Made by a program: the position numbers and the translations under genes. From Arenicellales bacterium (GTDB lineage Bacteria > Pseudomonadota > Gammaproteobacteria > Arenicellales > JAJDZL01), in contig OX638343.1 of assembly GCA_951813075.1 (NCBI GenBank), positions 124,001 to 188,000 on the forward strand: 64,000 bases of DNA, given 5' to 3'. Below are positions 1-64,000 of this stretch, one piece after another (position 1 is the stretch's first letter; each line of letters opens with the position of its first letter). A model generated the notes under the pieces. It had not been told where the DNA came from. It searched no databases and saw nothing but the letters and a program-made list of their open reading frames with translations.

Positions 1-1
1 G

Positions 2-1459
2 ACCGCGATTGATGCGATCTCTGACTTGGCACAACGAGCTGGCAAACCCGCTTGGGATTGGCAGCCGCCGGAAACCGACCAGACACTTAAAGATCAGATT
101 CAGATGCTCGCACGAACTCCACTTGAGCAGGCGTACGACATCGCCGACAAGCAAACACGGCAGGAAAAGCTTTCAAGTATTCGGTCGGAAATCGCCGAGA
201 AGATCGCAGCCCAGAGCGAATTGGAGGATGATCAGGTCACGACAGTCAAAGAGACTCTTAAAAATCTTGAGTCTGAAATTGTTCGAGGCAGAATTCTCAA
301 CGGTCAGCCCCGAATCGATGGTCGTGATTTAAACACGGTGCGTCCGATCGATATCCAAACACGGGTTTTCCCGCGTACTCACGGCTCTGCTGTATTCACG
401 CGGGGTGAGACTCAGGCGCTGGTGATTACGACGCTGGGCACTGAACGGGATGCTCAAATTATTGATGCCTTGGAGGGTGAGCATCGCGACCCGTTTCTGC
501 TGCACTACAATTTTCCGCCATTTTGTGTCGGCGAGACAGGACGAATCGGTTCGCCCAAACGTCGTGAGATTGGCCACGGCCGACTGGCAAAACGCGCGAT
601 TGGCGCGGTTCTTCCAGAACGCGATGATTGCCCTTATGTCATTCGTGTTGTTTCGGAGATCACCGAGTCAAACGGGTCCAGTTCCATGGCAACCGTATGT
701 GGGACAAGTCTTTCGCTTATGGATGCCGGTGTGAAAATATCGGCGCCTGTTTCCGGCGTGGCAATGGGATTGATCAAGGACGGCTCGAATTTCAAGATTC
801 TTACTGACATTCTCGGCGACGAGGACCATCTGGGAGATATGGATTTCAAGGTGGCCGGAACCGAAGAAGGCATCACCGCTTTGCAAATGGATATCAAGAT
901 TGAGGGAATCACTGAGGATATCATGCGTGAGGCATTGGACCGGGCGAGAGAAGCCAGGTTACACGTGTTGGGTGAGATGGAAAAAGTATTACCCGCCGCG
1001 CGTCAGGAAATGTCCGAGTTCGCCCCACGTATCATCACGATGAAGATCAGTCCCAGCAAAATTCGCGATGTGATCGGCAAGGGTGGTGCCACCATCCGCT
1101 CGCTTTCGGAGGAATCTGGCGCAACCATTGACATTTCTGATGATGGTGTCGTGATGATCGCCTCGGTGGACAAATCCGGTGGTGAAATGGCGAAGGAGCG
1201 AATCAAACAGATCACCTCTGACGTCGAAGTCGGGAAAATCTATGCGGGAACAGTCGTCAAGCTGATGGATTTCGGCGCATTTGTCAATATTCTTCCCGGC
1301 CGCGATGGGCTGGTTCATATCTCGCAAATCTCTCAAAGCAGAGTCAATCAGGTTTCCGATGTCCTCACGGAGGGCGATGAAGTCAAGGTCAAAGTGCTTG
1401 AAGTCGACAAACAGAATCGAATTCGTTTGAGCATGAAAGCGATCGAGGTAGCTGCCTGA
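2..1459 (+). CDS. pnp: Polyribonucleotide nucleotidyltransferase, 5' end cut off by the window
   Basis: 3'-to-5' phosphorolytic exoribonuclease of mRNA decay. The reading frame is open from the first bases, so the gene enters from outside; about 485 residues are present against about 700 in the family. Visible are the second RNase PH-like domain (roughly residues 90-310 of this fragment), then a KH domain with the GxxG loop in [15 protein letters not shown], then an S1 domain ([24 protein letters not shown]). The protein ends just after S1, as in E. coli. No in-window start should be used: the TTG at 26 is internal. A 28-base gap leads to dtd on the same strand. Confidence 0.97.
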
Positions 1460-1487
1460 TCAACGGTATCCCAGTTGCGACAATCGA

Positions 1488-1937
1488 ATGAGAGTGCTGG
1501 TACAACGAGTGCTCGGCGCTTCGGTTGACATATCCGGTGTAACAGTAGGTGAGATAGACAAGGGGCTTTTGTTATTTGCCGGATTTACCCATGGCGATAA
1601 TTCAGGTATCGTCCGGGAACTCGCAAACAAGGTTATCAATCTGAGAATATTCGAAGACGCTGAACGGCGTCTTCAATACTCTGTCCTTGATTCAGGTGGC
1701 GCGATCCTGGCTGTCCCTCAGTTTACACTCTATGCGTTGACAAATCGCGGTCGTCGACCCGATTTCACTCAGGCTCTGGATCCACACAGTGCGAGCGAAT
1801 TGTTTGACCAGCTCACTGAAATGCTCGACGAGTTACTGGGCGTTCCAGTCGCAAGAGGGAAATTCGGGGCTGATATGAAAGTTTCGCTTGTCAACGATGG
1901 TCCGTTCACTATTGCGTTGCAACGAGACCCCGATTAG
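1488..1937 (+). CDS. dtd: D-aminoacyl-tRNA deacylase
   Basis: Hydrolyses D-aminoacyl-tRNAs, a chiral proofreading step in the cytoplasm. At 149 residues it has the usual length, begins MRVLVQRVLGASV as in the family, and carries both signature segments: QFTLYA near residue 80 and NDGPFT near residue 139. The first motif, normally SQxTL, reads PQFTL, so the conserved serine is a proline; the second is the normal NxGPxT type. It follows pnp closely and may share its transcript. It converges with the dihydroorotase gene with only 37 bases between the stops. Identification is firm; the effect of the Ser-to-Pro change is unknown. Confidence 0.93.
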   Translation: MRVLVQRVLGASVDISGVTVGEIDKGLLLFAGFTHGDNSGIVRELANKVINLRIFEDAERRLQYSVLDSGGAILAVPQFTLYALTNRGRRPDFTQALDPHSASELFDQLTEMLDELLGVPVARGKFGADMKVSLVNDGPFTIALQRDPD

Positions 1938-1974
1938 CAGCTGCGGGAATTGTCGCCATCACTAAAAGTTGCGC

Positions 1975-3300
1975 TCAATCATACCGGACTGGCGAACCTC
2001 TCACTTCCTCTTGAATTTTATTGTCCGCGAACGCGATTTTCCCACCGACGATCGTCCACAATGGCCAGCCCGTGAGTTTTCTTCCTCGAAATTGGCTCCA
2101 ACTGACCTTGGTGAACATGTCCTCATCGCGAACGGTTTTGTAGGAATTTACGTCAACGATTGCAAAGTCAGCATCAAAACCTTGTTCCAGTCGTCCTTTA
2201 CCAGTCATTCCATAGATTTCCGCTGGTCCCCAGCAGAGCCATTTCAGTAGTTGTTTAAGGGTGCATTGGTCGTTTTTCCAGGCGGTCAGCATCATTGGCA
2301 GGGATGTTTCCACCCCTGGCATACCGGAAGGGCTTTCCGGATATGCTTTGGCTTTCTCTGATTTCGTGTGCGGTGCGTGATCTGTCGCGATAAAGTCGAT
2401 CGTACCGTCTTTCAGTCCCTCCCACAACGCTTGTTGATCACGAATTGTTCGCAGAGGGGGATTCATCTGCGCGAAACTGCCCAGGTGCGCATAGTCGTTC
2501 TCGGTCAGAAACAGGTGGTTTGGCGTGCATTCAACGGTAATCAGATCGGTCTTGTTGTCTCTCAGATAGTCAACTTCCACCGCAGACGTAAGGTGCAGGA
2601 TATGGAGGCGGCGGTTGAACTTTTTGGAGAGTCTGACCGCTCTTTTGGTCGCGATCAGTGCTGATTGGTCGTCACGAATCTGCGAGTGGACAGCCACGTC
2701 ATCAACTTTTTTGCCATCACCGAGAAACGATTGCATCCGCGCGCGCAATCGTTCTTCATCTTCCGCATGCACTGCAATCAGACGCGACCCATTGGCAAAT
2801 ATGTTCTCCAGGTCATCGTCACTGTGCACCAGCAGTGTACCGGTGCTTGATCCCATGAATATCTTGATTCCGCAGACCGGTCCGGCCGAATTGATATGCT
2901 CTAGATTATTTGGAGTGGCACCGATGAAAAACCCGTAGTTGGCAACAGAACATTCTGCGGCACGCGCCAGTTTTTTATCCAACTCCTGCTGGTTGATGGT
3001 TGGCGGATGTGTATTGGGCATCTCGAGGAAACTCGTCACACCGCCCCGAACAGCCGCGCGAGAACCGCTGGCAAGATCTTCCTTGTGTGTATTGCCCGGA
3101 TCGCGAAAGTGAACCTGAGCGTCGATCACCCCCGGCAGGACGACCAACCCGCGCGCGGATATTTCGGTTTTGCCTGTCAGTTCCAGAGACGGCCCAATTG
3201 AATCGATGCGTCCATTCCTGCAGGCAATGTCCGCCTTGCGGACGGTGCCGTCCGATGCGGCGACCCATCCATCTCGAACGATCAGTTCACAATCTGGCAA
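1975..3300 (-). CDS. pyrC: Dihydroorotase, class I type
   Basis: Amidohydrolase that cyclises carbamoyl-aspartate to dihydroorotate in pyrimidine synthesis. At 441 residues it is the long class I form. Motifs in order: the metal site IDAQVHFRDPG with THKED, near residue 60 (Gln replaces the first His, as in a known branch of this family); the lysine of GIKIFMGSSTG; HILHLTSAVE; NPPLR; and the metal aspartate in FIATDHAPH. The C-terminal part GRLEQGFDADFAIVD is typical. It lies downstream of dksA on the minus strand, 150 bases away. Allantoinase or hydantoinase is the main alternative, but MPNTHPPT and NPPLR favour dihydroorotase. Confidence 0.88.
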   Translation of the reverse strand: MPDCELIVRDGWVAASDGTVRKADIACRNGRIDSIGPSLELTGKTEISARGLVVLPGVIDAQVHFRDPGNTHKEDLASGSRAAVRGGVTSFLEMPNTHPPTINQQELDKKLARAAECSVANYGFFIGATPNNLEHINSAGPVCGIKIFMGSSTGTLLVHSDDDLENIFANGSRLIAVHAEDEERLRARMQSFLGDGKKVDDVAVHSQIRDDQSALIATKRAVRLSKKFNRRLHILHLTSAVEVDYLRDNKTDLITVECTPNHLFLTENDYAHLGSFAQMNPPLRTIRDQQALWEGLKDGTIDFIATDHAPHTKSEKAKAYPESPSGMPGVETSLPMMLTAWKNDQCTLKQLLKWLCWGPAEIYGMTGKGRLEQGFDADFAIVDVNSYKTVRDEDMFTKVSWSQFRGRKLTGWPLWTIVGGKIAFADNKIQEEVRGSPVRYD

Positions 3301-3452
3301 GTGAATTTATCCGGCAGTTGTCAATATGGTCGACTGGGCAAAAGCGCTTGCCACAATGGCAATTGGACGCCGTTGTCCACGTTTGCACTCAGATCCTTCT
3401 GGAATCCTTGGCTAGAACATCTGAGATTATCTTTCGCATCGAAACATGTGGC

Positions 3453-3920
3453 TCAGTGTTGTCGACGTTCTTTAATCTCATCGAGCATTTTACAGTCCAG
3501 ACAGAGCGTTGCTGTCGGTCGTGCCTCCAGTCGACCCAATCCGATTTCCACGCCGCATGTTTCGCAGAAACCGTATCCGCCGGTTTCGAGTCTTACAATA
3601 GACTCATCAATTTTCCGAATCAGTCGTCGCTCGCGGTCGCGATTACGAAGTTCAATCGACATGTCAGTTTCCTGACTGGCCCGATCAATTTGATCTGGAT
3701 GGTTGATAGTTTCGTCTTGCAAATTGACGACAGTACGAGACGATTCTCCCAGCAGTTCCTGTTTCCAGGACATGAGAATTTTCAAGAAATGCTCGCGCTG
3801 TTTCTCATTCATGTACTTTTCGTTGGTTTTCGCCTGGTACGATTCAAAGTTCAGTGATTTTGCGATAGTTTCCAAGATTGAAGTTGCACCCACAATTATG
3901 GTAAAATTTAAAGAACCCAA
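3453..3920 (-). CDS. dksA: RNA polymerase-binding transcription factor DksA
   Basis: Binds the RNA polymerase secondary channel and works with ppGpp in the stringent response. The 155-residue product aligns along its whole length with E. coli DksA: a helix-rich N-terminus, the coiled-coil region including DRASQETDMSIELRNRDR with the DxxDxA tip, and a C-terminal zinc finger CETCGVEIG ... CLDCK. The start is uncertain: the frame opens with TTG preceded by GGAAG, and a GTG ten codons in is a second choice. No ATG precedes the conserved EKYMNEKQ segment, so a non-ATG start is needed. It is divergent from the glutathione transferase gene. Confidence 0.93.
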   Translation of the reverse strand: MGSLNFTIIVGATSILETIAKSLNFESYQAKTNEKYMNEKQREHFLKILMSWKQELLGESSRTVVNLQDETINHPDQIDRASQETDMSIELRNRDRERRLIRKIDESIVRLETGGYGFCETCGVEIGLGRLEARPTATLCLDCKMLDEIKERRQH

Positions 3921-4057
3921 ATGCTTCCATTTCTCATTCGGACAGCAAGCTTGAAAAACGGCTTATATACCATATTAGCCAAAGAATTTCAAAGGAAAAT
4001 TGGCGCCCGCTGATTATCCCAATCCAACTTCTCTCTACAATTAGTGAGTAATTTTAT

Positions 4058-4663
4058 ATGCTTAAACTGCGCTATTCCACCACATCACCATTTGTTCGCA
4101 AAGTATCCGTGACGGTTCACGAGTGTGGACTTGACAATCAAGTCGAACGTCAGAAGACGAATCCTTGGGCTGCGGATACTGATCTCCCAAGAACCAACCC
4201 GCTCGGCAAAGTACCGGCTCTCATCACGGAAAACGGGGAAGTCCTTTATGACTCACCGGTAATCTGCGAATTTCTGGACAGTCTGTGCTCAACCCCGAGA
4301 TTGTTTCCGCACAGCGGAAATGAACGCTGGACTGCTTTGCGACAGCAGGCGATCGGGGATGGAATTCTGGACGCTGCAATTGGTCGTCTCCTGGAAGGGC
4401 GCAGAGAGCCGCAACTCCAGTCACAGGCGGTGATCGAACGGTTTGCCAAAGCAGTTGAACGTTCGCTGGATGAATTGGAAGACAGAGTTGATGATCTTGC
4501 AGATGGTTTTACGATAGGGCAGATTACAGTCGCAATCGCGCTGGAGTATCTGGATTTTCGATTTCCCGCGGATGACTGGCGTGCCGGTCGGCCTGGACTG
4601 GCAAAATGGCACGAATCGGTTTCATCGCGTCCTTCGCTGAAACAGACCGTTCCTTACGAATGA
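4058..4663 (+). CDS. Glutathione S-transferase family protein, YibF-like
   Basis: Two-domain glutathione transferase fold: an N-terminal thioredoxin-like domain (residues 1-75, with SPFVRKVSVTVHE, the cis-proline segment GKVPAL and the glutathione-binding DSPVICEFLD) and an all-helical C-terminal domain. Length (201) and sequence run closely with E. coli YibF, including GDGILDA and the terminal segment. The substrate is not known for that group. It stands alone between dksA (divergent) and smc. SspA was considered because SspA also has this fold, but the motif details fit YibF better. Confidence 0.85.
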   Translation: MLKLRYSTTSPFVRKVSVTVHECGLDNQVERQKTNPWAADTDLPRTNPLGKVPALITENGEVLYDSPVICEFLDSLCSTPRLFPHSGNERWTALRQQAIGDGILDAAIGRLLEGRREPQLQSQAVIERFAKAVERSLDELEDRVDDLADGFTIGQITVAIALEYLDFRFPADDWRAGRPGLAKWHESVSSRPSLKQTVPYE

Positions 4664-4775
4664 ACGAGTTTCAGAATTTAATTACCGATCAGATTCATTT
4701 TTAGCATATTAAATTTGGTCGTCCTCTGACCGAGGCTAACCAACCACCCAGTCGACTGTGAGTAGGAACTGACCC

Positions 4776-7700
4776 GTGCAGCTAAAGCAAATCAAAATAT
4801 CCGGATTCAAGTCATTCGCTGATCCGGTTACCTTTCACATGCCAGGAAAGGTAGCTGGTATTGTTGGTCCGAATGGTTCGGGGAAATCCAATGTAATTGA
4901 CGCAATGCGCTGGGTTGTCGGAGAGTCATCCGCGAAAAGCCTGCGTGGCGAGACACTGGATGACGTGATCTTCAACGGTTCAGAGCGACGCAAACCAGCA
5001 GCCAGGGCGAATGTGGAACTTTTGTTCGATAACTCGCAAAATCGCTGTCCCGCACAGTGGACGAAGTATGCGGAGATTTCCGTTCGTCGAACGGTGACTC
5101 GCGATGGAATTTCCGAATACTTCATAAACAACACCCATACCCGACGACGCGACGTCAAGGAACTGTTTCTTGGAACGGGCTTTGGTGCCAGATCCTACTC
5201 AATTATCGAGCAGGGGATGATCAGCCGGATTGTGGAAGGCAAACCCGAGGAGCTCAGTTCCTTTATAGAAGAAGCCTCCGGTGTTTCCAGATTCAGAGAG
5301 AAGCGTCATGAGACACTTCTCAAGCTGAACCGGACTCAGGAGAATATGGAACGGCTTGATGACATGCGCTCCGAGGTGGAATCCAGAGTGCGTCAGCTCA
5401 AGTACCAGGCGGACCAAGCAAAGCGCTACACCAAAATGAAAGAAAACGCAGATCAACTTCGTGCGAGTTTGTTGGCGTTTGAATGGCGCCGACTGCAGCA
5501 ACGCATTGATCAGGCTGAGTCCATCATCTCGCAACTCGACATCGAGAGAAATAAAAGACTCGCACAGGTAAGGTCGGCCGAGGCTGATCAGGAAAATGCC
5601 AGGAAAGGACAGCTCGAATTGCAGGCGAAACTCAACTCGCTGCAGATGGACCACTATCGTGTCAACGCCGAAATAGCCAATCTTGATCGACAGATCAAGG
5701 AGAGCAGTGAGGAATTCGAACGGGACCAGACGAATCTGTCGAAACTACGGATCGAATCAGCTGAGCTCGAAAAATCCATTGCTGAATTGGAAGATAGGGA
5801 GCGAAGCGCAGTTGAAGGATCTGATCGACTGCAGATGTTGCTTCGCGAGGCTACAGAAGACCTGCACTTGAAGTCGCAGATGATGAACGAGGTTTCATCG
5901 AAATATGCACTTACCCAAAGTGAGTCGGAGAGTGTTGACAAAGCCTTGATTGAGGCGATACGTCGTCGCGAATCCGTACTCGCTGGTGTTGTCGAAGTGC
6001 GGCGTCGGTTGACTGATGCGGAAAGTCATCAGAAATCGCTTGAGGCGGAATTGGCTCAGCTAGCCTCACAGAACGAGACAGACCCAAGCGAGCCGCTGCA
6101 AGCGCGAATCGAGGAGTTGACGGATACGAGTGAGAGTCTGAACCGGGAAATCCAAGGGTTGGAAAGTGGTCTGATAAGAAAGCGAGCCGAATACGATCAT
6201 CTTATCGATGAACTGGATGTACTCCGCGATAGTTCTCAGGAAGCGCAGGTCCGACTGAAAACTCTGCAACGGAGCCTGCAGGAGGCGCAATCGACCGAAG
6301 CGATCGAAGCATGGCTGGCGGACAATGGCTTGGATAAGGCACCGGCGCTGTCATCTCAGGTTGAGGTGGAAGAAGGCTGGGAACGGGCGCTTGATCGAGT
6401 GATGGGAGACAGGATGAGTGCGGTTGTCGTGAGCGATACCGAACAACTGGCACGTGAATCAGACAATAAGCCGGTAAACGCAAGCATCTATTTTGTGCAG
6501 GCTGCACAAATTGAGGCGCAGACTAACGGTTCATTGCCTTTTCTGGCACAGTATGTCAAGAGCAAGGATCAAGTGGTCGAGAGTATGCTTGGCGGTGTCT
6601 ATGCGGTGGATGATCTTGAGCAGGCGCTGGCTTTGCGATCCCGGCTGAACACGACAGAAAGCATCGTAACACCTCAGGGAGCGCTAATCGGACCTAACTG
6701 GTATTCACCAGTAGCTGGAAATGGCGCACAAGCGGGCGTAATGGAAACATCTCGTATGATTCAAAAATTTGAGGCTCTGGTCAAGCGCAATGAGCTTCAT
6801 CAGCAAACGAAGCGCCAACAAGTCGAAAATACCAGAAAGGCGATTGCTGAATTGGAATCTACCATCACGCATCTGCGCCGGAAATTTACAGAAAACACGG
6901 CACAGATCAACTCTGCCAGTGGCGAACTGGGGGAAATCCGGACCAGTCGAATCAGATCAACTGAAATTCGGGTTCAGTTGCAATCGCAGATCGAGCAATT
7001 GAAGCACAATGCAGTCAGGTTGCAAACCGAACAGCAGGAGCTGCAGCGTCAGGCTGGCATTGAATCCAACACCTGCGACGAAATCGAGCGTCAGAAATCG
7101 ACCAAACTTCAGCAACTCAGACAGGCGCAGACAGAACTGAAAGAGCTTCAGGATGCTGTCAACAACGCTTTGGCACGCAAGCACCGAATTGAACTTGATG
7201 CACAGAAATTTGATTCCGATCGGGAACTGGTTCGTACATCCATTGCAGATCACAAGCAACGTTTGAATAGTACTGTAGTCGAGATGCAAGAAATTGAGAC
7301 ACGACTTTCCAACCGTAATGATCCGGTCGGGCCGCTCAAAGCCAGGTTGGAGGAGTATCTCGTCGAAAGTCGGCATTGCGAGGCGAAACTATCAGAAGCC
7401 CGCGATACTGCGCAAGCGACAGAAACCAATTACCGAAAACTGGACCAGACGCGATTGCAGCATCAACTGTCGGTGGAAGAAGTGAACGCCAGAATTCAGG
7501 ATGTCAAGGTCGAAAATTCCGGGCTGAGTGCGCAAGTTGCAGAAATCAGACAGAAATTAGAGGATTTGGAGTCGACACCGGAACAGGAACTGGACCGACT
7601 GGATGACGAATTCGACGCACAGGCGAATCAGATCAGATTGGACCGGTTACTTCGGAGGATTGATAGCGTTGGCGGTGTCAACCTGATCGCTGTCAAACAG

Positions 7701-8278
7701 TATGAAGAGGAGTTGCAACGCAAAGAATACATGGACAGCCAGTACGATGATCTGAGTAGGGCTGTGGAAACACTTCGCGCGACAATCCAGAAAATTGATC
7801 ACGAATCTCGAGAACAATACACCGAAATGTTCAACTCGGTGAATTCAGAATTCCAACGAATGCTGCCTTTGTTATTCGGAGGCGGTAGCGGTCATCTTGA
7901 ATTGATAGGTGAATACCCCGAAAACGCCGGATTGCGAGTCTTCGCTCGGCCGAAAGGCAAACGTATCCATAATATCCAGTCGTTGTCTGGTGGGGAGAAA
8001 GCGTTGACCGCAGTTGCACTGATACTGGCATTTTTCAGGATCAATCCTTCTCCTGTCTGTCTGCTCGATGAAATAGACGCACCCCTTGACGATGAGAACA
8101 TTTTTCGGCTGTGCAACAGTTTGCGCGACCTGGCAGACTCCACTCAACTGATCTTGATTACACACAACAAAATTACCATGGAATCAGTTGATTCGCTGAT
8201 TGGTGTGACAATGCCCGAACCGAATGTTTCAAGAATTCTTTCCGTAGACCTACAGGAAGCCCAGGAGTTTGTCGCATA

Positions 8279-8279
<1 letters not shown>
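4776..8279 (+). CDS. smc: Chromosome partition protein Smc
   Basis: Condensin ATPase that compacts and separates chromosomes; it is used instead of MukB in many gammaproteobacteria. The 1167 residues show Walker A GPNGSGKSN at 31-39, a Q-loop region, two long coiled coils rich in Q, E, K and R, a hinge at about 505-650 (EGWERALDRVMGDR, then a glycine-rich segment near YSPVAGNGAQAG), and a C-terminal head with signature LSGGEKALTAVAL near 1069 and Walker B CLLDEIDAPLDD near 1095. The GTG start is preceded by AGGAA. Its TAA overlaps the next ATG (TAATG), so it is translationally coupled to zipA. Confidence 0.97.
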
Positions 8280-12072
<3,793 letters not shown>

Positions 12073-12230
12073 CCGCGACAGGCTCGCTTTTATGTTTTCA
12101 TTTTATGGAAATGTTCCAATTGTCAAGTTGGATTTGCTTATAATCCTGAATGAAAAATTGGCAAAATTGCCTTGAAAATCGCTTCCACACTAGATCGTGA
12201 TACGAAGCAGTTTATGCGGGAGATATATCT

Positions 12231-12671
12231 ATGGCTCAGAAGATCGCCTCCCCTTTCGGGGGATATTACATTTATCCGGACGACCCAAACAATCTGTTTC
12301 AACAGTTACTCGGTGTTAAATCTGGTTCAACCCAGGAAACCAGTAGCGAACTTACCCCGCCGGTTGATATTTTTGAGGATGATGCTGCGTTCTATGCAAG
12401 CATCGAGATGCCCGGCGTAGACAAGAATGAAATCAAAATCGCCTGCACTGAAGGTGCGCTGACGGTCAATGCGAGTGTCGACCGGCCCAGCAAGGGTGAA
12501 GGCCACTGGGTGCAGCATGAGCGCAGAATAGGTACTTATGTGCGCAGTATCCGCTTTCGTTCCGCAATTGAAACCGACAATATTTCGGCTAAATATGAAA
12601 ATGGTGTTCTACAGCTGACTGTACCGAAAAGATCGACTGAACAGAAATCAATATCTATCAGCGTTGACTGA
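12231..12671 (+). CDS. Small heat-shock protein, Hsp20/IbpA family
   Basis: ATP-independent holdase that keeps unfolding proteins soluble. The 146 residues contain an alpha-crystallin domain at about 48-140 (PPVDIFEDDAAFYASIEMPG, then IGTYVRSIRF and the ENGVLQLTVPK strand). The C-terminal I-x-I type motif is seen as ISIS. A CTTGAAA sequence at 12171-12177, identical to a sigma-32 -35 element, lies upstream but no convincing -10 partner follows, so heat-shock control is only suspected. A strong hairpin lies just downstream. It is a single-gene unit between ligA and acnA. Confidence 0.92.
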   Translation: MAQKIASPFGGYYIYPDDPNNLFQQLLGVKSGSTQETSSELTPPVDIFEDDAAFYASIEMPGVDKNEIKIACTEGALTVNASVDRPSKGEGHWVQHERRIGTYVRSIRFRSAIETDNISAKYENGVLQLTVPKRSTEQKSISISVD

Positions 12672-12697
12672 AGAACTGACCGACAACCATATTCTGG

Positions 12698-12725
12698 CCG
12701 TGTTTCGGGAGCGCCCGAAACACGG
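12698..12725 (+). terminator. Perfect 12-bp hairpin downstream of the hsp20 gene
   Basis: Arms CCGTGTTTCGGG and CCCGAAACACGG pair fully around a four-base AGCG loop, 27 bases after the hsp20 stop. There is no U-run behind it, so it may end transcription only partially or protect the mRNA 3' end. Confidence 0.5.
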
Positions 12726-12940
12726 GTTGACAGACGCACTCGAAATTATTCGATTTCGGACAATATTGTCCGAAGTGATCTGTAAACTTGCCACTCCATT
12801 CCTACAATTAGCTCTTCGAGTCAGGGTTCTAATTCAAACTGAGGTTCGGTTTGGCAGTCCGAATTTCGCTCGCCACCCAAAGAAGCCAGCGCGCAAATTC
12901 GTCACTATTCATTTCTAAAGATATAGGAACTCAACTTTTC

Positions 12941-15631
12941 ATGTCAGATAGTTTTAACACGCGAACGACTCTAGAGGTCAATCGTCGATCTTACGAAATT
13001 CACTCCCTCCAGCGCTTGAGCGATCGTTACGATGTAATGTCGCTACCTTATTCATTGAAGATTTTGCTGGAGAATCTTCTTCGATGCGAAAACGGCGTCG
13101 ACGTAACGACAGATCAAATTGTCTCAATTGCAAATTGGGATGAGAATAATCCGCCGCAAACCGAGATTGGTTTTTCGCCTACGCGTGTGTTGATGCAGGA
13201 CTTCACCGGTGTTCCGGCAATCGTCGATCTTGCGTCCATGAGAGATTCCCTGGCTGAAATGGGCTATGATCCGAGAGCTGTAAATCCAGTAGTCCGAACT
13301 GATCTGGTAATCGATCATTCGGTCATGGTCGACCATTTCGGAACAGGCAATGCAATCGACCTGAATTCCATATTGGAATACAAAAGGAATACCGAACGCT
13401 ATTCGTTCTTGCGATGGGGCCAGAATTCCTTCAGTCAGTTCAGTGTGGTACCGCCGTCTACCGGTATCGTTCATCAGGTTAATCTGGAATTTCTGGCGAC
13501 CGTAATCAGCGAAAAGCACATTGAAGACAAGCTGTTTGCCTTTCCCGATACTGTTGTAGGTACAGACTCGCACACCACCATGATCAACGGAATCGGCGTA
13601 CTTGGATGGGGTGTCGGTGGCATTGAGGCTGAGGCGGCCATGCTGGGTGAGTCAATTGCAATGCTGTTACCGCGGGTTGTCGGCTGTAAGCTCCGCGGTT
13701 CGTTGCCGGAAGGTGCTACGGCCACCGACCTGGTGCTCACTGTTGTGGAGTTGCTTCGAAATCATGGCGTAGTCGGTAAATTTGTGGAATTTTTCGGTGA
13801 TGGACTGGATACTCTTTCGGTATCGGATCAGGCGACAATATCCAATATGGCACCAGAATATGGTGCTACGTGCGGAGTTTTCCCGATCAATGCAAATACG
13901 CTGAAATATCTGCGATTGACTGGTCGCAACGAAAGTGCGGTTGCGCTGGTCGAGGCATACGCCAAGCACCAGGGAATGTTCAAAGAGCCCGGGCATGTAG
14001 GCCAGGCGCGCTACAACGAACTGGTTGAGTTGGATCTGTCTGAAGTGGAACCCAGTCTTGCCGGTCCGAAAAGACCTCAGGATCGAGTTCTTCTACGCGA
14101 AGCAAAAAAAACAGTCGCAAGCAGTATCAAAACACTTCGCTCTGCACAATCGGGTGCAAAAGGTATTGATATCGACATTGATGGTCAGCCGGTGACATTG
14201 TCCGATGGGGACATCGTGGTGGCTGCGATCACAAGTTGTACCAATACTTCGAATCCAGCTGTAATCGTGGCATCGGGTCTGTTGGCGAAGAAAGCAGTCG
14301 AAGCCGGTTTAACCGTAAAGCCTTGGGTAAAGACATCTCTTGCTCCCGGATCACAGGTAGTGAGTGAATATCTGGAACAGTCCGGTCTGATGGATTCTCT
14401 GGAAAAACTTGGTTTCGCTGTTGTCGGTTATGGTTGTACAACCTGTATAGGAAACAGCGGTCCGCTGCCGGAAAGCGTAGCCAATGGAATAAAGGAAGGT
14501 GAACTCGTCGTCAGTTCCGTACTCTCGGGAAATCGAAATTTCGAGGGGCGGGTTCATGCGGCGGTCAAGATGAACTTCCTTGCATCGCCGCCATTGGTGG
14601 TTGCCTATGCACTTGCTGGCTCGATGAATGTGGATTTACACAGCGACCCCATTGGTGTCGGTTCGGACGGTAGCGAAGTCTACTTGAAGGATATCTGGCC
14701 GACGAATCGAGAAATTAACGAAGTGATCGACAGTTTTGTGAATGACGAACTGTTCCGAAAAAAATATGCCCATGTTTTCCGGGGAGACGACAATTGGGCT
14801 CAAATCCCGGTCGTGCAATCCAGTCGGTATAAGTGGGATGATTCCTCTACGTATATTCGAAAGGCCCCTTACATTAGCAGTGTTGCCAATATGCCAAACC
14901 GTATCGGCGACATTAAAGGTGCGCGCGTGCTGGCGATGCTTGGTGACAGCGTCACAACCGACCATATCTCGCCCGCTGGAGCCATCATGCCCAGCAGTCC
15001 AGCGGGGCAGTATCTGATCGAACGAGGCGTGCATGCATCCAACTTCAATTCGTATGGTTCACGTCGGGGCAATCACGAGGTTATGATGAGAGGAACGTTT
15101 GCAAACGTTCGTCTGAAAAATGAGTTGGCACCCGGCACGGAGGGTGGATGGACTCGACACATGCCTTCCGGGGATACCATGTCAATTTATGATGCCTCCG
15201 TGCGCTATGTCGAACAGAGAACGCCTTTGATCATAATTGGCGGCAAGGAATACGGTTCCGGATCCTCCAGAGATTGGGCCGCCAAAGGTCCGCTTCTACT
15301 CGGTGTCAAGGCGGTTATTGTGGAAACTTACGAAAGAATTCACCGCTCCAACCTGGCTGGTATGGGCATTTTGCCATTGCAATTCCAGGAGGGTGATACG
15401 AGACACTCACTGAATTTGACCGGTGAGGAGGTTTTTCACATCAATGGACTGGAAAAGGGTGTCAGGGAAGTCGAGGTCGTCGCCACGCGCAATGATGGTT
15501 CTCATGAGAAATTTTTCGCTGTCGTGAGGATAGATACGCCGCGGGAATGGGAGTACTATCAGAGTCAAGGTATTTTGCGGTATGTTCTCAAGCGGCTGAC
15601 GAATCGACCGCAGATCAAGGATGTAGTCTGA
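12941..15631 (+). CDS. acnA: Aconitate hydratase A
   Basis: TCA-cycle enzyme interconverting citrate and isocitrate, with a [4Fe-4S] cluster. The protein has 896 residues. Cluster cysteines are visible in ITSCTNTSNP (about 433) and GYGCTTCIGNSGP (about 499 and 502); DFTGVPAIVDLASMRD and GTDSHTTMINGIGVLGWGVGG are diagnostic, and the swivel domain follows (VTTDHISPAGAI, GKEYGSGSSRDWA). The start MSDSFNTRTTLEVN is chosen because the family begins here and AGGAA precedes it; the frame runs 30 codons further upstream without similarity. Monocistronic; convergent with yciB. Confidence 0.96.
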   Translation: MSDSFNTRTTLEVNRRSYEIHSLQRLSDRYDVMSLPYSLKILLENLLRCENGVDVTTDQIVSIANWDENNPPQTEIGFSPTRVLMQDFTGVPAIVDLASMRDSLAEMGYDPRAVNPVVRTDLVIDHSVMVDHFGTGNAIDLNSILEYKRNTERYSFLRWGQNSFSQFSVVPPSTGIVHQVNLEFLATVISEKHIEDKLFAFPDTVVGTDSHTTMINGIGVLGWGVGGIEAEAAMLGESIAMLLPRVVGCKLRGSLPEGATATDLVLTVVELLRNHGVVGKFVEFFGDGLDTLSVSDQATISNMAPEYGATCGVFPINANTLKYLRLTGRNESAVALVEAYAKHQGMFKEPGHVGQARYNELVELDLSEVEPSLAGPKRPQDRVLLREAKKTVASSIKTLRSAQSGAKGIDIDIDGQPVTLSDGDIVVAAITSCTNTSNPAVIVASGLLAKKAVEAGLTVKPWVKTSLAPGSQVVSEYLEQSGLMDSLEKLGFAVVGYGCTTCIGNSGPLPESVANGIKEGELVVSSVLSGNRNFEGRVHAAVKMNFLASPPLVVAYALAGSMNVDLHSDPIGVGSDGSEVYLKDIWPTNREINEVIDSFVNDELFRKKYAHVFRGDDNWAQIPVVQSSRYKWDDSSTYIRKAPYISSVANMPNRIGDIKGARVLAMLGDSVTTDHISPAGAIMPSSPAGQYLIERGVHASNFNSYGSRRGNHEVMMRGTFANVRLKNELAPGTEGGWTRHMPSGDTMSIYDASVRYVEQRTPLIIIGGKEYGSGSSRDWAAKGPLLLGVKAVIVETYERIHRSNLAGMGILPLQFQEGDTRHSLNLTGEEVFHINGLEKGVREVEVVATRNDGSHEKFFAVVRIDTPREWEYYQSQGILRYVLKRLTNRPQIKDVV

Positions 15632-15694
15632 CTGGCTCCGGCTTGAAGTCAGGATTGGATTGAACCAGAATTGATTAGCCGAGCGTCTATGCTA

Positions 15695-16279
15695 TCAGTC
15701 GGGCTCAGTCGCTGAAACAGCTTGTTCGTCCTTGCTGGCAGTTCGTGCCATCAGGAAAATTTCTATGAACATAAAAATTGCGGTGAGGATAAGTACGCCA
15801 AACACTTTGAAATTCACCCAGATTTCTTCGCGACGGGCTTCGTCCAGTTCCAGGCCGTAGTAGAAGGCGACATAGATGTTGAGCGTACCGACAGCGTAAG
15901 CAAACACTGCCCAGTGTAAATTAAACCTGCGTACTGCCTGTTTGGGAAGTTGAATTTTGTCCGCCATCAGCGCTTCTACGACGGTGCGTTTGGTTACAAA
16001 TTGAGAAAATAAGATGATTGACCCCAGAATCCAGTAAACGATCGTTGTTTTCCATTTGATGAAAACAGGATCGCGCAGTAAGATTGTCAGTCCTCCGAAG
16101 ACAACCAGTGCTGCCAGAGTGATAACGTGCATCTTCTCGAAGCGTCTGTGTTTCAGCCAGAACGCAACCATTTGGACAAACGACGCGACGATTGCCACAC
16201 CTGTTGCAACATAGATGTCATACATCTTGTATGCGACAAAAAACAGGACTAATGGAAAAAGATCAAATAGAAGTTTCAT
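15695..16279 (-). CDS. yciB: Inner membrane-spanning protein YciB (septation protein A)
   Basis: Multi-pass inner-membrane protein linked to envelope synthesis and septation. The 194 residues begin MKLLFDLFPLVLFFVAYKM, the family hallmark, and contain about five hydrophobic segments plus the conserved GGLTILLRDPVFIKWKTTIV and LNIYVAFYYG regions. The C-terminus is charged and cytoplasmic in character. It is divergent from the MATE gene with tRNA-Leu in between on the same strand as yciB, so the tRNA may be read just ahead of it. The exact molecular function is unsettled for the family. Confidence 0.93.
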   Translation of the reverse strand: MKLLFDLFPLVLFFVAYKMYDIYVATGVAIVASFVQMVAFWLKHRRFEKMHVITLAALVVFGGLTILLRDPVFIKWKTTIVYWILGSIILFSQFVTKRTVVEALMADKIQLPKQAVRRFNLHWAVFAYAVGTLNIYVAFYYGLELDEARREEIWVNFKVFGVLILTAIFMFIEIFLMARTASKDEQAVSATEPD

Positions 16280-16302
16280 ATAACTACAGAATCAGGTAGC
16301 GC

Positions 16303-16390
16303 TGGTGCCGGGAGAGAGACTCGAACTCTCACGGTGTTTCCACCACCGGATTTTGAGTCCGGCGCGTCTGCCAAATTTCGCCATCCCGGC
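16303..16390 (-). tRNA. tRNA-Leu (anticodon CAA)
   Basis: The minus strand reads a class II tRNA: acceptor GCCGGGA pairing with TCCCGGC, discriminator A and an encoded CCA. The anticodon loop CTCAAAA gives CAA (decodes UUG), there is a long variable arm, and the T-loop is GTTCGAGTC. Length is 88 bases including CCA. It lies between yciB and the MATE gene. Confidence 0.96.
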
Positions 16391-16476
16391 TGATGTGCCC
16401 ATAAAGACAGGCTATTTTACAACAACTGCAATTCATTCGTGTTTGTGCGGGTTTGAGAATTTTACGGTAAGCTGAA

Positions 16477-17838
16477 GTGTTGATTGCCTCTGGAGGAAAA
16501 TCGGTTTCTGTTTTTGAAAAGAAGCTCAGACCTTTGCATAAAACCGTCCTGAATCTGACTTGGCCGGTAATCATTGCCAATCTGAGTCTGCCGCTCGCAG
16601 GTGCCGTCGACACCGCAGTCGTTGGCCATCTCCCCAACCCAGCTTATATTGGGGCCGTTGCGCTCGGAGCATTGGTTTTCAGTTCGCTTTTCTGGCTGGT
16701 CAGTTTCCTTCGCATGGGAACGACAGGGTTGGTCGCGCAGTGTGTAGGATCCAATGATCACGCAGAAGTGACAGCAACTTTTGTTCGCGGACTTGGTGTG
16801 GCTGTGGTGATTGGTGGGATCCTGATCGTATTCCAGACACTGATTGGAAGCACTGTGTTTTGGTTCTTCGACGCTTCTTCAGAAGTCGAGAAATTTGCAT
16901 TGGACTATTACGGTATCCGAATCTGGAGCGTGATGTTCATGCTGTTCAATCTCGTTGTCCTTGGCCTTTTGTTCGGGTTGCAGCGTATGCGTACCGCTTT
17001 GCTGTTGCAACTGCTGCTGAATGGCATGAACATCATACTGGATTTGATTTTCGTACTCGGATTCGGGTGGTCCGTTCGCGGTGTAGCGGCAGCCACGATG
17101 ATCAGCGAGATTGTGACAGCGATTGTCGGCCTGGTGGTATGCGTAAAAATTTTAGGCATTTCACTTCACGTTCCCAATCAGTTGCGAGTTATCTTCAATA
17201 AACAGAAGTTGATTGAGATGTCAAAGGTCAATGCCAATATCATGATCAGAACACTCTGTCTGGAGATCGTGCTGATTTCTTTCATGTGGCACAGCTCGAG
17301 CAGCGGAGATGTCATTCTGGCGGCAAATGCGGTTTTGCTCCATCTTTTTCACTTTCTGGCATTTGGCCTCGATGGATTTGCTCACGCTGCGGAAGCACTC
17401 GCCGGCGCCGCGTATGGTGCGAAAAATCGTACAAAATTACGTAATATTGTATCGGTCACGCTATTCTGGTCATTGTTGGTTGCATTGTGTTTCTGTCTGA
17501 TCTACTGGATCGGTGGCAGTTTCATCATTTCGCTCGTTACGGGAATCGAAGAAGTGCGCCAAGGTGCTGATGAGTACCTCATTTGGCTTGTAGTCGCACC
17601 TTTACTCTGTGTTTGGCCATTCCTTTACGATGGTGTTTATATCGGCATGACGCGAACAGTTGAGATGAGAAACTTCATGATCATTTCAATGTTGGTGTAT
17701 TTTATGGTTGCATTCTTTACAACCAAGGCATTCGACAATCACGGATTGTGGTTGGCGCTTATGATCTTCATGGTCATTCGCGGGTTGACCTTGGGTCTGT
17801 GGTTTCGACGCATTGAAGTTCGAGTAGGTGTCGCGTAA
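16477..17838 (+). CDS. MATE family efflux transporter, DinF type
   Basis: Twelve-helix cation-coupled multidrug/toxin exporter of the inner membrane. The segment LSLPLAGAVDTAVVGHL with the downstream FLRMGTTGLVAQ matches DinF proteins closely; two halves of about six helices each are visible and the total is about 450 residues. The start is unclear. The frame opens with GTG-TTG at 16477, but a good Shine-Dalgarno GGAGG lies at 16492-16496, pointing to a start slightly further in; the DinF alignment begins near LHKTVLNLTW (a TTG). Substrate unknown. Confidence 0.88.
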   Translation: MLIASGGKSVSVFEKKLRPLHKTVLNLTWPVIIANLSLPLAGAVDTAVVGHLPNPAYIGAVALGALVFSSLFWLVSFLRMGTTGLVAQCVGSNDHAEVTATFVRGLGVAVVIGGILIVFQTLIGSTVFWFFDASSEVEKFALDYYGIRIWSVMFMLFNLVVLGLLFGLQRMRTALLLQLLLNGMNIILDLIFVLGFGWSVRGVAAATMISEIVTAIVGLVVCVKILGISLHVPNQLRVIFNKQKLIEMSKVNANIMIRTLCLEIVLISFMWHSSSSGDVILAANAVLLHLFHFLAFGLDGFAHAAEALAGAAYGAKNRTKLRNIVSVTLFWSLLVALCFCLIYWIGGSFIISLVTGIEEVRQGADEYLIWLVVAPLLCVWPFLYDGVYIGMTRTVEMRNFMIISMLVYFMVAFFTTKAFDNHGLWLALMIFMVIRGLTLGLWFRRIEVRVGVA

Positions 17839-17882
17839 CATAATTGATTGACCGATTGAAACTAGTTTGAGGAACCAACGAT

Positions 17883-18725
17883 ATGGCCGAAAATCCTTTA
17901 ATCAGCGCTGATGAAGCGTTATCTCTGTTTGGAAAACCGGACGTCAAGTTCGCAGATGCCACTTGGTATATGCCCAATGTTCCGAGCAACGCCTATGATG
18001 CGTATCGAGAGGACCATATTCCGGGTTCGGTTTATTTTGACATCGATGCGATCGCTGAATCTGGAAGCGATCTGCCGCACATGTTTCCCTCGTTGGACAC
18101 ATTTTCCGAGCGAGTAGGAAATCTTGGCATCTCCGAAACTGATTGCGTCGTTGTCTACGATCGGTCAAAGTTCGTTGCTTCGGCACGTGCCTGGTGGATG
18201 TTTCGTTCATTCGGGCATCAGAGCGTCCGGGTCCTGGATGGTGGACTCTCCGCTTGGAAGAGGGCAGGAGGTTTGATCGATGATCAACCGACTCAGGTGA
18301 ATCACACGACCTATACAGGTTCACCTGCCGGTGATTCAATCATTCTGAGAGAGGAACTCGCGGTCAATCTGCACGATCAATCCATGGCACTTCTGGATGC
18401 GCGTTCGTATGGGCGTTTCAGCGGGAACGAGCCGGAACCGCGCCCCGGGCTTCAGGGAGGCCATATTCCCGGAAGCCTGAACATGTATTACGGCGACGTC
18501 ATGGATTCAGATGGCTTCATGAAGTCGTCTGACGAAATTGCTGATCTCCTACGATCGCTCTCGGTCAGCTCGGACAAAGCAATCGTCACCACTTGTGGTT
18601 CAGGTGTAACCGCAGCAATTTTGCTGTTGGCAATCCATCAGTTGCGTCAAGACGACCTGCGGCTCTACGATGGTTCATGGACTGAATGGGCATTGCATCC
18701 TGACAGTCCCATCGAAAGCGGCTGA
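17883..18725 (+). CDS. sseA: 3-mercaptopyruvate sulfurtransferase
   Basis: Tandem rhodanese protein that moves sulfur from mercaptopyruvate (or thiosulfate) to acceptors. Two rhodanese domains are seen: an inactive N-terminal one (DHIPGSVYFDIDAI, VVVYDRS) and an active C-terminal one (LLDARSYGRFSG, GGHIPGSLN) whose catalytic loop CGSGVTA near residue 239 is the mercaptopyruvate type. The 280 residues are the normal length. GAGGAA precedes the ATG. The stop lies four bases before queA, so the two are probably co-transcribed. Confidence 0.94.
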   Translation: MAENPLISADEALSLFGKPDVKFADATWYMPNVPSNAYDAYREDHIPGSVYFDIDAIAESGSDLPHMFPSLDTFSERVGNLGISETDCVVVYDRSKFVASARAWWMFRSFGHQSVRVLDGGLSAWKRAGGLIDDQPTQVNHTTYTGSPAGDSIILREELAVNLHDQSMALLDARSYGRFSGNEPEPRPGLQGGHIPGSLNMYYGDVMDSDGFMKSSDEIADLLRSLSVSSDKAIVTTCGSGVTAAILLLAIHQLRQDDLRLYDGSWTEWALHPDSPIESG

Positions 18726-18729
18726 ATAG

Positions 18730-19773
18730 ATGGGAGAGTCTCAGGGGAGTCCGATTGTCAACCCGTTTGATTTTGATCTGCCAGCAGACCGGATTGCCCA
18801 ACGTCCGACAACCAATCGCACGGCAAGCCGCCTGTTGGTTGTGGATGACAGTCAGCGCGAAATTGCGTTTTCCCAACTGGAACAGGTTTTGTATCCAGGA
18901 GATCTTCTTGTCTGTAACGACAGCAAGGTCATTCCGGCGAGGCTTGAGGGCTTCAAGACTACGGGCGGACGAGTCGAGATACTGATCGAGAGAATCATCG
19001 GCAATCATTGCATCTGGGCACAGATGAGATCGCGACGACCCTGCAGGATAGGAAGTTTGGTCATCGTTGATGAACGATTTCCTTTGACAGTTCGAGGTCG
19101 GGTGCGGGATCTTTTCGTTCTGACGGTCAGCAACAAGTTTGAAATCAAAGATGTGATCGAACACTCCGGAAGCGTGCCATTGCCTCCCTACATCGATCGA
19201 CCTGCTGAATCTGAGGACATTTCAAGATATCAGACTGTCTACGCAAAAAATTCAGGATCGGTTGCTGCCCCCACTGCTGGATTGCACTTTGATCAGGCAT
19301 TGATCAATCGATTGCATCAGGTTGGGATCAAGACCGCGTTCATAACGTTGCATGTCGGTGCCGGTACATTTGCACCAGTTCGCGATACCGATATTTCGAG
19401 GCACACACTCCACAGTGAACGCTACGAGATTTCCGAATCTACCAGCGAAGCGATCCGAGCGACGCGGAAGCTGGGAGGCCGCATCATCGCCGTAGGAACC
19501 ACCTCGGTGCGCGTATTGGAAACCGCTGCTGCGATAAACTCATTCATCCGACCATCTGTCGGAGAAACGAATATTTTCATCAAACCAGGCTTCACTTTTC
19601 GGGTGACACAGGCGCTGATTACGAATTTCCACCTTCCTCGATCGACGCTGATGATGCTGGTTTGCGCGTTCGGCGGAACCGAGAGAGTGAAAAACGCCTA
19701 TCGCTATGCAATTGACTATGGCTTTCGGTTCTACAGTTATGGCGATGCGATGTTCATCGAACCACAACGGTAG
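18730..19773 (+). CDS. queA: tRNA preQ1(34) S-adenosylmethionine ribosyltransferase-isomerase
   Basis: Builds the epoxycyclopentane ring of queuosine in tRNA using SAM. The 347-residue protein shows LPADRIAQRP near the start, CNDSKVIPARL, GRVEILIER, the conserved PLPPYIDR, the substrate region AAPTAGLHF, HVGAGTFAPV and the C-terminal FHLPRSTLMMLV. The family's usual partner tgt is not beside it here; instead it follows sseA and precedes a HIT gene. Nothing is missing compared with E. coli QueA. Confidence 0.97.
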   Translation: MGESQGSPIVNPFDFDLPADRIAQRPTTNRTASRLLVVDDSQREIAFSQLEQVLYPGDLLVCNDSKVIPARLEGFKTTGGRVEILIERIIGNHCIWAQMRSRRPCRIGSLVIVDERFPLTVRGRVRDLFVLTVSNKFEIKDVIEHSGSVPLPPYIDRPAESEDISRYQTVYAKNSGSVAAPTAGLHFDQALINRLHQVGIKTAFITLHVGAGTFAPVRDTDISRHTLHSERYEISESTSEAIRATRKLGGRIIAVGTTSVRVLETAAAINSFIRPSVGETNIFIKPGFTFRVTQALITNFHLPRSTLMMLVCAFGGTERVKNAYRYAIDYGFRFYSYGDAMFIEPQR

Positions 19774-19807
19774 TTGACCAAAGTTTAGGGAACAGGGGAG
19801 AGTTGAT

Positions 19808-20236
19808 ATGGTTGAAGATACGAATTGCATTTTCTGCAAAATTGTTGCGGGAGAAATTCCCAGCATTAATGTATACGAAAACGAGCATGTGCTGGCGTTC
19901 ATGGATATCAACCCAGTGTCGGTAGGGCATGTACTGGTCATTCCGAAGGGGCATTGGAGCGATCTTTATGCCATGCCTGATGAGCAGTTGGGGTTTGTTG
20001 CAGCGTCCGTGAGGAGAGTTGCAAATTCAGTCAGAAATGCATTGAAGCCAGACGGAATCAGCATAAACCAGGCGAATGGCAAAGGTGCCGCTCAGTCGAT
20101 TTTGCACTATCACGTTCACATCGTTCCGCGTACCATGGGCGATAATTTGAAGATTAACTGGAATCTCGAACCAGGCGACATGAATGTGATTACCGAGGTT
20201 GCGCAGCGGATCAGACTGCAACTGAGACCGATGTAA
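19808..20236 (+). CDS. HIT family hydrolase
   Basis: Histidine-triad nucleotide-binding protein (HinT/Hit-like), likely hydrolysing nucleoside phosphoramidates or dinucleoside polyphosphates. In its 142 residues the N-terminal CIFCKIVAGEIPS and the triad HYHVHIVPR near residue 98 are clear. A good ribosome site (AGGGGAG) precedes the ATG. It ends the sseA-queA-HIT run; the next gene is more than 250 bases away. Confidence 0.9.
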   Translation: MVEDTNCIFCKIVAGEIPSINVYENEHVLAFMDINPVSVGHVLVIPKGHWSDLYAMPDEQLGFVAASVRRVANSVRNALKPDGISINQANGKGAAQSILHYHVHIVPRTMGDNLKINWNLEPGDMNVITEVAQRIRLQLRPM

Positions 20237-20391
20237 ACGGCCAATAAATGTCACAAGGCTGCGTGCAACTTAACCGACCAGTCGCCAACAGAGTCTCGAA
20301 TCCCTACAATTTAAAACGCACATTTCAATGGAGATTTGGATGTGTAATTTTTATGGCAATCCGAAATGTTGTTTTGTATATTTCACAAAAA

Positions 20392-20421
20392 TTCATAAAC
20401 AATTTGAATTTGCTGTATAAG
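20392..20421 (+). promoter_or_regulatory. Candidate sigma-70 promoter of the acyl-CoA synthetase/ABC operon
   Basis: TTCATA at 20392-20397 and TATAAG at 20416-20421 are 18 bases apart. An inverted repeat TCGCTTTG/CAAAGCGA at 20425-20452 starts right behind the -10, over the expected transcription start, where a repressor could bind. Position and spacing are suggestive only. Confidence 0.4.
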
Positions 20422-20463
20422 TAATCGCTTTGAACTATTGGGCACAAAGCGAATTCTAATAAG

Positions 20464-20479
20464 ATCAGCGCGCGCTGAT
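20464..20479. promoter_or_regulatory. 16-bp perfect palindrome, candidate operator
   Basis: ATCAGCGCGCGCTGAT is fully self-complementary and lies 15 bases upstream of the synthetase ATG, downstream of the candidate promoter and the 8-bp inverted repeat. A palindrome here suits a homodimeric repressor such as a TetR or MarR family member; no regulator gene is adjacent. Confidence 0.45.
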
Positions 20480-20494
20480 GAATCGAGATAAGCA

Positions 20495-22444
20495 ATGAAA
20501 ATTGACCCCAAATTAGATACCTTTCCGAAATTGTTAATGAATCGGAAGATTCTGTCACCGGATCGTCCAGCGATTCGGGAAAAAGATCTTGGAATCTGGC
20601 AGACTTGGAATTGGGCGCAGGTATGTGACGAGGTTCGGAGTTTGGCCTGTGGTCTGGCGGCTGCAGGGTTCAAACGCGGTGACAAGCTCGCAATCGTCGG
20701 CGACAACAGACCCCGACTCTATTGGGGTATGGCCGCTGCCCAGTGTCTTGGAGGAATACCAGTCCCGCTCTATCAGGACTCGGTGGTGCAGGAAATGGAA
20801 TACGTCATCAATCATGCTGACGTTCGATTCGCGCTGGTTGAAGACCAAGAACAGGTCGACAAGATGTTGGAGTTGTCTCCGAAATGCCCCAAACTGGAGC
20901 AAATCTACTACGATGATCCTCGAGGTCTTGTCCACTACACTCCAAAGAATCTGCATAACTACGACTATCTCATCGAAGATGGCGTTAAATTTTACGCCGA
21001 TAATCCGGATTACCTTGACAGCGAAATTGCCAAGGGCATCAAGTCCGATATTTCTGTCATACTCTATACATCGGGAACGACAGGATTTCCCAAAGGTGTG
21101 ATCCTGACTTACGAAAATATCCTGTCTACGGTGAACAGTTCGATTGAATTCGACTCGCTGACCGAAAAGGAAGAATGTCTGGCCTATCTGCCTATGGCGT
21201 GGGTTGGAGATCATATCTTCTCTTATGCCCAGTCGTATGTGGCTGGATTCTGTGTCAGTTGCCCGGAGAGCGGGGAGACTGTGTTACATGACATGCAGGA
21301 AATCGGTCCGACCTATTTTTTCAGTCCACCCAGAATTTTTGAGAACCTTTTGACCACCGTGCTCGTGCGCATGGAAGACGCCAGTTGGATAAAGCGCAAG
21401 ATGTTTGATTACTTCATGAACGTTGCCAAACGTTGTGGAGTCAACATTCTGGAAGGGCGTTCCGTGAATCCGCTTGATCGGTTGCTCTATTTGATCGGTA
21501 AGATTGTCGTTTACGGACCACTTAAAAATACGATGGGTTTCAGTCGTATGCGTCTCGCCTATACAGCAGGGGAAGCGATCGGGCCTGAAATATTTGAATT
21601 TTTTCGTTCTTTGGGAATCAATATCAAGCAACTCTACGGTCAGACTGAGGCTTCGGTCTACATCACGGTACAAACTGACGACAATGTCAAGCCAGACACA
21701 TGCGGCCCGCCTTTTCCGGGGGTTGAAGTCAAGATATCCGATGCAGGTGAGATTTTGTACAAGAGTCCGGGTGTGTTCAAGAGTTATTACAAGAATCCGG
21801 AAGCCACATTGTCAACCAGAACCGGTGACGGTTGGGTGTTTACCGGTGATGCCGGCTATTTTGACGATGACGGTCATCTGAAAATCATTGACCGGGTCAA
21901 GGATGTCGGTCGATTGAACGACGGAACCCTGTTCGCACCGAAATTTCTTGAGAACAAACTGAAATTCTTTCCTCAGATTCGTGAAGCGGTAACGTTCGGA
22001 GATGGTAGGGATTACGTTGGCGCATTCATCAATATCGATCTTGAAGCGGTTGGCAACTGGGCTGAAAGACACAATGTCGCGTACGCGAGCTATCAGGAAC
22101 TTGCCGCCAATCCGCAGGTCTATGAAATGATCAGGAAATGCATCGAAAAAACCAACCGGGATCTTTCCGCTGATTCGGAAATCGCAGGATCCCAGATCAA
22201 ACGATTCCTGATCCTTCACAAGGAGTTGGATGCAGACGATGGCGAATTGACTCGGACCAGAAAAGTTCGACGAAGAATTATCAACGAGCGATTCACCAGC
22301 CTGATTGACGCACTGTATTCCGAATCGAGCCGCGGTCACATCGAAAATATTGTCACATTTGAGGATGGCCGCAAGGGCACGATGATTGCCGATCTGGAAA
22401 TACAGGATATTGCTACCTTTGATCATATGAAATTGGCGAGTTAG
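20495..22444 (+). CDS. AMP-dependent acyl-CoA synthetase, long-chain type
   Basis: Activates a carboxylic acid to its CoA thioester through an acyl-adenylate. The 649 residues show the P-loop ILYTSGTTGFPKGVILTY (about 188), GQTEASVY (about 381), and GDAGYFDDDGHLKIIDRVKD (about 449), with the long-chain-type C-terminus. The genuine substrate is open: this type of large synthetase is often found leading a Liv-type ABC transporter, as here, where livG starts 11 bases after its stop. Co-transcription suggests it activates whatever the transporter imports. Palindromic sites lie upstream. Confidence 0.88.
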   Translation: MKIDPKLDTFPKLLMNRKILSPDRPAIREKDLGIWQTWNWAQVCDEVRSLACGLAAAGFKRGDKLAIVGDNRPRLYWGMAAAQCLGGIPVPLYQDSVVQEMEYVINHADVRFALVEDQEQVDKMLELSPKCPKLEQIYYDDPRGLVHYTPKNLHNYDYLIEDGVKFYADNPDYLDSEIAKGIKSDISVILYTSGTTGFPKGVILTYENILSTVNSSIEFDSLTEKEECLAYLPMAWVGDHIFSYAQSYVAGFCVSCPESGETVLHDMQEIGPTYFFSPPRIFENLLTTVLVRMEDASWIKRKMFDYFMNVAKRCGVNILEGRSVNPLDRLLYLIGKIVVYGPLKNTMGFSRMRLAYTAGEAIGPEIFEFFRSLGINIKQLYGQTEASVYITVQTDDNVKPDTCGPPFPGVEVKISDAGEILYKSPGVFKSYYKNPEATLSTRTGDGWVFTGDAGYFDDDGHLKIIDRVKDVGRLNDGTLFAPKFLENKLKFFPQIREAVTFGDGRDYVGAFINIDLEAVGNWAERHNVAYASYQELAANPQVYEMIRKCIEKTNRDLSADSEIAGSQIKRFLILHKELDADDGELTRTRKVRRRIINERFTSLIDALYSESSRGHIENIVTFEDGRKGTMIADLEIQDIATFDHMKLAS

Positions 22445-22455
22445 CGTTTTCAACT

Positions 22456-23277
22456 ATGGATACCGCGACCACCACCGACGTCCAGACGTACGAAACCGAG
22501 CGAGTTCGGGAATTTACCAACTTCATACTTGAAGTTGAAGGAATTTTTGTCAGTTTTGGAGGTGTCAAGGCACTTCAGGATGTGTCATTTACAGTGTACG
22601 AAGGCGAGATTTTCTCGATTATCGGTCCGAACGGTGCTGGTAAGACTTCAATGCTCAATGTCATCAGCGGTTTCTATAAGGCAAACGCAGGTCGCATTAC
22701 CTATCAAGGGAACGACCGAACAAAGGCCTCGCCCGAGCAGGTAGCCCGTATGGGTTTCGCCAGAACATTCCAGAATATCGCCCTATTCAAGGGTATGTCC
22801 ACACTGGATAACATCATGACCGGCAGAATTGTCAGGGTTAAGAACAATTTCCTCAAAGAGGCGTTCTATTTCCCGGCACAGCCACAGGAAGACGCGCAGC
22901 GTGAGTATGTAGAACAGATCATCGATTTTCTCGAGATCCAGAGTATCCGCAAAACCCCCGTCGGCAAGTTGCCTTATGGACTGCAGAAAAGGGTAGAACT
23001 GGGACGCGCACTGGCGATGGAACCCAAGATTCTTCTTCTGGATGAGCCGATGGCCGGAATGAATCTTGAAGAAAAGGAAGATATGGCCCGATTCGTTCTG
23101 GATGTGAATGACGAATTCGGAACTACAGTCGTACTGATCGAACATGACATGGGTGTGGTAATGGATATTTCAGACCATGTCGTGGTACTGGACCATGGGG
23201 AAAGAATTGCTCATGGGGTGCCGGATGACGTGAGGACCAACAAGGATGTGATTCGCGCCTACCTCGGCGAACACTGA
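22456..23277 (+). CDS. Branched-chain amino acid-type ABC transporter, ATP-binding protein (LivG-like)
   Basis: First ATPase of a five-gene LivFGHMK-type importer. The 273 residues include Walker A GPNGAGKTS at about 57-65, Q-loop RTFQNIALF, a signature KLPYGLQKRVELGRAL (a divergent LSGGQ), Walker B ILLLDEPMAGMN and the switch histidine in LIEHDMGVV. An N-terminal extension of about 20 residues precedes the first strand. It lies between the synthetase and the first permease with short gaps, so it is part of the same operon. Confidence 0.93.
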   Translation: MDTATTTDVQTYETERVREFTNFILEVEGIFVSFGGVKALQDVSFTVYEGEIFSIIGPNGAGKTSMLNVISGFYKANAGRITYQGNDRTKASPEQVARMGFARTFQNIALFKGMSTLDNIMTGRIVRVKNNFLKEAFYFPAQPQEDAQREYVEQIIDFLEIQSIRKTPVGKLPYGLQKRVELGRALAMEPKILLLDEPMAGMNLEEKEDMARFVLDVNDEFGTTVVLIEHDMGVVMDISDHVVVLDHGERIAHGVPDDVRTNKDVIRAYLGEH

Positions 23278-23290
23278 GAGTGTACTATTC

Positions 23291-24511
23291 ATGACATTAG
23301 TTGATTTCCTATTTTTTGTTGAGGTACTGGTCGGTGGATTTCTCACGGGCATAATGTACGCTCTGGTTGCCATCGGACTTGTGCTGATATTCAAGGCATC
23401 CTCCATATTCAATTTTGCTCAGGGTGCTCTGGTACTGTTTGGCGCGCTGACATTCGTGCTGCTCACCGAAGTTGCCGGAGACTTCTGGGCTTGGACCGGT
23501 TGGCTTGCGGTCGGACTCGCAGCAGCAGCAGGAATAATCTTCCTGCTTGGCCGAATGAATCTGGATACCACCAAGGCCAAAAAGTTTTCCGAAAAATATG
23601 TGCTCAAACTACCGCTTTACATTACAGCGGTGCTTCTTGTCGTGCTGGCGCTTTTTGTCGACGGTGGTCAGAACATGTGGCGAGGCGTATTCGTCACATT
23701 GCTGATATTCCTGATGTTGACCACTGCTGTGAAATCACCGAAGTGGGCAATGGGTGTATTGCTCGGGCTTGCTGTTGTCTCATTTCTAGGCGATGGCGTA
23801 GTGACCTACCGAGCGCTCGCGGTATCGCTGGTGATTGTCATCGGGCTTGCAATTGCAATCGAGCGCATTGTGCTGCGTCCGATGGTGAATCAGGAACCGA
23901 TTATTCTTTTCATGGCGACCATTGGTCTGAACTACGTCATTGAAGGGATTGCCCAAGGTGTGTGGGATGCTGATGTGCACGCACTTGATATCGGTATAGA
24001 AGACATTCCATTTGAGGTCTATGGTGTCTACGTCAGTCAGTTCGATCTGTTTGCCGGACTGATTGCTGCAATTTTGGTTACCGCGCTTGCCATCTTCTTT
24101 CAGAAAACACGAGTTGGACGGGCACTACGAGCGGTAGCCGATGATCATCAGGCAGCCTTGAGTGTCGGTATTCCGCTCAAGAATATCTGGGTGGTCGTTT
24201 GGGCGGCTGCCGGAATCGTTGCACTGGTCGCCGGATTGATGTGGGGGTCAAAGCTAGGCGTTCAATTCAGCATATCACTCTTGGCTTTCAAGGCATTGCC
24301 GGTCATCATTATCGGTGGATTCACATCAATTCCGGGAGCGATCGTCGGTGGCTTGATCGTCGGTGCGACCGAGAAATTATTCGAGGTGTTTGTCGGAATT
24401 CCATTTTTTGGCGGTGGAACCGAGAACTGGACCCCTTATATGCTGGGCATGTTCTTCCTGATGTTCCGACCGCAGGGTTTATTCGGTGAAAAAATTATTG
24501 AAAGAGTTTAG
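23291..24511 (+). CDS. Branched-chain amino acid-type ABC transporter, permease (LivH-like) with internal insertion
   Basis: Inner-membrane permease of the importer. At 406 residues it is about 100 longer than usual LivH. The N-terminal helix and GIMYALVAIGLVLIFKA are typical, and the C-terminal half is normal (GRALRAVADDHQAALSVGI, IGGFTSIPGAIVGG, FRPQGLFGEK). Between them, at about residues 55-185, lie extra hydrophobic helices (GWLAVGLAAAAGIIFLLG, LYITAVLLVVLALFV, GVFVTLLIFLMLTTAV). The insertion is in frame and has no stop or frameshift. Follows livG by 13 bases. Confidence 0.88.
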   Translation: MTLVDFLFFVEVLVGGFLTGIMYALVAIGLVLIFKASSIFNFAQGALVLFGALTFVLLTEVAGDFWAWTGWLAVGLAAAAGIIFLLGRMNLDTTKAKKFSEKYVLKLPLYITAVLLVVLALFVDGGQNMWRGVFVTLLIFLMLTTAVKSPKWAMGVLLGLAVVSFLGDGVVTYRALAVSLVIVIGLAIAIERIVLRPMVNQEPIILFMATIGLNYVIEGIAQGVWDADVHALDIGIEDIPFEVYGVYVSQFDLFAGLIAAILVTALAIFFQKTRVGRALRAVADDHQAALSVGIPLKNIWVVVWAAAGIVALVAGLMWGSKLGVQFSISLLAFKALPVIIIGGFTSIPGAIVGGLIVGATEKLFEVFVGIPFFGGGTENWTPYMLGMFFLMFRPQGLFGEKIIERV

Positions 24512-24531
24512 TGAATCGGAGCTGAGAACGA

Positions 24532-25659
24532 ATGTTTTATAGGGAAGTCGGACAGTACAAGTCAAGTTACCGGGCAGATCAGGCGATATTTCCGATCACC
24601 AACGATCGCATTGGCGTGATGCTTATTCTGATCGTTGCGTTTGTCGTGCCACCACTTTCGGGCAACCAGTACATCATGGGCCCGATTTTGACGCAGTTAC
24701 TGGTCTTCGGTCTCGCCGCACTGGGATTGAATCTCCTCACAGGATATGCAGGTCAGGTGTCGCTCGGCTCCGGTGGATTTATGGCGGTTGGTGCGTTCGG
24801 CTGCTACAACCTGGTGTTGAGATTACCTGAAATTCCGATTTTTATTGATTTTATTCTGGCTGGATTGATGGCCGCCGCCGTCGGTATTCTATTCGGCATA
24901 CCATCGCTTCGAATCAAAGGGTTCTACCTTGCGGTAGCGACGCTCGCATCGCAATTTTTCCTGCTTTGGATATTTGATCACGTCGGTTGGTTCACCAACT
25001 ACGATCCTGCCGGCGTTGCGTCGGCTCCGACAACGACACTATTCGGGTCATTGGCGGAAGAAGGTGGTGTGCTGGGCTTTCTTGCACCGATCAACGTACT
25101 AGTTTCAGGACCGAATGCAACACCGGAGGCGAAATATATTCTGACGCTTTCCGTGGTGGTGGTGCTGGCACTTCTCGCGAAAAATCTTGTCCGCGGCATG
25201 ACTGGTCGAGCATGGATGGCAATTCGCGACTTTGATATTGCTGCCGAGATCATCGGAATCCGACCGCTGCGAACGAAATTGCTTGCTTTCGCAATCAGCT
25301 CGTTCTACTGTGGAGTTGCGGGTGCGCTATATGTGTTTACTTATGTAGGAAACGCCGACACTGAGGCGTTCGACTTGATCCGCTCCTTTACGATTCTATT
25401 CATGATTATTATCGGTGGGCTTGGTTCCATCATGGGATCATTTCTCGGTGCTGCGTTCATCGTGCTGTTACCACCGTTTCTGAATATTCTGGCTTCACAT
25501 TTTGGTGAAGGTACGTTGTCGGGTGCGACGCTGGCGAATCTTGAGCTGATCATATTTGGTGGTTCGATCGTATTTATCCTGGCCGTTGAGCCGCAGGGCA
25601 TCGCAAGAATGTGGCAGATTGCTAAAGAGAAACTGAGGCAATGGCCGTTTCCGTATTGA
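24532..25659 (+). CDS. Branched-chain amino acid-type ABC transporter, permease (LivM-like)
   Basis: Second permease. The 375 residues contain eight or more hydrophobic helices, the family segment LGLNLLTGYAGQVSLGSGGFMAVGAF and the coupling-region RGMTGRAWMAIRDFDIAAEIIGI, followed by IGGLGSIMGSFLGA. A 40-residue hydrophilic start precedes the first helix. It begins 20 bases after the first permease. A 119-base gap with a strong Shine-Dalgarno separates it from the binding-protein gene, which may also have its own promoter. Confidence 0.93.
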   Translation: MFYREVGQYKSSYRADQAIFPITNDRIGVMLILIVAFVVPPLSGNQYIMGPILTQLLVFGLAALGLNLLTGYAGQVSLGSGGFMAVGAFGCYNLVLRLPEIPIFIDFILAGLMAAAVGILFGIPSLRIKGFYLAVATLASQFFLLWIFDHVGWFTNYDPAGVASAPTTTLFGSLAEEGGVLGFLAPINVLVSGPNATPEAKYILTLSVVVVLALLAKNLVRGMTGRAWMAIRDFDIAAEIIGIRPLRTKLLAFAISSFYCGVAGALYVFTYVGNADTEAFDLIRSFTILFMIIIGGLGSIMGSFLGAAFIVLLPPFLNILASHFGEGTLSGATLANLELIIFGGSIVFILAVEPQGIARMWQIAKEKLRQWPFPY

Positions 25660-25778
25660 TTTTGATATGGACACTGTGACTGAATCTGGAGTAACATTCA
25701 GATCACAATGTATTTTTATTGGATTTATCGCAAGATACTAATTTTGTTTCAACCACACACAGTGGGGGGAGGTAAGTA

Positions 25779-27128
25779 ATGAAATTAAGAAATTTGGTAC
25801 TCTCGCTCGTCGCTACTACGATTGCGATCGTGCCGTTTGCTGTCACTCAGGCACAAGACACCAAGGAGCAGTTTTTTCCGGCTCTAGTCTATCGGACCGG
25901 TCCATATGCGGCTGGTGGTTCTGGTTTCTGGGGCGGGATGGAAGATTATATGGCTCTTATGAATCTGCGCGACGGTGGCGTGAACGGTGTCATGCTGAAA
26001 TGGGAAGAGTGCGAGACCGCTTACAATTCCGACCGTGGTGTTGAGTGCTACGAACGTTTGAAAAATCAGGGTGAGCGCGGTGCAACTGTTGTCCATCCAT
26101 TGAGCACAGGTATCACTTACCGTCTGATTGAGCGTGCCACTACCGACAAGATTCCACTGATTTCAATGGGATACGGTAGAACCGATGCATCCAACGGAAA
26201 AATTTTTCCATGGGTGTTTCCGTTGATCACCAATTACTGGAGCCAGAATACGGCAAAGATCAAGTACATCGGTATGCAGGAAGGAGGCATGGAAAATCTC
26301 AAGGGTAAGAAAATCGCCAACCTTCATCATGACTCAAGTTATGGAAAGGAAACCAGGCCGGTACTGGAAAAGCAGGCAGAAATGTATGGTTTTGAGATCA
26401 GGCATTATCCTGTGGCGCATCCCGGACTTGATCAGAAAGCGGCGTGGCTCGACATTTCCCGTCGATACAAACCTGACTGGGTAATTCTGCGAGGATGGGG
26501 AGTCATGAACCCAACCGCCCTCAAGGAAGCAGCGCGAACCGGGTTCTCTGCGGATCGAATCGTAGGTGTCTGGTGGAGTGGTGCCGAAGAGGATGTAATT
26601 CCAGCGGGTAAAGCAGCTGATGGCTATGTTGCTGCCGGTTTCCATCCTTCCGGATCTGACTTTCCGCTAATTCAGGAAATCCTGGATATTGTCCACGGTG
26701 CAGGTAAGGGTAATATTTCACCGCAACGTGTCGGCACGATTTACTACAACCGCGGAATTGTGGCGGGCATCGTGACGGTCGAAGCCATGCGTACAGCGCA
26801 AGCCAAGTTTGGCAATATTGTGCTGTCCGGTGAGGAGATGCGATGGGGTCTTGAGAACCTCAGCATTTCTGCCGAGCGAATTGCGGAACTTGGGGCAGAT
26901 GGATTGATGGCACCGCTTTCAATCTCTTGTGCCGATCATGAAGGTGGTGGCCCGGTGAAATTCAGCAGATGGGATGCCGCAAGCAAACAGTGGGTGGAAG
27001 TTACCGACTGGATCCCAACTGACAAGTCAATCGTGAACTCGATGATCATGGATTCTTCCATGGCATATGCATCCGAGAAGGGTATTGACCCAAGATCTGG
27101 CATGTCAATGGGTTCTGACTGCGGTTGA
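25779..27128 (+). CDS. ABC transporter substrate-binding protein (type I periplasmic fold)
   Basis: Captures the substrate in the periplasm for the Liv-type transporter. A cleavable signal peptide spans about residues 1-25 (LVLSLVATTIAIVPFAVTQA). The 449-residue mature region begins FFPALVYRTGPYAAGGSGFW and has the two-lobed Peripla_BP pattern (GATVVHPLSTGI, KIANLHHDSSYGKE, DWVILRGWGVMNPTAL). It is longer than amino-acid-binding LivK and resembles the group found next to CoA ligases, which argues for an organic acid rather than an amino acid; the ligand cannot be read. Very strong ribosome site GGGGGGAGG. Confidence 0.88.
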   Translation: MKLRNLVLSLVATTIAIVPFAVTQAQDTKEQFFPALVYRTGPYAAGGSGFWGGMEDYMALMNLRDGGVNGVMLKWEECETAYNSDRGVECYERLKNQGERGATVVHPLSTGITYRLIERATTDKIPLISMGYGRTDASNGKIFPWVFPLITNYWSQNTAKIKYIGMQEGGMENLKGKKIANLHHDSSYGKETRPVLEKQAEMYGFEIRHYPVAHPGLDQKAAWLDISRRYKPDWVILRGWGVMNPTALKEAARTGFSADRIVGVWWSGAEEDVIPAGKAADGYVAAGFHPSGSDFPLIQEILDIVHGAGKGNISPQRVGTIYYNRGIVAGIVTVEAMRTAQAKFGNIVLSGEEMRWGLENLSISAERIAELGADGLMAPLSISCADHEGGGPVKFSRWDAASKQWVEVTDWIPTDKSIVNSMIMDSSMAYASEKGIDPRSGMSMGSDCG

Positions 27129-27155
27129 TCGTCACCTGGAACACACCAATAGACT

Positions 27156-27989
27156 ATGAACGAGAAACAACAAGATGCCTCCACAAACGGGGCACTGATC
27201 AGTGTCAACAACATCGAGGTCATTTATGACCGGGTAATTCTCGTTCTGAAAGGTGTATCTCTTGAAGTCCCTGAGAAGGGTATTGTTACCCTTCTCGGGG
27301 CTAATGGAGCGGGCAAAACTACAACACTGAAGGCGATCTCCAATCTGTTGCGCGCCGAGCGCGGTGAAGTCACAAAAGGCTCGATCATTTACCGCGGAGA
27401 GCGGGTGGATGCGATGACGCCGTCGGAACTGGTCGTGCGCGGTGTAACGCAGGTTATGGAAGGTCGACATTGTTTCGAGCACCTCACTGTAGAGGAGAAC
27501 CTGCTTACTGGCGCGTACACGAGAAGAGATGGACGAGCTGCTATTCAGGCGGATCTAGAGCTTGTTTATGAATATTTTCCGAGACTGAAAGAGCGACGCA
27601 CTGGGGTGGCTGGCTATATTTCGGGCGGTGAGCAGCAGATGACTGCGGTAGGCAGAGCATTAATGGCGAAGCCCACGGTGATCTTGCTTGATGAACCGTC
27701 CATGGGATTGGCGCCAACTTTGGTGGAGGAGATTTTTGAGATCATCAAAAAGCTCAATGAGAACGAAAAAGTTACAATTCTGCTTGCCGAGCAGAACACG
27801 AATATGGCGCTGCGATATTCGCAATATGGCTATATCCTTGAGAACGGAAGGGTTGTGATGGACGGCGACTCCTCGGATCTGTTGCAGAATGAGGATGTCA
27901 AAGAATTTTATCTTGGAGTGAGCGGCGACAAACGAAAAAGCTTCAGGAATGTCAAACACTACAGACGGCGAAAACGCTGGCTGACGTAA
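27156..27989 (+). CDS. Branched-chain amino acid-type ABC transporter, ATP-binding protein (LivF-like)
   Basis: Second ATPase of the importer. The 277 residues show Walker A GANGAGKTT at about 47-55, Q-loop VTQVMEGRHCF, signature YISGGEQQMTAVGRAL, Walker B VILLDEPSMGLAP and LLAEQNTNMAL. Compared with LivF it carries a basic C-terminal tail (KRKSFRNVKHYRRRKRW). It follows the binding protein by 27 bases. An imperfect hairpin (CTGCC/GGCAG) sits just after the stop at about 28000-28013. Confidence 0.93.
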   Translation: MNEKQQDASTNGALISVNNIEVIYDRVILVLKGVSLEVPEKGIVTLLGANGAGKTTTLKAISNLLRAERGEVTKGSIIYRGERVDAMTPSELVVRGVTQVMEGRHCFEHLTVEENLLTGAYTRRDGRAAIQADLELVYEYFPRLKERRTGVAGYISGGEQQMTAVGRALMAKPTVILLDEPSMGLAPTLVEEIFEIIKKLNENEKVTILLAEQNTNMALRYSQYGYILENGRVVMDGDSSDLLQNEDVKEFYLGVSGDKRKSFRNVKHYRRRKRWLT

Positions 27990-28084
27990 CGTCTTTCTGC
28001 CTTTCGGCAGGAATTTCACATGCCGGGGAGCGGATTCGTCTTGTAATTCTCCCTTGCTTCAATGCATAGAAGGAATTCACGGGC

Positions 28085-29323
28085 ATGAGCACTCAATTTT
28101 ACGACTCTCTCGAATCACGTGATCCGCAACAGCGCGAGTCCGACCTGTTTTCGGCGCTTCCTTCCCATCTGGCCCGAGCGGCGAAAAAATCATCGTTTTT
28201 ACGAGACCAGATTGCAGACCATGACGCTGCATCGGTCAATTCCCGCGAGTCGCTCGCGCAATTGCCTGTTGTCCGTAAGTCGGAATTAGTTGAATTGCAG
28301 AAGAATTCTCCGCCATTTGGTGGCATGACGGCTTTCGATCCTGATTCATTGATCAGGATATTCGCATCACCCGGACCGATCTTTGAGCCAGAAACAAATC
28401 GTGCGGATTCCTGGCGAATGTCGCGTGCTCTATTTGCTGCGGGATTCCGAAAAGGGATGCTTGTACACAACACATTTTCCTATCATTTCTCTCCTGCTGG
28501 TGCGATGCTGGAAAGCGGCATCAGTGTCCTGGGAGGAGCGGTTTTTCCGGCTGGTGTAGGACAGACCGAGTTGCAGGTTCAGGCCATCGCGCGGTTAAAG
28601 CCACAGGGTTATACAGGCACGCCGTCCTTTTTGAAAATTATTCTGGAAGCCGCTGCGTCATCTGGTTTGGATGTTTCGTCTTTGCAGATCGGGCTGGTGT
28701 CAGGCGAGGCACTTCCGCCATCACTTCGGTCAGAGCTTGATGGACACGGTGTTGCCGTGAAACAGGCGTACGCGACCGCGGATGTCGGCCTGATAGCCTA
28801 TGAATCCGATGCAATGGAAGGATTGATTCTGGATGAAGGCGTAATTGTTGAGATTGTTCGTCCGGGAACCGGTGACCCGGTATCGGAAGGAGATGTCGGT
28901 GAAGTGGTGGTGACGGTATTGAATCCTGATTATCCGCTGCTTCGGTTTGGAACTGGCGATATGTCGGCGATCATGTCCGGACAAAGCCCCTGCGGTAGAA
29001 CCAATACCCGCATAAAAGGTTGGATGGGACGAGCTGACCAGACAACGAAAGTTCGAGGCATGTTCGTACATCCGTCGCAAGTTGCACAGATTGTCAAACG
29101 GTTTGCCGAGCTTGAGAAGGCTAGATTAGTCGTCTCGAGTGAGGACCATCAGGACAAAATGGTGTTGCATTGCGAGGTCGCCGAGCGTCCGGACGGACTG
29201 ACCGACAAGATTGCCTCGTGCGCAAGAGAAGTTTGTAAACTCCGGGCAGATGTTGTGCTTGAGGAACTTGGTGCGTTGGCCAACGATGGTATTGTCATCG
29301 AGGATGCTCGTAGCTACGACTGA
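28085..29323 (+). CDS. Phenylacetate-CoA ligase-like AMP-binding protein
   Basis: Adenylate-forming CoA ligase of the PaaK group. Family features in the 412 residues: the N-terminal ALPSHLARAAKKSSFLRDQI, LAQLPVVRKSEL, the helix GYTGTPSFLKIILEAA, SGEALPPSLR, LLRFGTGDMSAI and the RIKGWMGRADQTTKVRGMFV lid region. The glycine-rich P-loop is weak, as often in PaaK relatives. Being 95 bases behind livF in the same direction, it probably acts on the imported acid, making a second ligase for this locus. Substrate not determinable. Confidence 0.82.
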   Translation: MSTQFYDSLESRDPQQRESDLFSALPSHLARAAKKSSFLRDQIADHDAASVNSRESLAQLPVVRKSELVELQKNSPPFGGMTAFDPDSLIRIFASPGPIFEPETNRADSWRMSRALFAAGFRKGMLVHNTFSYHFSPAGAMLESGISVLGGAVFPAGVGQTELQVQAIARLKPQGYTGTPSFLKIILEAAASSGLDVSSLQIGLVSGEALPPSLRSELDGHGVAVKQAYATADVGLIAYESDAMEGLILDEGVIVEIVRPGTGDPVSEGDVGEVVVTVLNPDYPLLRFGTGDMSAIMSGQSPCGRTNTRIKGWMGRADQTTKVRGMFVHPSQVAQIVKRFAELEKARLVVSSEDHQDKMVLHCEVAERPDGLTDKIASCAREVCKLRADVVLEELGALANDGIVIEDARSYD

Positions 29324-29330
29324 AAGAATA

Positions 29331-29759
29331 ATGGAGTTGTTGAGGTCGAATCTGGCCAGACCATTGAACGCTACGCCACCTAATTCGAAACCTGCTTCGC
29401 TACGAACGGTAGCGATGCCAGCCAGTGCCAATCCAAGTGGAGACATATTCGGTGGCTGGATCATGTCGCAGATGGATATCGCAGGTGGTATTCACGCCTA
29501 CGAGGTAGCGAGAGGGCGTGTTGCAACTGTAGCTGTCGATGGAATGAGTTTTCATCTTCCAGTTTACGTCGGTGATGTGGTTTCGTGTCACTGTGAGACG
29601 GTCAGAATTGGAAATACATCAATTGCGGTCATGGTGGAGACTTGGGTACGGCGCAGGAATTCCGAAAAATATGAGAAGGTGACCGAGGGTCTGTTCACGT
29701 TTGTAGCGATTGACGAGGAAGGTCGACCTCGACCAGTGCCGAGAGGTTCTGATGGCTAG
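29331..29759 (+). CDS. Acyl-CoA thioesterase, hotdog fold (YciA type)
   Basis: Hydrolyses acyl-CoA. From the ATG at 29331, eight bases after the ligase stop, the product has 142 residues with the diagnostic PSGDIFGGWIMSQMDIAGG (catalytic Asp near residue 46) and a second strand VSCHCETVRIGNTSIAVMVE. The frame extends 40 codons further upstream inside the ligase gene, without similarity to the family, so the ATG at 29331 is preferred. It overlaps the next gene by eight bases. Confidence 0.88.
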   Translation: MELLRSNLARPLNATPPNSKPASLRTVAMPASANPSGDIFGGWIMSQMDIAGGIHAYEVARGRVATVAVDGMSFHLPVYVGDVVSCHCETVRIGNTSIAVMVETWVRRRNSEKYEKVTEGLFTFVAIDEEGRPRPVPRGSDG

Positions 29760-30312
29760 TTCAACTTTAGATCCATTCAGTCTGGTTGCCCAGCTTTCAG
29801 ACAAGAGTCTGCCGCCGGTGCACAAATGGAATCCTGAACTCTGTGGTGATATTGATATCCGAATTGCCCGAGACGGAACATGGTTTTACATGGGATCCCC
29901 AATCGGGCGAAAACGGTTGGTCAATCTGTTTTCTACCGTATTGCGAAAGGATGACGACGGTGAACACTATCTGGTTACACCTTCTGAAAAACTTCGTATA
30001 GATGTAGAAGACGCGCCATTCGTGGTTGTGCAGGTTGAAGAGAAGGGATCGGGTAAAGAACAGATGTTGTATTTCAGAACCAAGAACGACGATGTCGTAC
30101 TTGCCGATCACGATCACCCGATTTGGGTGGAGATTGCTGAAGACGGAGAACCGGCGCCCTATATCGAGGTTCGCGATGGCCTGCTCGGATTAATCGCAAG
30201 AAATGTTTACTACCAGCTCGTTGAACTCGGTGAGGAGCGTCAATGCGACAACCATCGAGAATTCGGTGTTTGGAGCAGTGGAAAATTTTTTATTTTAGGA
30301 AATGTCAGCTGA
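29752..30312 (+). CDS. DUF1285 family protein
   Basis: Conserved proteobacterial protein without assigned function. The 186 residues contain the family patterns PPVHKWNPELCGDIDIRIARDG, WFYMGSPIGRKRLVNLFSTVLR, RKDDDGEHYLVTPSEKLRI and VYYQLVELG. It starts inside the last codons of the thioesterase gene (8-base overlap), so the two are translationally coupled. The family has no enzyme motif I can point to. Confidence 0.88.
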   Translation: MASSTLDPFSLVAQLSDKSLPPVHKWNPELCGDIDIRIARDGTWFYMGSPIGRKRLVNLFSTVLRKDDDGEHYLVTPSEKLRIDVEDAPFVVVQVEEKGSGKEQMLYFRTKNDDVVLADHDHPIWVEIAEDGEPAPYIEVRDGLLGLIARNVYYQLVELGEERQCDNHREFGVWSSGKFFILGNVS

Positions 30313-30341
30313 CCGAAGTAACGAGATGAAATCATACAGTT

Positions 30342-30815
30342 ATGCTGACTGAAGACATACAATCACTGAGAAGAATTCTCAGTAAAAACAAGACGATCGC
30401 GGTTGTCGGGTTGTCGGCGCGCTGGTATCGGCCGAGTTATTTTGCCGCCAAATATTTGCAGGAATACGGTTATCGTGTCATACCAGTAAATCCAAACTAC
30501 GACGAGATTCTAGGCGAGAAATGCTATGCGTCAGTTGAGGATGTCCCGGAACCGATAGATGTCGTGGATGTGTTTCAGCGCTCGGATGCCGTGTTGCCGA
30601 TTGCCGAATCTGCGGTTGCAGTGAATGCCAAGGTGTTGTGGATGCAACTGGGTATCTATAACGAGCAGGCAACCAGACTGGCGTTTGAAGCGGGAATGGA
30701 TATTGTGGCCAACCGATGCATGAAGATTGAACACGCAAGATTGTTCGGCGGATTGAATTTCATCGGTGTGAATACCAATATCATCTCCTCGCAACGTCCG
30801 CGCTGGATTGTGTGA
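30342..30815 (+). CDS. CoA-binding protein, YccU-like
   Basis: Single Rossmann-type CoA_binding domain. In 157 residues: TIAVVGLSARWYRPSYFAAKYL (nucleotide loop), the YRVIPVNPNYDEILGEKCY segment and VLWMQLGIYNEQAT, ending with the conserved NRCMKIEH. The role in the cell is not known; CoA binding fits the acyl-CoA theme of the neighbours. The stop is nine bases before metY. Confidence 0.88.
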   Translation: MLTEDIQSLRRILSKNKTIAVVGLSARWYRPSYFAAKYLQEYGYRVIPVNPNYDEILGEKCYASVEDVPEPIDVVDVFQRSDAVLPIAESAVAVNAKVLWMQLGIYNEQATRLAFEAGMDIVANRCMKIEHARLFGGLNFIGVNTNIISSQRPRWIV

Positions 30816-30824
30816 GCGTAAATA

Positions 30825-32111
30825 ATGCAAGATCGGGAATTTGGTATCGAGACACTATGCCTGCATGCGGGTCAGTTGCCTGATCCGACAACCGGTTCAC
30901 GGGCCACACCAATCTATCAGACCGCAGCGTATGTCTTTGATTCAGCGGATCACGCCGCCAGTCTTTTCAATTTACAGACGTTCGGTAATGTCTACTCGCG
31001 GCTGATGAATCCTACCAATGCCGTTTTTGAGCAACGCATGGCGGCACTGGAAAATGGTCGAGCTGCAGTTGCGGTTTCCTCCGGTATGGCGGCGCAAATG
31101 GTTGCGATATTAACGATATTGGAGGCAGGCGATGAGATCGTCTCTTCCAATACGCTATACGGTGGAACCCACACACAGTTTGCGTTCAATTTCCGAAAGC
31201 TTGGAATCAAGGCTCAATTTGTCGATGCTGATGACCCAGACAATTTCCAGAAGGCGATTACACCACAGACCAAGTGCCTCTTCGCCGAGACAATAGGAAA
31301 TCCTGCCAACAACATAGTGGATATTGAGGCTGTTTCTGATATCGCCAAAGCCAATGATATTCCGTTTATTGTTGATAACACGTTTGCCACGCCTTATCTA
31401 TGCCGTCCATTTGATCATGGTGCAGACATTACCGTGCATTCGGCAACCAAGTTCATATGTGGTCATGGCACCTCAATCGGGGGTGTATTGGTAGAGTCGG
31501 GTAAATTCCCCTGGGACAATGGGAAATTTCCTACGATGATGGATCCGTCTGAAGGGTATCACGGAATTCGTTTTTACGAAACGTTCGGAGATTTCGGATA
31601 TACGATGAAAGCACGCTGTGAGATTCTGCGTACTTTCGGTCCAGCACTCAGTCCGTTCAATTCATTCCTGTTCCTGCAAGGAGTTGAAACTTTGCCGGTA
31701 CGCATGGACCGCCACTGCAGCAATGCCATGGCGGTAGCCCAATTTCTTGAAGATCACAATTACGTTGAATGGGTGAATTACCCGGGTCTCGAATCCAATC
31801 GCTATCATGCGCTGGCAAAAAGGTACCTGCCCAAAGGCGCTAGCGGGATATTGAGTTTCGGAATCAGGGGTGGTAATGAGGCTTGTGTCAAATTTATCGA
31901 ATCCGTAAAATTCCTCAGTCATGTTGTCAATCTTGGAGATGCCAAGACACTGGTTGTTCATCCAGCCTCGACAACTCACAGGCAGTTGGACGAGGAGGCG
32001 CAGATTGCCGCCGGTGTGCAACCGAACATGATCAGAATCTCTGTTGGGCTTGAGACGATTGAGGACATTCTCTGGGACTTGGATCAGGCTTTGGCTATAT
32101 CACAGAAATAA
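30825..32111 (+). CDS. metY: O-acetylhomoserine sulfhydrylase
   Basis: PLP enzyme of the Cys/Met-metabolism family that makes homocysteine from O-acetylhomoserine and sulfide. The 428 residues begin with the family start (FGIETLCLHAGQLPDPTTGS), have RLMNPTNAVFEQRMAALE, the PLP aspartate in FIVDNTFATPYLCRP and the Schiff-base lysine in HSATKFICGHGTSIGG at about 207. Length and sequence fit MetY rather than cystathionine synthase or lyase (about 390 residues). A homocysteine methyltransferase lies 4.5 kb downstream. Confidence 0.92.
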   Translation: MQDREFGIETLCLHAGQLPDPTTGSRATPIYQTAAYVFDSADHAASLFNLQTFGNVYSRLMNPTNAVFEQRMAALENGRAAVAVSSGMAAQMVAILTILEAGDEIVSSNTLYGGTHTQFAFNFRKLGIKAQFVDADDPDNFQKAITPQTKCLFAETIGNPANNIVDIEAVSDIAKANDIPFIVDNTFATPYLCRPFDHGADITVHSATKFICGHGTSIGGVLVESGKFPWDNGKFPTMMDPSEGYHGIRFYETFGDFGYTMKARCEILRTFGPALSPFNSFLFLQGVETLPVRMDRHCSNAMAVAQFLEDHNYVEWVNYPGLESNRYHALAKRYLPKGASGILSFGIRGGNEACVKFIESVKFLSHVVNLGDAKTLVVHPASTTHRQLDEEAQIAAGVQPNMIRISVGLETIEDILWDLDQALAISQK

Positions 32112-32151
32112 CCGACGACTGACTTACTTCAGATCAGGAAACGGGCAAAAT

Positions 32152-33459
32152 ATGGGATGCTGCCACCACTATCAGTTTGTTGAGGGAAGCGAATCCATAT
32201 TTACGGTGGATTTCAATCCAATCAAGTATGGCCCGGGTGCGTTGGAGGAACTTCCATTTGAAATCGGCACCCTTGGCCTGTCAAGGATTGCTTTGTTTAC
32301 CGATTCAATTGTCAGAAAGCTGGAACCTGTCGAGAACGCGATCAGATTATTGCGTGCAGACCACATTGACTTTGAGATTTATGATGAGGTCAGTGTCGAA
32401 CCGACCGATCAATCTTTTCTGGCAGCTGCTCAGTTTGCGATGGAAGAGGGTCCGTTTGACGGTTTTGTATCGATTGGCGGAGGATCCGTTATCGATACTT
32501 GTAAGGCGGCCAATTTGTACAGTACCTATCCTGCGGAATTTCTCGAGTATGTCAACGCACCGGTAGGAGAGGGAACTCCGATTCCAGGTGAATTGAAACC
32601 ACATATTGCGTGTCCTACGACATCTGGAACTGGCAGCGAATGCACCGGGATCGCAGTATTCGACCTTCTTTCTAAACAGGTTAAAACTGGAATTGCCTCA
32701 GCTCGACTCAAACCTGCGAGAGCCGTAATCGATCCATTGGTAACGGCGTCACTGCCAGCCAATGTGGTGGCAGCAAGCGGGTTTGATGTCTTATGCCATG
32801 CCCTTGAATCCTATACAGCAAAGCCGTATACAAAACGTCCGCGTTCCGATACCGGTGTTCGTCCGTTGAGTCAGGGTGCCAATCCGTACAGTGACATGGG
32901 GTGCAGGGAGGCACTACGCCTTACCGGTGAATATCTGGTGCGTGCTGTACGAGACGAACAAGATGACGAGGCGCGTCACGGCATGATGCTTGCGGCGACT
33001 CTGGCGGGTATTGCATTTGGCAATAGTGGCGTTCACATTCCACACGGAATGTCCTATTCGGTTGCAGGATTGGTAAAAGACTACTGTCCGAATGGATATC
33101 CATCCGGACATCCTTTGGTTCCACACGGAATCTCCGTAATCGTCAACGCACCCGCAGCATTTCGATTCACGGGGTCTGCAAATCACAAACGGCACCTGGA
33201 AGCGGGCCAGTTGCTTGGTGCAGACATCGACGATGCAAGTCCTGTTGAAGCAGGTGAGGTTCTGTCGGAGCAATTGGAGAACATGATGAGAGTGACAGAT
33301 ATGCCGAATGGAATTTCAGAAGTCGGTTATGACGATACCGACATTCCGGATCTGGCGGACGGTGCGTTCATGCAACAGCGTTTGCTCGGAAATGCACCTT
33401 GTGACGTCACTCTTGAGAATTTGGAGCAGATGTATTCTGAGGCAATTCGGTATTGGTAG
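32152..33459 (+). CDS. Iron-containing alcohol dehydrogenase, hydroxyacid-oxoacid transhydrogenase-like
   Basis: The closest family is ADHFE1, which oxidises 4-hydroxybutyrate by passing hydride to 2-oxoglutarate. From the ATG at 32152 the product is 435 residues: MGCCHHYQF start, GGGSVIDTCKAANL (cofactor site), CPTTSGTGSECTGIAVF, and iron ligands Asp and His in SGFDVLCHALESYT, His in GNSGVHIPHGMSYSV and His in PLVPHGISV. The frame reaches back 36 codons into metY without similarity, so the later ATG is used. Its TAG abuts the next gene's ATG directly, so the pair is coupled. Confidence 0.85.
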   Translation: MGCCHHYQFVEGSESIFTVDFNPIKYGPGALEELPFEIGTLGLSRIALFTDSIVRKLEPVENAIRLLRADHIDFEIYDEVSVEPTDQSFLAAAQFAMEEGPFDGFVSIGGGSVIDTCKAANLYSTYPAEFLEYVNAPVGEGTPIPGELKPHIACPTTSGTGSECTGIAVFDLLSKQVKTGIASARLKPARAVIDPLVTASLPANVVAASGFDVLCHALESYTAKPYTKRPRSDTGVRPLSQGANPYSDMGCREALRLTGEYLVRAVRDEQDDEARHGMMLAATLAGIAFGNSGVHIPHGMSYSVAGLVKDYCPNGYPSGHPLVPHGISVIVNAPAAFRFTGSANHKRHLEAGQLLGADIDDASPVEAGEVLSEQLENMMRVTDMPNGISEVGYDDTDIPDLADGAFMQQRLLGNAPCDVTLENLEQMYSEAIRYW

Positions 33460-35103
33460 ATGAAGACTGATCACTTAAGACTGATTCGCCCCGAGTGGGG
33501 TGACTGGGATGCCATTCGAGCGCACTTCAAGTGGAATGTTCCGGAGAATTTCAATATTGCATATGTTGCTTGTGACCGCCATGCGGAGATCGACGGGGAC
33601 AGAATCGCAATCTACTGTGAGAATAAAGCGGGGCGGGAGAGTCAATATTCGTTTCTCCAGCTCAAGCGTCTTTCCAACCGCTTGGCGAATGTGTTGAGCG
33701 GTCTCGGAGTCGAAAAAGGCGATAGGGTAGGGATCATATTACCCCAGCGGCCTGAAACTGTGATATCTCACATGGGGATCTATAAACTCGGTGCGATTGC
33801 GTTGCCGCTGTCGGTTCTGTTCGGACCGGAGGCCGTGGGATACCGATTGAGCAACAGCGGAACCAAGGTTGTCATTACCGATACTGAACATCTTGAACTT
33901 CTTGAATCCATGCGCGATCGGCTGCCCGACCTGGAAACCATCATCGATTGCGACGCTGACAGTGGATTCTGGTCAGCTTTGGATAAAGCCAGCGATGAGT
34001 TTGAAGTGGTGAACACAAAATCCGAAGATCCTGCTTATCTGGTTTATACGTCTGGTACAACAGGACCACCGAAAGGTGCACTTGCCCCTCATCGGTGTTT
34101 GATCGGTAATCTCACCGGTTTTGAGATGTCACACAATTTCTTCCCACAGGATGATGATCTTTTCTGGACACCGGCTGATTGGGCGTGGACTGGCGGTCTG
34201 CTGGATGCATTGATACCTTCTTTATATTATGCGGTTCCCGTTCTGGGGTATGACGGGGGAAAGTTTGATCCAGAGAAAACATGTCATTTGCTGGAGAAAT
34301 ACCAAGTTCGAAATGCATTCATCCCTCCCACGGCTTTGAAAATGCTGCGTCAAGTACCTGACTTGCGAGAGAGTTATGACATCCGTATGCGTTCAATCAT
34401 GTCGGCCGGTGAGTCGTTGGGGTCAGAGCTTTTCTATTGGGGACAGGAAGCGTTCGGTATCGAGATCAATGAAATGTGGGCGCAGACTGAATTCAATTAC
34501 ATTTGTGGAAACTGCGCTGAGATCATGCCTGTCTGTGCGGGCTCGATCGGAAAGAGTTATCCTGGGCATGTCGTTGAACCTGTTGACGAGGAGGGAAATG
34601 TTGTCGAAGTTGGTGAGATCGGAGAATTGGCGGCGGACAGAGATGATCCTGTGATGGTCACCGGTTACTGGAAAAATGAAGCAGCCACTCGAGAAAAATA
34701 TATCGGCAAGTGGTGGGCGACAGGCGATACCGGTTACAAGGACGAGGATGGATATATCTGGTTTGTCGGCAGGAAGGATGATGTCATCTCGAGTGCTGGA
34801 TATCGGATCGGCCCCGGCGAAATTGAGGACTGTCTGCTCAAGCATCCGGCGATCGCGCAAGTTGCAGTAATTGGAGTTCCCGACGAATTGCGAGGGGAGG
34901 CAGTCAAGGCGTTTGTTGTTCTCAAGCAAGGAGAACAAGCTTCAGAGGAATTGACTGAGAACATTCGAAATTCGGTACGCAAGCAACTTGCTGCTTACGA
35001 GTATCCACGAATCATCGAGTATATTGATGATCTTCCGCTTACGACAACGGGTAAAGTCAAGCGAAACGAATTGCGCGCAAGGGAGCAGAATCGCAATTCA
35101 TAA
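33460..35103 (+). CDS. AMP-dependent acyl-CoA synthetase, acetyl/medium-chain type
   Basis: Makes an acyl-CoA from a short or medium carboxylic acid. The 547 residues have P-loop YTSGTTGPPKGALAPH (about 192), the aromatic-rich FWTPADWAWTGGLLDALIP of acetyl-CoA-synthetase-like enzymes, MWAQTEFNY, GYIWFVGRKDDVISSAGYRI (about 430) and the catalytic lysine in TTGKVKRNEL near the end. It begins at the base after the dehydrogenase stop, so the acid oxidised or produced there may be the substrate here. Convergent with rnfH. Confidence 0.88.
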   Translation: MKTDHLRLIRPEWGDWDAIRAHFKWNVPENFNIAYVACDRHAEIDGDRIAIYCENKAGRESQYSFLQLKRLSNRLANVLSGLGVEKGDRVGIILPQRPETVISHMGIYKLGAIALPLSVLFGPEAVGYRLSNSGTKVVITDTEHLELLESMRDRLPDLETIIDCDADSGFWSALDKASDEFEVVNTKSEDPAYLVYTSGTTGPPKGALAPHRCLIGNLTGFEMSHNFFPQDDDLFWTPADWAWTGGLLDALIPSLYYAVPVLGYDGGKFDPEKTCHLLEKYQVRNAFIPPTALKMLRQVPDLRESYDIRMRSIMSAGESLGSELFYWGQEAFGIEINEMWAQTEFNYICGNCAEIMPVCAGSIGKSYPGHVVEPVDEEGNVVEVGEIGELAADRDDPVMVTGYWKNEAATREKYIGKWWATGDTGYKDEDGYIWFVGRKDDVISSAGYRIGPGEIEDCLLKHPAIAQVAVIGVPDELRGEAVKAFVVLKQGEQASEELTENIRNSVRKQLAAYEYPRIIEYIDDLPLTTTGKVKRNELRAREQNRNS

Positions 35104-35107
35104 ATGA

Positions 35108-35434
35108 CTATCCACTGTTTCTTTTTTGCGTAGCTTTGGCTCTTTTACGTCGGGCGTCTGTCGGTGACTGGTACAAGGGTTTGTAGATCTCCACTCGATC
35201 TTGCTCAGCCAGGATATGGTCGTCGGGTACTGTCTTACCGAATATTCCGATTGTAGCGCTCGTAAAATCGTATTCAGGGAATAAATCCGCTAATCCAGAG
35301 AGAACAACTGCTTGTCTGGCGGTCGTCTTTTCAATCACATCAAGGCAGACCACTTTCTGGGTCGTTGGAGTGGCGAATGCTACTTCAATATTGATCTGTC
35401 TATTGTCCACCGTATTTTCTTTTTGCTTCTTCAT
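35108..35434 (-). CDS. rnfH: RnfH family ubiquitin-like protein
   Basis: Small beta-grasp protein of unknown role, usually paired with ratA, as here. In 108 residues: INIEVAFATPTTQKVVCLDV, TARQAVVLSGL, IGIFGKTVPDDHILAEQDRVEIYKPL, then a basic tail (DARRKRAKATQKRNSG). Its start overlaps the ratA end by 35 bases; the GTG at 35410 is a shorter alternative that begins right at the conserved domain. Confidence 0.9.
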   Translation of the reverse strand: MKKQKENTVDNRQINIEVAFATPTTQKVVCLDVIEKTTARQAVVLSGLADLFPEYDFTSATIGIFGKTVPDDHILAEQDRVEIYKPLYQSPTDARRKRAKATQKRNSG

Positions 35435-35837
35435 AGAATGAACTGACCATTGATTCTGAAATATGTTTCATCAAAGGTGCGCTGACTTTTTCGATGAGAG
35501 AAGATTTGAAGACGTATGTCAGCTCGAATTCAACCTTGCATGCATTCTGTCCGAGTTCAGTGAATTTCCAGTGACCATTCAGTTCCTTGAACGGCCCGGA
35601 AACCAGCGACATCGAAATTTCTGAATGTGGTACAGCTGTATTTCGAGTCGAAAAACTTTTCTTTACCCCGGCGTATGCGAAATCCAATGTTGCTGTATAT
35701 CCATCTTCGTGAATCTGATCTACTTTGCTACCTGTACACGATTTGATGAATTCTGGATATGATCTGACGTCGGTTACAAGTGAATACATCTGTTCACATG
35801 TGAATCCTACAATGACCGATTTTCGAACATTGGGCAT
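35400..35837 (-). CDS. ratA: RatA/Coq10 family START-domain protein
   Basis: START/Coq10-fold protein. The family is described both as a ubiquinone-binding respiration factor and, in E. coli, as RatA, which inhibits 70S assembly. The 145 residues include VIVGFTCEQMYSLVTDVRSYPEF, GVKKSFSTRN, LVSGPFKELNGHWKF and the C-terminal helix MKHISESMVSSFYEEAKRKYG. Its usual neighbours are present: rnfH behind, and smpB and ssrA within about 2 kb, though smpB is not directly divergent here because two genes lie between. Confidence 0.92.
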   Translation of the reverse strand: MPNVRKSVIVGFTCEQMYSLVTDVRSYPEFIKSCTGSKVDQIHEDGYTATLDFAYAGVKKSFSTRNTAVPHSEISMSLVSGPFKELNGHWKFTELGQNACKVEFELTYVFKSSLIEKVSAPLMKHISESMVSSFYEEAKRKYGGQ

Positions 35838-35885
35838 GTGGATGGCGGTGGCGGTGACAGTTGTGCGATCAGTCAGAGAACTGTT

Positions 35886-36311
35886 TCAAGTATTCTTGCA
35901 TTGACTGGCGTTTTCACGTTGAATATTTTCGGGGATGCCTTTATCGATCATTTCGTCCAGCATTGACCAGAAAAAATCCTCGCCCGGGTAACCAACTATA
36001 CGGTCCACCTCTTTCCCATGAATGAAAAAGACAAACGTGGGTGTATATACGACAGGTTCCTTGAGAGAGATTGAATCAGGAAGGGCATCTCCCAACGTGA
36101 TTTTCTTCAGTGGCGCCTGACAGTGTTCCGGAGTGATTTGATAGATAACTCCGATGTCTGTTTCCCATTGTCTGCACCAACTACAATTTTCATCGTCAAA
36201 CATGACCAGTTCACCTCCCGAATCGGCTGAAAGCGGGTAGGCAAACGAAAGGCAGGCAAGCGACAAAATGGAGGTGATTGCTCTGGTAACTGATCGAAAC
36301 TTATCAATCAT
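35886..36311 (-). CDS. Exported thioredoxin-like protein
   Basis: A periplasmic redox role is likely. The 141-residue product has an N-terminal signal (AITSILSLACLSFAYPLSA, about residues 11-29) and a thioredoxin-like core: GELVMFDDENCSWCRQWE with a CSWC active site near residue 43, and the cis-proline segment VVYTPTFVFFIHGKEVDRIVGY. It resembles SoxW/thioredoxin_2-type proteins. No partner gene is adjacent; it lies between ratA and the divergent methyltransferase gene. Confidence 0.75.
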   Translation of the reverse strand: MIDKFRSVTRAITSILSLACLSFAYPLSADSGGELVMFDDENCSWCRQWETDIGVIYQITPEHCQAPLKKITLGDALPDSISLKEPVVYTPTFVFFIHGKEVDRIVGYPGEDFFWSMLDEMIDKGIPENIQRENASQCKNT

Positions 36312-36408
36312 TAGAATTCTTCTTCGGTAATGGAGTGCGAAATACTAGCGCTTCAAACCCTTTCGATATTATTATGTACAAGTTAGGTGGATTATATACC
36401 TCCCGTAA

Positions 36409-36499
36409 TCGACAACTGATTGTCGAAGACTATTTCACGTGAGAATAAACTCTGATGAGTGCTACCGACCTGGGTTTGGCGCGAAAATCAGGGTAGAGT
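36409..36499 (+). promoter_or_regulatory. Two hairpins in the leader of the homocysteine methyltransferase gene
   Basis: TCGACAA/TTGTCGA around a CTGA loop (36409-36426), then CTAC-CGA-CCTG pairing with CAGGGTAG (36462-36496), flanked by ACTCT (36449-36453) and AGAGT (36495-36499). The stretch lies in the 215-base divergent region. Methionine-cycle genes often carry SAM or SAH riboswitches, but I recognise none of the consensus sequences here. Confidence 0.25.
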
Positions 36500-36526
36500 C
36501 ACCAGCGTTTCAATTCAATTCTGAGC

Positions 36527-37546
36527 ATGGATACTAAGATGAGTGGCAGTTCTTCTTTAAGAGTACTGGACGAGAACCGACCTGTCCTGATGGATGGGGC
36601 TACGGGTACCAATCTCTTTGATATGGGATTGGTATCTGGAGACGCGCCAGAATTATGGAATGACGAATATCCAGAACGAGTACTGCAGCTGAACTATGGA
36701 TTTGTCAAAGCGGGGTCAGATATGATTTTGACCAATACATTTGGAGCGAATGCGATGCGTCTCAAACTTCACGCCAGCGCAAATCGGGTTTCGGAATTGA
36801 ATGAAAAGGCTGCAGAAATCGCCCGTCGATCGGCAAATGAAGCGGAGCGAAAGGTATTTATAGCAGGCTCAATGGGTCCTCTGGGCGAATTGATCGAACC
36901 GGTTGGTACTCTGGGAATAGATGCTGCAGTGGATGCGTTCACGGAGCAAGCATTGGCACTTGAGCGCGGTGGATGTGACGTCTTGTGGATCGAAACCCTT
37001 TCATCAGAGGAAGAGCTGACAGCCGCTGCACAAGGAGCTAGCTGCACAAATCTGCCGTATGCGTGCACCGGTAGCTTTGATACCAATGGTCGTACCATGA
37101 TGGGAATCAGCCCAGCTCGATTTGTACAAATCTGTTCGGAATTGGAAGTGCGCCAGCCGTTCGCGGTGGGTTCCAACTGTGGCATCGGACCTGCTCAGAC
37201 GGTTGCGGCAACAATGGAAATGGTCAAAGCTCTGCCTAACCGTTTCAAATATATTGCAAAGGCGAATTGTGGTGTACCGGTCTGGGAAGGTACACGAATC
37301 AGGTATACCGCAACACCGCAACAAATGTCTGTTTATGCGAGAATTGCCTGCGATGCAGGCGCATCTATAGTTGGCGGGTGTTGCGGCACCAAAGTCGAAC
37401 ATGTGGAGCATATGCGCGAGGCGATTGACGGGTATCAGGCTGGTGAGCAACCGACAATTGCGGACGTAATGGAACAGTTAGGGGATGTATTCGATACGGC
37501 CCCAAAAAAATCAAAGCGACGCCGACGTGGTCGACGACAAGCATGA
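36527..37546 (+). CDS. Homocysteine S-methyltransferase family protein (betaine-type)
   Basis: Zinc enzyme moving a methyl group to homocysteine; the closest resemblance is to bacterial betaine-homocysteine methyltransferases. The 339 residues include VLMDGATGTNLFDMG, ILTNTFGANAMRL, AGSMGPLGELIEP and the zinc cysteines in GSNCGIGP (about 221) and GGCCGT (about 284-285). An unusual lysine/arginine tail (KKSKRRRRGRR) ends the protein. The start is MDTKM...; an ATG four codons in is equally possible since no clear ribosome site is visible. smpB follows 10 bases later. Confidence 0.85.
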   Translation: MDTKMSGSSSLRVLDENRPVLMDGATGTNLFDMGLVSGDAPELWNDEYPERVLQLNYGFVKAGSDMILTNTFGANAMRLKLHASANRVSELNEKAAEIARRSANEAERKVFIAGSMGPLGELIEPVGTLGIDAAVDAFTEQALALERGGCDVLWIETLSSEEELTAAAQGASCTNLPYACTGSFDTNGRTMMGISPARFVQICSELEVRQPFAVGSNCGIGPAQTVAATMEMVKALPNRFKYIAKANCGVPVWEGTRIRYTATPQQMSVYARIACDAGASIVGGCCGTKVEHVEHMREAIDGYQAGEQPTIADVMEQLGDVFDTAPKKSKRRRRGRRQA

Positions 37547-37556
37547 ATGGATTTAG

Positions 37557-38048
37557 ATGATGGCTAGAAAGAACAGAAAGAAAAAATCAAAGGACTCCAG
37601 TCACATCATCGCTACCAACAGAAAAGCATCCCACGACTATTTTCTGGAAGACAGGTATGAAGCCGGTATAGTTCTTAGCGGTTGGGAAGTCAAAAGTATG
37701 AGAGACAATCGCGCTAACCTTAAAGAGAGTTATATTTCTGCGAAGGGAGGAGAATTGTTCCTTGTGGGTTCTCATGTTTCGCCCGGTGCAACCACTTCCA
37801 CGCATGACATAGTCAATCCGACGCGCAGCCGGAAGTTGCTGCTGCATCGGATGGAGATCAACCGGCTGATCGGTGCAGTTGAGCGCAAAGGATATTCGCT
37901 GATTCCGACCCAGCTTTATTGGAGCAATGGCAAGGTGAAACTTGCATTTGCTCTTGCCAAAGGCAAGAAACAGTATGACAAGCGGGAATCAATCAAGGCG
38001 CGGGATATCGAGCGAGATCAAGCTCGAGAATCGTCCTCTTACCGTTGA
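37557..38048 (+). CDS. smpB: SsrA-binding protein SmpB
   Basis: Carries tmRNA to stalled ribosomes for trans-translation. The 163-residue protein has IIATNRKASHDYFLEDRYEAGI, VLSGWEVKSMRDNRANL, the conserved HVSPG and C-terminal GKKQYDKRESIKARDIERD. Its RNA partner is encoded 123 bases downstream on the same strand, so the two-part rescue system is intact. Confidence 0.97.
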   Translation: MMARKNRKKKSKDSSHIIATNRKASHDYFLEDRYEAGIVLSGWEVKSMRDNRANLKESYISAKGGELFLVGSHVSPGATTSTHDIVNPTRSRKLLLHRMEINRLIGAVERKGYSLIPTQLYWSNGKVKLAFALAKGKKQYDKRESIKARDIERDQARESSSYR

Positions 38049-38123
38049 AGATTCCAAGTGATGCATAGGCGCAACAGTTTTGCTCTATTCTTTGGCAGTT
38101 TCGCCTTTCAAGTCGGGTAATTG

Positions 38124-38151
38124 TTGCAAATTCAAGATAAGTGCTTATACT
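38124..38151 (+). promoter_or_regulatory. Promoter of the tmRNA gene
   Basis: TTGCAA (38124-38129) and TATACT (38146-38151) are 16 bases apart. The expected transcript start lies about 14 bases before the mature tmRNA 5' end, which RNase P would trim. Confidence 0.6.
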
Positions 38152-38171
38152 ATTTGATGTAGCTATTTTTT

Positions 38172-38534
38172 GGGGGTGACTCGGTTTCGACGCGGGTCGC
38201 AAAACCGTTGGAGCATGTCGAGGTGCAGGTGCCTCGTTAAACTGTCTGCAAATTATTAGTTGCCAACGACGACAACTACGCTTTGGCGGCTTGACCGCTG
38301 AGCCCTGTGATCATTTCGTCTGGAAGGTGTGAAACAGGGTTATTTATTTCGGACTAGTCTGTAGGGATTGTTTCGTAAGCCTACTTTCGAATTTACTGCT
38401 TCGGCAGACGAAACCACCGCATTCCGTATTGTCTGTCCGGACTGAATGTGGTTGAATCAGGGATAGACTAAGCATGTAGTCGCCAGCGAGCAGAGGGCTC
38501 ACGGACGCGGGTTCGATCCCCGCCACCTCCACCA
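38172..38534 (+). ncRNA. ssrA: Transfer-messenger RNA (tmRNA)
   Basis: The tRNA-like ends pair: 5' GGGGGTG with 3' CACCTCC plus encoded ACCA, including the G3-U70 wobble that alanyl-tRNA synthetase recognises; the T-loop is GGTTCGATCCC. The tag frame at 38262-38294 encodes ANDDNYALAA and ends in TGA. This differs from the E. coli tag at one place (Asp for Glu at position 4) and keeps the ALAA degron. Several of the pseudoknot stems can be traced between. The 3' end of this gene is a common island insertion site, and an accessory region starts right after it. Confidence 0.95.
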
Positions 38535-38980
38535 GCCACTAGCTATTTAGTTACAACAAAAATGTAACCTATTTCCTAGCAGCGGAATTTGTACTAAAGG
38601 CATTCCGGGAACTTGCAGGAAACAAACCAAAGTCATAAATTGTGGCCAAAGTACAGCAAGCGATCAAGATTCTCTCAATGTAATTTTCGAAAAGATAATT
38701 CTAAATTTGAAACAAAGGATATTCGGTGTTGATCTCAAAATGGCGTTGGAAAGCTGAAGATGGTTAAGTAAACTAGAAAATTGAGTAAGTTGTTTCAACT
38801 TGTCGGGCAGATTGTTGCAGCAGTTGATATCTGGCGCTCAGATTAGTGGTTATCAGATGAGAATAAGGTCAAGATTGAAATTCTCGATCGATTCGATAGT
38901 TTTCGTGATAAAACAAACTCAGGTTTAAATTCCGATTTCATTCGCATGGAAGAACTACATATTAGTAAAGAGGATTTTCC
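38535..38980. other. AT-rich intergenic stretch behind tmRNA, no gene recognised
   Basis: I looked for an integrase or its remains because islands often enter at the tmRNA 3' end. No recognisable reading frame, att repeat or RNA was found. AGAGGA at about 38970-38975 is the ribosome site of the Panacea gene. Confidence 0.5.
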
Positions 38981-39418
38981 ATGAACGTAACGGCGATGGA
39001 TGTAGCTGCTTATATTCTAAGCAAGCAGGGGAAAATGCCCGCAATGAAACTTCAAAAACTCGTTTATTACTCTCAAGCGTGGTCTCTCGTTTGGGATGAC
39101 AAGCCGCTATTTCAAGATCGAATTGAAGCATGGGCAAACGGGCCCGTCATTCGCAGCCTATATAAATCATTGCGTGGACAGTACATGATAACGACTATTC
39201 CTGATAGTCATCCGGAATTACTGGATAATACGCAGCGCGAAACCATTGACGCAATTCTTGGGTTTTACGGCACCAAATCTTCTCATTGGTTAAGTGATTT
39301 AACCCATATGGAGTTGCCTTGGAAAGAAGCGCGAGAGAATGCAGGTCTTACTGAGGGTGAACGTGGTAGTGTGGTTATTTCAGAGGCTTCAATGGCTGAA
39401 TATTACTCAAGCCTATAA
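38981..39418 (+). CDS. Panacea (DUF4065/SocA-like) antitoxin
   Basis: Panacea domains neutralise many unrelated toxins. The 145-residue product carries the domain along its length: MDVAAYILSK, PAMKLQKLVYYSQAWSLVW, DRIEAWANGPVIRSLYKSLRGQY and the C-terminal ALPW-like region MELPWKEAREN. The order fits a toxin-antitoxin operon: the putative toxin starts eight bases after this stop. The gene looks intact, while its partner is frameshifted. Confidence 0.85.
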   Translation: MNVTAMDVAAYILSKQGKMPAMKLQKLVYYSQAWSLVWDDKPLFQDRIEAWANGPVIRSLYKSLRGQYMITTIPDSHPELLDNTQRETIDAILGFYGTKSSHWLSDLTHMELPWKEARENAGLTEGERGSVVISEASMAEYYSSL

Positions 39419-39426
39419 ATACTCAT

Positions 39427-39866
39427 ATGGTAAAGAGAAGGAAGAACCCCCCAAAGTTAACAGACAACCTCAACCGAAAAAACACCCCAAAGCACCCGTC
39501 CTATTCGATTCCCACTACCCATTAGCTTGGAGATTTAGTGATAGTGATCGTGGAGGTAAATGGGCAAGGACGAAATTAGAGAATCCAGTTCAATACAAAA
39601 AAGTTATCGAGAGACTTCAGGAGTTTGAGAGGGAAAACTGGAACGAAATTATCAGTAGCGGAAGTCACCCAATTGCCGTTGGAGATATAGTGAAATCAGC
39701 TAGGGACCGGCTTCAAAAATTAAAGATGGATGATATAGACGAACTGGTGTCTTTCCGGCTAAGTGGAAAAGAGCGAGTTTGGTGTATTAGACAGTTGAAT
39801 GTTATGAAAGTAATGTGGTGGGACCCTCATCATGAAAAATGTCCAGCACCCAAACGACATACTTAA
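39427..39866 (+). pseudogene. Panacea-linked toxin gene, frameshifted at a C6 tract
   Basis: The ATG at 39427 opens MVKRRKNPPK and then runs out of frame; the rest (VNRQPQPKKHPKAPVL ... RLSGKERVWCI ... WWDPHHEKCPAPKRHT) continues in another frame to 39866. The switch falls at six cytosines, 39447-39452: one extra C would join both parts into one 146-residue protein. The C-terminal SGKERVW ... WWDP pattern recurs in short bacterial proteins next to Panacea genes; its toxic activity is inferred. Either a true frameshift, a phase-variable tract or a homopolymer sequencing error. Confidence 0.7.
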
Positions 39867-40526
39867 GGAATCCTCCATTTACCCAGAATTTAGGCGACTA
39901 ATGAGTACCAAAAGAAATGTCGGACCGATAGACGATTAGGTATCGAATAAATTGGCTATCGGAGTTAGCCATGTTTAACACCGGTTTTCGAGTTGCGTCC
40001 GGATTATGTCTTTCGAGTCAATGAAAATTTGATGCAACTGCGATGACGTTCACAACCCATTTGTGACCGTTTATCGATGCATGGAGCGTGTACTAGTCGC
40101 TGGATCCAAGTTCATGCTTTAGCGACAGTTTTGTCATCAACGTTTAGTTATATGGCGATTTTAAAGTTGCTCAATCCAAGTTCTTTCGAATGTAAGGCTT
40201 TCTTGGCGACGGTGCGGATTCTTACCGTCCGAGTCCACCATAGATAAGAATCCGCACCATTGTCCGGTTGTTGACTGGTTTTCAGTTTTCGGGTTGCAGA
40301 TCAGAAAAGCTGAGAAATGTGGTGAAAGCAGCAGAATCCTGGACATTCTGTAGCAAATTCGCAAAACTACTATCCCGTTACATATTCCACGACTTAAAGC
40401 TATTCGCACTAATTTTTAGATAGCGCCAAAGCACATCTTTAGAGAAAGACTAAAATTTCTAAATTCTTGAACTATCCGATAGAGGCGATCTAAAGACATC
40501 TGCAATCAGACGAGTGTAGTAACTGA
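39867..40526. other. 660-base stretch without a recognised gene
   Basis: Multiple stops in all frames. The only structure I see is a long inverted repeat (listed separately) whose right half recurs near 42.85 kb. Confidence 0.5.
40211..40267. repeat. 14-bp perfect inverted repeat, copy 1 of a dispersed element
   Basis: GGTGCGGATTCTTA (40211-40224) and TAAGAATCCGCACC (40245-40258) are exact reverse complements around 20 bases. The right half from 40232 on (AGTCCACCATAG ... GAATC ... TTGTCCG) recurs with few changes at about 42846-42880. Confidence 0.6.
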
Positions 40527-40967
40527 GAACATAAGCAGTTCGAATTCGATGAAAATTTGCCGAAGAGCCCGATATGTAACTGGGCAGATCAGATTACTGC
40601 TTTCGCCAATTCAATAGGTGGTGTGTTGATCGTGGGTGTAGGCGACGATGGTAGTGACATTGGTATGTCGCGAGCGCACAGTGTTTACTTGAATAATCTC
40701 TAGGGGGAGATTAGTAGCGACAAATTCAAACTGTTGGTCCGTATTCGAACTCAATACGTGGAACTGTCAGGTGGAAAACTAATGCTGGTGGTCGCAGCAC
40801 TGGAGAGCAAATTTGTCGAAACGAGCTCTCGTGAAATCTATACCTGTGTCACCGCTTCAGTGAATCATGGATGAGGATGAACGCCAAAGTTTGGTAAAAG
40901 TCGCTCACAGGCGCGCATTTTGTCGTTTGACAAGCAACTTGCACCAGCGACTGGCGGCAACTCTTGA
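40527..40967 (+). pseudogene. Schlafen/AlbA_2-domain gene, degraded
   Basis: One frame reads through an AlbA_2 (AAA_4) domain interrupted by stops: FEFDENLPKSP, ITAFANSIGGVLIVGVGDDGS, then a TAG at 40701, then FKLLVRIRTQYVELSGGKLML, two TGAs at 40872 and 40878, then SRSQARILSFDKQ. The family's usual AFANAxGG and IGVxDDG pattern is clear. The helicase or DNA-binding C-terminal part of such proteins is missing. No product is possible. Confidence 0.7.
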
Positions 40968-41058
40968 TCAGAATCTTTGACCACCTCCGCTGAGTATTGA
41001 GGGTACAGCTGAACTTGATTCAGCTTTATTAGTAGACAATATACCTATATATATATCG

Positions 41059-41064
41059 TATAAT
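41059..41064 (+). promoter_or_regulatory. Probable -10 element of the AbiE operon
   Basis: TATAAT in a very AT-rich stretch 29 bases before the abiEi ATG. The best -35 candidate, TAGACA at 41033-41038, is 20 bases away, longer than ideal. AbiEi proteins repress their own promoter, so a weak core would not be surprising. Confidence 0.4.
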
Positions 41065-41092
41065 TGTACTTTTCACAGAACAGAGAAAAATC

Positions 41093-41632
41093 ATGAAGAT
41101 TGTCGAAGCGGTTAAGATCTTGGCCGAGTGGGACAGGTATGGCTGGAACGTGTTCACTCTTTCCGACATGCGCGTGCTGTTCCCGTACCAATCCGAAAAG
41201 ACGCTCTCTGAGAGTCTGCGCCGCCTCGTACGAAAGGGGTTGCTTGAACGGGTGGCAAATGGGGTGTTTGTAAATCCTCTTTCGAGCCGAAGCCGGGTTG
41301 GAATGTTTGAACGGATTGCTTGTGCAATTCGACGCGGCGAGTACAACTATATCAGTCTCGAATGTGCTCTTTCGGAATGGGGCGTGATTTCCCAGATTCC
41401 GCAAGCCTACCTGACAATCGTAACCACAGGGAGGAAAGGCGTTTTCAATACTCCTTACGGGGTGATTGAGTTCACTCATACTAAGCGATCACCTTTGGAG
41501 ATTCTGAAAAACACGATTCAAGGAGAGCGCCCATTGCGAATTGCAACTGCGCCGACGGCTCTTCGGGATCTTCGGCGAGTCGGGAGGAATTTGCATCTCG
41601 TCGATTTTGAGGAAATGCAGCAATATTATTAA
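41093..41632 (+). CDS. AbiEi-family antitoxin (type IV toxin-antitoxin)
   Basis: Winged-helix antitoxin and autorepressor of the AbiE system, which gives abortive infection against phages in other bacteria. In 179 residues: an N-terminal winged helix (WNVFTLSDMRVLF, SESLRRLVRKGLLERVANGVFV) and a C-terminal domain with YISLECALSEWGVI and PYGVIEFTHTKRS. The stop is 18 bases before the toxin gene. Both genes read through without damage, unlike the other modules in this region. Confidence 0.88.
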   Translation: MKIVEAVKILAEWDRYGWNVFTLSDMRVLFPYQSEKTLSESLRRLVRKGLLERVANGVFVNPLSSRSRVGMFERIACAIRRGEYNYISLECALSEWGVISQIPQAYLTIVTTGRKGVFNTPYGVIEFTHTKRSPLEILKNTIQGERPLRIATAPTALRDLRRVGRNLHLVDFEEMQQYY

Positions 41633-41650
41633 ACATGAAGGAGAGGTGCT

Positions 41651-42523
41651 TTGTCCAAAGAATATACATTCCGAAAACTGGTTGAAGTCGCACTTGAACA
41701 CCATCCCGAACTCGCGGGTATGGAAGTAATTGTTGAGAAGGAATTACTACACTACGAATTGTTACATGTCCTCAACCGCGACGGCTGGCTGGACGGGCTG
41801 ACATTCCAAGGTGGGACAGCACTTCGTCTTTGTTATGGAGCGTCACGCCTGAGTGAAGATTTGGATTTTTCGGGTGGTCCGGACTTTTCGATTAAAAGCA
41901 TGGAAGGTTTGGCTGCCTACTTGAAAAAGACACTATCGGATCGGGGATTTGGTGTGGATGTCAAGAATCCGAAAACCATCACCCCCCGTTTTACTTCGGA
42001 CATTGAAGTGAATACTTGGCGTATTGTTTTCGAAATTTTACCCTTCCGGCGCGGAATTCCCAAGCAAAGAATCAAACTCGATATTGACAATGCCCCGACC
42101 TATACGGAAGTTCCGGGTGCTATTGCTCAGAATTATGGTGTGGTGAGCGAATCTCGGATGCTTGTGCGTGTTCAAAGCCGGGAAGAGATCCTCGCGAGCA
42201 AGCTTGTGGCCTTTTCGGCCTCGGTGGAAACACGTAACCGTCCGCGTTTTCGCGATATTTGGGATATTCACTGGCTCAGAGGGAATGGCACGACGATTCG
42301 AAATGATCTGGTACGCGCCAAAATGCGGGACCATTGTGTCGAATCAGCTTGGTTTGATACGGCTGCGGACTGTGTCGGGGACATCATCCATTCGGCCGAT
42401 TTCGCTAATGAGATGAGACGGTTTCTGCTACCGCATACAGCAGCGCAAACACTTGACGATCCTCTGACTTTGAAATTCCTTGCCGATGAAATCGAGCGTT
42501 TGATCCGGACGGCCAATTGCTGA
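41651..42523 (+). CDS. AbiEii-family nucleotidyltransferase toxin
   Basis: DNA-polymerase-beta-like nucleotidyltransferase; characterised relatives modify tRNA ends and stop growth. The 290 residues have the nucleotidyltransferase motif FQGGTALRLCYGASRLSEDLDFS (Gly-Gly and the two metal Asp) near residue 51, KLDIDNAP, EEILASKLVAFSAS and RFRDIWDIHWL. The start is TTG with the strong ribosome site GGAGAGG six bases before it, so translation from TTG may keep the level low relative to the antitoxin. Confidence 0.88.
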   Translation: MSKEYTFRKLVEVALEHHPELAGMEVIVEKELLHYELLHVLNRDGWLDGLTFQGGTALRLCYGASRLSEDLDFSGGPDFSIKSMEGLAAYLKKTLSDRGFGVDVKNPKTITPRFTSDIEVNTWRIVFEILPFRRGIPKQRIKLDIDNAPTYTEVPGAIAQNYGVVSESRMLVRVQSREEILASKLVAFSASVETRNRPRFRDIWDIHWLRGNGTTIRNDLVRAKMRDHCVESAWFDTAADCVGDIIHSADFANEMRRFLLPHTAAQTLDDPLTLKFLADEIERLIRTANC

Positions 42524-42961
42524 ATCAACGGGAAGTGCATTTCCTTGTTGATGCTGAATAAAGACGATAACGCAAGTGCAGGAAACGGGCAATGTAGCGG
42601 CGGTACGCGGCAACTCACAAATTCGTGCTGCGTTGTAGGGATGCAGCGCGAGTGGAGACTAGCGCTTGCGCTGAGCACAGTTCGACGATGATGTGCCTCA
42701 GTCGACGTTGTATCGCCCATTTTTTGTAGTATCTTCACAATCGGAGCCTTGTCTAACCGTCCGAGTTGGAGAGGGGGCAATTTACAGAATTCATTAGAGT
42801 AAACTCAAATTGCTACATAGACATGGTTCGAATACATTGCGATCAAGTCCACCATAGGTATGAATCTCCGCCTTTGTCCGCATTCAGCAAACACATCGAA
42901 GGTGTGGTTTTTGCCGTTTTTACGTATGCGTACAAAAACAATACCCCTATGATCTGCTTAA
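42524..42961. other. 438-base stretch without a recognised gene
   Basis: It contains copy 2 of the dispersed repeat and probably the place where the first HigB gene lost its 5' half. No intact frame resembles a known protein. Confidence 0.45.
42846..42880. repeat. Copy 2 of the dispersed element
   Basis: AGTCCACCATAGGTATGAAT, then CTCCG and TTTGTCCG, matches 40232-40267 at most positions with one or two small gaps. Only the half corresponding to the right arm is well conserved. It lies 82 bases before the broken higB gene. Confidence 0.5.
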
Positions 42962-43114
42962 AATCTCACCATTGCGCTTCAGGCACTCCATAAAATAAGA
43001 CTCAAGGGCAATCGCTCCAGTCAATGGAGCATACGTGTATCAGGGAACTGGCGGGTAGTTTTTCGATTTATGGATTGTGAAGTTGTGGATGTCGACTTGG
43101 TTGATTATCACTAA
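42962..43114 (+). pseudogene. HigB/RelE-type toxin, 3' remnant
   Basis: About 50 codons of a HigB toxin remain: RLKGNRSSQWSIRVSGNWRV, then VFRF and the typical end VDLVDYH followed by TAA. A stop at 42959-42961 precedes the fragment, and the first 40-50 residues of the family are not found upstream in any frame. The intact antitoxin gene follows 22 bases later, as in a higBA operon. Confidence 0.75.
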
Positions 43115-43136
43115 TTTAGTGAAGGAGATAACCTTA

Positions 43137-43424
43137 GTGGAAAGAGACAAGAGTATTCGAGTGCGGCCGATGTTAAGTCCACCCCATCTTGGTGAGATAA
43201 TTCGTGACAACATGAATGAGTTGGAGTGGAGTGTAACGGAGACTGCGTCACGTCTCGGTTGTGAGCGAGGGACGTTATCACGTCTATTGAATGGTAAGGC
43301 TGGGATATCAGCGAATATGGCAATTGCATTAGAAAATATTGGTTGGGGCACGGCTGATCAGTGGATGCGCCTTCAAACAAGTTACGAACTTGCGCAAGCA
43401 CGTCGTCAAACTAGTGATGCATAA
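43137..43424 (+). CDS. higA: HigA-family helix-turn-helix antitoxin
   Basis: DNA-binding antitoxin and autorepressor. From the GTG at 43137 (GGAG nine bases before it) the product is 95 residues: PPHLGEIIRDNMNELEWSVTET, the recognition helix region LGCERGTLSRLLNGKAGIS and ENIGWGTADQWMRLQTSYEL. The upstream extension of the frame covers the toxin's last codons and is not part of the protein. Its toxin is a remnant, so this antitoxin is orphaned. Confidence 0.85.
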   Translation: MERDKSIRVRPMLSPPHLGEIIRDNMNELEWSVTETASRLGCERGTLSRLLNGKAGISANMAIALENIGWGTADQWMRLQTSYELAQARRQTSDA

Positions 43425-43718
43425 ATTCTCTTGAGGAACATATTAAACGCCATCCGCGCGTGAAGGACTCTTTCTTAACCAATGTGTTCCTCTAGTGAAA
43501 GCGGCTACCGGCATTCACCGGTGTTGGAGGTTTTCTAAAAAAACTGCAATTTGTTTCTTCGGTGATGACGTCATCATCAGAGTGATGTCAGAAACTAATC
43601 ATACATAGGTTTTACATTGTTCCAGGATTTAAATTTTCTGATTGAGGAAATTGGAATCTATTGATTCAACCCAGTGCCAAGGTGTAATATCCGGTTCCAA
43701 GAATTCTGTGAATTCACG
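43425..43718. other. Intergenic stretch with palindromes
   Basis: TGATGACGTCATCA at 43563-43576 is a perfect 14-bp palindrome, and ACCGG/CCGGT around six bases lies shortly before it at about 43508-43523. They separate the convergent higA and vapC remnants. No gene seen. Confidence 0.45.
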
Positions 43719-44098
43719 TCAACCACGGAGTAAAACGACACTGACATCGTAGCGGCGAAATATCGAGTCTTTGGTCAGAATTGTTAGTCCTACGCATTGA
43801 GCTTGCGCAATTAGCAGTCGGTCAAATAGGTCCGCATGATACGTAGGTAACGCACTGGCAATATCAGCATGTCCTCGAGTTATGGACAACGGAATATAGC
43901 TCGTAGCTACCGTATACTTTACAGGGTTCTCACTTACTTTGAGTTTATCGAGCGCACGCTTGATTGATATTCCCAGATTATTGCAGCACTGAATATCGTC
44001 TTCTGGGCATCAAGCGGTGCACGTTCTTCTTTCGAATTTGGACTTGGATCATCACTCAGTACCATTAGTAGGATATGGGTGTCGACGAGCAAAATCAA
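43719..44098 (-). pseudogene. VapC-type PIN-domain toxin, frameshifted
   Basis: Reading on the minus strand: LILLVDTHILLMVLSDDPSP and AAIIWEY in one frame, then SIKRALDKLKVSENPVKY, HADLFDRLLIAQAQCVGL and TILTKDSIFRRYDV in the next. A single lost base near ATCTGGGAATATC (family IWEIAIKRAL) accounts for it. All PIN acidic residues (DTH, WE, D-x-FDR, TKD) are present across the two frames. It overlaps the antitoxin stop. Confidence 0.75.
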
Positions 44099-44337
44099 TT
44101 CGATTTATTTTCAGATAGGAATGCGGACATGAATTCCGGGGGAAGTTCATCGAAATCGTTCGCGATTTCAATTTTGCCTTTCATCGAACCAATTTTTGGC
44201 AAATTGGGCCTATGTTGCACGGCGTGCAATGTAACGACCGGTTCACCGTGACGAGTAATTATTACGGGTTCGCCTGATTCTGCTTTGCGTATGACTTGAC
44301 TAAATTTTGCTTTCGCTTGAGCGATCGAAATGATCAT
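44095..44337 (-). CDS. Phd/YefM-type antitoxin
   Basis: Small DNA-binding antitoxin paired with the VapC remnant just downstream. The ATG at 44337 gives 80 residues starting MIISIAQAKAKFSQVIRKAESGEPVIITRHGEPVV, which matches the family start; the frame can begin 13 codons earlier (44376) but those residues have no family match. The C-terminal part DFDELPPEFMSAF is the toxin-binding segment. The gene is intact while its toxin is frameshifted. Confidence 0.82.
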   Translation of the reverse strand: MIISIAQAKAKFSQVIRKAESGEPVIITRHGEPVVTLHAVQHRPNLPKIGSMKGKIEIANDFDELPPEFMSAFLSENKSN

Positions 44338-44376
44338 ATTACTTTCAGTGAATTTTTTGCCTATGTTTGTGCTCAT

Positions 44377-44666
44377 TAAACTCGATAAGCATTCTGAATA
44401 CGAGCTTAGCAGGGTAATGTCCAGAACCGTAATGATTGTCTCGAGCGTTACGCAGTCCGGTTAGTTCTGCCTACTGAGTATTGACTCGTTTATCTGTATA
44501 TTTCTGCGCTTGCATAATTTGCTACCTTTGCGTCTTTCAGCAATAACGTCAATAAATTTCTCCACAATACGACAGAACAGGTTTATGTGTATCTGTTACC
44601 AGACGATTGGAAACTACCGATTGTGGACTTCAGTTGCAACTGATTCTGCAACAATGAAGACAATTA
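44377..44666. other. Intergenic stretch, nothing recognised
   Basis: About 290 bases between the Phd gene's upstream side and the end of the HigA-ImmA gene. No convincing frame, hairpin with U-run or repeat. Confidence 0.4.
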
Positions 44667-45797
44667 CTATTCATCAACTAATGTGAACGTATCCTTCAAA
44701 TCATTCAACCACGAATACGGGATTAATTTTCTATGTTGAAGTTGCCCGACAACAATTCCGGGATGAATATCAATTTGAGAGGCAAAATTTCTCACAGCGG
44801 CCTTAGATTTCAACAAACGAAGATTGGGTTCATATATTTGAGGAATCAAAATTTCTGAAGCCCATTCATTTGCTTCTATTTCAAAAGGATCATCAGTTGC
44901 GTATTCGTAGTTTTCGTCAAGATGAATTTTTTGTTTCTTTTCGTCATGAAAGAGCAGATGAGCAGTTTCATGAAAGAAAGTAAACCAGAATCTGTCATTG
45001 CTTTTGCTAAATAGGGATAACTGAATTAAAGGTCGGTCCTTGCGCCACCACCTAGTCATGCCGCTGACACGCGCTTTGGGAATGGCGGGTACAAAGACTA
45101 GAAAAACTCCAGCTTTCAAGCACAGCTCCATCATCTTGGGTTGAAACTCTGCAGGGTTAAGAACCGAAAGTGTTCGAATCTCGTGTAGGGCAGTTCGAAA
45201 TTTTTTTCGATTGTAGTGTAACGTTTTACCACTCATTTTTAATTCTCGCTCATATCGTTCGGCTTGAATTTCACCTAGACGCAACCAAGCAGTTACTGCG
45301 CCGATGTTTGTGTCATTGTCATTACGACGGCGAAAAAATGCCTTCATTGCGACGTATTCACTTTCCCATTGATCAGGTGAATTAATTCCGAAAAATCTCA
45401 GCAATTCCTCTACAAGTTTAGGCTTGTTCGTTTTATCCAAGCGCAGTTTCGACAAAACGCCAGCGTCTTTCAATTCCTTGATTGGAAACTTGTCCAGCCA
45501 ATCCACCATCTGTAGATATAGTTCCTCTCTTTTCAATCGTGCTGAGTGCTCTCGATATAGTGCTTCCCTGCGTAGCCAGAATCGCTCTGTTGAACCGAAT
45601 ACTGTTGCCAATCGGGAAGCCATATCTTCAGTTAATAAAACTTTCCCTGCAATCAAACGATTCAAATGTTTTTGGGATATTCCTAATCTTCGTGCAAGTT
45701 CAATTTGTTTCCATTTCCTCTCTTCGATCAAATCTGAAATTGTGTCACCGGGCGGTGACGCCCAATTGGGACGAAAGTTTTTGTCTTCACTAATCAT
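44667..45797 (-). CDS. HigA-type helix-turn-helix protein fused to an ImmA/IrrE metallopeptidase domain
   Basis: Antitoxin-like regulator of 376 residues. N-terminal XRE helix-turn-helix (about 13-75: PPGDTISDLIEERKWKQ, LGISQKHLNRLIAGKVLL, FGSTERFWLRREALYRE), a middle helical region, and a C-terminal ImmA/IrrE domain with the zinc motif HETAHLLFH near residue 275 and a downstream EIEANEWASEILIP. Its start lies two bases after the stop of an upstream HigB remnant, so it was the second gene of a toxin-first operon. The gene itself is intact. Confidence 0.87.
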   Translation of the reverse strand: MISEDKNFRPNWASPPGDTISDLIEERKWKQIELARRLGISQKHLNRLIAGKVLLTEDMASRLATVFGSTERFWLRREALYREHSARLKREELYLQMVDWLDKFPIKELKDAGVLSKLRLDKTNKPKLVEELLRFFGINSPDQWESEYVAMKAFFRRRNDNDTNIGAVTAWLRLGEIQAERYERELKMSGKTLHYNRKKFRTALHEIRTLSVLNPAEFQPKMMELCLKAGVFLVFVPAIPKARVSGMTRWWRKDRPLIQLSLFSKSNDRFWFTFFHETAHLLFHDEKKQKIHLDENYEYATDDPFEIEANEWASEILIPQIYEPNLRLLKSKAAVRNFASQIDIHPGIVVGQLQHRKLIPYSWLNDLKDTFTLVDE

Positions 45798-45798
45798 G

Positions 45799-46110
45799 CT
45801 AATCTCCTATATCAAATATCCGAAATTCACTAACTTCCCTCCAATCAATCGGCAAATTTAACTGCGGTGTTTCAATTTGCTCAAAAATCAGACGAACTCC
45901 GCCTGTCAAATTGACTGCAAATTGACCTTTCCGATTACCTTTCAATGGGTGAGGGTTTCCAGCGAGCAGCTCGCCAGCCGTCTCGGCTGCTTCCAGGTCC
46001 GCCGATCTCTTCCTAAGTGATTTTGCACAAATGTTCCCTAACTTCTTGATAGCTAATTAGTCATTTTCACAAATTTTTCTGATTCGACTTGTATGACAGA
46101 AAATTTCCAT
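45799..46110 (-). pseudogene. HigB/RelE-type toxin with one premature stop
   Basis: From an ATG at 46110 the minus strand reads MEIFCHTSRIRKICEND, a TAA at 46057-46059, then LAIKKLGNICAKSLRKRS, HPLKGNRKGQFAVNL, GGVRLIFEQIETP and LPIDWREVSEFRIFDIGD to a TAG at 45799. The family match runs on both sides of the TAA in the same frame, so a single nonsense codon (codon 18) is the only visible defect. The HigA-ImmA gene starts right behind it. Confidence 0.75.
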
Positions 46111-46981
46111 TGGTTAATTGTAAATATTTATTACTCTTTAGGTAAATAATATTAAAAATAAATTTCTGTTGGATGTGAAATTCCTGTTCAATGCATGTCG
46201 AATATGGCGCTCGGCACGGTATTGATCTGAAGATATTACAAGCGATCATTTACTTGACTAGGACTTTGCATGGATTTAGGTGGTTAACCTTGTATTGCTA
46301 GTATTTTCGATGAACATTGCCTGCGCAATTTCAGCCACTGCTGCGGTACTTCTTGCTGATTCGTTGCTCGCCCCGTCAAGGGATTTAAAGTCTGGCTGTC
46401 AACCGATTTACACCGAGCGCACCATGACGCTCTGCATGCCGCTGTCTGAGGTAAGTGAAGTGTTAAAGCACCTTCATAGGAGTGAAGAATTAGCCCAAGA
46501 ACACGAATAGGAACGAGTAAGCAAAGGGCATCCTGGCATAATCAGGGTTAGCGACCAAACTATATTGTTGCGAGTGTTCGCTGTTCCGATTCGGCTTCCG
46601 TTAGCTGCGTGACGCGTTGGACGCAAAATAGCATCCACTCCAGTGGAATCTATTCAAGCACAGTTGGCAATGTCCAGTCCAACCTCGGCACCAATGACTT
46701 GTCAACATCCGATGGACCATGCCTCAATACTAACCCTGTCATCACCTGCCACTATTCGCAACGAAAATCCCAACTCGTCGCGCGATTGTGTCAAAAGCCG
46801 CCATTTCGATGAATGCTGGTATCAAATAATTGTCGGATTGTGACTTTCACTAACTTACAGGCACACATCCCGGAAGCAGCAGTGTTGGTTAAATCATCTG
46901 CAATGTATGGTCTAATGGACAATAGATCGCTATTTTGCGTTTTTTATAAGACAGATTGTGAAATCACAAGTACCTAGCACA
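46111..46981. other. 871-base stretch without a recognised gene
   Basis: AT-rich at the left. A short frame at 46311-46510 could encode a 66-residue peptide with a hydrophobic start (ACAISATAAVLLADSLL), but it has no family resemblance and a weak context. No further pseudogene was recognised. Confidence 0.4.
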
Positions 46982-47294
46982 ATGCCGTGCTTAGCCCGTC
47001 AGGTTCTTGTCAAATTTGGTGAGAACATGAGACAGTCGCGCGCAATAAACGGCGTATCTCGACCGTCTCGATGGCTGAGCGAGCGTTTGTAAGCCGTAGT
47101 AATTTAGCAAGTTCGAGAATGGGGAGTCGACTGTCTCCATCGACACCTACTTAACCGTATTCGCAATTTTAAATTTGGTTGACGGGATTGGCGAGCCTGC
47201 TGACCGTAGCAAGGATGTTCAGGGTCTCCACATCGAAGAGGATCGACTACCACGGCGGATTGCCCCACACGGCCGCAGGAAGACGAAGCCATGA
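46982..47294 (+). pseudogene. HipB-like antitoxin gene with two frameshifts
   Basis: Three frames in succession read an XRE-type HipB partner: MPCLARQVLVKFGENMRQSR, then RRISTVSMAERAFVSRSNLA, then KFENGESTVSIDTYLTVFAIL and LHIEEDRLPRRI ending KTKP. Shifts fall at about 47040 and 47109. The TGA overlaps the hipA start (ATGA at 47291), the normal operon join. No functional antitoxin can be made from this frame. Confidence 0.75.
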
Positions 47295-48517
47295 ACGAGA
47301 TAATTGAAGTACACATTGATCATGGTGGTGAGACACGCCTGGTCGGCCATTGCCGTTATGTGGTCAAGGTGCGAAACCAAAGCTCGGTCTTTGAGTATGC
47401 CGATGAATGGCTGTCTTATAGTGAGGCTTTCGCGCTCGATCCAGCCAACCTGCTGCTCGACACGAACCCGGTCTACTCAAATTCTGAGAAATCAGCCTTG
47501 CCGGGTGCCATGCGCGACACTGTGCCGGAACGATGGGGTAAGAAGTTGATCCGCCGCGCATTTCGAAAGTCAGGTGAAAAGCGCTCGCTTTCAGAAATCG
47601 ACTACCTGCTGGCGATGAACGACCAGACCCGGATCGGTGCACTCCGATACAAGCGCGAAGGCGAGATCGACTTTGAATACGACATTGGCCGCAATCGGGT
47701 ACCACGGGTGACTCAGCTGCCAGCATTGCTGAATGCCGCCGATGCGGTGCAGCGCAAAACAGAAACCGCAGATGATCTGAAGCTGTTGTTGAACGAAGGT
47801 TCCCCTCTCGGAGGAGCGCGGCCGAAATCGGTCGTGGTCGACAAGAAAGGCCAGCTTGCTATCGCAAAGTTTCCGAAACCGGATGATGACCGCAGCATTC
47901 CGCACGGAGAAATCCTAGCGCTTACCTTGGCGCGGAAAGCCGGCTTGAATGTTGCGTTCGGACAGCTACAGTCTGTCGCCGGTCGACCAGTAGCGCTGAT
48001 AAAACGCTTTGATCGAGCAGGGGAGTACCGCATTCCGTTTCTATCGGCCATGAGCCTCCTGGGGCTCAATGACGGCGACATCGCGACCTACACTGATATC
48101 GCTGAGTGTGTACGAATATATTCAAGTGCACCAATCGAAGACCTGCATGAGCTTTGGCGACGCATCGTTTTTGGGGTAATGATCGGCAATCTCGACGACC
48201 ACCTGAGAAACCACGGGTTTCTCTATGAGGGGGATGGAAAGTGGCGGCTATCACCTGCTTACGATCTAAATCCTGTGCCTCTTGAGGAGAAGGTACGCGA
48301 GCTGGCAACATGGATTTCTGAAGAGGGCCCGGAAGCCAGTGTTGACCTGTCGCGCAGGGCGGCGCCGTTTTTCGCTCTCAAAGACAATCAGGCAGAACAT
48401 ATTATCGGTGAAGTGTCGCAGGCGATAGCTGGCTGGCGCGATGTTGCGCGGCAATTGAACATGACCGTCGCTGACACAGCCGCATATGCCAGCGCCTTCG
48501 ACTGCGACGGAGTCTGA
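47291..48517 (+). CDS. hipA: HipA-type serine/threonine kinase toxin
   Basis: Persistence toxin family that phosphorylates aminoacyl-tRNA synthetases. The 408-residue protein is full length: SALPGAMRDTVPERWGKKLI, GSPLGGARPKSVV (nucleotide loop), IAKFPKPDD with the lysine, VALIKRFDR, the catalytic loop GNLDDHLRNHGFL (about residue 300) and the DFG-like SPAYDLNP. All key kinase residues appear present. Its antitoxin gene directly upstream is frameshifted twice, so if HipA is expressed, it must be weakly toxic, regulated otherwise, or neutralised from elsewhere. Confidence 0.88.
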   Translation: MNEIIEVHIDHGGETRLVGHCRYVVKVRNQSSVFEYADEWLSYSEAFALDPANLLLDTNPVYSNSEKSALPGAMRDTVPERWGKKLIRRAFRKSGEKRSLSEIDYLLAMNDQTRIGALRYKREGEIDFEYDIGRNRVPRVTQLPALLNAADAVQRKTETADDLKLLLNEGSPLGGARPKSVVVDKKGQLAIAKFPKPDDDRSIPHGEILALTLARKAGLNVAFGQLQSVAGRPVALIKRFDRAGEYRIPFLSAMSLLGLNDGDIATYTDIAECVRIYSSAPIEDLHELWRRIVFGVMIGNLDDHLRNHGFLYEGDGKWRLSPAYDLNPVPLEEKVRELATWISEEGPEASVDLSRRAAPFFALKDNQAEHIIGEVSQAIAGWRDVARQLNMTVADTAAYASAFDCDGV

Positions 48518-49264
48518 AAAAGGGCGTTCATTTACGCACTGCCGATTACGATGACAGCGAAATCCAATTTTGATGCGCAACACGCCAAATTTGAACGCGT
48601 TGAGCGCCGGTGTCGGGTAATCGCAAGTGAAATTATCTGTTAAGTCTCGCTGTTGGAAACTCCAGTCATGGAGTGCAGGGTTTAATCCTGCAAGGTTGAA
48701 CACTAGAGGTTTATGTGTGCCAGAAGCATAAACGTTGTTGGGCCTCAAGTCGTCTGGTAGTCTGTTTTTTTTTGCGTGGTGGTTTCCGCGTAACAGATAA
48801 GCTGGAATGTCCGCTATATTGATCGCCCCACCTGCCTGACAGGGAATACGCCATTCTTATAGTCGCTACAATCTCTGTAGTTTAGACCCCAGCAAAGATG
48901 AGAAAATCAACTTGTTCCTTGATCGCCAACCCGACAAGCTGGTCAAAGCCTCCCAGTGGCAGTGCGCATGCGTTCGACCGCGGTTGTCAGAGTTGGTTAG
49001 CAGTCAGATATCATTCAACTCGTTTTGCGAGAGCAACCGGAAAAATTTGCTCAATATCTATATGCAGAAACCCTTTGTGCATAAGAACCGAACTTCTCGT
49101 GCAGTATTGATTCAATTGCCAATACGGGTAATTTAGGCGGACTTTCATCTGTGTCTTCTGGGACAGTTTGGTTTCGCCAGTTACCAGATTTCCGCTAAAA
49201 TGTGAACGTTTGTTTCGGAACATGCGAAACCATCCAAACACAATAGTTTCTATAGGAAAATTAC
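48518..49264. other. 747-base stretch without a recognised gene
   Basis: Short frames only (up to about 75 codons, near 48.9-49.14 kb), none with family resemblance. A small inverted repeat TGCAGG/CCTGCA around seven bases lies near 48676-48694. AGGAAA at about 49253-49258 is the ribosome site of the next gene. Confidence 0.4.
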
Positions 49265-49726
49265 ATGGACACATTTACCAGAATTTCTAAGTCGGTACTG
49301 ATTGCAGTTGGTTTGCTGATAGTCTCTTCTCAAACCTTCGCTGCGGAACCACCCGTTTTTACTGGCCGAGGTGAGTTTGCGATCAATGGGTATGATGCGG
49401 TTGCATATCACAAAGAGCAGAAACCCGTTAAAGGAGACGACAAATTTACCGTGCAATGGAATGGAGCTACATGGCGCTTCGCCAGTGACGAAAATCGCAA
49501 TCTGTTCGAATCGGACCCAGAAAGATGGGCTCCACGCTATGGAGGATATTGCGCATGGGCGGTATCCAACAATTACACCGCGAAAACCGACCCTGATGCA
49601 TGGTCAATCGTGGATGATCGACTGTATCTGAACTATAGCCGCAGTGTACGTAGAAATTGGAGCAGGGACATCCCTAGAAACATTCAACGAGCGGATGAGA
49701 ATTGGCCTGAAGTACTCAAGAAATAA
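49265..49726 (+). CDS. Exported YHS-domain protein
   Basis: A signal peptide covers residues 1-27 (LIAVGLLIVSSQTFA). The mature part of about 125 residues is a YHS-type domain: AINGYDAVAYHKEQKPVKG, WNGATWRFASDENRNLFESDPERW, PRYGGYCAWAVSNNYTAKTDPDAW and IVDDRLYLNYSRSV. YHS domains occur in metal-handling proteins; the cysteine in GGYC and several histidines could bind metal, but the function of this group is not established. It stands alone. Confidence 0.87.
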   Translation: MDTFTRISKSVLIAVGLLIVSSQTFAAEPPVFTGRGEFAINGYDAVAYHKEQKPVKGDDKFTVQWNGATWRFASDENRNLFESDPERWAPRYGGYCAWAVSNNYTAKTDPDAWSIVDDRLYLNYSRSVRRNWSRDIPRNIQRADENWPEVLKK

Positions 49727-50675
49727 ATGATTGTGTAGTGCTCGAATCCTTATACACAAGAGCTAAAGTTTTTGGCATATTTTGGTAGTTTAGCTCCTGT
49801 TCAGAACTGAGGAGATTCACACAAACGTCTGATTTGGCAACGGTGACTGTTCTTGCGTTCCAGGTCTATAAACGCAAATTAGTTGAACTGTCTTCTGCAT
49901 ACATCACAGAAGGCAGTTCTTCTAGAAAAGCAGTCGTATCGATGGAACATTAAGCCATGTGGTACGGTTTCCAAATGCTGGACAAGCCGCGTGAAAAGTG
50001 ACTGCTTCCGATAGTTGTCGAATTTCTTCGTCCTAGTACGCTTTCTTTTTTAATTGGTTATTCCAGTCGATACTGCATTACTATCGTTCCAGTAAATTGA
50101 GTTTTGAAGCACGACTACGAATTCGCTAGGCTTATTTGCGAGTCAAAGTGTTGGGGAACAGTGACCGACGATACTCAACTACGCAGGAAATGGCAATTTT
50201 GATCGTACGGAGTCGAAAATTGACAGGACTCGATGATCAGTCCGTTTTTGAAGAATGATAGTGAGAGATTAAAAATTTTACTGGAATTTCAAAAAATGAT
50301 CTTCAAGCTGGAGTAATAGTTCAACCTACTCACTAAACGAGGTAAAGCGTCACTGCAAATCGCAAAGGACGGATAAAGAAACCAAAATATTGAGATAATT
50401 CTTTAATCGAGTATTAAATTATCTTGCATCAATATATATAGATAATTCGATTATGCAATTTATTGACCGCTCAATTGAAGATAGAATCGTTAACTCGCTA
50501 ACGACATTTCCTGTTCAGTTTTTTTGCTACTATGACGGATATATTGAGTGTCAAACGCTGTAATATCATATATGCCAATCAAGTTCAATCTAATTCCAAA
50601 CGGGTATTTTTGAAAGCGTGGTGAATGTCTATGCGACGATTGCAGAAAATAATATTCAACTGAACACTCCCGGAC
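49727..50675. other. 949-base AT-rich stretch, no gene recognised
   Basis: Frequent stops in all frames. One long hairpin is listed separately. The right end is strongly AT-rich and may hold the promoter of the hydrolase gene. Confidence 0.45.
49885..49919 (+). terminator. 13-bp hairpin downstream of the YHS gene
   Basis: GAACTGTCTTCTG and CAGAAGGCAGTTC pair over 13 positions (one G-U) around nine bases, followed by TTCT. It is about 160 bases after the YHS stop. Possible terminator; no long U-run. Confidence 0.35.
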
Positions 50676-50699
50676 TTGAATTCAATATTGACGACTTCC

Positions 50700-51791
50700 A
50701 TGATGCATTCTCAAAGGTGGTTTTACGGAATACATATACTATGTGATCAAGCACGGTGTGTGACGTGGAAAAGCGTTGGTCATGTCATATTGTTATCTAG
50801 CGTCGTCCTCTTTGCAATTTCGGCAAATCCCTCAAAAGGAGCTGGATTTCGGGAATTTACAGATGTTGGTTTGCAATTTGGTGTTTGGTATCCAACTGAT
50901 GTTCCTACAACTTTACAACGTCTGGGTCCGTTTGAGGCAGACATTGCGCGCAATGCACCACCGCGATTAGGTAAATTTCCCGTCGTGATGTTGTCGCACG
51001 GCAATGGCGGGAGGTATCGTAACCACTACCTGACGGCGCAAGCACTGGTACGTGCAGGATTTGTTGTAATTGCGCCGGATCATCAGGCGGATTTCTTGAT
51101 TGGCGGGCAGAAAACCGCGGCGGCGCTTGATTATCGATATCTCGAATTGTTTCGTGCGCTGAAAATTGCGCGATCAGATTCAATACTTGGACCGTCTTTA
51201 TCTGACGGTCCAGTTAGTGGAGTAGGATATTCGTTGGGCGGTGCAACGGTTTTACTCGCTGCTGGTGCAGTTTTTGACAGTGAGATTACGGAACGCCATT
51301 GTGCAGAATACGAAATTCAAGATCCCGAGTTTTGCGATGACCCAGGTATCATTTCTCGTATCATTTCTCGTTTCATTTCTCGTTTCATTCCATCGTCTGA
51401 CTTTGATCCGACTCTGCTGCGCCCAACTTCTGACCCCTTCAAGCACACGGCATTTATTACTGGCGACCTAGTATTGGTAGCGCCAATTTATCAGGGGCTT
51501 GATGTTGGGTCTATGTCGAGCTTTGAAAGCCTTACGATTATTGCAATCAACGCCGATCAGATCGCGCAACCGAGGTTCCACGCCAAACCATTGCAGGAAG
51601 CACTTGCCGAAACAGATTCGGTAAGATATGCAACCATTGAAGGACATCACTACGCTTTCATCGCGCCGTTTCCTGATTGGCTTACATCGAAGGAAGACAT
51701 CCCGGTGGCTAAAGACCCAAAGGGTTTTAATCGTCGCGAATTTATCAACAAAACAAATGCGTTAATCGTGAGAGCGCTTACGTCGGAATGA
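50700..51791 (+). CDS. Secreted or membrane-anchored alpha/beta hydrolase (dienelactone hydrolase-like)
   Basis: Serine hydrolase of about 363 residues. A hydrophobic segment (HVILLSSVVLFAISA) near residues 28-42 after a basic stretch suggests export or anchoring. Catalytic features: oxyanion region VVMLSHGNGG, nucleophile elbow GVGYSLGGA near residue 170, and GHHYAFIAPF for the histidine near residue 318. The frame can also begin with TTG at 50676. A 12-base tandem repeat at about 51348-51390 encodes repeated (I/F)ISR. The substrate is unknown. Confidence 0.8.
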   Translation: MMHSQRWFYGIHILCDQARCVTWKSVGHVILLSSVVLFAISANPSKGAGFREFTDVGLQFGVWYPTDVPTTLQRLGPFEADIARNAPPRLGKFPVVMLSHGNGGRYRNHYLTAQALVRAGFVVIAPDHQADFLIGGQKTAAALDYRYLELFRALKIARSDSILGPSLSDGPVSGVGYSLGGATVLLAAGAVFDSEITERHCAEYEIQDPEFCDDPGIISRIISRFISRFIPSSDFDPTLLRPTSDPFKHTAFITGDLVLVAPIYQGLDVGSMSSFESLTIIAINADQIAQPRFHAKPLQEALAETDSVRYATIEGHHYAFIAPFPDWLTSKEDIPVAKDPKGFNRREFINKTNALIVRALTSE

Positions 51792-51941
51792 AATTCTCAT
51801 GGAGAGAGAAAACCTTATTGTTTCACGCCCGAAAATCTATTGAAGAAAAATTGCTTGAATAATTCAAGAAACAGACTGCATATCATTCGCTAATGTGCGA
51901 AATCGAAAATCTGCTCAGCGCGACTGCTCAAATTCGCATTT

Positions 51942-52910
51942 TCAGACCAGCCTGTCCCCCGGTTCATCTTGGCGAAAGAAGGCGTCAAGGTTGTCGAGCG
52001 CGCGAAATCCCATGGCATCGCGAGTTTCAAAAGTCGCGCTTCCTATATGAGGAAGCATGAAGATGTTTTGATGATTCGAGAACTTCCGATTGCCACCAGG
52101 TTCTATTTCAAAACAGTCAAGACCTGCAGCAGCTAGCTTGGCACCATCGAGTGCTTCAAGCAAAGCGCTTTCGTCTACAAGAGCGCCTCGAGCGCAGTTG
52201 ACGAGTATGGCATTGTCAGGCAGCAGGGACAATGTCCTTTGGCTCATCAGTCCATTGGTTTGGGGTGTTGCTGGACAGTGCAAAGACAGGACATCTGCGA
52301 CTTTGAGAAGGGAGTCAAGGGTTTCATGATAAACAGCACCTCGTTCCAGCTCCGGGTCAAGACGTCTACGATTGTGATAGTGAATCTGCATGTCAAAGCC
52401 AGCCGCTCGTTTGGCGACCACTTGGCCGACTCGTCCCATGCCTACGATGCCCAGTCTTTTGCCGGTCACCTGATGTCCGACCATAAAAGACGGACTCCAA
52501 CTATTCCATTGTCCAGTTCTCACCAGGGTGTCACCTTCAACTGCACGTCTTGCCGCTCCGAGCATCAAAAGTATCGCAATCTCAGCGGTTGCATCTGAAA
52601 GTACATCTGGCGTGTTCGTGACAACAATACCGCGCTTTGCCAGTGCTTCGAGATCACAATGATCCACACCTACAGAGTGATTTGCGATGATCTTTAGCCG
52701 ATCGCCAAATTGATCGACAACCTCGCGAGAGAATATTTCTGAATGGCAGGGAAGTATTGCATCAACTTTGAAACTCATCTCGATGATTCGCTCCTTGGAT
52801 GCAGGCATATCTTCGGGTTCCAGAATCGTATCGTAGTCGCGTACCGCACGCGCCTCGGTTTTGTCCGAAAGTTTTCTTGTAATCCAGAGAACTGGACGCT
52901 TATGAATCAC
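51942..52910 (-). CDS. D-2-hydroxyacid dehydrogenase (glyoxylate/hydroxypyruvate reductase-like)
   Basis: NAD(P)-dependent reduction of a 2-oxo acid. The 322 residues include the Rossmann motif GIVGMGRVGQVVAKRA near residue 152 followed by HYHNRRR (basic residues that suit NADP), catalytic Arg in VNCARGALVDE, Glu in GLDCFEIEP and His in LPHIGSATFETRD. It is the last gene of the minus-strand TRAP/amidase run. Given the TakP-like binding protein, its substrate may be the imported acid; this is inference. Confidence 0.88.
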   Translation of the reverse strand: MIHKRPVLWITRKLSDKTEARAVRDYDTILEPEDMPASKERIIEMSFKVDAILPCHSEIFSREVVDQFGDRLKIIANHSVGVDHCDLEALAKRGIVVTNTPDVLSDATAEIAILLMLGAARRAVEGDTLVRTGQWNSWSPSFMVGHQVTGKRLGIVGMGRVGQVVAKRAAGFDMQIHYHNRRRLDPELERGAVYHETLDSLLKVADVLSLHCPATPQTNGLMSQRTLSLLPDNAILVNCARGALVDESALLEALDGAKLAAAGLDCFEIEPGGNRKFSNHQNIFMLPHIGSATFETRDAMGFRALDNLDAFFRQDEPGDRLV

Positions 52911-52944
52911 GGGCTGAAGGTTTGAACTGAATGCTCAGGGATGG

Positions 52945-53163
52945 CTACCCTGAATTTCCATTCTTTTCTTTTTTGCGGACGCACTCATCCCAATAATCGT
53001 AGGCAGCCATTGGAAGGATGAAAGCAATAATGAAAACGAAAGGCAAACCACCCCAGAAGCCGGCAAATCCCGTTGAGATACTGTGAGACAGTCCAGTCAC
53101 AAAGACGACAAACACGATCAGGCCAAATAATCCAGTGATAATCTGTAGGGGTTTCGGAAGCAT
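52945..53163 (-). CDS. Small membrane protein
   Basis: A 72-residue protein with two hydrophobic helices (ITGLFGLIVFVVFVTGLSH and GLPFVFIIAFILPMAAYDYW) and a charged end (DECVRKKEKNGNSG). I do not recognise the family. It lies 32 bases after the amidase stop and 34 bases before the dehydrogenase start on the same strand, so it is probably real and co-transcribed. Confidence 0.6.
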   Translation of the reverse strand: MLPKPLQIITGLFGLIVFVVFVTGLSHSISTGFAGFWGGLPFVFIIAFILPMAAYDYWDECVRKKEKNGNSG

Positions 53164-53195
53164 ATTCGTAGTTTAGTGAATTTGTTGAATTTAGG

Positions 53196-54533
53196 TTAGG
53201 ATTCTTCAGATAGCAAACCAAGCAGCCAACGTGCAGTTCTGAACAGTCGATCATCCTGTTCCGCCGCGCCTACCAACTGTAGTCCTATAGGCATGTGGTT
53301 TTCACCGACCAATACCGGTATGGAAATGCTAGGCAAACCAGCGAGCGTCCATATAGTGGAACAGCAAGAATCTCCGGTTCCTTCACCAAATTTTGGTGCA
53401 ATTCCTGGAGCCGCAGGCGTCAGCACCGCATCATAGTCATTAAAGAACTCTGAAAACCAATCAACTGATCCGTGCATAGCTTCCATCGCGTCATTGTACT
53501 CTTGGTCTGTAATTTGTTCAATTTCACGAATCGAAGCGCGAATGGTGTGGCTTAGATGTTGGGAATCAATTAACTTCAGTTCTTCAAGAGAGCGGTAAAG
53601 TTCATAACCGTATATTCTGCGCAAGCTTCCGATCAAACCGACAAAGGAGTTGGGAGCAGGAATTCGATCTACTTGCTTTCCGAGACAGTCGATAAGTTCA
53701 TCGATTCCAGCGGATAGCGCCGCGGAATACCGAGATTCGTAGGGTAAATCGAACCAGGCGAAAACCGGTTCAATTGGTGGATCAGACTCGTACCCTCCAA
53801 GAGTATCCGGTCGAGGACGAAGAAAACACAAATCGTCAGAAGCATCATATCCGCCCAGCACGTTTCCCAATAACGCCAGATCTCCGAGATCAAGGGCGAA
53901 CATCCCCACCTGATCCAAGTGAAGGGAAGTCTTCAATGCTCCTCTTCTGGAGATTACGCCGCGCGAGGGTTTGTAGCCGTAGACCCCGCAGTAGGATGCA
54001 GATTTGATCACCGAACCATCAGTCTGACTTCCGATCGCAAGTGGAACCTGGCCTGCAGCAACAGCCGCCGCCGATCCACTGGAAGAACCGCCAGGACCAT
54101 ACTCTGTGTTTCTGGGATTGCGTGTGTTCGGAGGATGTACATACGCCAACTCAGCCGTTGCGGTTTTGCCCAGAATCACCGCACCCGCTTCGCGCAGTTT
54201 TTCAACAACAGCCGAGTCCTTTCCGAGACATCTGTCGGCGAAAGCTGCGCACCCCATTTGTGTTGGATAATCGACTGTATCGAAAATATCCTTGATACCG
54301 ACTGGTATTCCATGCAGAACTCCGGTTGGCATTCCTTTTTTTCGCAGTTGATCAAGGCTTTGAGCCTGGTTGATTGCATTGCGCTGATTGATATTTACCC
54401 AGGCATTGATGTCACTATCGGTTTGGTCAATCGTATCGAGGTAGTGTCGAACGAGTTTTTCGGAAGAAATAACGCCTTGCAGCATTAGATCAATATACTG
54501 TCTGGCTGTTCTTATATTCTCGTGCATGATCAT
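53196..54533 (-). CDS. Amidase (amidase signature family)
   Basis: Hydrolyses a carboxamide. The Ser-cisSer-Lys triad is visible: Lys in GIPVGIKDIFDT near residue 75, cis-Ser and nucleophile in GPGGSSSGSAAAVAAGQVPL at about 148-152, with GSQTDGSVIKSASYCGV. The product has about 445 residues. Start codon choice is open: GTG at 54545, ATG at 54533 or ATG at 54527; CAGGTG precedes the middle one at fair spacing. Sitting between dctM and the dehydrogenase, it may release an acid from an amide brought in by the transporter. Similar to GatA but lacking GatB and GatC neighbours. Confidence 0.87.
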   Translation of the reverse strand: MIMHENIRTARQYIDLMLQGVISSEKLVRHYLDTIDQTDSDINAWVNINQRNAINQAQSLDQLRKKGMPTGVLHGIPVGIKDIFDTVDYPTQMGCAAFADRCLGKDSAVVEKLREAGAVILGKTATAELAYVHPPNTRNPRNTEYGPGGSSSGSAAAVAAGQVPLAIGSQTDGSVIKSASYCGVYGYKPSRGVISRRGALKTSLHLDQVGMFALDLGDLALLGNVLGGYDASDDLCFLRPRPDTLGGYESDPPIEPVFAWFDLPYESRYSAALSAGIDELIDCLGKQVDRIPAPNSFVGLIGSLRRIYGYELYRSLEELKLIDSQHLSHTIRASIREIEQITDQEYNDAMEAMHGSVDWFSEFFNDYDAVLTPAAPGIAPKFGEGTGDSCCSTIWTLAGLPSISIPVLVGENHMPIGLQLVGAAEQDDRLFRTARWLLGLLSEES

Positions 54534-54554
54534 CGACCAGAGCACCTGTGTTGA

Positions 54555-55922
54555 TCAGGGAATATACGGACCAAATAGATAATCGGGAAACCAAAGAGCC
54601 AATTCCGGAAACATATACATCAGGAACATCGCAAAAATTACGATTCCAAGATACGGCATGATTCCTTTGAAAATTTCAACTAGTTCAATGTCCTTTTTCA
54701 ATACACCTTTCAGGTAGTATGCTGACATCGCCATTGGAGGTGTTAGAAATGAGGTCTGCAAATTCAACGCGACCAGCATGGCGAAAAAGTAAGGGTTCAC
54801 GTCAAACGTAGCCAGCATTGGCAAGAATATCGGGACAAAAATGATGAGTATTTCCGACCATTCCAGTGGCCAGCCCAGTAAGAAAATGATCAACTGCACA
54901 AGAATCAGAAACTGCCACGGTTGAAGATTTAATGCAAGAACCCAGTGCTCAATGATGTCATGACCACCCAAGTAGGAGAATACAGACGCAAATGTCCATG
55001 ATCCCACAAACATCCAACATACCATTGCTGTCGCTTTCGCAGTCAGAAAGACCGACTCTTTGACTTTTTGCCAAGTCAGTGAGCGGTATGCAGTGGCTAG
55101 AACCAGACCACCCAAGGCACCCATTGCTGCGGCTTCAGCGGGTGTCGCCAATCCACCCAATATTGAACCCAATACCAACATGATTAGGACAGTTAGCGGT
55201 ACAAATGACACCAATAGCTGTATGTAAATTTCGGTACGAGATACGCTGTCGTCGTAATCGGGCCGCGGTGCGATTTGCGGATTTATGAATGCTCTGATCA
55301 ACACGTAGACAATATAGAGGCTCGCCAGCAGCAATCCAGGGAACACAGCGGCTGCGTAAAGTCGAAGCGGTGAGAGTTCAGCGATCGCTGCGTAAACGAT
55401 CAGCATAATGGACGGGGGAATTAAAATTCCAAGCGTTCCTCCGGCGCAGATTACGCCGGCGCTGAAATCCTTTCTATAGGCAGCTTTCGCCATTGCCGGG
55501 AAAGCGAGTAGTCCCATCAATGTCACCACTGCACCGACTATTCCACTTGCAGTTGAAAAGACGGTGCATGTTATCAATGCAGCGATTGCCATGGAACCGG
55601 GAAGATTCCGTGCTGCCAGCTGAAGTGACGAAAAAAGTCTGTTGACGATGTTCGCCCTCTCTACAACGTAGCCCATAAACAAGAATAGCGGTATAGCCAC
55701 GAGAGTATCGTTCTCCATGACAGAATAAGTATTCTGGTTCAGGAGATAGAAGATTTGGTTGTTAAACGCGTCGGCAATAACCTTCACCGACCCAGCTTGA
55801 TGATAGGCGAAATAGCCAAAGCCGACACCCATGGCGATTAACGTGAACGCGATGGGAAAGCCAAGCATTACCAGGACTATAAATAGTCCGAGCATCATGA
55901 TTGCGACTTCTGGATTAGTCAT
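54555..55922 (-). CDS. TRAP transporter large permease, DctM type
   Basis: The twelve-helix subunit that couples sodium to solute import. The 455 residues contain MLGLFIVLVMLGFPIAFTL, AIPLFLFMGYVVERANI, TASGIVGAVVTLMGLLAFPAM, GGTLGILIPPSIMLIVYAAI and a C-terminal set of helices. It follows dctQ by 70 bases. Sequence features (long loop FNNQIFYLLNQNTYSVMEND) resemble the TakP/FcbT-type group. Confidence 0.92.
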   Translation of the reverse strand: MTNPEVAIMMLGLFIVLVMLGFPIAFTLIAMGVGFGYFAYHQAGSVKVIADAFNNQIFYLLNQNTYSVMENDTLVAIPLFLFMGYVVERANIVNRLFSSLQLAARNLPGSMAIAALITCTVFSTASGIVGAVVTLMGLLAFPAMAKAAYRKDFSAGVICAGGTLGILIPPSIMLIVYAAIAELSPLRLYAAAVFPGLLLASLYIVYVLIRAFINPQIAPRPDYDDSVSRTEIYIQLLVSFVPLTVLIMLVLGSILGGLATPAEAAAMGALGGLVLATAYRSLTWQKVKESVFLTAKATAMVCWMFVGSWTFASVFSYLGGHDIIEHWVLALNLQPWQFLILVQLIIFLLGWPLEWSEILIIFVPIFLPMLATFDVNPYFFAMLVALNLQTSFLTPPMAMSAYYLKGVLKKDIELVEIFKGIMPYLGIVIFAMFLMYMFPELALWFPDYLFGPYIP

Positions 55923-55992
55923 ATTAGTAGTGTTGTTGAATTAGGTCTGAACGACCAAGGATGAACCAAACATCCATGATTCTTTCGAAATA

Positions 55993-56544
55993 CTAAGTCA
56001 GCATTTCCTCGGCTTCTTTGACGTCATCCAGTCGTTCGAGCCATTCCCCGCTCCGCATGGCTTTCCAGCATCGCAGGATTTCAGCGATGCCTTGAATAAT
56101 CAGCAATCCGCCTGCCACTGGAATGAGTGTTTTGAAATAGTAAATTTGAATGCGTGCAGGACTATTCCAGCTGACTTCCTTGTATCTCCACGAATCGGCA
56201 GCGATTTCTGTACCAAACCAAAATAGTGCAAGCATGCCTGGAAAGAAAAACAGAATGTAAAGAATAAAGTCTATGGTTGCCTGAATTCGAACGGGAAACA
56301 ATCGATATACGACATCACCGCGCACGTGACTGTCTTGCGCTAATGCGTAGGCACCTGCCATGAGGAACAATGCTCCATACATTTGCACCATCATGTCGAA
56401 AGCCCAAACGGTCGGGGCATTCAGGACATAACGGACAAACACTTCATAGGAGACCGAAAATGTGAGTATGAGAATACACCATCCGAAAGCTCTACCCACC
56501 CACACACTAATGCTCTCTATGGTGTGTATTAACTTGGTGACCAA
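55993..56544 (-). CDS. TRAP transporter small permease, DctQ type
   Basis: The four-helix partner of DctM. In 183 residues the helices are at about 15-35, 48-68, 90-110 and 133-155; RYVLNAPTVWAFDM is the conserved family region, and AQDSHVRGDVVYR is typical. It lies between dctP and dctM as usual. Confidence 0.9.
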   Translation of the reverse strand: MVTKLIHTIESISVWVGRAFGWCILILTFSVSYEVFVRYVLNAPTVWAFDMMVQMYGALFLMAGAYALAQDSHVRGDVVYRLFPVRIQATIDFILYILFFFPGMLALFWFGTEIAADSWRYKEVSWNSPARIQIYYFKTLIPVAGGLLIIQGIAEILRCWKAMRSGEWLERLDDVKEAEEMLT

Positions 56545-56629
56545 ATCATGTCTCCAATAATTTCGGAATGAAGTAGTAGCGGGGGTCTAATGAATGACCC
56601 CCGCCACAATTGATAATGAAACTTCTGAA

Positions 56630-57733
56630 TTACCCGTAGTGGTGCTTGTAAGCAAGCGTATAGTCAGGCTGATTCAGATTCAGATAATTCATCACTTCCT
56701 TCGCATAGGTCTTCTGGGATTCGATGACTTTTGCGAAGAACGCATCTTCTGCAGACAGGCGATCGATAACAACATCCCAAGCTGCAAGCTGGTCAGCCAT
56801 GACAGAGTCCGGCGTGCGATACACGTTAACGCCTTGCTCATCTCGCAGTTTTACGAGGTCGGCTGCATATCGTCGGGTGTTATGCCAATAGAAGTTGGAA
56901 TTTTCTGACTCGGATGCATACTTCAGAATCGCCTTCTGTTCGTCGGCGAGGTTGTCGTATTTTGTTTTGTTGAATGTGCACTCGAAAAATTCCTGAGATT
57001 GGTGGAAACTTGCCAGATGATAGTGCTTGGATACATCCTGCATTCCAAAGTCTCTATCCGAAGTCGGATTGTTGAACTCGGCGGCATCAATGAGGCCAGA
57101 TTTCAACGCTGGTTGAATTTCACCACCAGGCAACTGAACTACAGACATTCCCATTTCCAGCAATACATCCGCTGCCAGACCAACAGTTCGGTACTTGAGA
57201 CCTTTCATTTGGCTCGAGTCAGTAATCTGCTCTTTGAACCAACCCAGGGGTTGTGCAGGCATCGGACTGTTGAAAAAACTGACTAAATTGAGTCCGAGTT
57301 TTGCCATCAGTTCATCGAACAATTCTTGTCCGCCGCCGTAATGCACCCAGCCGAGCACTTCTTGACTGGACCACCCAAAACAAGGACCGGTACCAAACAG
57401 TGAAGCAACCGCAGATTTCGAATACCAATAAGCGGGCACGTAGTGTGCGGCATCGAGAACTCCTCGATGCACTGCGTCCTGCATTTGACTGGTTTTAACT
57501 ACGGAGTTGACGGGCAATAGTTCAATTTGCAGCGCATCGCCAGCCATGGCATTCACGCGATCCACATAGGACTGAGCATTCTCCAAGAAAATACCACCGC
57601 CCCACGCGGCTTGCATTTTGAGCACTGTTGATTGAGCTTTCACAATAGCAGGAGCAGCCAGTGTGCCTGCAGTTGCGGTAGCGGCTAACGCCGAACCTTT
57701 CAGGAATCGACGTCGATTCATACTTTCTTTCAT
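56630..57733 (-). CDS. TRAP transporter substrate-binding protein, TakP-like
   Basis: Periplasmic receptor of the TRAP system. A twin-arginine signal (MNRRRFLKGSALAATATAG) precedes a roughly 335-residue DctP fold: AWGGGIFLENAQSYVDRVNAMAG, YVPAYWYSKSAVASLFGTGP, LGWVHYGGGQELFDELMAKL, GLKYRTVGLAADVL (with the carboxylate-binding arginine) and EFNNPTSDRDFGM. The pattern fits the TakP group, which binds 2-oxo acids; the actual ligand is uncertain. It is the first gene of the minus-strand run P-Q-M-amidase-small membrane protein-dehydrogenase. Confidence 0.88.
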   Translation of the reverse strand: MKESMNRRRFLKGSALAATATAGTLAAPAIVKAQSTVLKMQAAWGGGIFLENAQSYVDRVNAMAGDALQIELLPVNSVVKTSQMQDAVHRGVLDAAHYVPAYWYSKSAVASLFGTGPCFGWSSQEVLGWVHYGGGQELFDELMAKLGLNLVSFFNSPMPAQPLGWFKEQITDSSQMKGLKYRTVGLAADVLLEMGMSVVQLPGGEIQPALKSGLIDAAEFNNPTSDRDFGMQDVSKHYHLASFHQSQEFFECTFNKTKYDNLADEQKAILKYASESENSNFYWHNTRRYAADLVKLRDEQGVNVYRTPDSVMADQLAAWDVVIDRLSAEDAFFAKVIESQKTYAKEVMNYLNLNQPDYTLAYKHHYG

Positions 57734-57891
57734 TTCATATCCTCAAATTAATCGTGAATGAGTTCAAGATAAAAGTGGGCATCTTATTCATCCGTTATAG
57801 TTGGAAAATTGCCCGAACTGGAAATATACCACATAAATCACACACTGTACTCGTTCACCACCTTTGGCAATCAGACAGCCTGTTGGAGTGA

Positions 57892-57990
57892 TCAAATATT
57901 GTCATTAGGAGTCATGTCGTCGAGTGCCTGATTCGGATGGACACTGTAATAGTAGCGCAAGTATGCATCTAGCGCCTCATTGACTCAGTT
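57892..57990 (-). pseudogene. Integrase-core (IS3/IS481-like) transposase, C-terminal scrap
   Basis: The minus strand reads VNEALDAYLRYYYSVHPNQA then LDDMTPNDNI and a stop, the end of the rve domain where YLxYYNxxRPHQAL is usual. A stop two codons before it ends the frame. Only about 30 codons remain, so the exact IS family is uncertain. Confidence 0.4.
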
Positions 57991-58130
57991 GGCAGTCGGC
58001 CCACTGCCTGAAAGTTCCAGGATTCGGTTCTCGACGTCAGGTATTAGCGTTCAACGGCCTTGCGATTTGAATTTCCTGCAGATGCTGCGGTGTGGGGATT
58101 GTTAATGACATCCGGCTAATTGAAGAACTA

Positions 58131-58240
58131 TTTGGTTTGTTTGTGGCTCATCGGTGCTTCAGGAATTTAAACCAACCATCGCCAAATCATTTCCTGCGTG
58201 CTAACCGGCATTCAGCGATTCTAAGCCTACAGGAGTTCCA
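58131..58240. repeat. Left imperfect direct repeat flanking the Uma2 gene
   Basis: Begins TTTGGTTTG and ends in GCATTCAGCGATTCTAAGCC plus about ten bases. It aligns over about 110 bases with 59026-59134, best at ACCGGCATTCAGCGAT. Confidence 0.55.
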
Positions 58241-58350
58241 AATTTCCATTGCGGATATCATTAGTCAGCTAGTCTCCGATACAATTCACCGCCTCGAACC
58301 AATTGGATGTTACAGTTCGAGACGCAGAATTCTTTACTTGGCTGTTTGGC

Positions 58351-59001
58351 TCAACTCTGACCAAGTTCCGCCGTCGGACTGTCCGCTGATATGGATTTCG
58401 TTACGGATTTATGGAGTACCCGCGGTGGCCACAAATCCCCGAGATCAAAACTGATTGCGTCAAACGGTGGTAGTGAAACTGATGCGTTGTCAAAAAGGGT
58501 GTCAATCAATCCCCATTCCTTGTTGCGCAATGTGAGTGCTTCCAACGAACGCACCCCGGGGTCAACAAACCAGAGATAGCTCAAACCAGCCGAACCGTAA
58601 ACCGCTTTCTTACGACCAAGATCAAGCTTTAGCGTTGATGGCGAAAGTACCTCACACACCCAGTCCGGAGCCAACATAAAATATGCTTCTGACGGAAGTT
58701 CGGGCATTCGTTCCCGCCGCCAACCTGCCAAGTCGGGCACCACGATGTCATCGCCCAGATGGAGTTCAGGCTCGTCGAGAATCCACCAGCCGCCAGGGCC
58801 TCCTCGGCCTCGGCTAAATGGTGAATTGAGAATACCTCCAAGATCCGAACTGGCCAAAGCATGGGGTGGTGCTGGTCTCGGATGAGTATATAGCGTGCCA
58901 TCGATAATTTGGGCGACCATGTGCGGCGGTGCATCCAGCACATCCTGATAGGTCGCTCGGGTTGGGTTCTTTGCAGTCGCTGCCGCTTGGGGTCTTTTCA
59001 T
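58351..59001 (-). CDS. Uma2 family (DUF820) endonuclease-like protein
   Basis: PD-(D/E)XK-fold family common in cyanobacteria and some symbiont genomes; the cellular role is not established. Features in the 216 residues: TYQDVLDAPPHMVAQIIDGTLY, PELHLGDDIVVPDLAGW (Asp of the active site), PDWVCEVLSPSTLKLDLGRKK (Glu and Lys) and LSYLWFVDPGVRSLEALTL. The acidic and lysine positions are present. The gene is bracketed by imperfect direct repeats, suggesting it was acquired as a unit. Confidence 0.87.
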   Translation of the reverse strand: MKRPQAAATAKNPTRATYQDVLDAPPHMVAQIIDGTLYTHPRPAPPHALASSDLGGILNSPFSRGRGGPGGWWILDEPELHLGDDIVVPDLAGWRRERMPELPSEAYFMLAPDWVCEVLSPSTLKLDLGRKKAVYGSAGLSYLWFVDPGVRSLEALTLRNKEWGLIDTLFDNASVSLPPFDAISFDLGDLWPPRVLHKSVTKSISADSPTAELGQS

Positions 59002-59025
59002 CGTGTCTTGATGCCTGACGCGTAC

Positions 59026-59134
59026 TTTGGTTTGATTTTAGTTGATTGGTGTCTGGCGAATCAAACCAAACTTCCGTCAATGCTTCCCTATGTCCTGACC
59101 GGCATTCAGCGATCTCAAGCCCGCAGCAGTTCAA
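59026..59134. repeat. Right imperfect direct repeat flanking the Uma2 gene
   Basis: Partner of 58131-58240 in the same orientation: starts TTTGGTTTG, contains ACCGGCATTCAGCGAT and ends near GCAGCAGTTCAA. Overall identity is moderate, so the duplication is old or the copies come from related elements. Confidence 0.55.
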
Positions 59135-59294
59135 CTTAAGCTAGGAATATTGCGAGCCTACACTTAAAGCCCAGCGACTGATCAGTTTTATCTTCTTGTT
59201 GGGACAACACCAACCTGTCGACCGCCATGACAATCTCATGTACAAAAACTGATGATTGAGGTGGCTTCTGAGTAATGCAATATTACCAATAAAC

Positions 59295-59300
59295 TATAAT
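59295..59300 (+). promoter_or_regulatory. Probable -10 element of the rib operon
   Basis: TATAAT 29 bases before the ribBX ATG. No good -35 at normal spacing. An FMN riboswitch was looked for in the 195 bases after the repeat and not found. Confidence 0.4.
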
Positions 59301-59329
59301 CGTACAGACTTATCCACTTGGGGGAATGA

Positions 59330-60478
59330 ATGAAAAACGCTGTCGAGCCAATCCCGTTTCCGGGCAATGACATTTCTGGAATCAGTTCGATCGAATCAAT
59401 TCTGCAGGACTTTCGTGCAGGTAATATGGTCATATTGGTCGATGACGAATCGCGTGAGAATGAAGGTGATCTTTTAATCTCGGCAGAACATGTAACTGCG
59501 GATCACATCAATTTCATGGCCACTCATGGTCGGGGTTTGATTTGCCTCTCGCTGTCGGAACAACGATGTCGGCAACTTGACCTGTCTCCAATGGTAAGGG
59601 AAAACACATCGCCATATTCCACCGCGTTTACAGTGTCTATTGAAGCCGCAAGAAATGTTTCAACTGGAATATCCGCCGCCGATCGCGCAACAACAATTCA
59701 GGCAGCGGTGCATCCGGATGCCTCACCTTCGGATATCGTCACACCCGGACACATTTTCCCGATCATTGCAGAGCCAGGAGGCGTTCTCACGCGTGCCGGC
59801 CATACAGAAGCTGGAAGTGATCTCGCAAAATTGAGCGGTTTGGAACCGGCGAGTGTTCTGTGTGAGATTCTAAGTCCCGATGGCACCATGGCGCGGTTGA
59901 ATCAACTCATAGAGTTTTCCAAACACCATGGTATCCGGATTGGAACAATTGCCGACCTGATTCGGTATCGGCTCGAGACAGAGTCCACGATCAGTCGAGA
60001 CTATGAATCCACGATGATGACTGAGTTCGGTGAGGTGAAGGCAATTTCTTATAACGACGAGGTGCGCGGGAACACCCATCTGGCACTTGTCTACGGAGAC
60101 ATCAATTCAGACATACCCACGATGCTGCGTGTCCACGTATTTACCGGCATGATCGAGGTGCTGGATGCGATAACGTTCGGCGGTCATTCGTGGTCAGTGC
60201 GTAAAGCGCTTCAGAGTATCGTTGAAGCTGGCTCAGGCGCAATCGTGATCTTGAACTATCAGCACGAGTTCGGTGAAATTACCGACAACATACAGGAACG
60301 ACGGCAAGAGTCGGAAGATGCCAGTGGTAATAACGACATCAGAATTATCGGAGTTGGAAGTCAGATTGCAGCCGATCTCGGCTTCGGGAAGCTCCGGGTA
60401 TTGGGTCATCCAATGAAACTGCACGGACTTTCTGGATTTGGTTTGCACATCGTTGAATATCTTCCACCGACAGGTTGA
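59330..60478 (+). CDS. ribB: 3,4-dihydroxy-2-butanone-4-phosphate synthase with a RibA-like C-terminal domain lacking catalytic residues (RibBX type)
   Basis: Makes the four-carbon precursor of riboflavin. Residues 20-220 are a full RibB domain: ILVDDESRENEGDLLISAEH (acidic loop), FMATHGRGLICLSL, and TRAGHTEAGSDLAKLSGLEP with the active-site segment. Residues 225-382 have the outline of GTP cyclohydrolase II but lack its three zinc cysteines and the GQEGRG motif, so this half should not have cyclohydrolase activity. Such RibBX proteins are known in proteobacteria. A true RibA must be encoded elsewhere. It leads ribH-nusB/thiL-pgpA. Confidence 0.88.
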   Translation: MKNAVEPIPFPGNDISGISSIESILQDFRAGNMVILVDDESRENEGDLLISAEHVTADHINFMATHGRGLICLSLSEQRCRQLDLSPMVRENTSPYSTAFTVSIEAARNVSTGISAADRATTIQAAVHPDASPSDIVTPGHIFPIIAEPGGVLTRAGHTEAGSDLAKLSGLEPASVLCEILSPDGTMARLNQLIEFSKHHGIRIGTIADLIRYRLETESTISRDYESTMMTEFGEVKAISYNDEVRGNTHLALVYGDINSDIPTMLRVHVFTGMIEVLDAITFGGHSWSVRKALQSIVEAGSGAIVILNYQHEFGEITDNIQERRQESEDASGNNDIRIIGVGSQIAADLGFGKLRVLGHPMKLHGLSGFGLHIVEYLPPTG

Positions 60479-60490
60479 AGGTTTGCTGCG

Positions 60491-60967
60491 ATGGAGTACG
60501 ATAAGAAGAAGAACAAAAACACTTCTGGAATATCATTCGGTATAGTTGTCAGCGAGTACTACCCTGAAATTTCAGACAGGCTTCTATCGGGTGCGGTCGA
60601 AGTATTGCGATTGCATTCGATCAAGTCTGAAGTCTATCGGGTAAGCGGTGCATGGGAAGTGCCTTTTGTCACACGCGTGATGGTGAAATCAGGCAAATAT
60701 CGGGGCATTATTGCTCTAGGCTGCGTCATCCGCGGAGAGACATCCCATTTCGATTATCTGTGCGACCATAGTGCCCGGGCGCTTATGGATATCAGCATGG
60801 AATTTACATTACCGATTGGATTTGGAATATTAACCGTCGAGAATGAAGGTCAGGCTATTGCGCGATCACAGCTGGGTCCGAATGCACGTAATAAAGGTGC
60901 AGAAGCGGCAGAGGCGGTGATCTCAGCCATAGACGCGGTATCCTACAGTGTGATCTCGAATCCCTGA
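60491..60967 (+). CDS. ribH: 6,7-dimethyl-8-ribityllumazine synthase
   Basis: Penultimate step of riboflavin synthesis, forming cage-like oligomers. The 158 residues show FGIVVSEYYPEISDRLLSGA, the VSGAWEVPF substrate loop, ALGCVIRGETSHFDYL with the catalytic histidine region, and PIGFGILTVENEGQA. It begins 12 bases after ribBX and ends 12 bases before the next gene, so the block is one operon. Confidence 0.95.
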   Translation: MEYDKKKNKNTSGISFGIVVSEYYPEISDRLLSGAVEVLRLHSIKSEVYRVSGAWEVPFVTRVMVKSGKYRGIIALGCVIRGETSHFDYLCDHSARALMDISMEFTLPIGFGILTVENEGQAIARSQLGPNARNKGAEAAEAVISAIDAVSYSVISNP

Positions 60968-60979
60968 AGGATTCCCACT

Positions 60980-62386
60980 ATGACAGTATCAGCCCGACAC
61001 TATGCACGACTGGGTGCTGTACAGTTCCTATATGCCTGGAATTTTCAGAAGCAATCTCTGAGCGGTACTGAAGATCAGGTTCTCATCGATTCGGATGTGC
61101 TTTTGCACGGAGACATGAGGTATCTGCAGAAACTCCTGAAATCGATTCCGCCAAGAATTCCGGAGATCGATGCAATCGTGTCCGAAGTCATCCATCGAAA
61201 GATAGAGACAATCGACCCGGTCGAATTGTCGATTCTTCGACTCGGTGTCTACGAACTTCTCGCGGAATCTGATATCCCCAGAAAAGTGACTGCCAATGAG
61301 TGCATTGAACTTTCGAAAGAATTTGGTAATCCCGGCAGCTACAAGTTTATCAATGGAACACTGGATAAACTTGCTTTCGGAAATTTCTCACTTCATAAAT
61401 CGAATCAAAAAATCGACAAGCAATCGGATCGTCGGGAATTTGAGTTGATTGAAAAATATTTCTCAAGATCCAACGCCAAGTTTGAAAGTGTCATACAGGG
61501 AGTTGGCGATGATAGTGCGATCGTCGAAATCCCCGCTGGCAAACAGCTGGTCATTTCGACAGACACTTTGTTGGAGAGTGTTCACTTTTCGAGCGAAACC
61601 GCGCCGCGAGACATTGGTTACAAGTCATTGGCAGTTTCTTTCAGTGATCTTGCCGCAATGGGGGCACAGCCCGAATTTGCCACATTGAATCTTTCAATTC
61701 CAAAGGCCGATGACCGCTGGCTGAAGCGGTTCAGTAGCGGATTTTTCGAAATTGCTGATCAATACAATGTAGCGCTGATTGGTGGCGATACCGTAAACGG
61801 TCCTTTAGGAATTACGGTAACAGTATTAGGCAGTGTCGATGAAGGAGGGTGTTTGTTGCGTTCCGGAGCAAGACCAGGAGATGGCATATTTGTGACCGGA
61901 ACACTCGGAGATGCAGCGCTGGGATTGCTGCTTGCGAACGATAACCTGGGTGTGTCAGACGAAGTTTCCCGATATCTCTTGCACAGACTCAACCGTCCAT
62001 CTCCCAGAGTCGATGTAGCGTTGGGTTTGCGCAGGCATGCGACATCAGCGATAGACATTTCAGACGGTTTGATTGCTGATTTGACGCATATCCTTGAACA
62101 AAGTGGCGTCGGCGCGGAAATCGAGCTTGAGCGCGTACCGCTTTCCGACGCCTATAGACAGTTATTGACGGACGTGGGTTGGGATCATGCGCTCGCGCGC
62201 GGTGACGACTACGAGCTATGCGTTACGTTGCCGGAAAATTCCGAATTCGCAATGGTAAATGAAATAGTGATTGAGGGTGTCAAGCTCACCCGAGTTGGAA
62301 TAATCACGGAGCAACCCGGTCTGGTCATCAAGAACTTGCTGCAAGAACCTTACCACCCGGAACACTCTGGATACTCACACTTTTGA
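60980..62386 (+). CDS. NusB-ThiL fusion: transcription antitermination factor NusB joined to thiamine-monophosphate kinase
   Basis: One uninterrupted 468-residue frame holds two proteins that are normally separate neighbours. Residues 1-140 are NusB (RLGAVQFLYAWNFQKQ, SILRLGVYELLAESDIP, CIELSKEFGNPGSYKFINGTLDKLA). A linker of about 20 residues follows, then ThiL from about 156 (REFELIEKYF, GVGDDSAIV, AVSFSDLAAMGAQPEF, GGDTVNGPLG, AIDISDGLIADLTH, GDDYELCVTLP). No Met, GTG or ribosome site marks a separate thiL start at the junction. The place in the operon, between ribH and pgpA, is exactly where nusB and thiL usually stand. ThiL makes thiamine diphosphate; NusB acts in rRNA antitermination. 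Confidence 0.9.
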   Translation: MTVSARHYARLGAVQFLYAWNFQKQSLSGTEDQVLIDSDVLLHGDMRYLQKLLKSIPPRIPEIDAIVSEVIHRKIETIDPVELSILRLGVYELLAESDIPRKVTANECIELSKEFGNPGSYKFINGTLDKLAFGNFSLHKSNQKIDKQSDRREFELIEKYFSRSNAKFESVIQGVGDDSAIVEIPAGKQLVISTDTLLESVHFSSETAPRDIGYKSLAVSFSDLAAMGAQPEFATLNLSIPKADDRWLKRFSSGFFEIADQYNVALIGGDTVNGPLGITVTVLGSVDEGGCLLRSGARPGDGIFVTGTLGDAALGLLLANDNLGVSDEVSRYLLHRLNRPSPRVDVALGLRRHATSAIDISDGLIADLTHILEQSGVGAEIELERVPLSDAYRQLLTDVGWDHALARGDDYELCVTLPENSEFAMVNEIVIEGVKLTRVGIITEQPGLVIKNLLQEPYHPEHSGYSHF

Positions 62387-62401
62387 ATCGAATATCCAAC
62401 C

Positions 62402-62884
62402 GTGAAGCGAGCTCTGGTAAATGAAGTCTTTACGAATCCGGTTTATCTGACCGCTTGCGGATTTGGTGCAGGTCTGGTACCAAAAGCACCGGGCACAGTT
62501 GGAACGCTGGTTGCGATACCCATCGTAGTCGCCATCTCGTGGCTGGCTACATCGGTTCAGTGGGTCGTGCTTGCGGCAATGTTTGTTTTGGGTTGTTGGG
62601 TCTGTCAGGTGGTTGCTGATTCACTCGGGGACAACGACCCCGGTGTCATCGTTTGGGATGAGATATTCGGATTCTGTATTGCCATGATATTGATTCCGCT
62701 GAGTCTTGCGACGATTGTGCTTGGATTTGTTATTTTTCGAACATTGGATATTCTCAAACCATGGCCGATTTCGTGGGTCGAAAGGAAGTTTTCTGGTGGA
62801 TTTGGAATCATGATCGACGATGTTATCGCCGGTTTGGTGTGCAATGTATGTCTGCAGGTATTTATCCGCATCAACTATCTTTGA
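62402..62884 (+). CDS. pgpA: Phosphatidylglycerophosphatase A
   Basis: Removes phosphate from phosphatidylglycerophosphate in the inner membrane. The 160 residues have FGAGLVPKAPGTVGTLVAI, DNDPGVIVWDEIFGF (metal residues), FRTLDILKPWPI and GGFGIMIDDVIAG, plus three or four hydrophobic helices. The start is GTG, 15 bases after the fusion gene's stop. It ends the rib-nusB/thiL-pgpA operon, a conserved gammaproteobacterial order. Confidence 0.94.
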   Translation: MKRALVNEVFTNPVYLTACGFGAGLVPKAPGTVGTLVAIPIVVAISWLATSVQWVVLAAMFVLGCWVCQVVADSLGDNDPGVIVWDEIFGFCIAMILIPLSLATIVLGFVIFRTLDILKPWPISWVERKFSGGFGIMIDDVIAGLVCNVCLQVFIRINYL

Positions 62885-63054
62885 CAACTAAGATTTCTAT
62901 CCGCTGTGAGCAATCAGTCATTCGCTGTTCTTAAAAAAATAGAACTGTGATTCTGCTTGAGACAGGCATTCGAGCGACACGTAAAAATTTTTTAGGCACA
63001 ACTTAAAAGAGTAAAATAAAGGTGGCTTGAGTCCCAATCCACAGCAATCATTTC

Positions 63055-63444
63055 ATGAAAATTGGTTACAAGCAGCTCCTTGACGAAGCGATGTCCGAAG
63101 TCGAGACATTGTCCGTGGAAGATGCGATCGCTTTGCACGAAAAAGGCGAAGCACAATTCGTGGACTTAAGAGATATTCGAGAACTCAGGCACGAAGGGAA
63201 AATTTCGGGTACTTACCATATGCCGAGAGGCATGCTTGAGTTCTGGATCGATCCTGACAGTCCCTACTTCAAGAAGATATTCTCGCAGAATACCAGATTT
63301 GTCTTCTACTGCAAGTCGGGATGGAGATCGGCACTTGCAACACAGACCGCACAGAGGATGGGGCTTGACGGTGTCTGCCATATTGACGGTGGATTTGATG
63401 CCTGGAAAGAATCCGGAGCTCAGATCGAGATGCTTGATGATTGA
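63055..63444 (+). CDS. Single-domain rhodanese-like protein
   Basis: Sulfurtransferase-like domain of 129 residues. EAQFVDLRDIRELRHEGKI, GTYHMPRGMLEFW and the active loop FYCKSGWRSALA with the catalytic cysteine near residue 89 are seen; HIDGGFDAWKESG closes the fold. No signal peptide. It lies 170 bases after pgpA in an AT-rich upstream region and 72 bases before dsbC; a functional link to either is not evident. Confidence 0.9.
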   Translation: MKIGYKQLLDEAMSEVETLSVEDAIALHEKGEAQFVDLRDIRELRHEGKISGTYHMPRGMLEFWIDPDSPYFKKIFSQNTRFVFYCKSGWRSALATQTAQRMGLDGVCHIDGGFDAWKESGAQIEMLDD

Positions 63445-63516
63445 GCATGTTCGCACATCTATTCCATGTCCCGGAATGAGCGGAAATACTAGTCGGAACA
63501 GACAGGTTGTAGAAAA

Positions 63517-64000
63517 ATGAAAATTGGTCCAATCACAGCTGGGGTGGTGTTTGCCGCATTGTTTTCACTAAACACCTTTGCGGATGAACAACTGGAACAC
63601 GTACGTGATGCACTTCTCGGTTTTCTCGAAGGGCAAACCGAACTCCAGGAACTTACAGCATCTCCAATACAGGGAGTTTATGAAGCAGTAATCGCAAATA
63701 GAATTTACCATGTTTTTGTAAAAGACAACCACTTGATCGTAGGAGAAGCCTTCAACCTTGCTACTGGTGAGAGCTTGAGTGATCGAAAACAGAATATGGC
63801 TATCGCTAGTCTTGTAGAGAGGACATCAACTGAAGATATGGTCGTCTTTGCAGCTCAGGGTGAGACCAAGCGATATCTCACCGTTTTCACCGACATTGAT
63901 TGTGGCTATTGTCGTCGCCTTCATCGGGAAGTTCCGGCATTGAATGCGGCTGGTCTGGAAGTCAGATACATGGCATACCCCAGAGCCGGAATTGCCTCTT
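63517..64000 (+). CDS. dsbC: Thiol:disulfide interchange protein DsbC, 3' end cut off by the window
   Basis: Periplasmic disulfide isomerase. About 161 residues are present of roughly 240. A signal peptide spans about 1-22 (TAGVVFAALFSLNTFA). The N-terminal dimerisation domain follows (SPIQGVYEAVIANRIYHVFV, LIVGEAFNLATGESLS), then a linker helix region (LVERTSTEDMVVFAAQG) and the start of the thioredoxin domain with FTDIDCGYCRRLHREV, whose CGYC is the DsbC active site. The frame is open to the window edge. Confidence 0.93.
   Translation, partial: MKIGPITAGVVFAALFSLNTFADEQLEHVRDALLGFLEGQTELQELTASPIQGVYEAVIANRIYHVFVKDNHLIVGEAFNLATGESLSDRKQNMAIASLVERTSTEDMVVFAAQGETKRYLTVFTDIDCGYCRRLHREVPALNAAGLEVRYMAYPRAGIAS

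Follow-up and report, generated by a model that had tools for sequence, protein, structure and literature searches.

Gammaproteobacterial nusB-thiL pairs such as E. coli b0416-b0417 lie in the order ribH-nusB-thiL-pgpA, which the locus described here shares, but they are two genes with a stop and a start between them, whereas here and throughout the genus there is one gene. NusB works on boxA as a heterodimer with S10/NusE (PMC6614801; PMC4642336). ThiL of A. baumannii is a dimer; the N-terminal helix of ThiL sits at the dimer interface, close to the ATP pocket to which helix alpha-1 contributes, and the enzyme has an (I/V)GDD nucleotide-phosphate loop (PMC6416309).

The locus lies near the right end of the window, the whole stretch of 64,000 nucleotides analysed from an Arenicellales bacterium, and has the following features.

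59330..60478, + strand: upstream neighbour ribB, of the RibBX type (C-terminal GTP cyclohydrolase II-like domain degenerate)
60491..60967, + strand: ribH (lumazine synthase), conserved upstream neighbour
60980..61378, + strand: NusB domain, residues 1-133 of the fused frame (TIGR01951, PF01029, PDB matches, dN/dS)
61379..61432, + strand: linker, residues 134-151, basic and sequence-variable, with a length of 18-19 codons in every one of the six genomes of the genus
61433..62383, + strand: ThiL (thiamine-monophosphate kinase), residues 152-468 (TIGR01379, PDB matches, VGDD/IGDD loop)
61445..61447, + strand: TTG codon (Leu156), the only in-frame ATG, GTG or TTG near the junction
62402..62884, + strand: pgpA, conserved downstream neighbour
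63055-63444: rhodanese-like gene, downstream in the cluster

Positions 60980..62386 (+ strand) form a single uninterrupted ATG-initiated frame of 468 codons with no stop between NusB and ThiL. The curated NusB model TIGR01951 scores 103.7 bits (cut-off 88.35) over residues 6-132, covering model positions 2-128 of 131, and the ThiL model TIGR01379 scores 334 bits (cut-off 184.15) over residues 153-468, covering positions 2-320 of 320. Pfam agrees with the curated models on both halves (PF01029 at residues 9-132), and in a PDB comparison E. coli NusB chains match residues 3-132 and ThiL structures match residues 152-468. The (I/V)GDD loop corresponds to residues 175-178, and all six members of the genus retain it. 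The hydrophilic linker is 18 residues long (GNFSLHKSNQKIDKQSDR) with a pI of 9.7, and the calculated masses are 51.4 kDa for the whole chain, 15.1 kDa for the NusB part and 34.3 kDa for the ThiL part. The usual, although not strictly required, form of NusB is a stand-alone protein of ~140 aa; here the chain has 468 aa, and the full-length congeners are likewise fused. A sequence-only reading had placed both full domains in one 468-residue frame, which the end-to-end coverage of both models above their cut-offs bears out, and its estimate of a linker of about 20 residues is close to the 18 measured. Its further claim of no internal start at the junction holds for ATG and GTG but not for TTG, which occurs in frame at 61445 (residue 156) and is not conserved.

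The genome, a single contig of 3.14 Mb, has no nusB or thiL other than those of the fused frame. Its other NusB-domain protein and its other AIRS-type match were considered as second copies of NusB and ThiL and rejected, these being RsmB and PurM, respectively. The genome has a thiE over its cut-off, so that TMP, the substrate of ThiL, is made. A 16S rRNA search of the genome gave no match, and the same search also missed 5 of 14 controls.

The cluster order is ribBX-ribH-[nusB-thiL]-pgpA-rhodanese, with the neighbours in the same places across the genus (in G002 the contig stops short of the upstream ones). The GTP cyclohydrolase II-like domain of RibBX (59330-60478) scores 26 bits against a cut-off of 206 and the usual zinc cysteines are absent; no RibA over cut-off was found in the whole genome. 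The sole other cyclohydrolase II match in the genome is a 411-aa cyclohydrolase II-like protein (C1:1355036-1355461; locus L074), followed by a frame of ~415 aa that we take to be a DUF1688-like (URC pathway) protein. An open frame with a CGYC motif (63517-63999) directly follows the rhodanese-like gene, runs off the window end and, judged by eye, resembles a thiol-disulfide (DsbC-type) protein.

An 18-codon stretch has about a 38% chance of staying open at the window's base composition, so that an open linker in one genome proves little and the comparative evidence carries the case. The NusB-ThiL fusion is present in all six genomes examined from the genus, which is the only one sampled of its family. 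Five have it full length; in the sixth, G002, it is cut short by a contig that starts partway through NusB, but it likewise reads through the junction without a stop. The four full-length congeners share 73, 57, 58 and 57% identity with the window protein, and G002 shares about 51%. The linkers diverge in sequence among the six genomes while their length stays at 18 or 19 codons, such that all six show the conservation with a diverged junction that is looked for in a gene fusion. An assembly or sequencing artefact, with a stop lost or an indel introduced, has next to no chance of being the explanation: nothing was found in its favour, and the same open junction with diverged linkers in six genomes, the independent congeners included, excludes such a slip. 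The sequence-only reading was thus right to treat the fusion as real. It had also called for a search for other genomes with the same architecture, which turned up the fusion in 6/6 of the genus. Close relatives in which nusB and thiL stand apart between unchanged flanks would have counted against it; the congeners are all fused, and separate genes occur only in the order's other families.

The two domains and the linker differ in their constraint. Among pairs with estimable dS, NusB has a dN/dS of about 0.02-0.13 and ThiL one of 0.07-0.17, and for the linker it is about 0.6-1.1 in diverged pairs and 0.08 in one close pair with very few changes; these figures are rough, many pairs being saturated at synonymous sites. 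Both domains are under purifying selection and the linker is relaxed. Conserved domains joined by a linker that varies in sequence and is constant in length is the pattern expected of a flexible tether between two working domains.

The start of thiL has been lost. In each unfused thiL inspected, an ATG, GTG or TTG stands 3-18 nt (1-6 codons) ahead of the conserved EF motif (E153), some of the loci in this survey being one genome taken twice. At this canonical position the six fused genomes have CGT, GGT, AAT, AGT, AGT and GGC, none of them a start codon, and in the four full-length congeners measured the nearest upstream in-frame ATG, GTG or TTG is about 147-150 nt away. Loss of the downstream gene's own start, a further mark of gene fusion, is thus seen in all of the fused genomes. 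In another family of the order (f2; e.g. L008, L016, L018 and L019) thiL seems to use a TTG start codon at this position.

Ribosomes could also initiate internally, at TTG-156 (61445) or at some other non-AUG codon, and so make a separate ThiL; a GGGA about 7 nt before TTG-156 in the window and the TTG that L007 has at the same codon are compatible with this. However, codon 156 lies inside the conserved EFELI motif and reads CTG in three of the six genomes and CTA in a fourth, and the canonical position is without a start codon in 6/6. A product begun at TTG-156 would also lose residues 152-155, with which helix alpha-1 begins, and this helix forms part of the ATP pocket (PMC6416309). We therefore regard internal initiation as very unlikely.

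Outside the genus the fusion was not found. A search of 109 genomes of the order gave none in the 103 lying outside the genus; in a class sample of 369 genomes the window's own was the only uninterrupted NusB-to-ThiL frame among the matches listed, with no further fusion among those listed at a looser cut-off; and a phylum sample of 398 genomes gave no other at a strict cut-off. These samples overlap and all lie within Pseudomonadota. Fifteen genomes with suspiciously long ThiL frames were examined as candidate fusions and all rejected, 14 because NusB was in another frame or stopped before ThiL and the remaining one because no NusB was found nearby. A scan of genome contigs gave a sole ThiL match, from Diaphorobacter; none of the viral contigs searched matched; and in plasmid and chromid records nusB and thiL are adjacent, and separate genes wherever annotated. 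In family f9 of the order several genomes at least 92% complete (e.g. G013, G022, G027 and G036) have NusB and no ThiL match, which suggests that this family may have lost the ThiL thiamine step. None of the open-access literature searched describes a NusB-ThiL fusion, an absence that is weak evidence. Operon neighbours are known to fuse, and it is the pairing of a general antitermination factor with a vitamin kinase that appears to be new.

The class sample indicates how such a fusion may arise, in that 53 of the 110 genomes listed at E<=1e-98 have nusB and thiL in the same frame, separated by one or more stops, a common arrangement that supplies raw material for fusion. The ancestor of the genus would have had the usual nusB-thiL order with both genes in the same frame, and these would have been joined when the nusB stop was lost, with the former intergenic stretch becoming a tether of 18-19 residues and the unused thiL start codon then decaying. 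One 51-kDa chain would be made today from the nusB start, and its C-terminal ThiL part would dimerise and phosphorylate TMP to TPP. As A. baumannii ThiL is a dimer (PMC6416309), a fused dimer would display two NusB domains, each flexibly tethered and still binding S10/NusE and boxA RNA. On the sequence evidence, stop-loss giving an uncut two-domain chain with a flexible tether, a ThiL dimer and both domains in their usual jobs is the probable explanation, and we infer that both activities would be retained in a single chain dimerising through ThiL. The position of the N-terminal helix of ThiL, at the dimer interface and close to the ATP pocket (PMC6416309), means that an N-terminal fusion could disturb the enzyme. 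An AlphaFold prediction of the fused chain, with only the window protein and one ThiL as alignment rows, had a mean pLDDT of 31 and was set aside.

The same linker bears on two other readings. The whole chain could be made and then cut by a protease at an exposed linker to give free NusB and free ThiL, and an unconserved, hydrophilic and basic segment is of the kind that general proteases cut. However, the six linkers have no shared cleavage motif, and retention of an 18-19 codon length with no stop regained over deep divergence gives no sign that separation has been selected; we consider cleavage unlikely, although less so than internal initiation. Alternatively, TMP/ATP occupancy or dimerisation of ThiL could alter binding of NusB to S10 and boxA and tie rRNA antitermination to thiamine status, and retention of an obligate 1:1 coupling across the genus is in keeping with this. 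A long and unconserved linker speaks against a transmitted conformational change, however, and unfused relatives already have nusB and thiL adjacent, apparently in one operon. This is highly improbable, and only marginally less so is the version in which the tether makes rRNA antitermination answer to thiamine/ATP, the ThiL dimer pairing NusB and ligand-bound ThiL altering boxA recruitment. Regulatory coupling of NusB and ThiL is thus possible but unsupported, and the tethered two-domain protein remains the preferred reading: a real and mildly surprising fusion, probably with an ordinary mechanism.

The lineage has kept a 34-kDa, probably dimeric enzyme on the C-terminus of NusB through deep divergence. 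Since NusB is a general transcription factor that works inside a crowded RNA polymerase complex, this is a natural test of how much C-terminal bulk the antitermination complex tolerates, and it raises the question of whether paired NusB can work. The six genomes also record, in the decay of the start codon and the drift of the linker, how an operon of two genes became a single gene.

Compared with stand-alone E. coli NusB (PDB 1EY1, 3D3B, 5MS0), the fusion covers the whole fold at about 40% identity, and the last ~8 residues of the E. coli protein are replaced by the linker to ThiL; from its family, the fused NusB is expected to have the same S10/boxA partner. The ThiL half is likewise full length relative to stand-alone ThiL (E. 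coli; A. baumannii 5CC8/5DD7; A. aeolicus 3C9U) and keeps the nucleotide loop, with about 45% identity to the E. coli enzyme, but unlike these it lacks its own start codon and has its N-terminus tethered to NusB. RsmB similarly has a NusB-fold RNA-binding domain N-terminal to an enzyme, in that case a methyltransferase; however, the RsmB enzyme acts on 16S rRNA, whereas ThiL has no RNA substrate.
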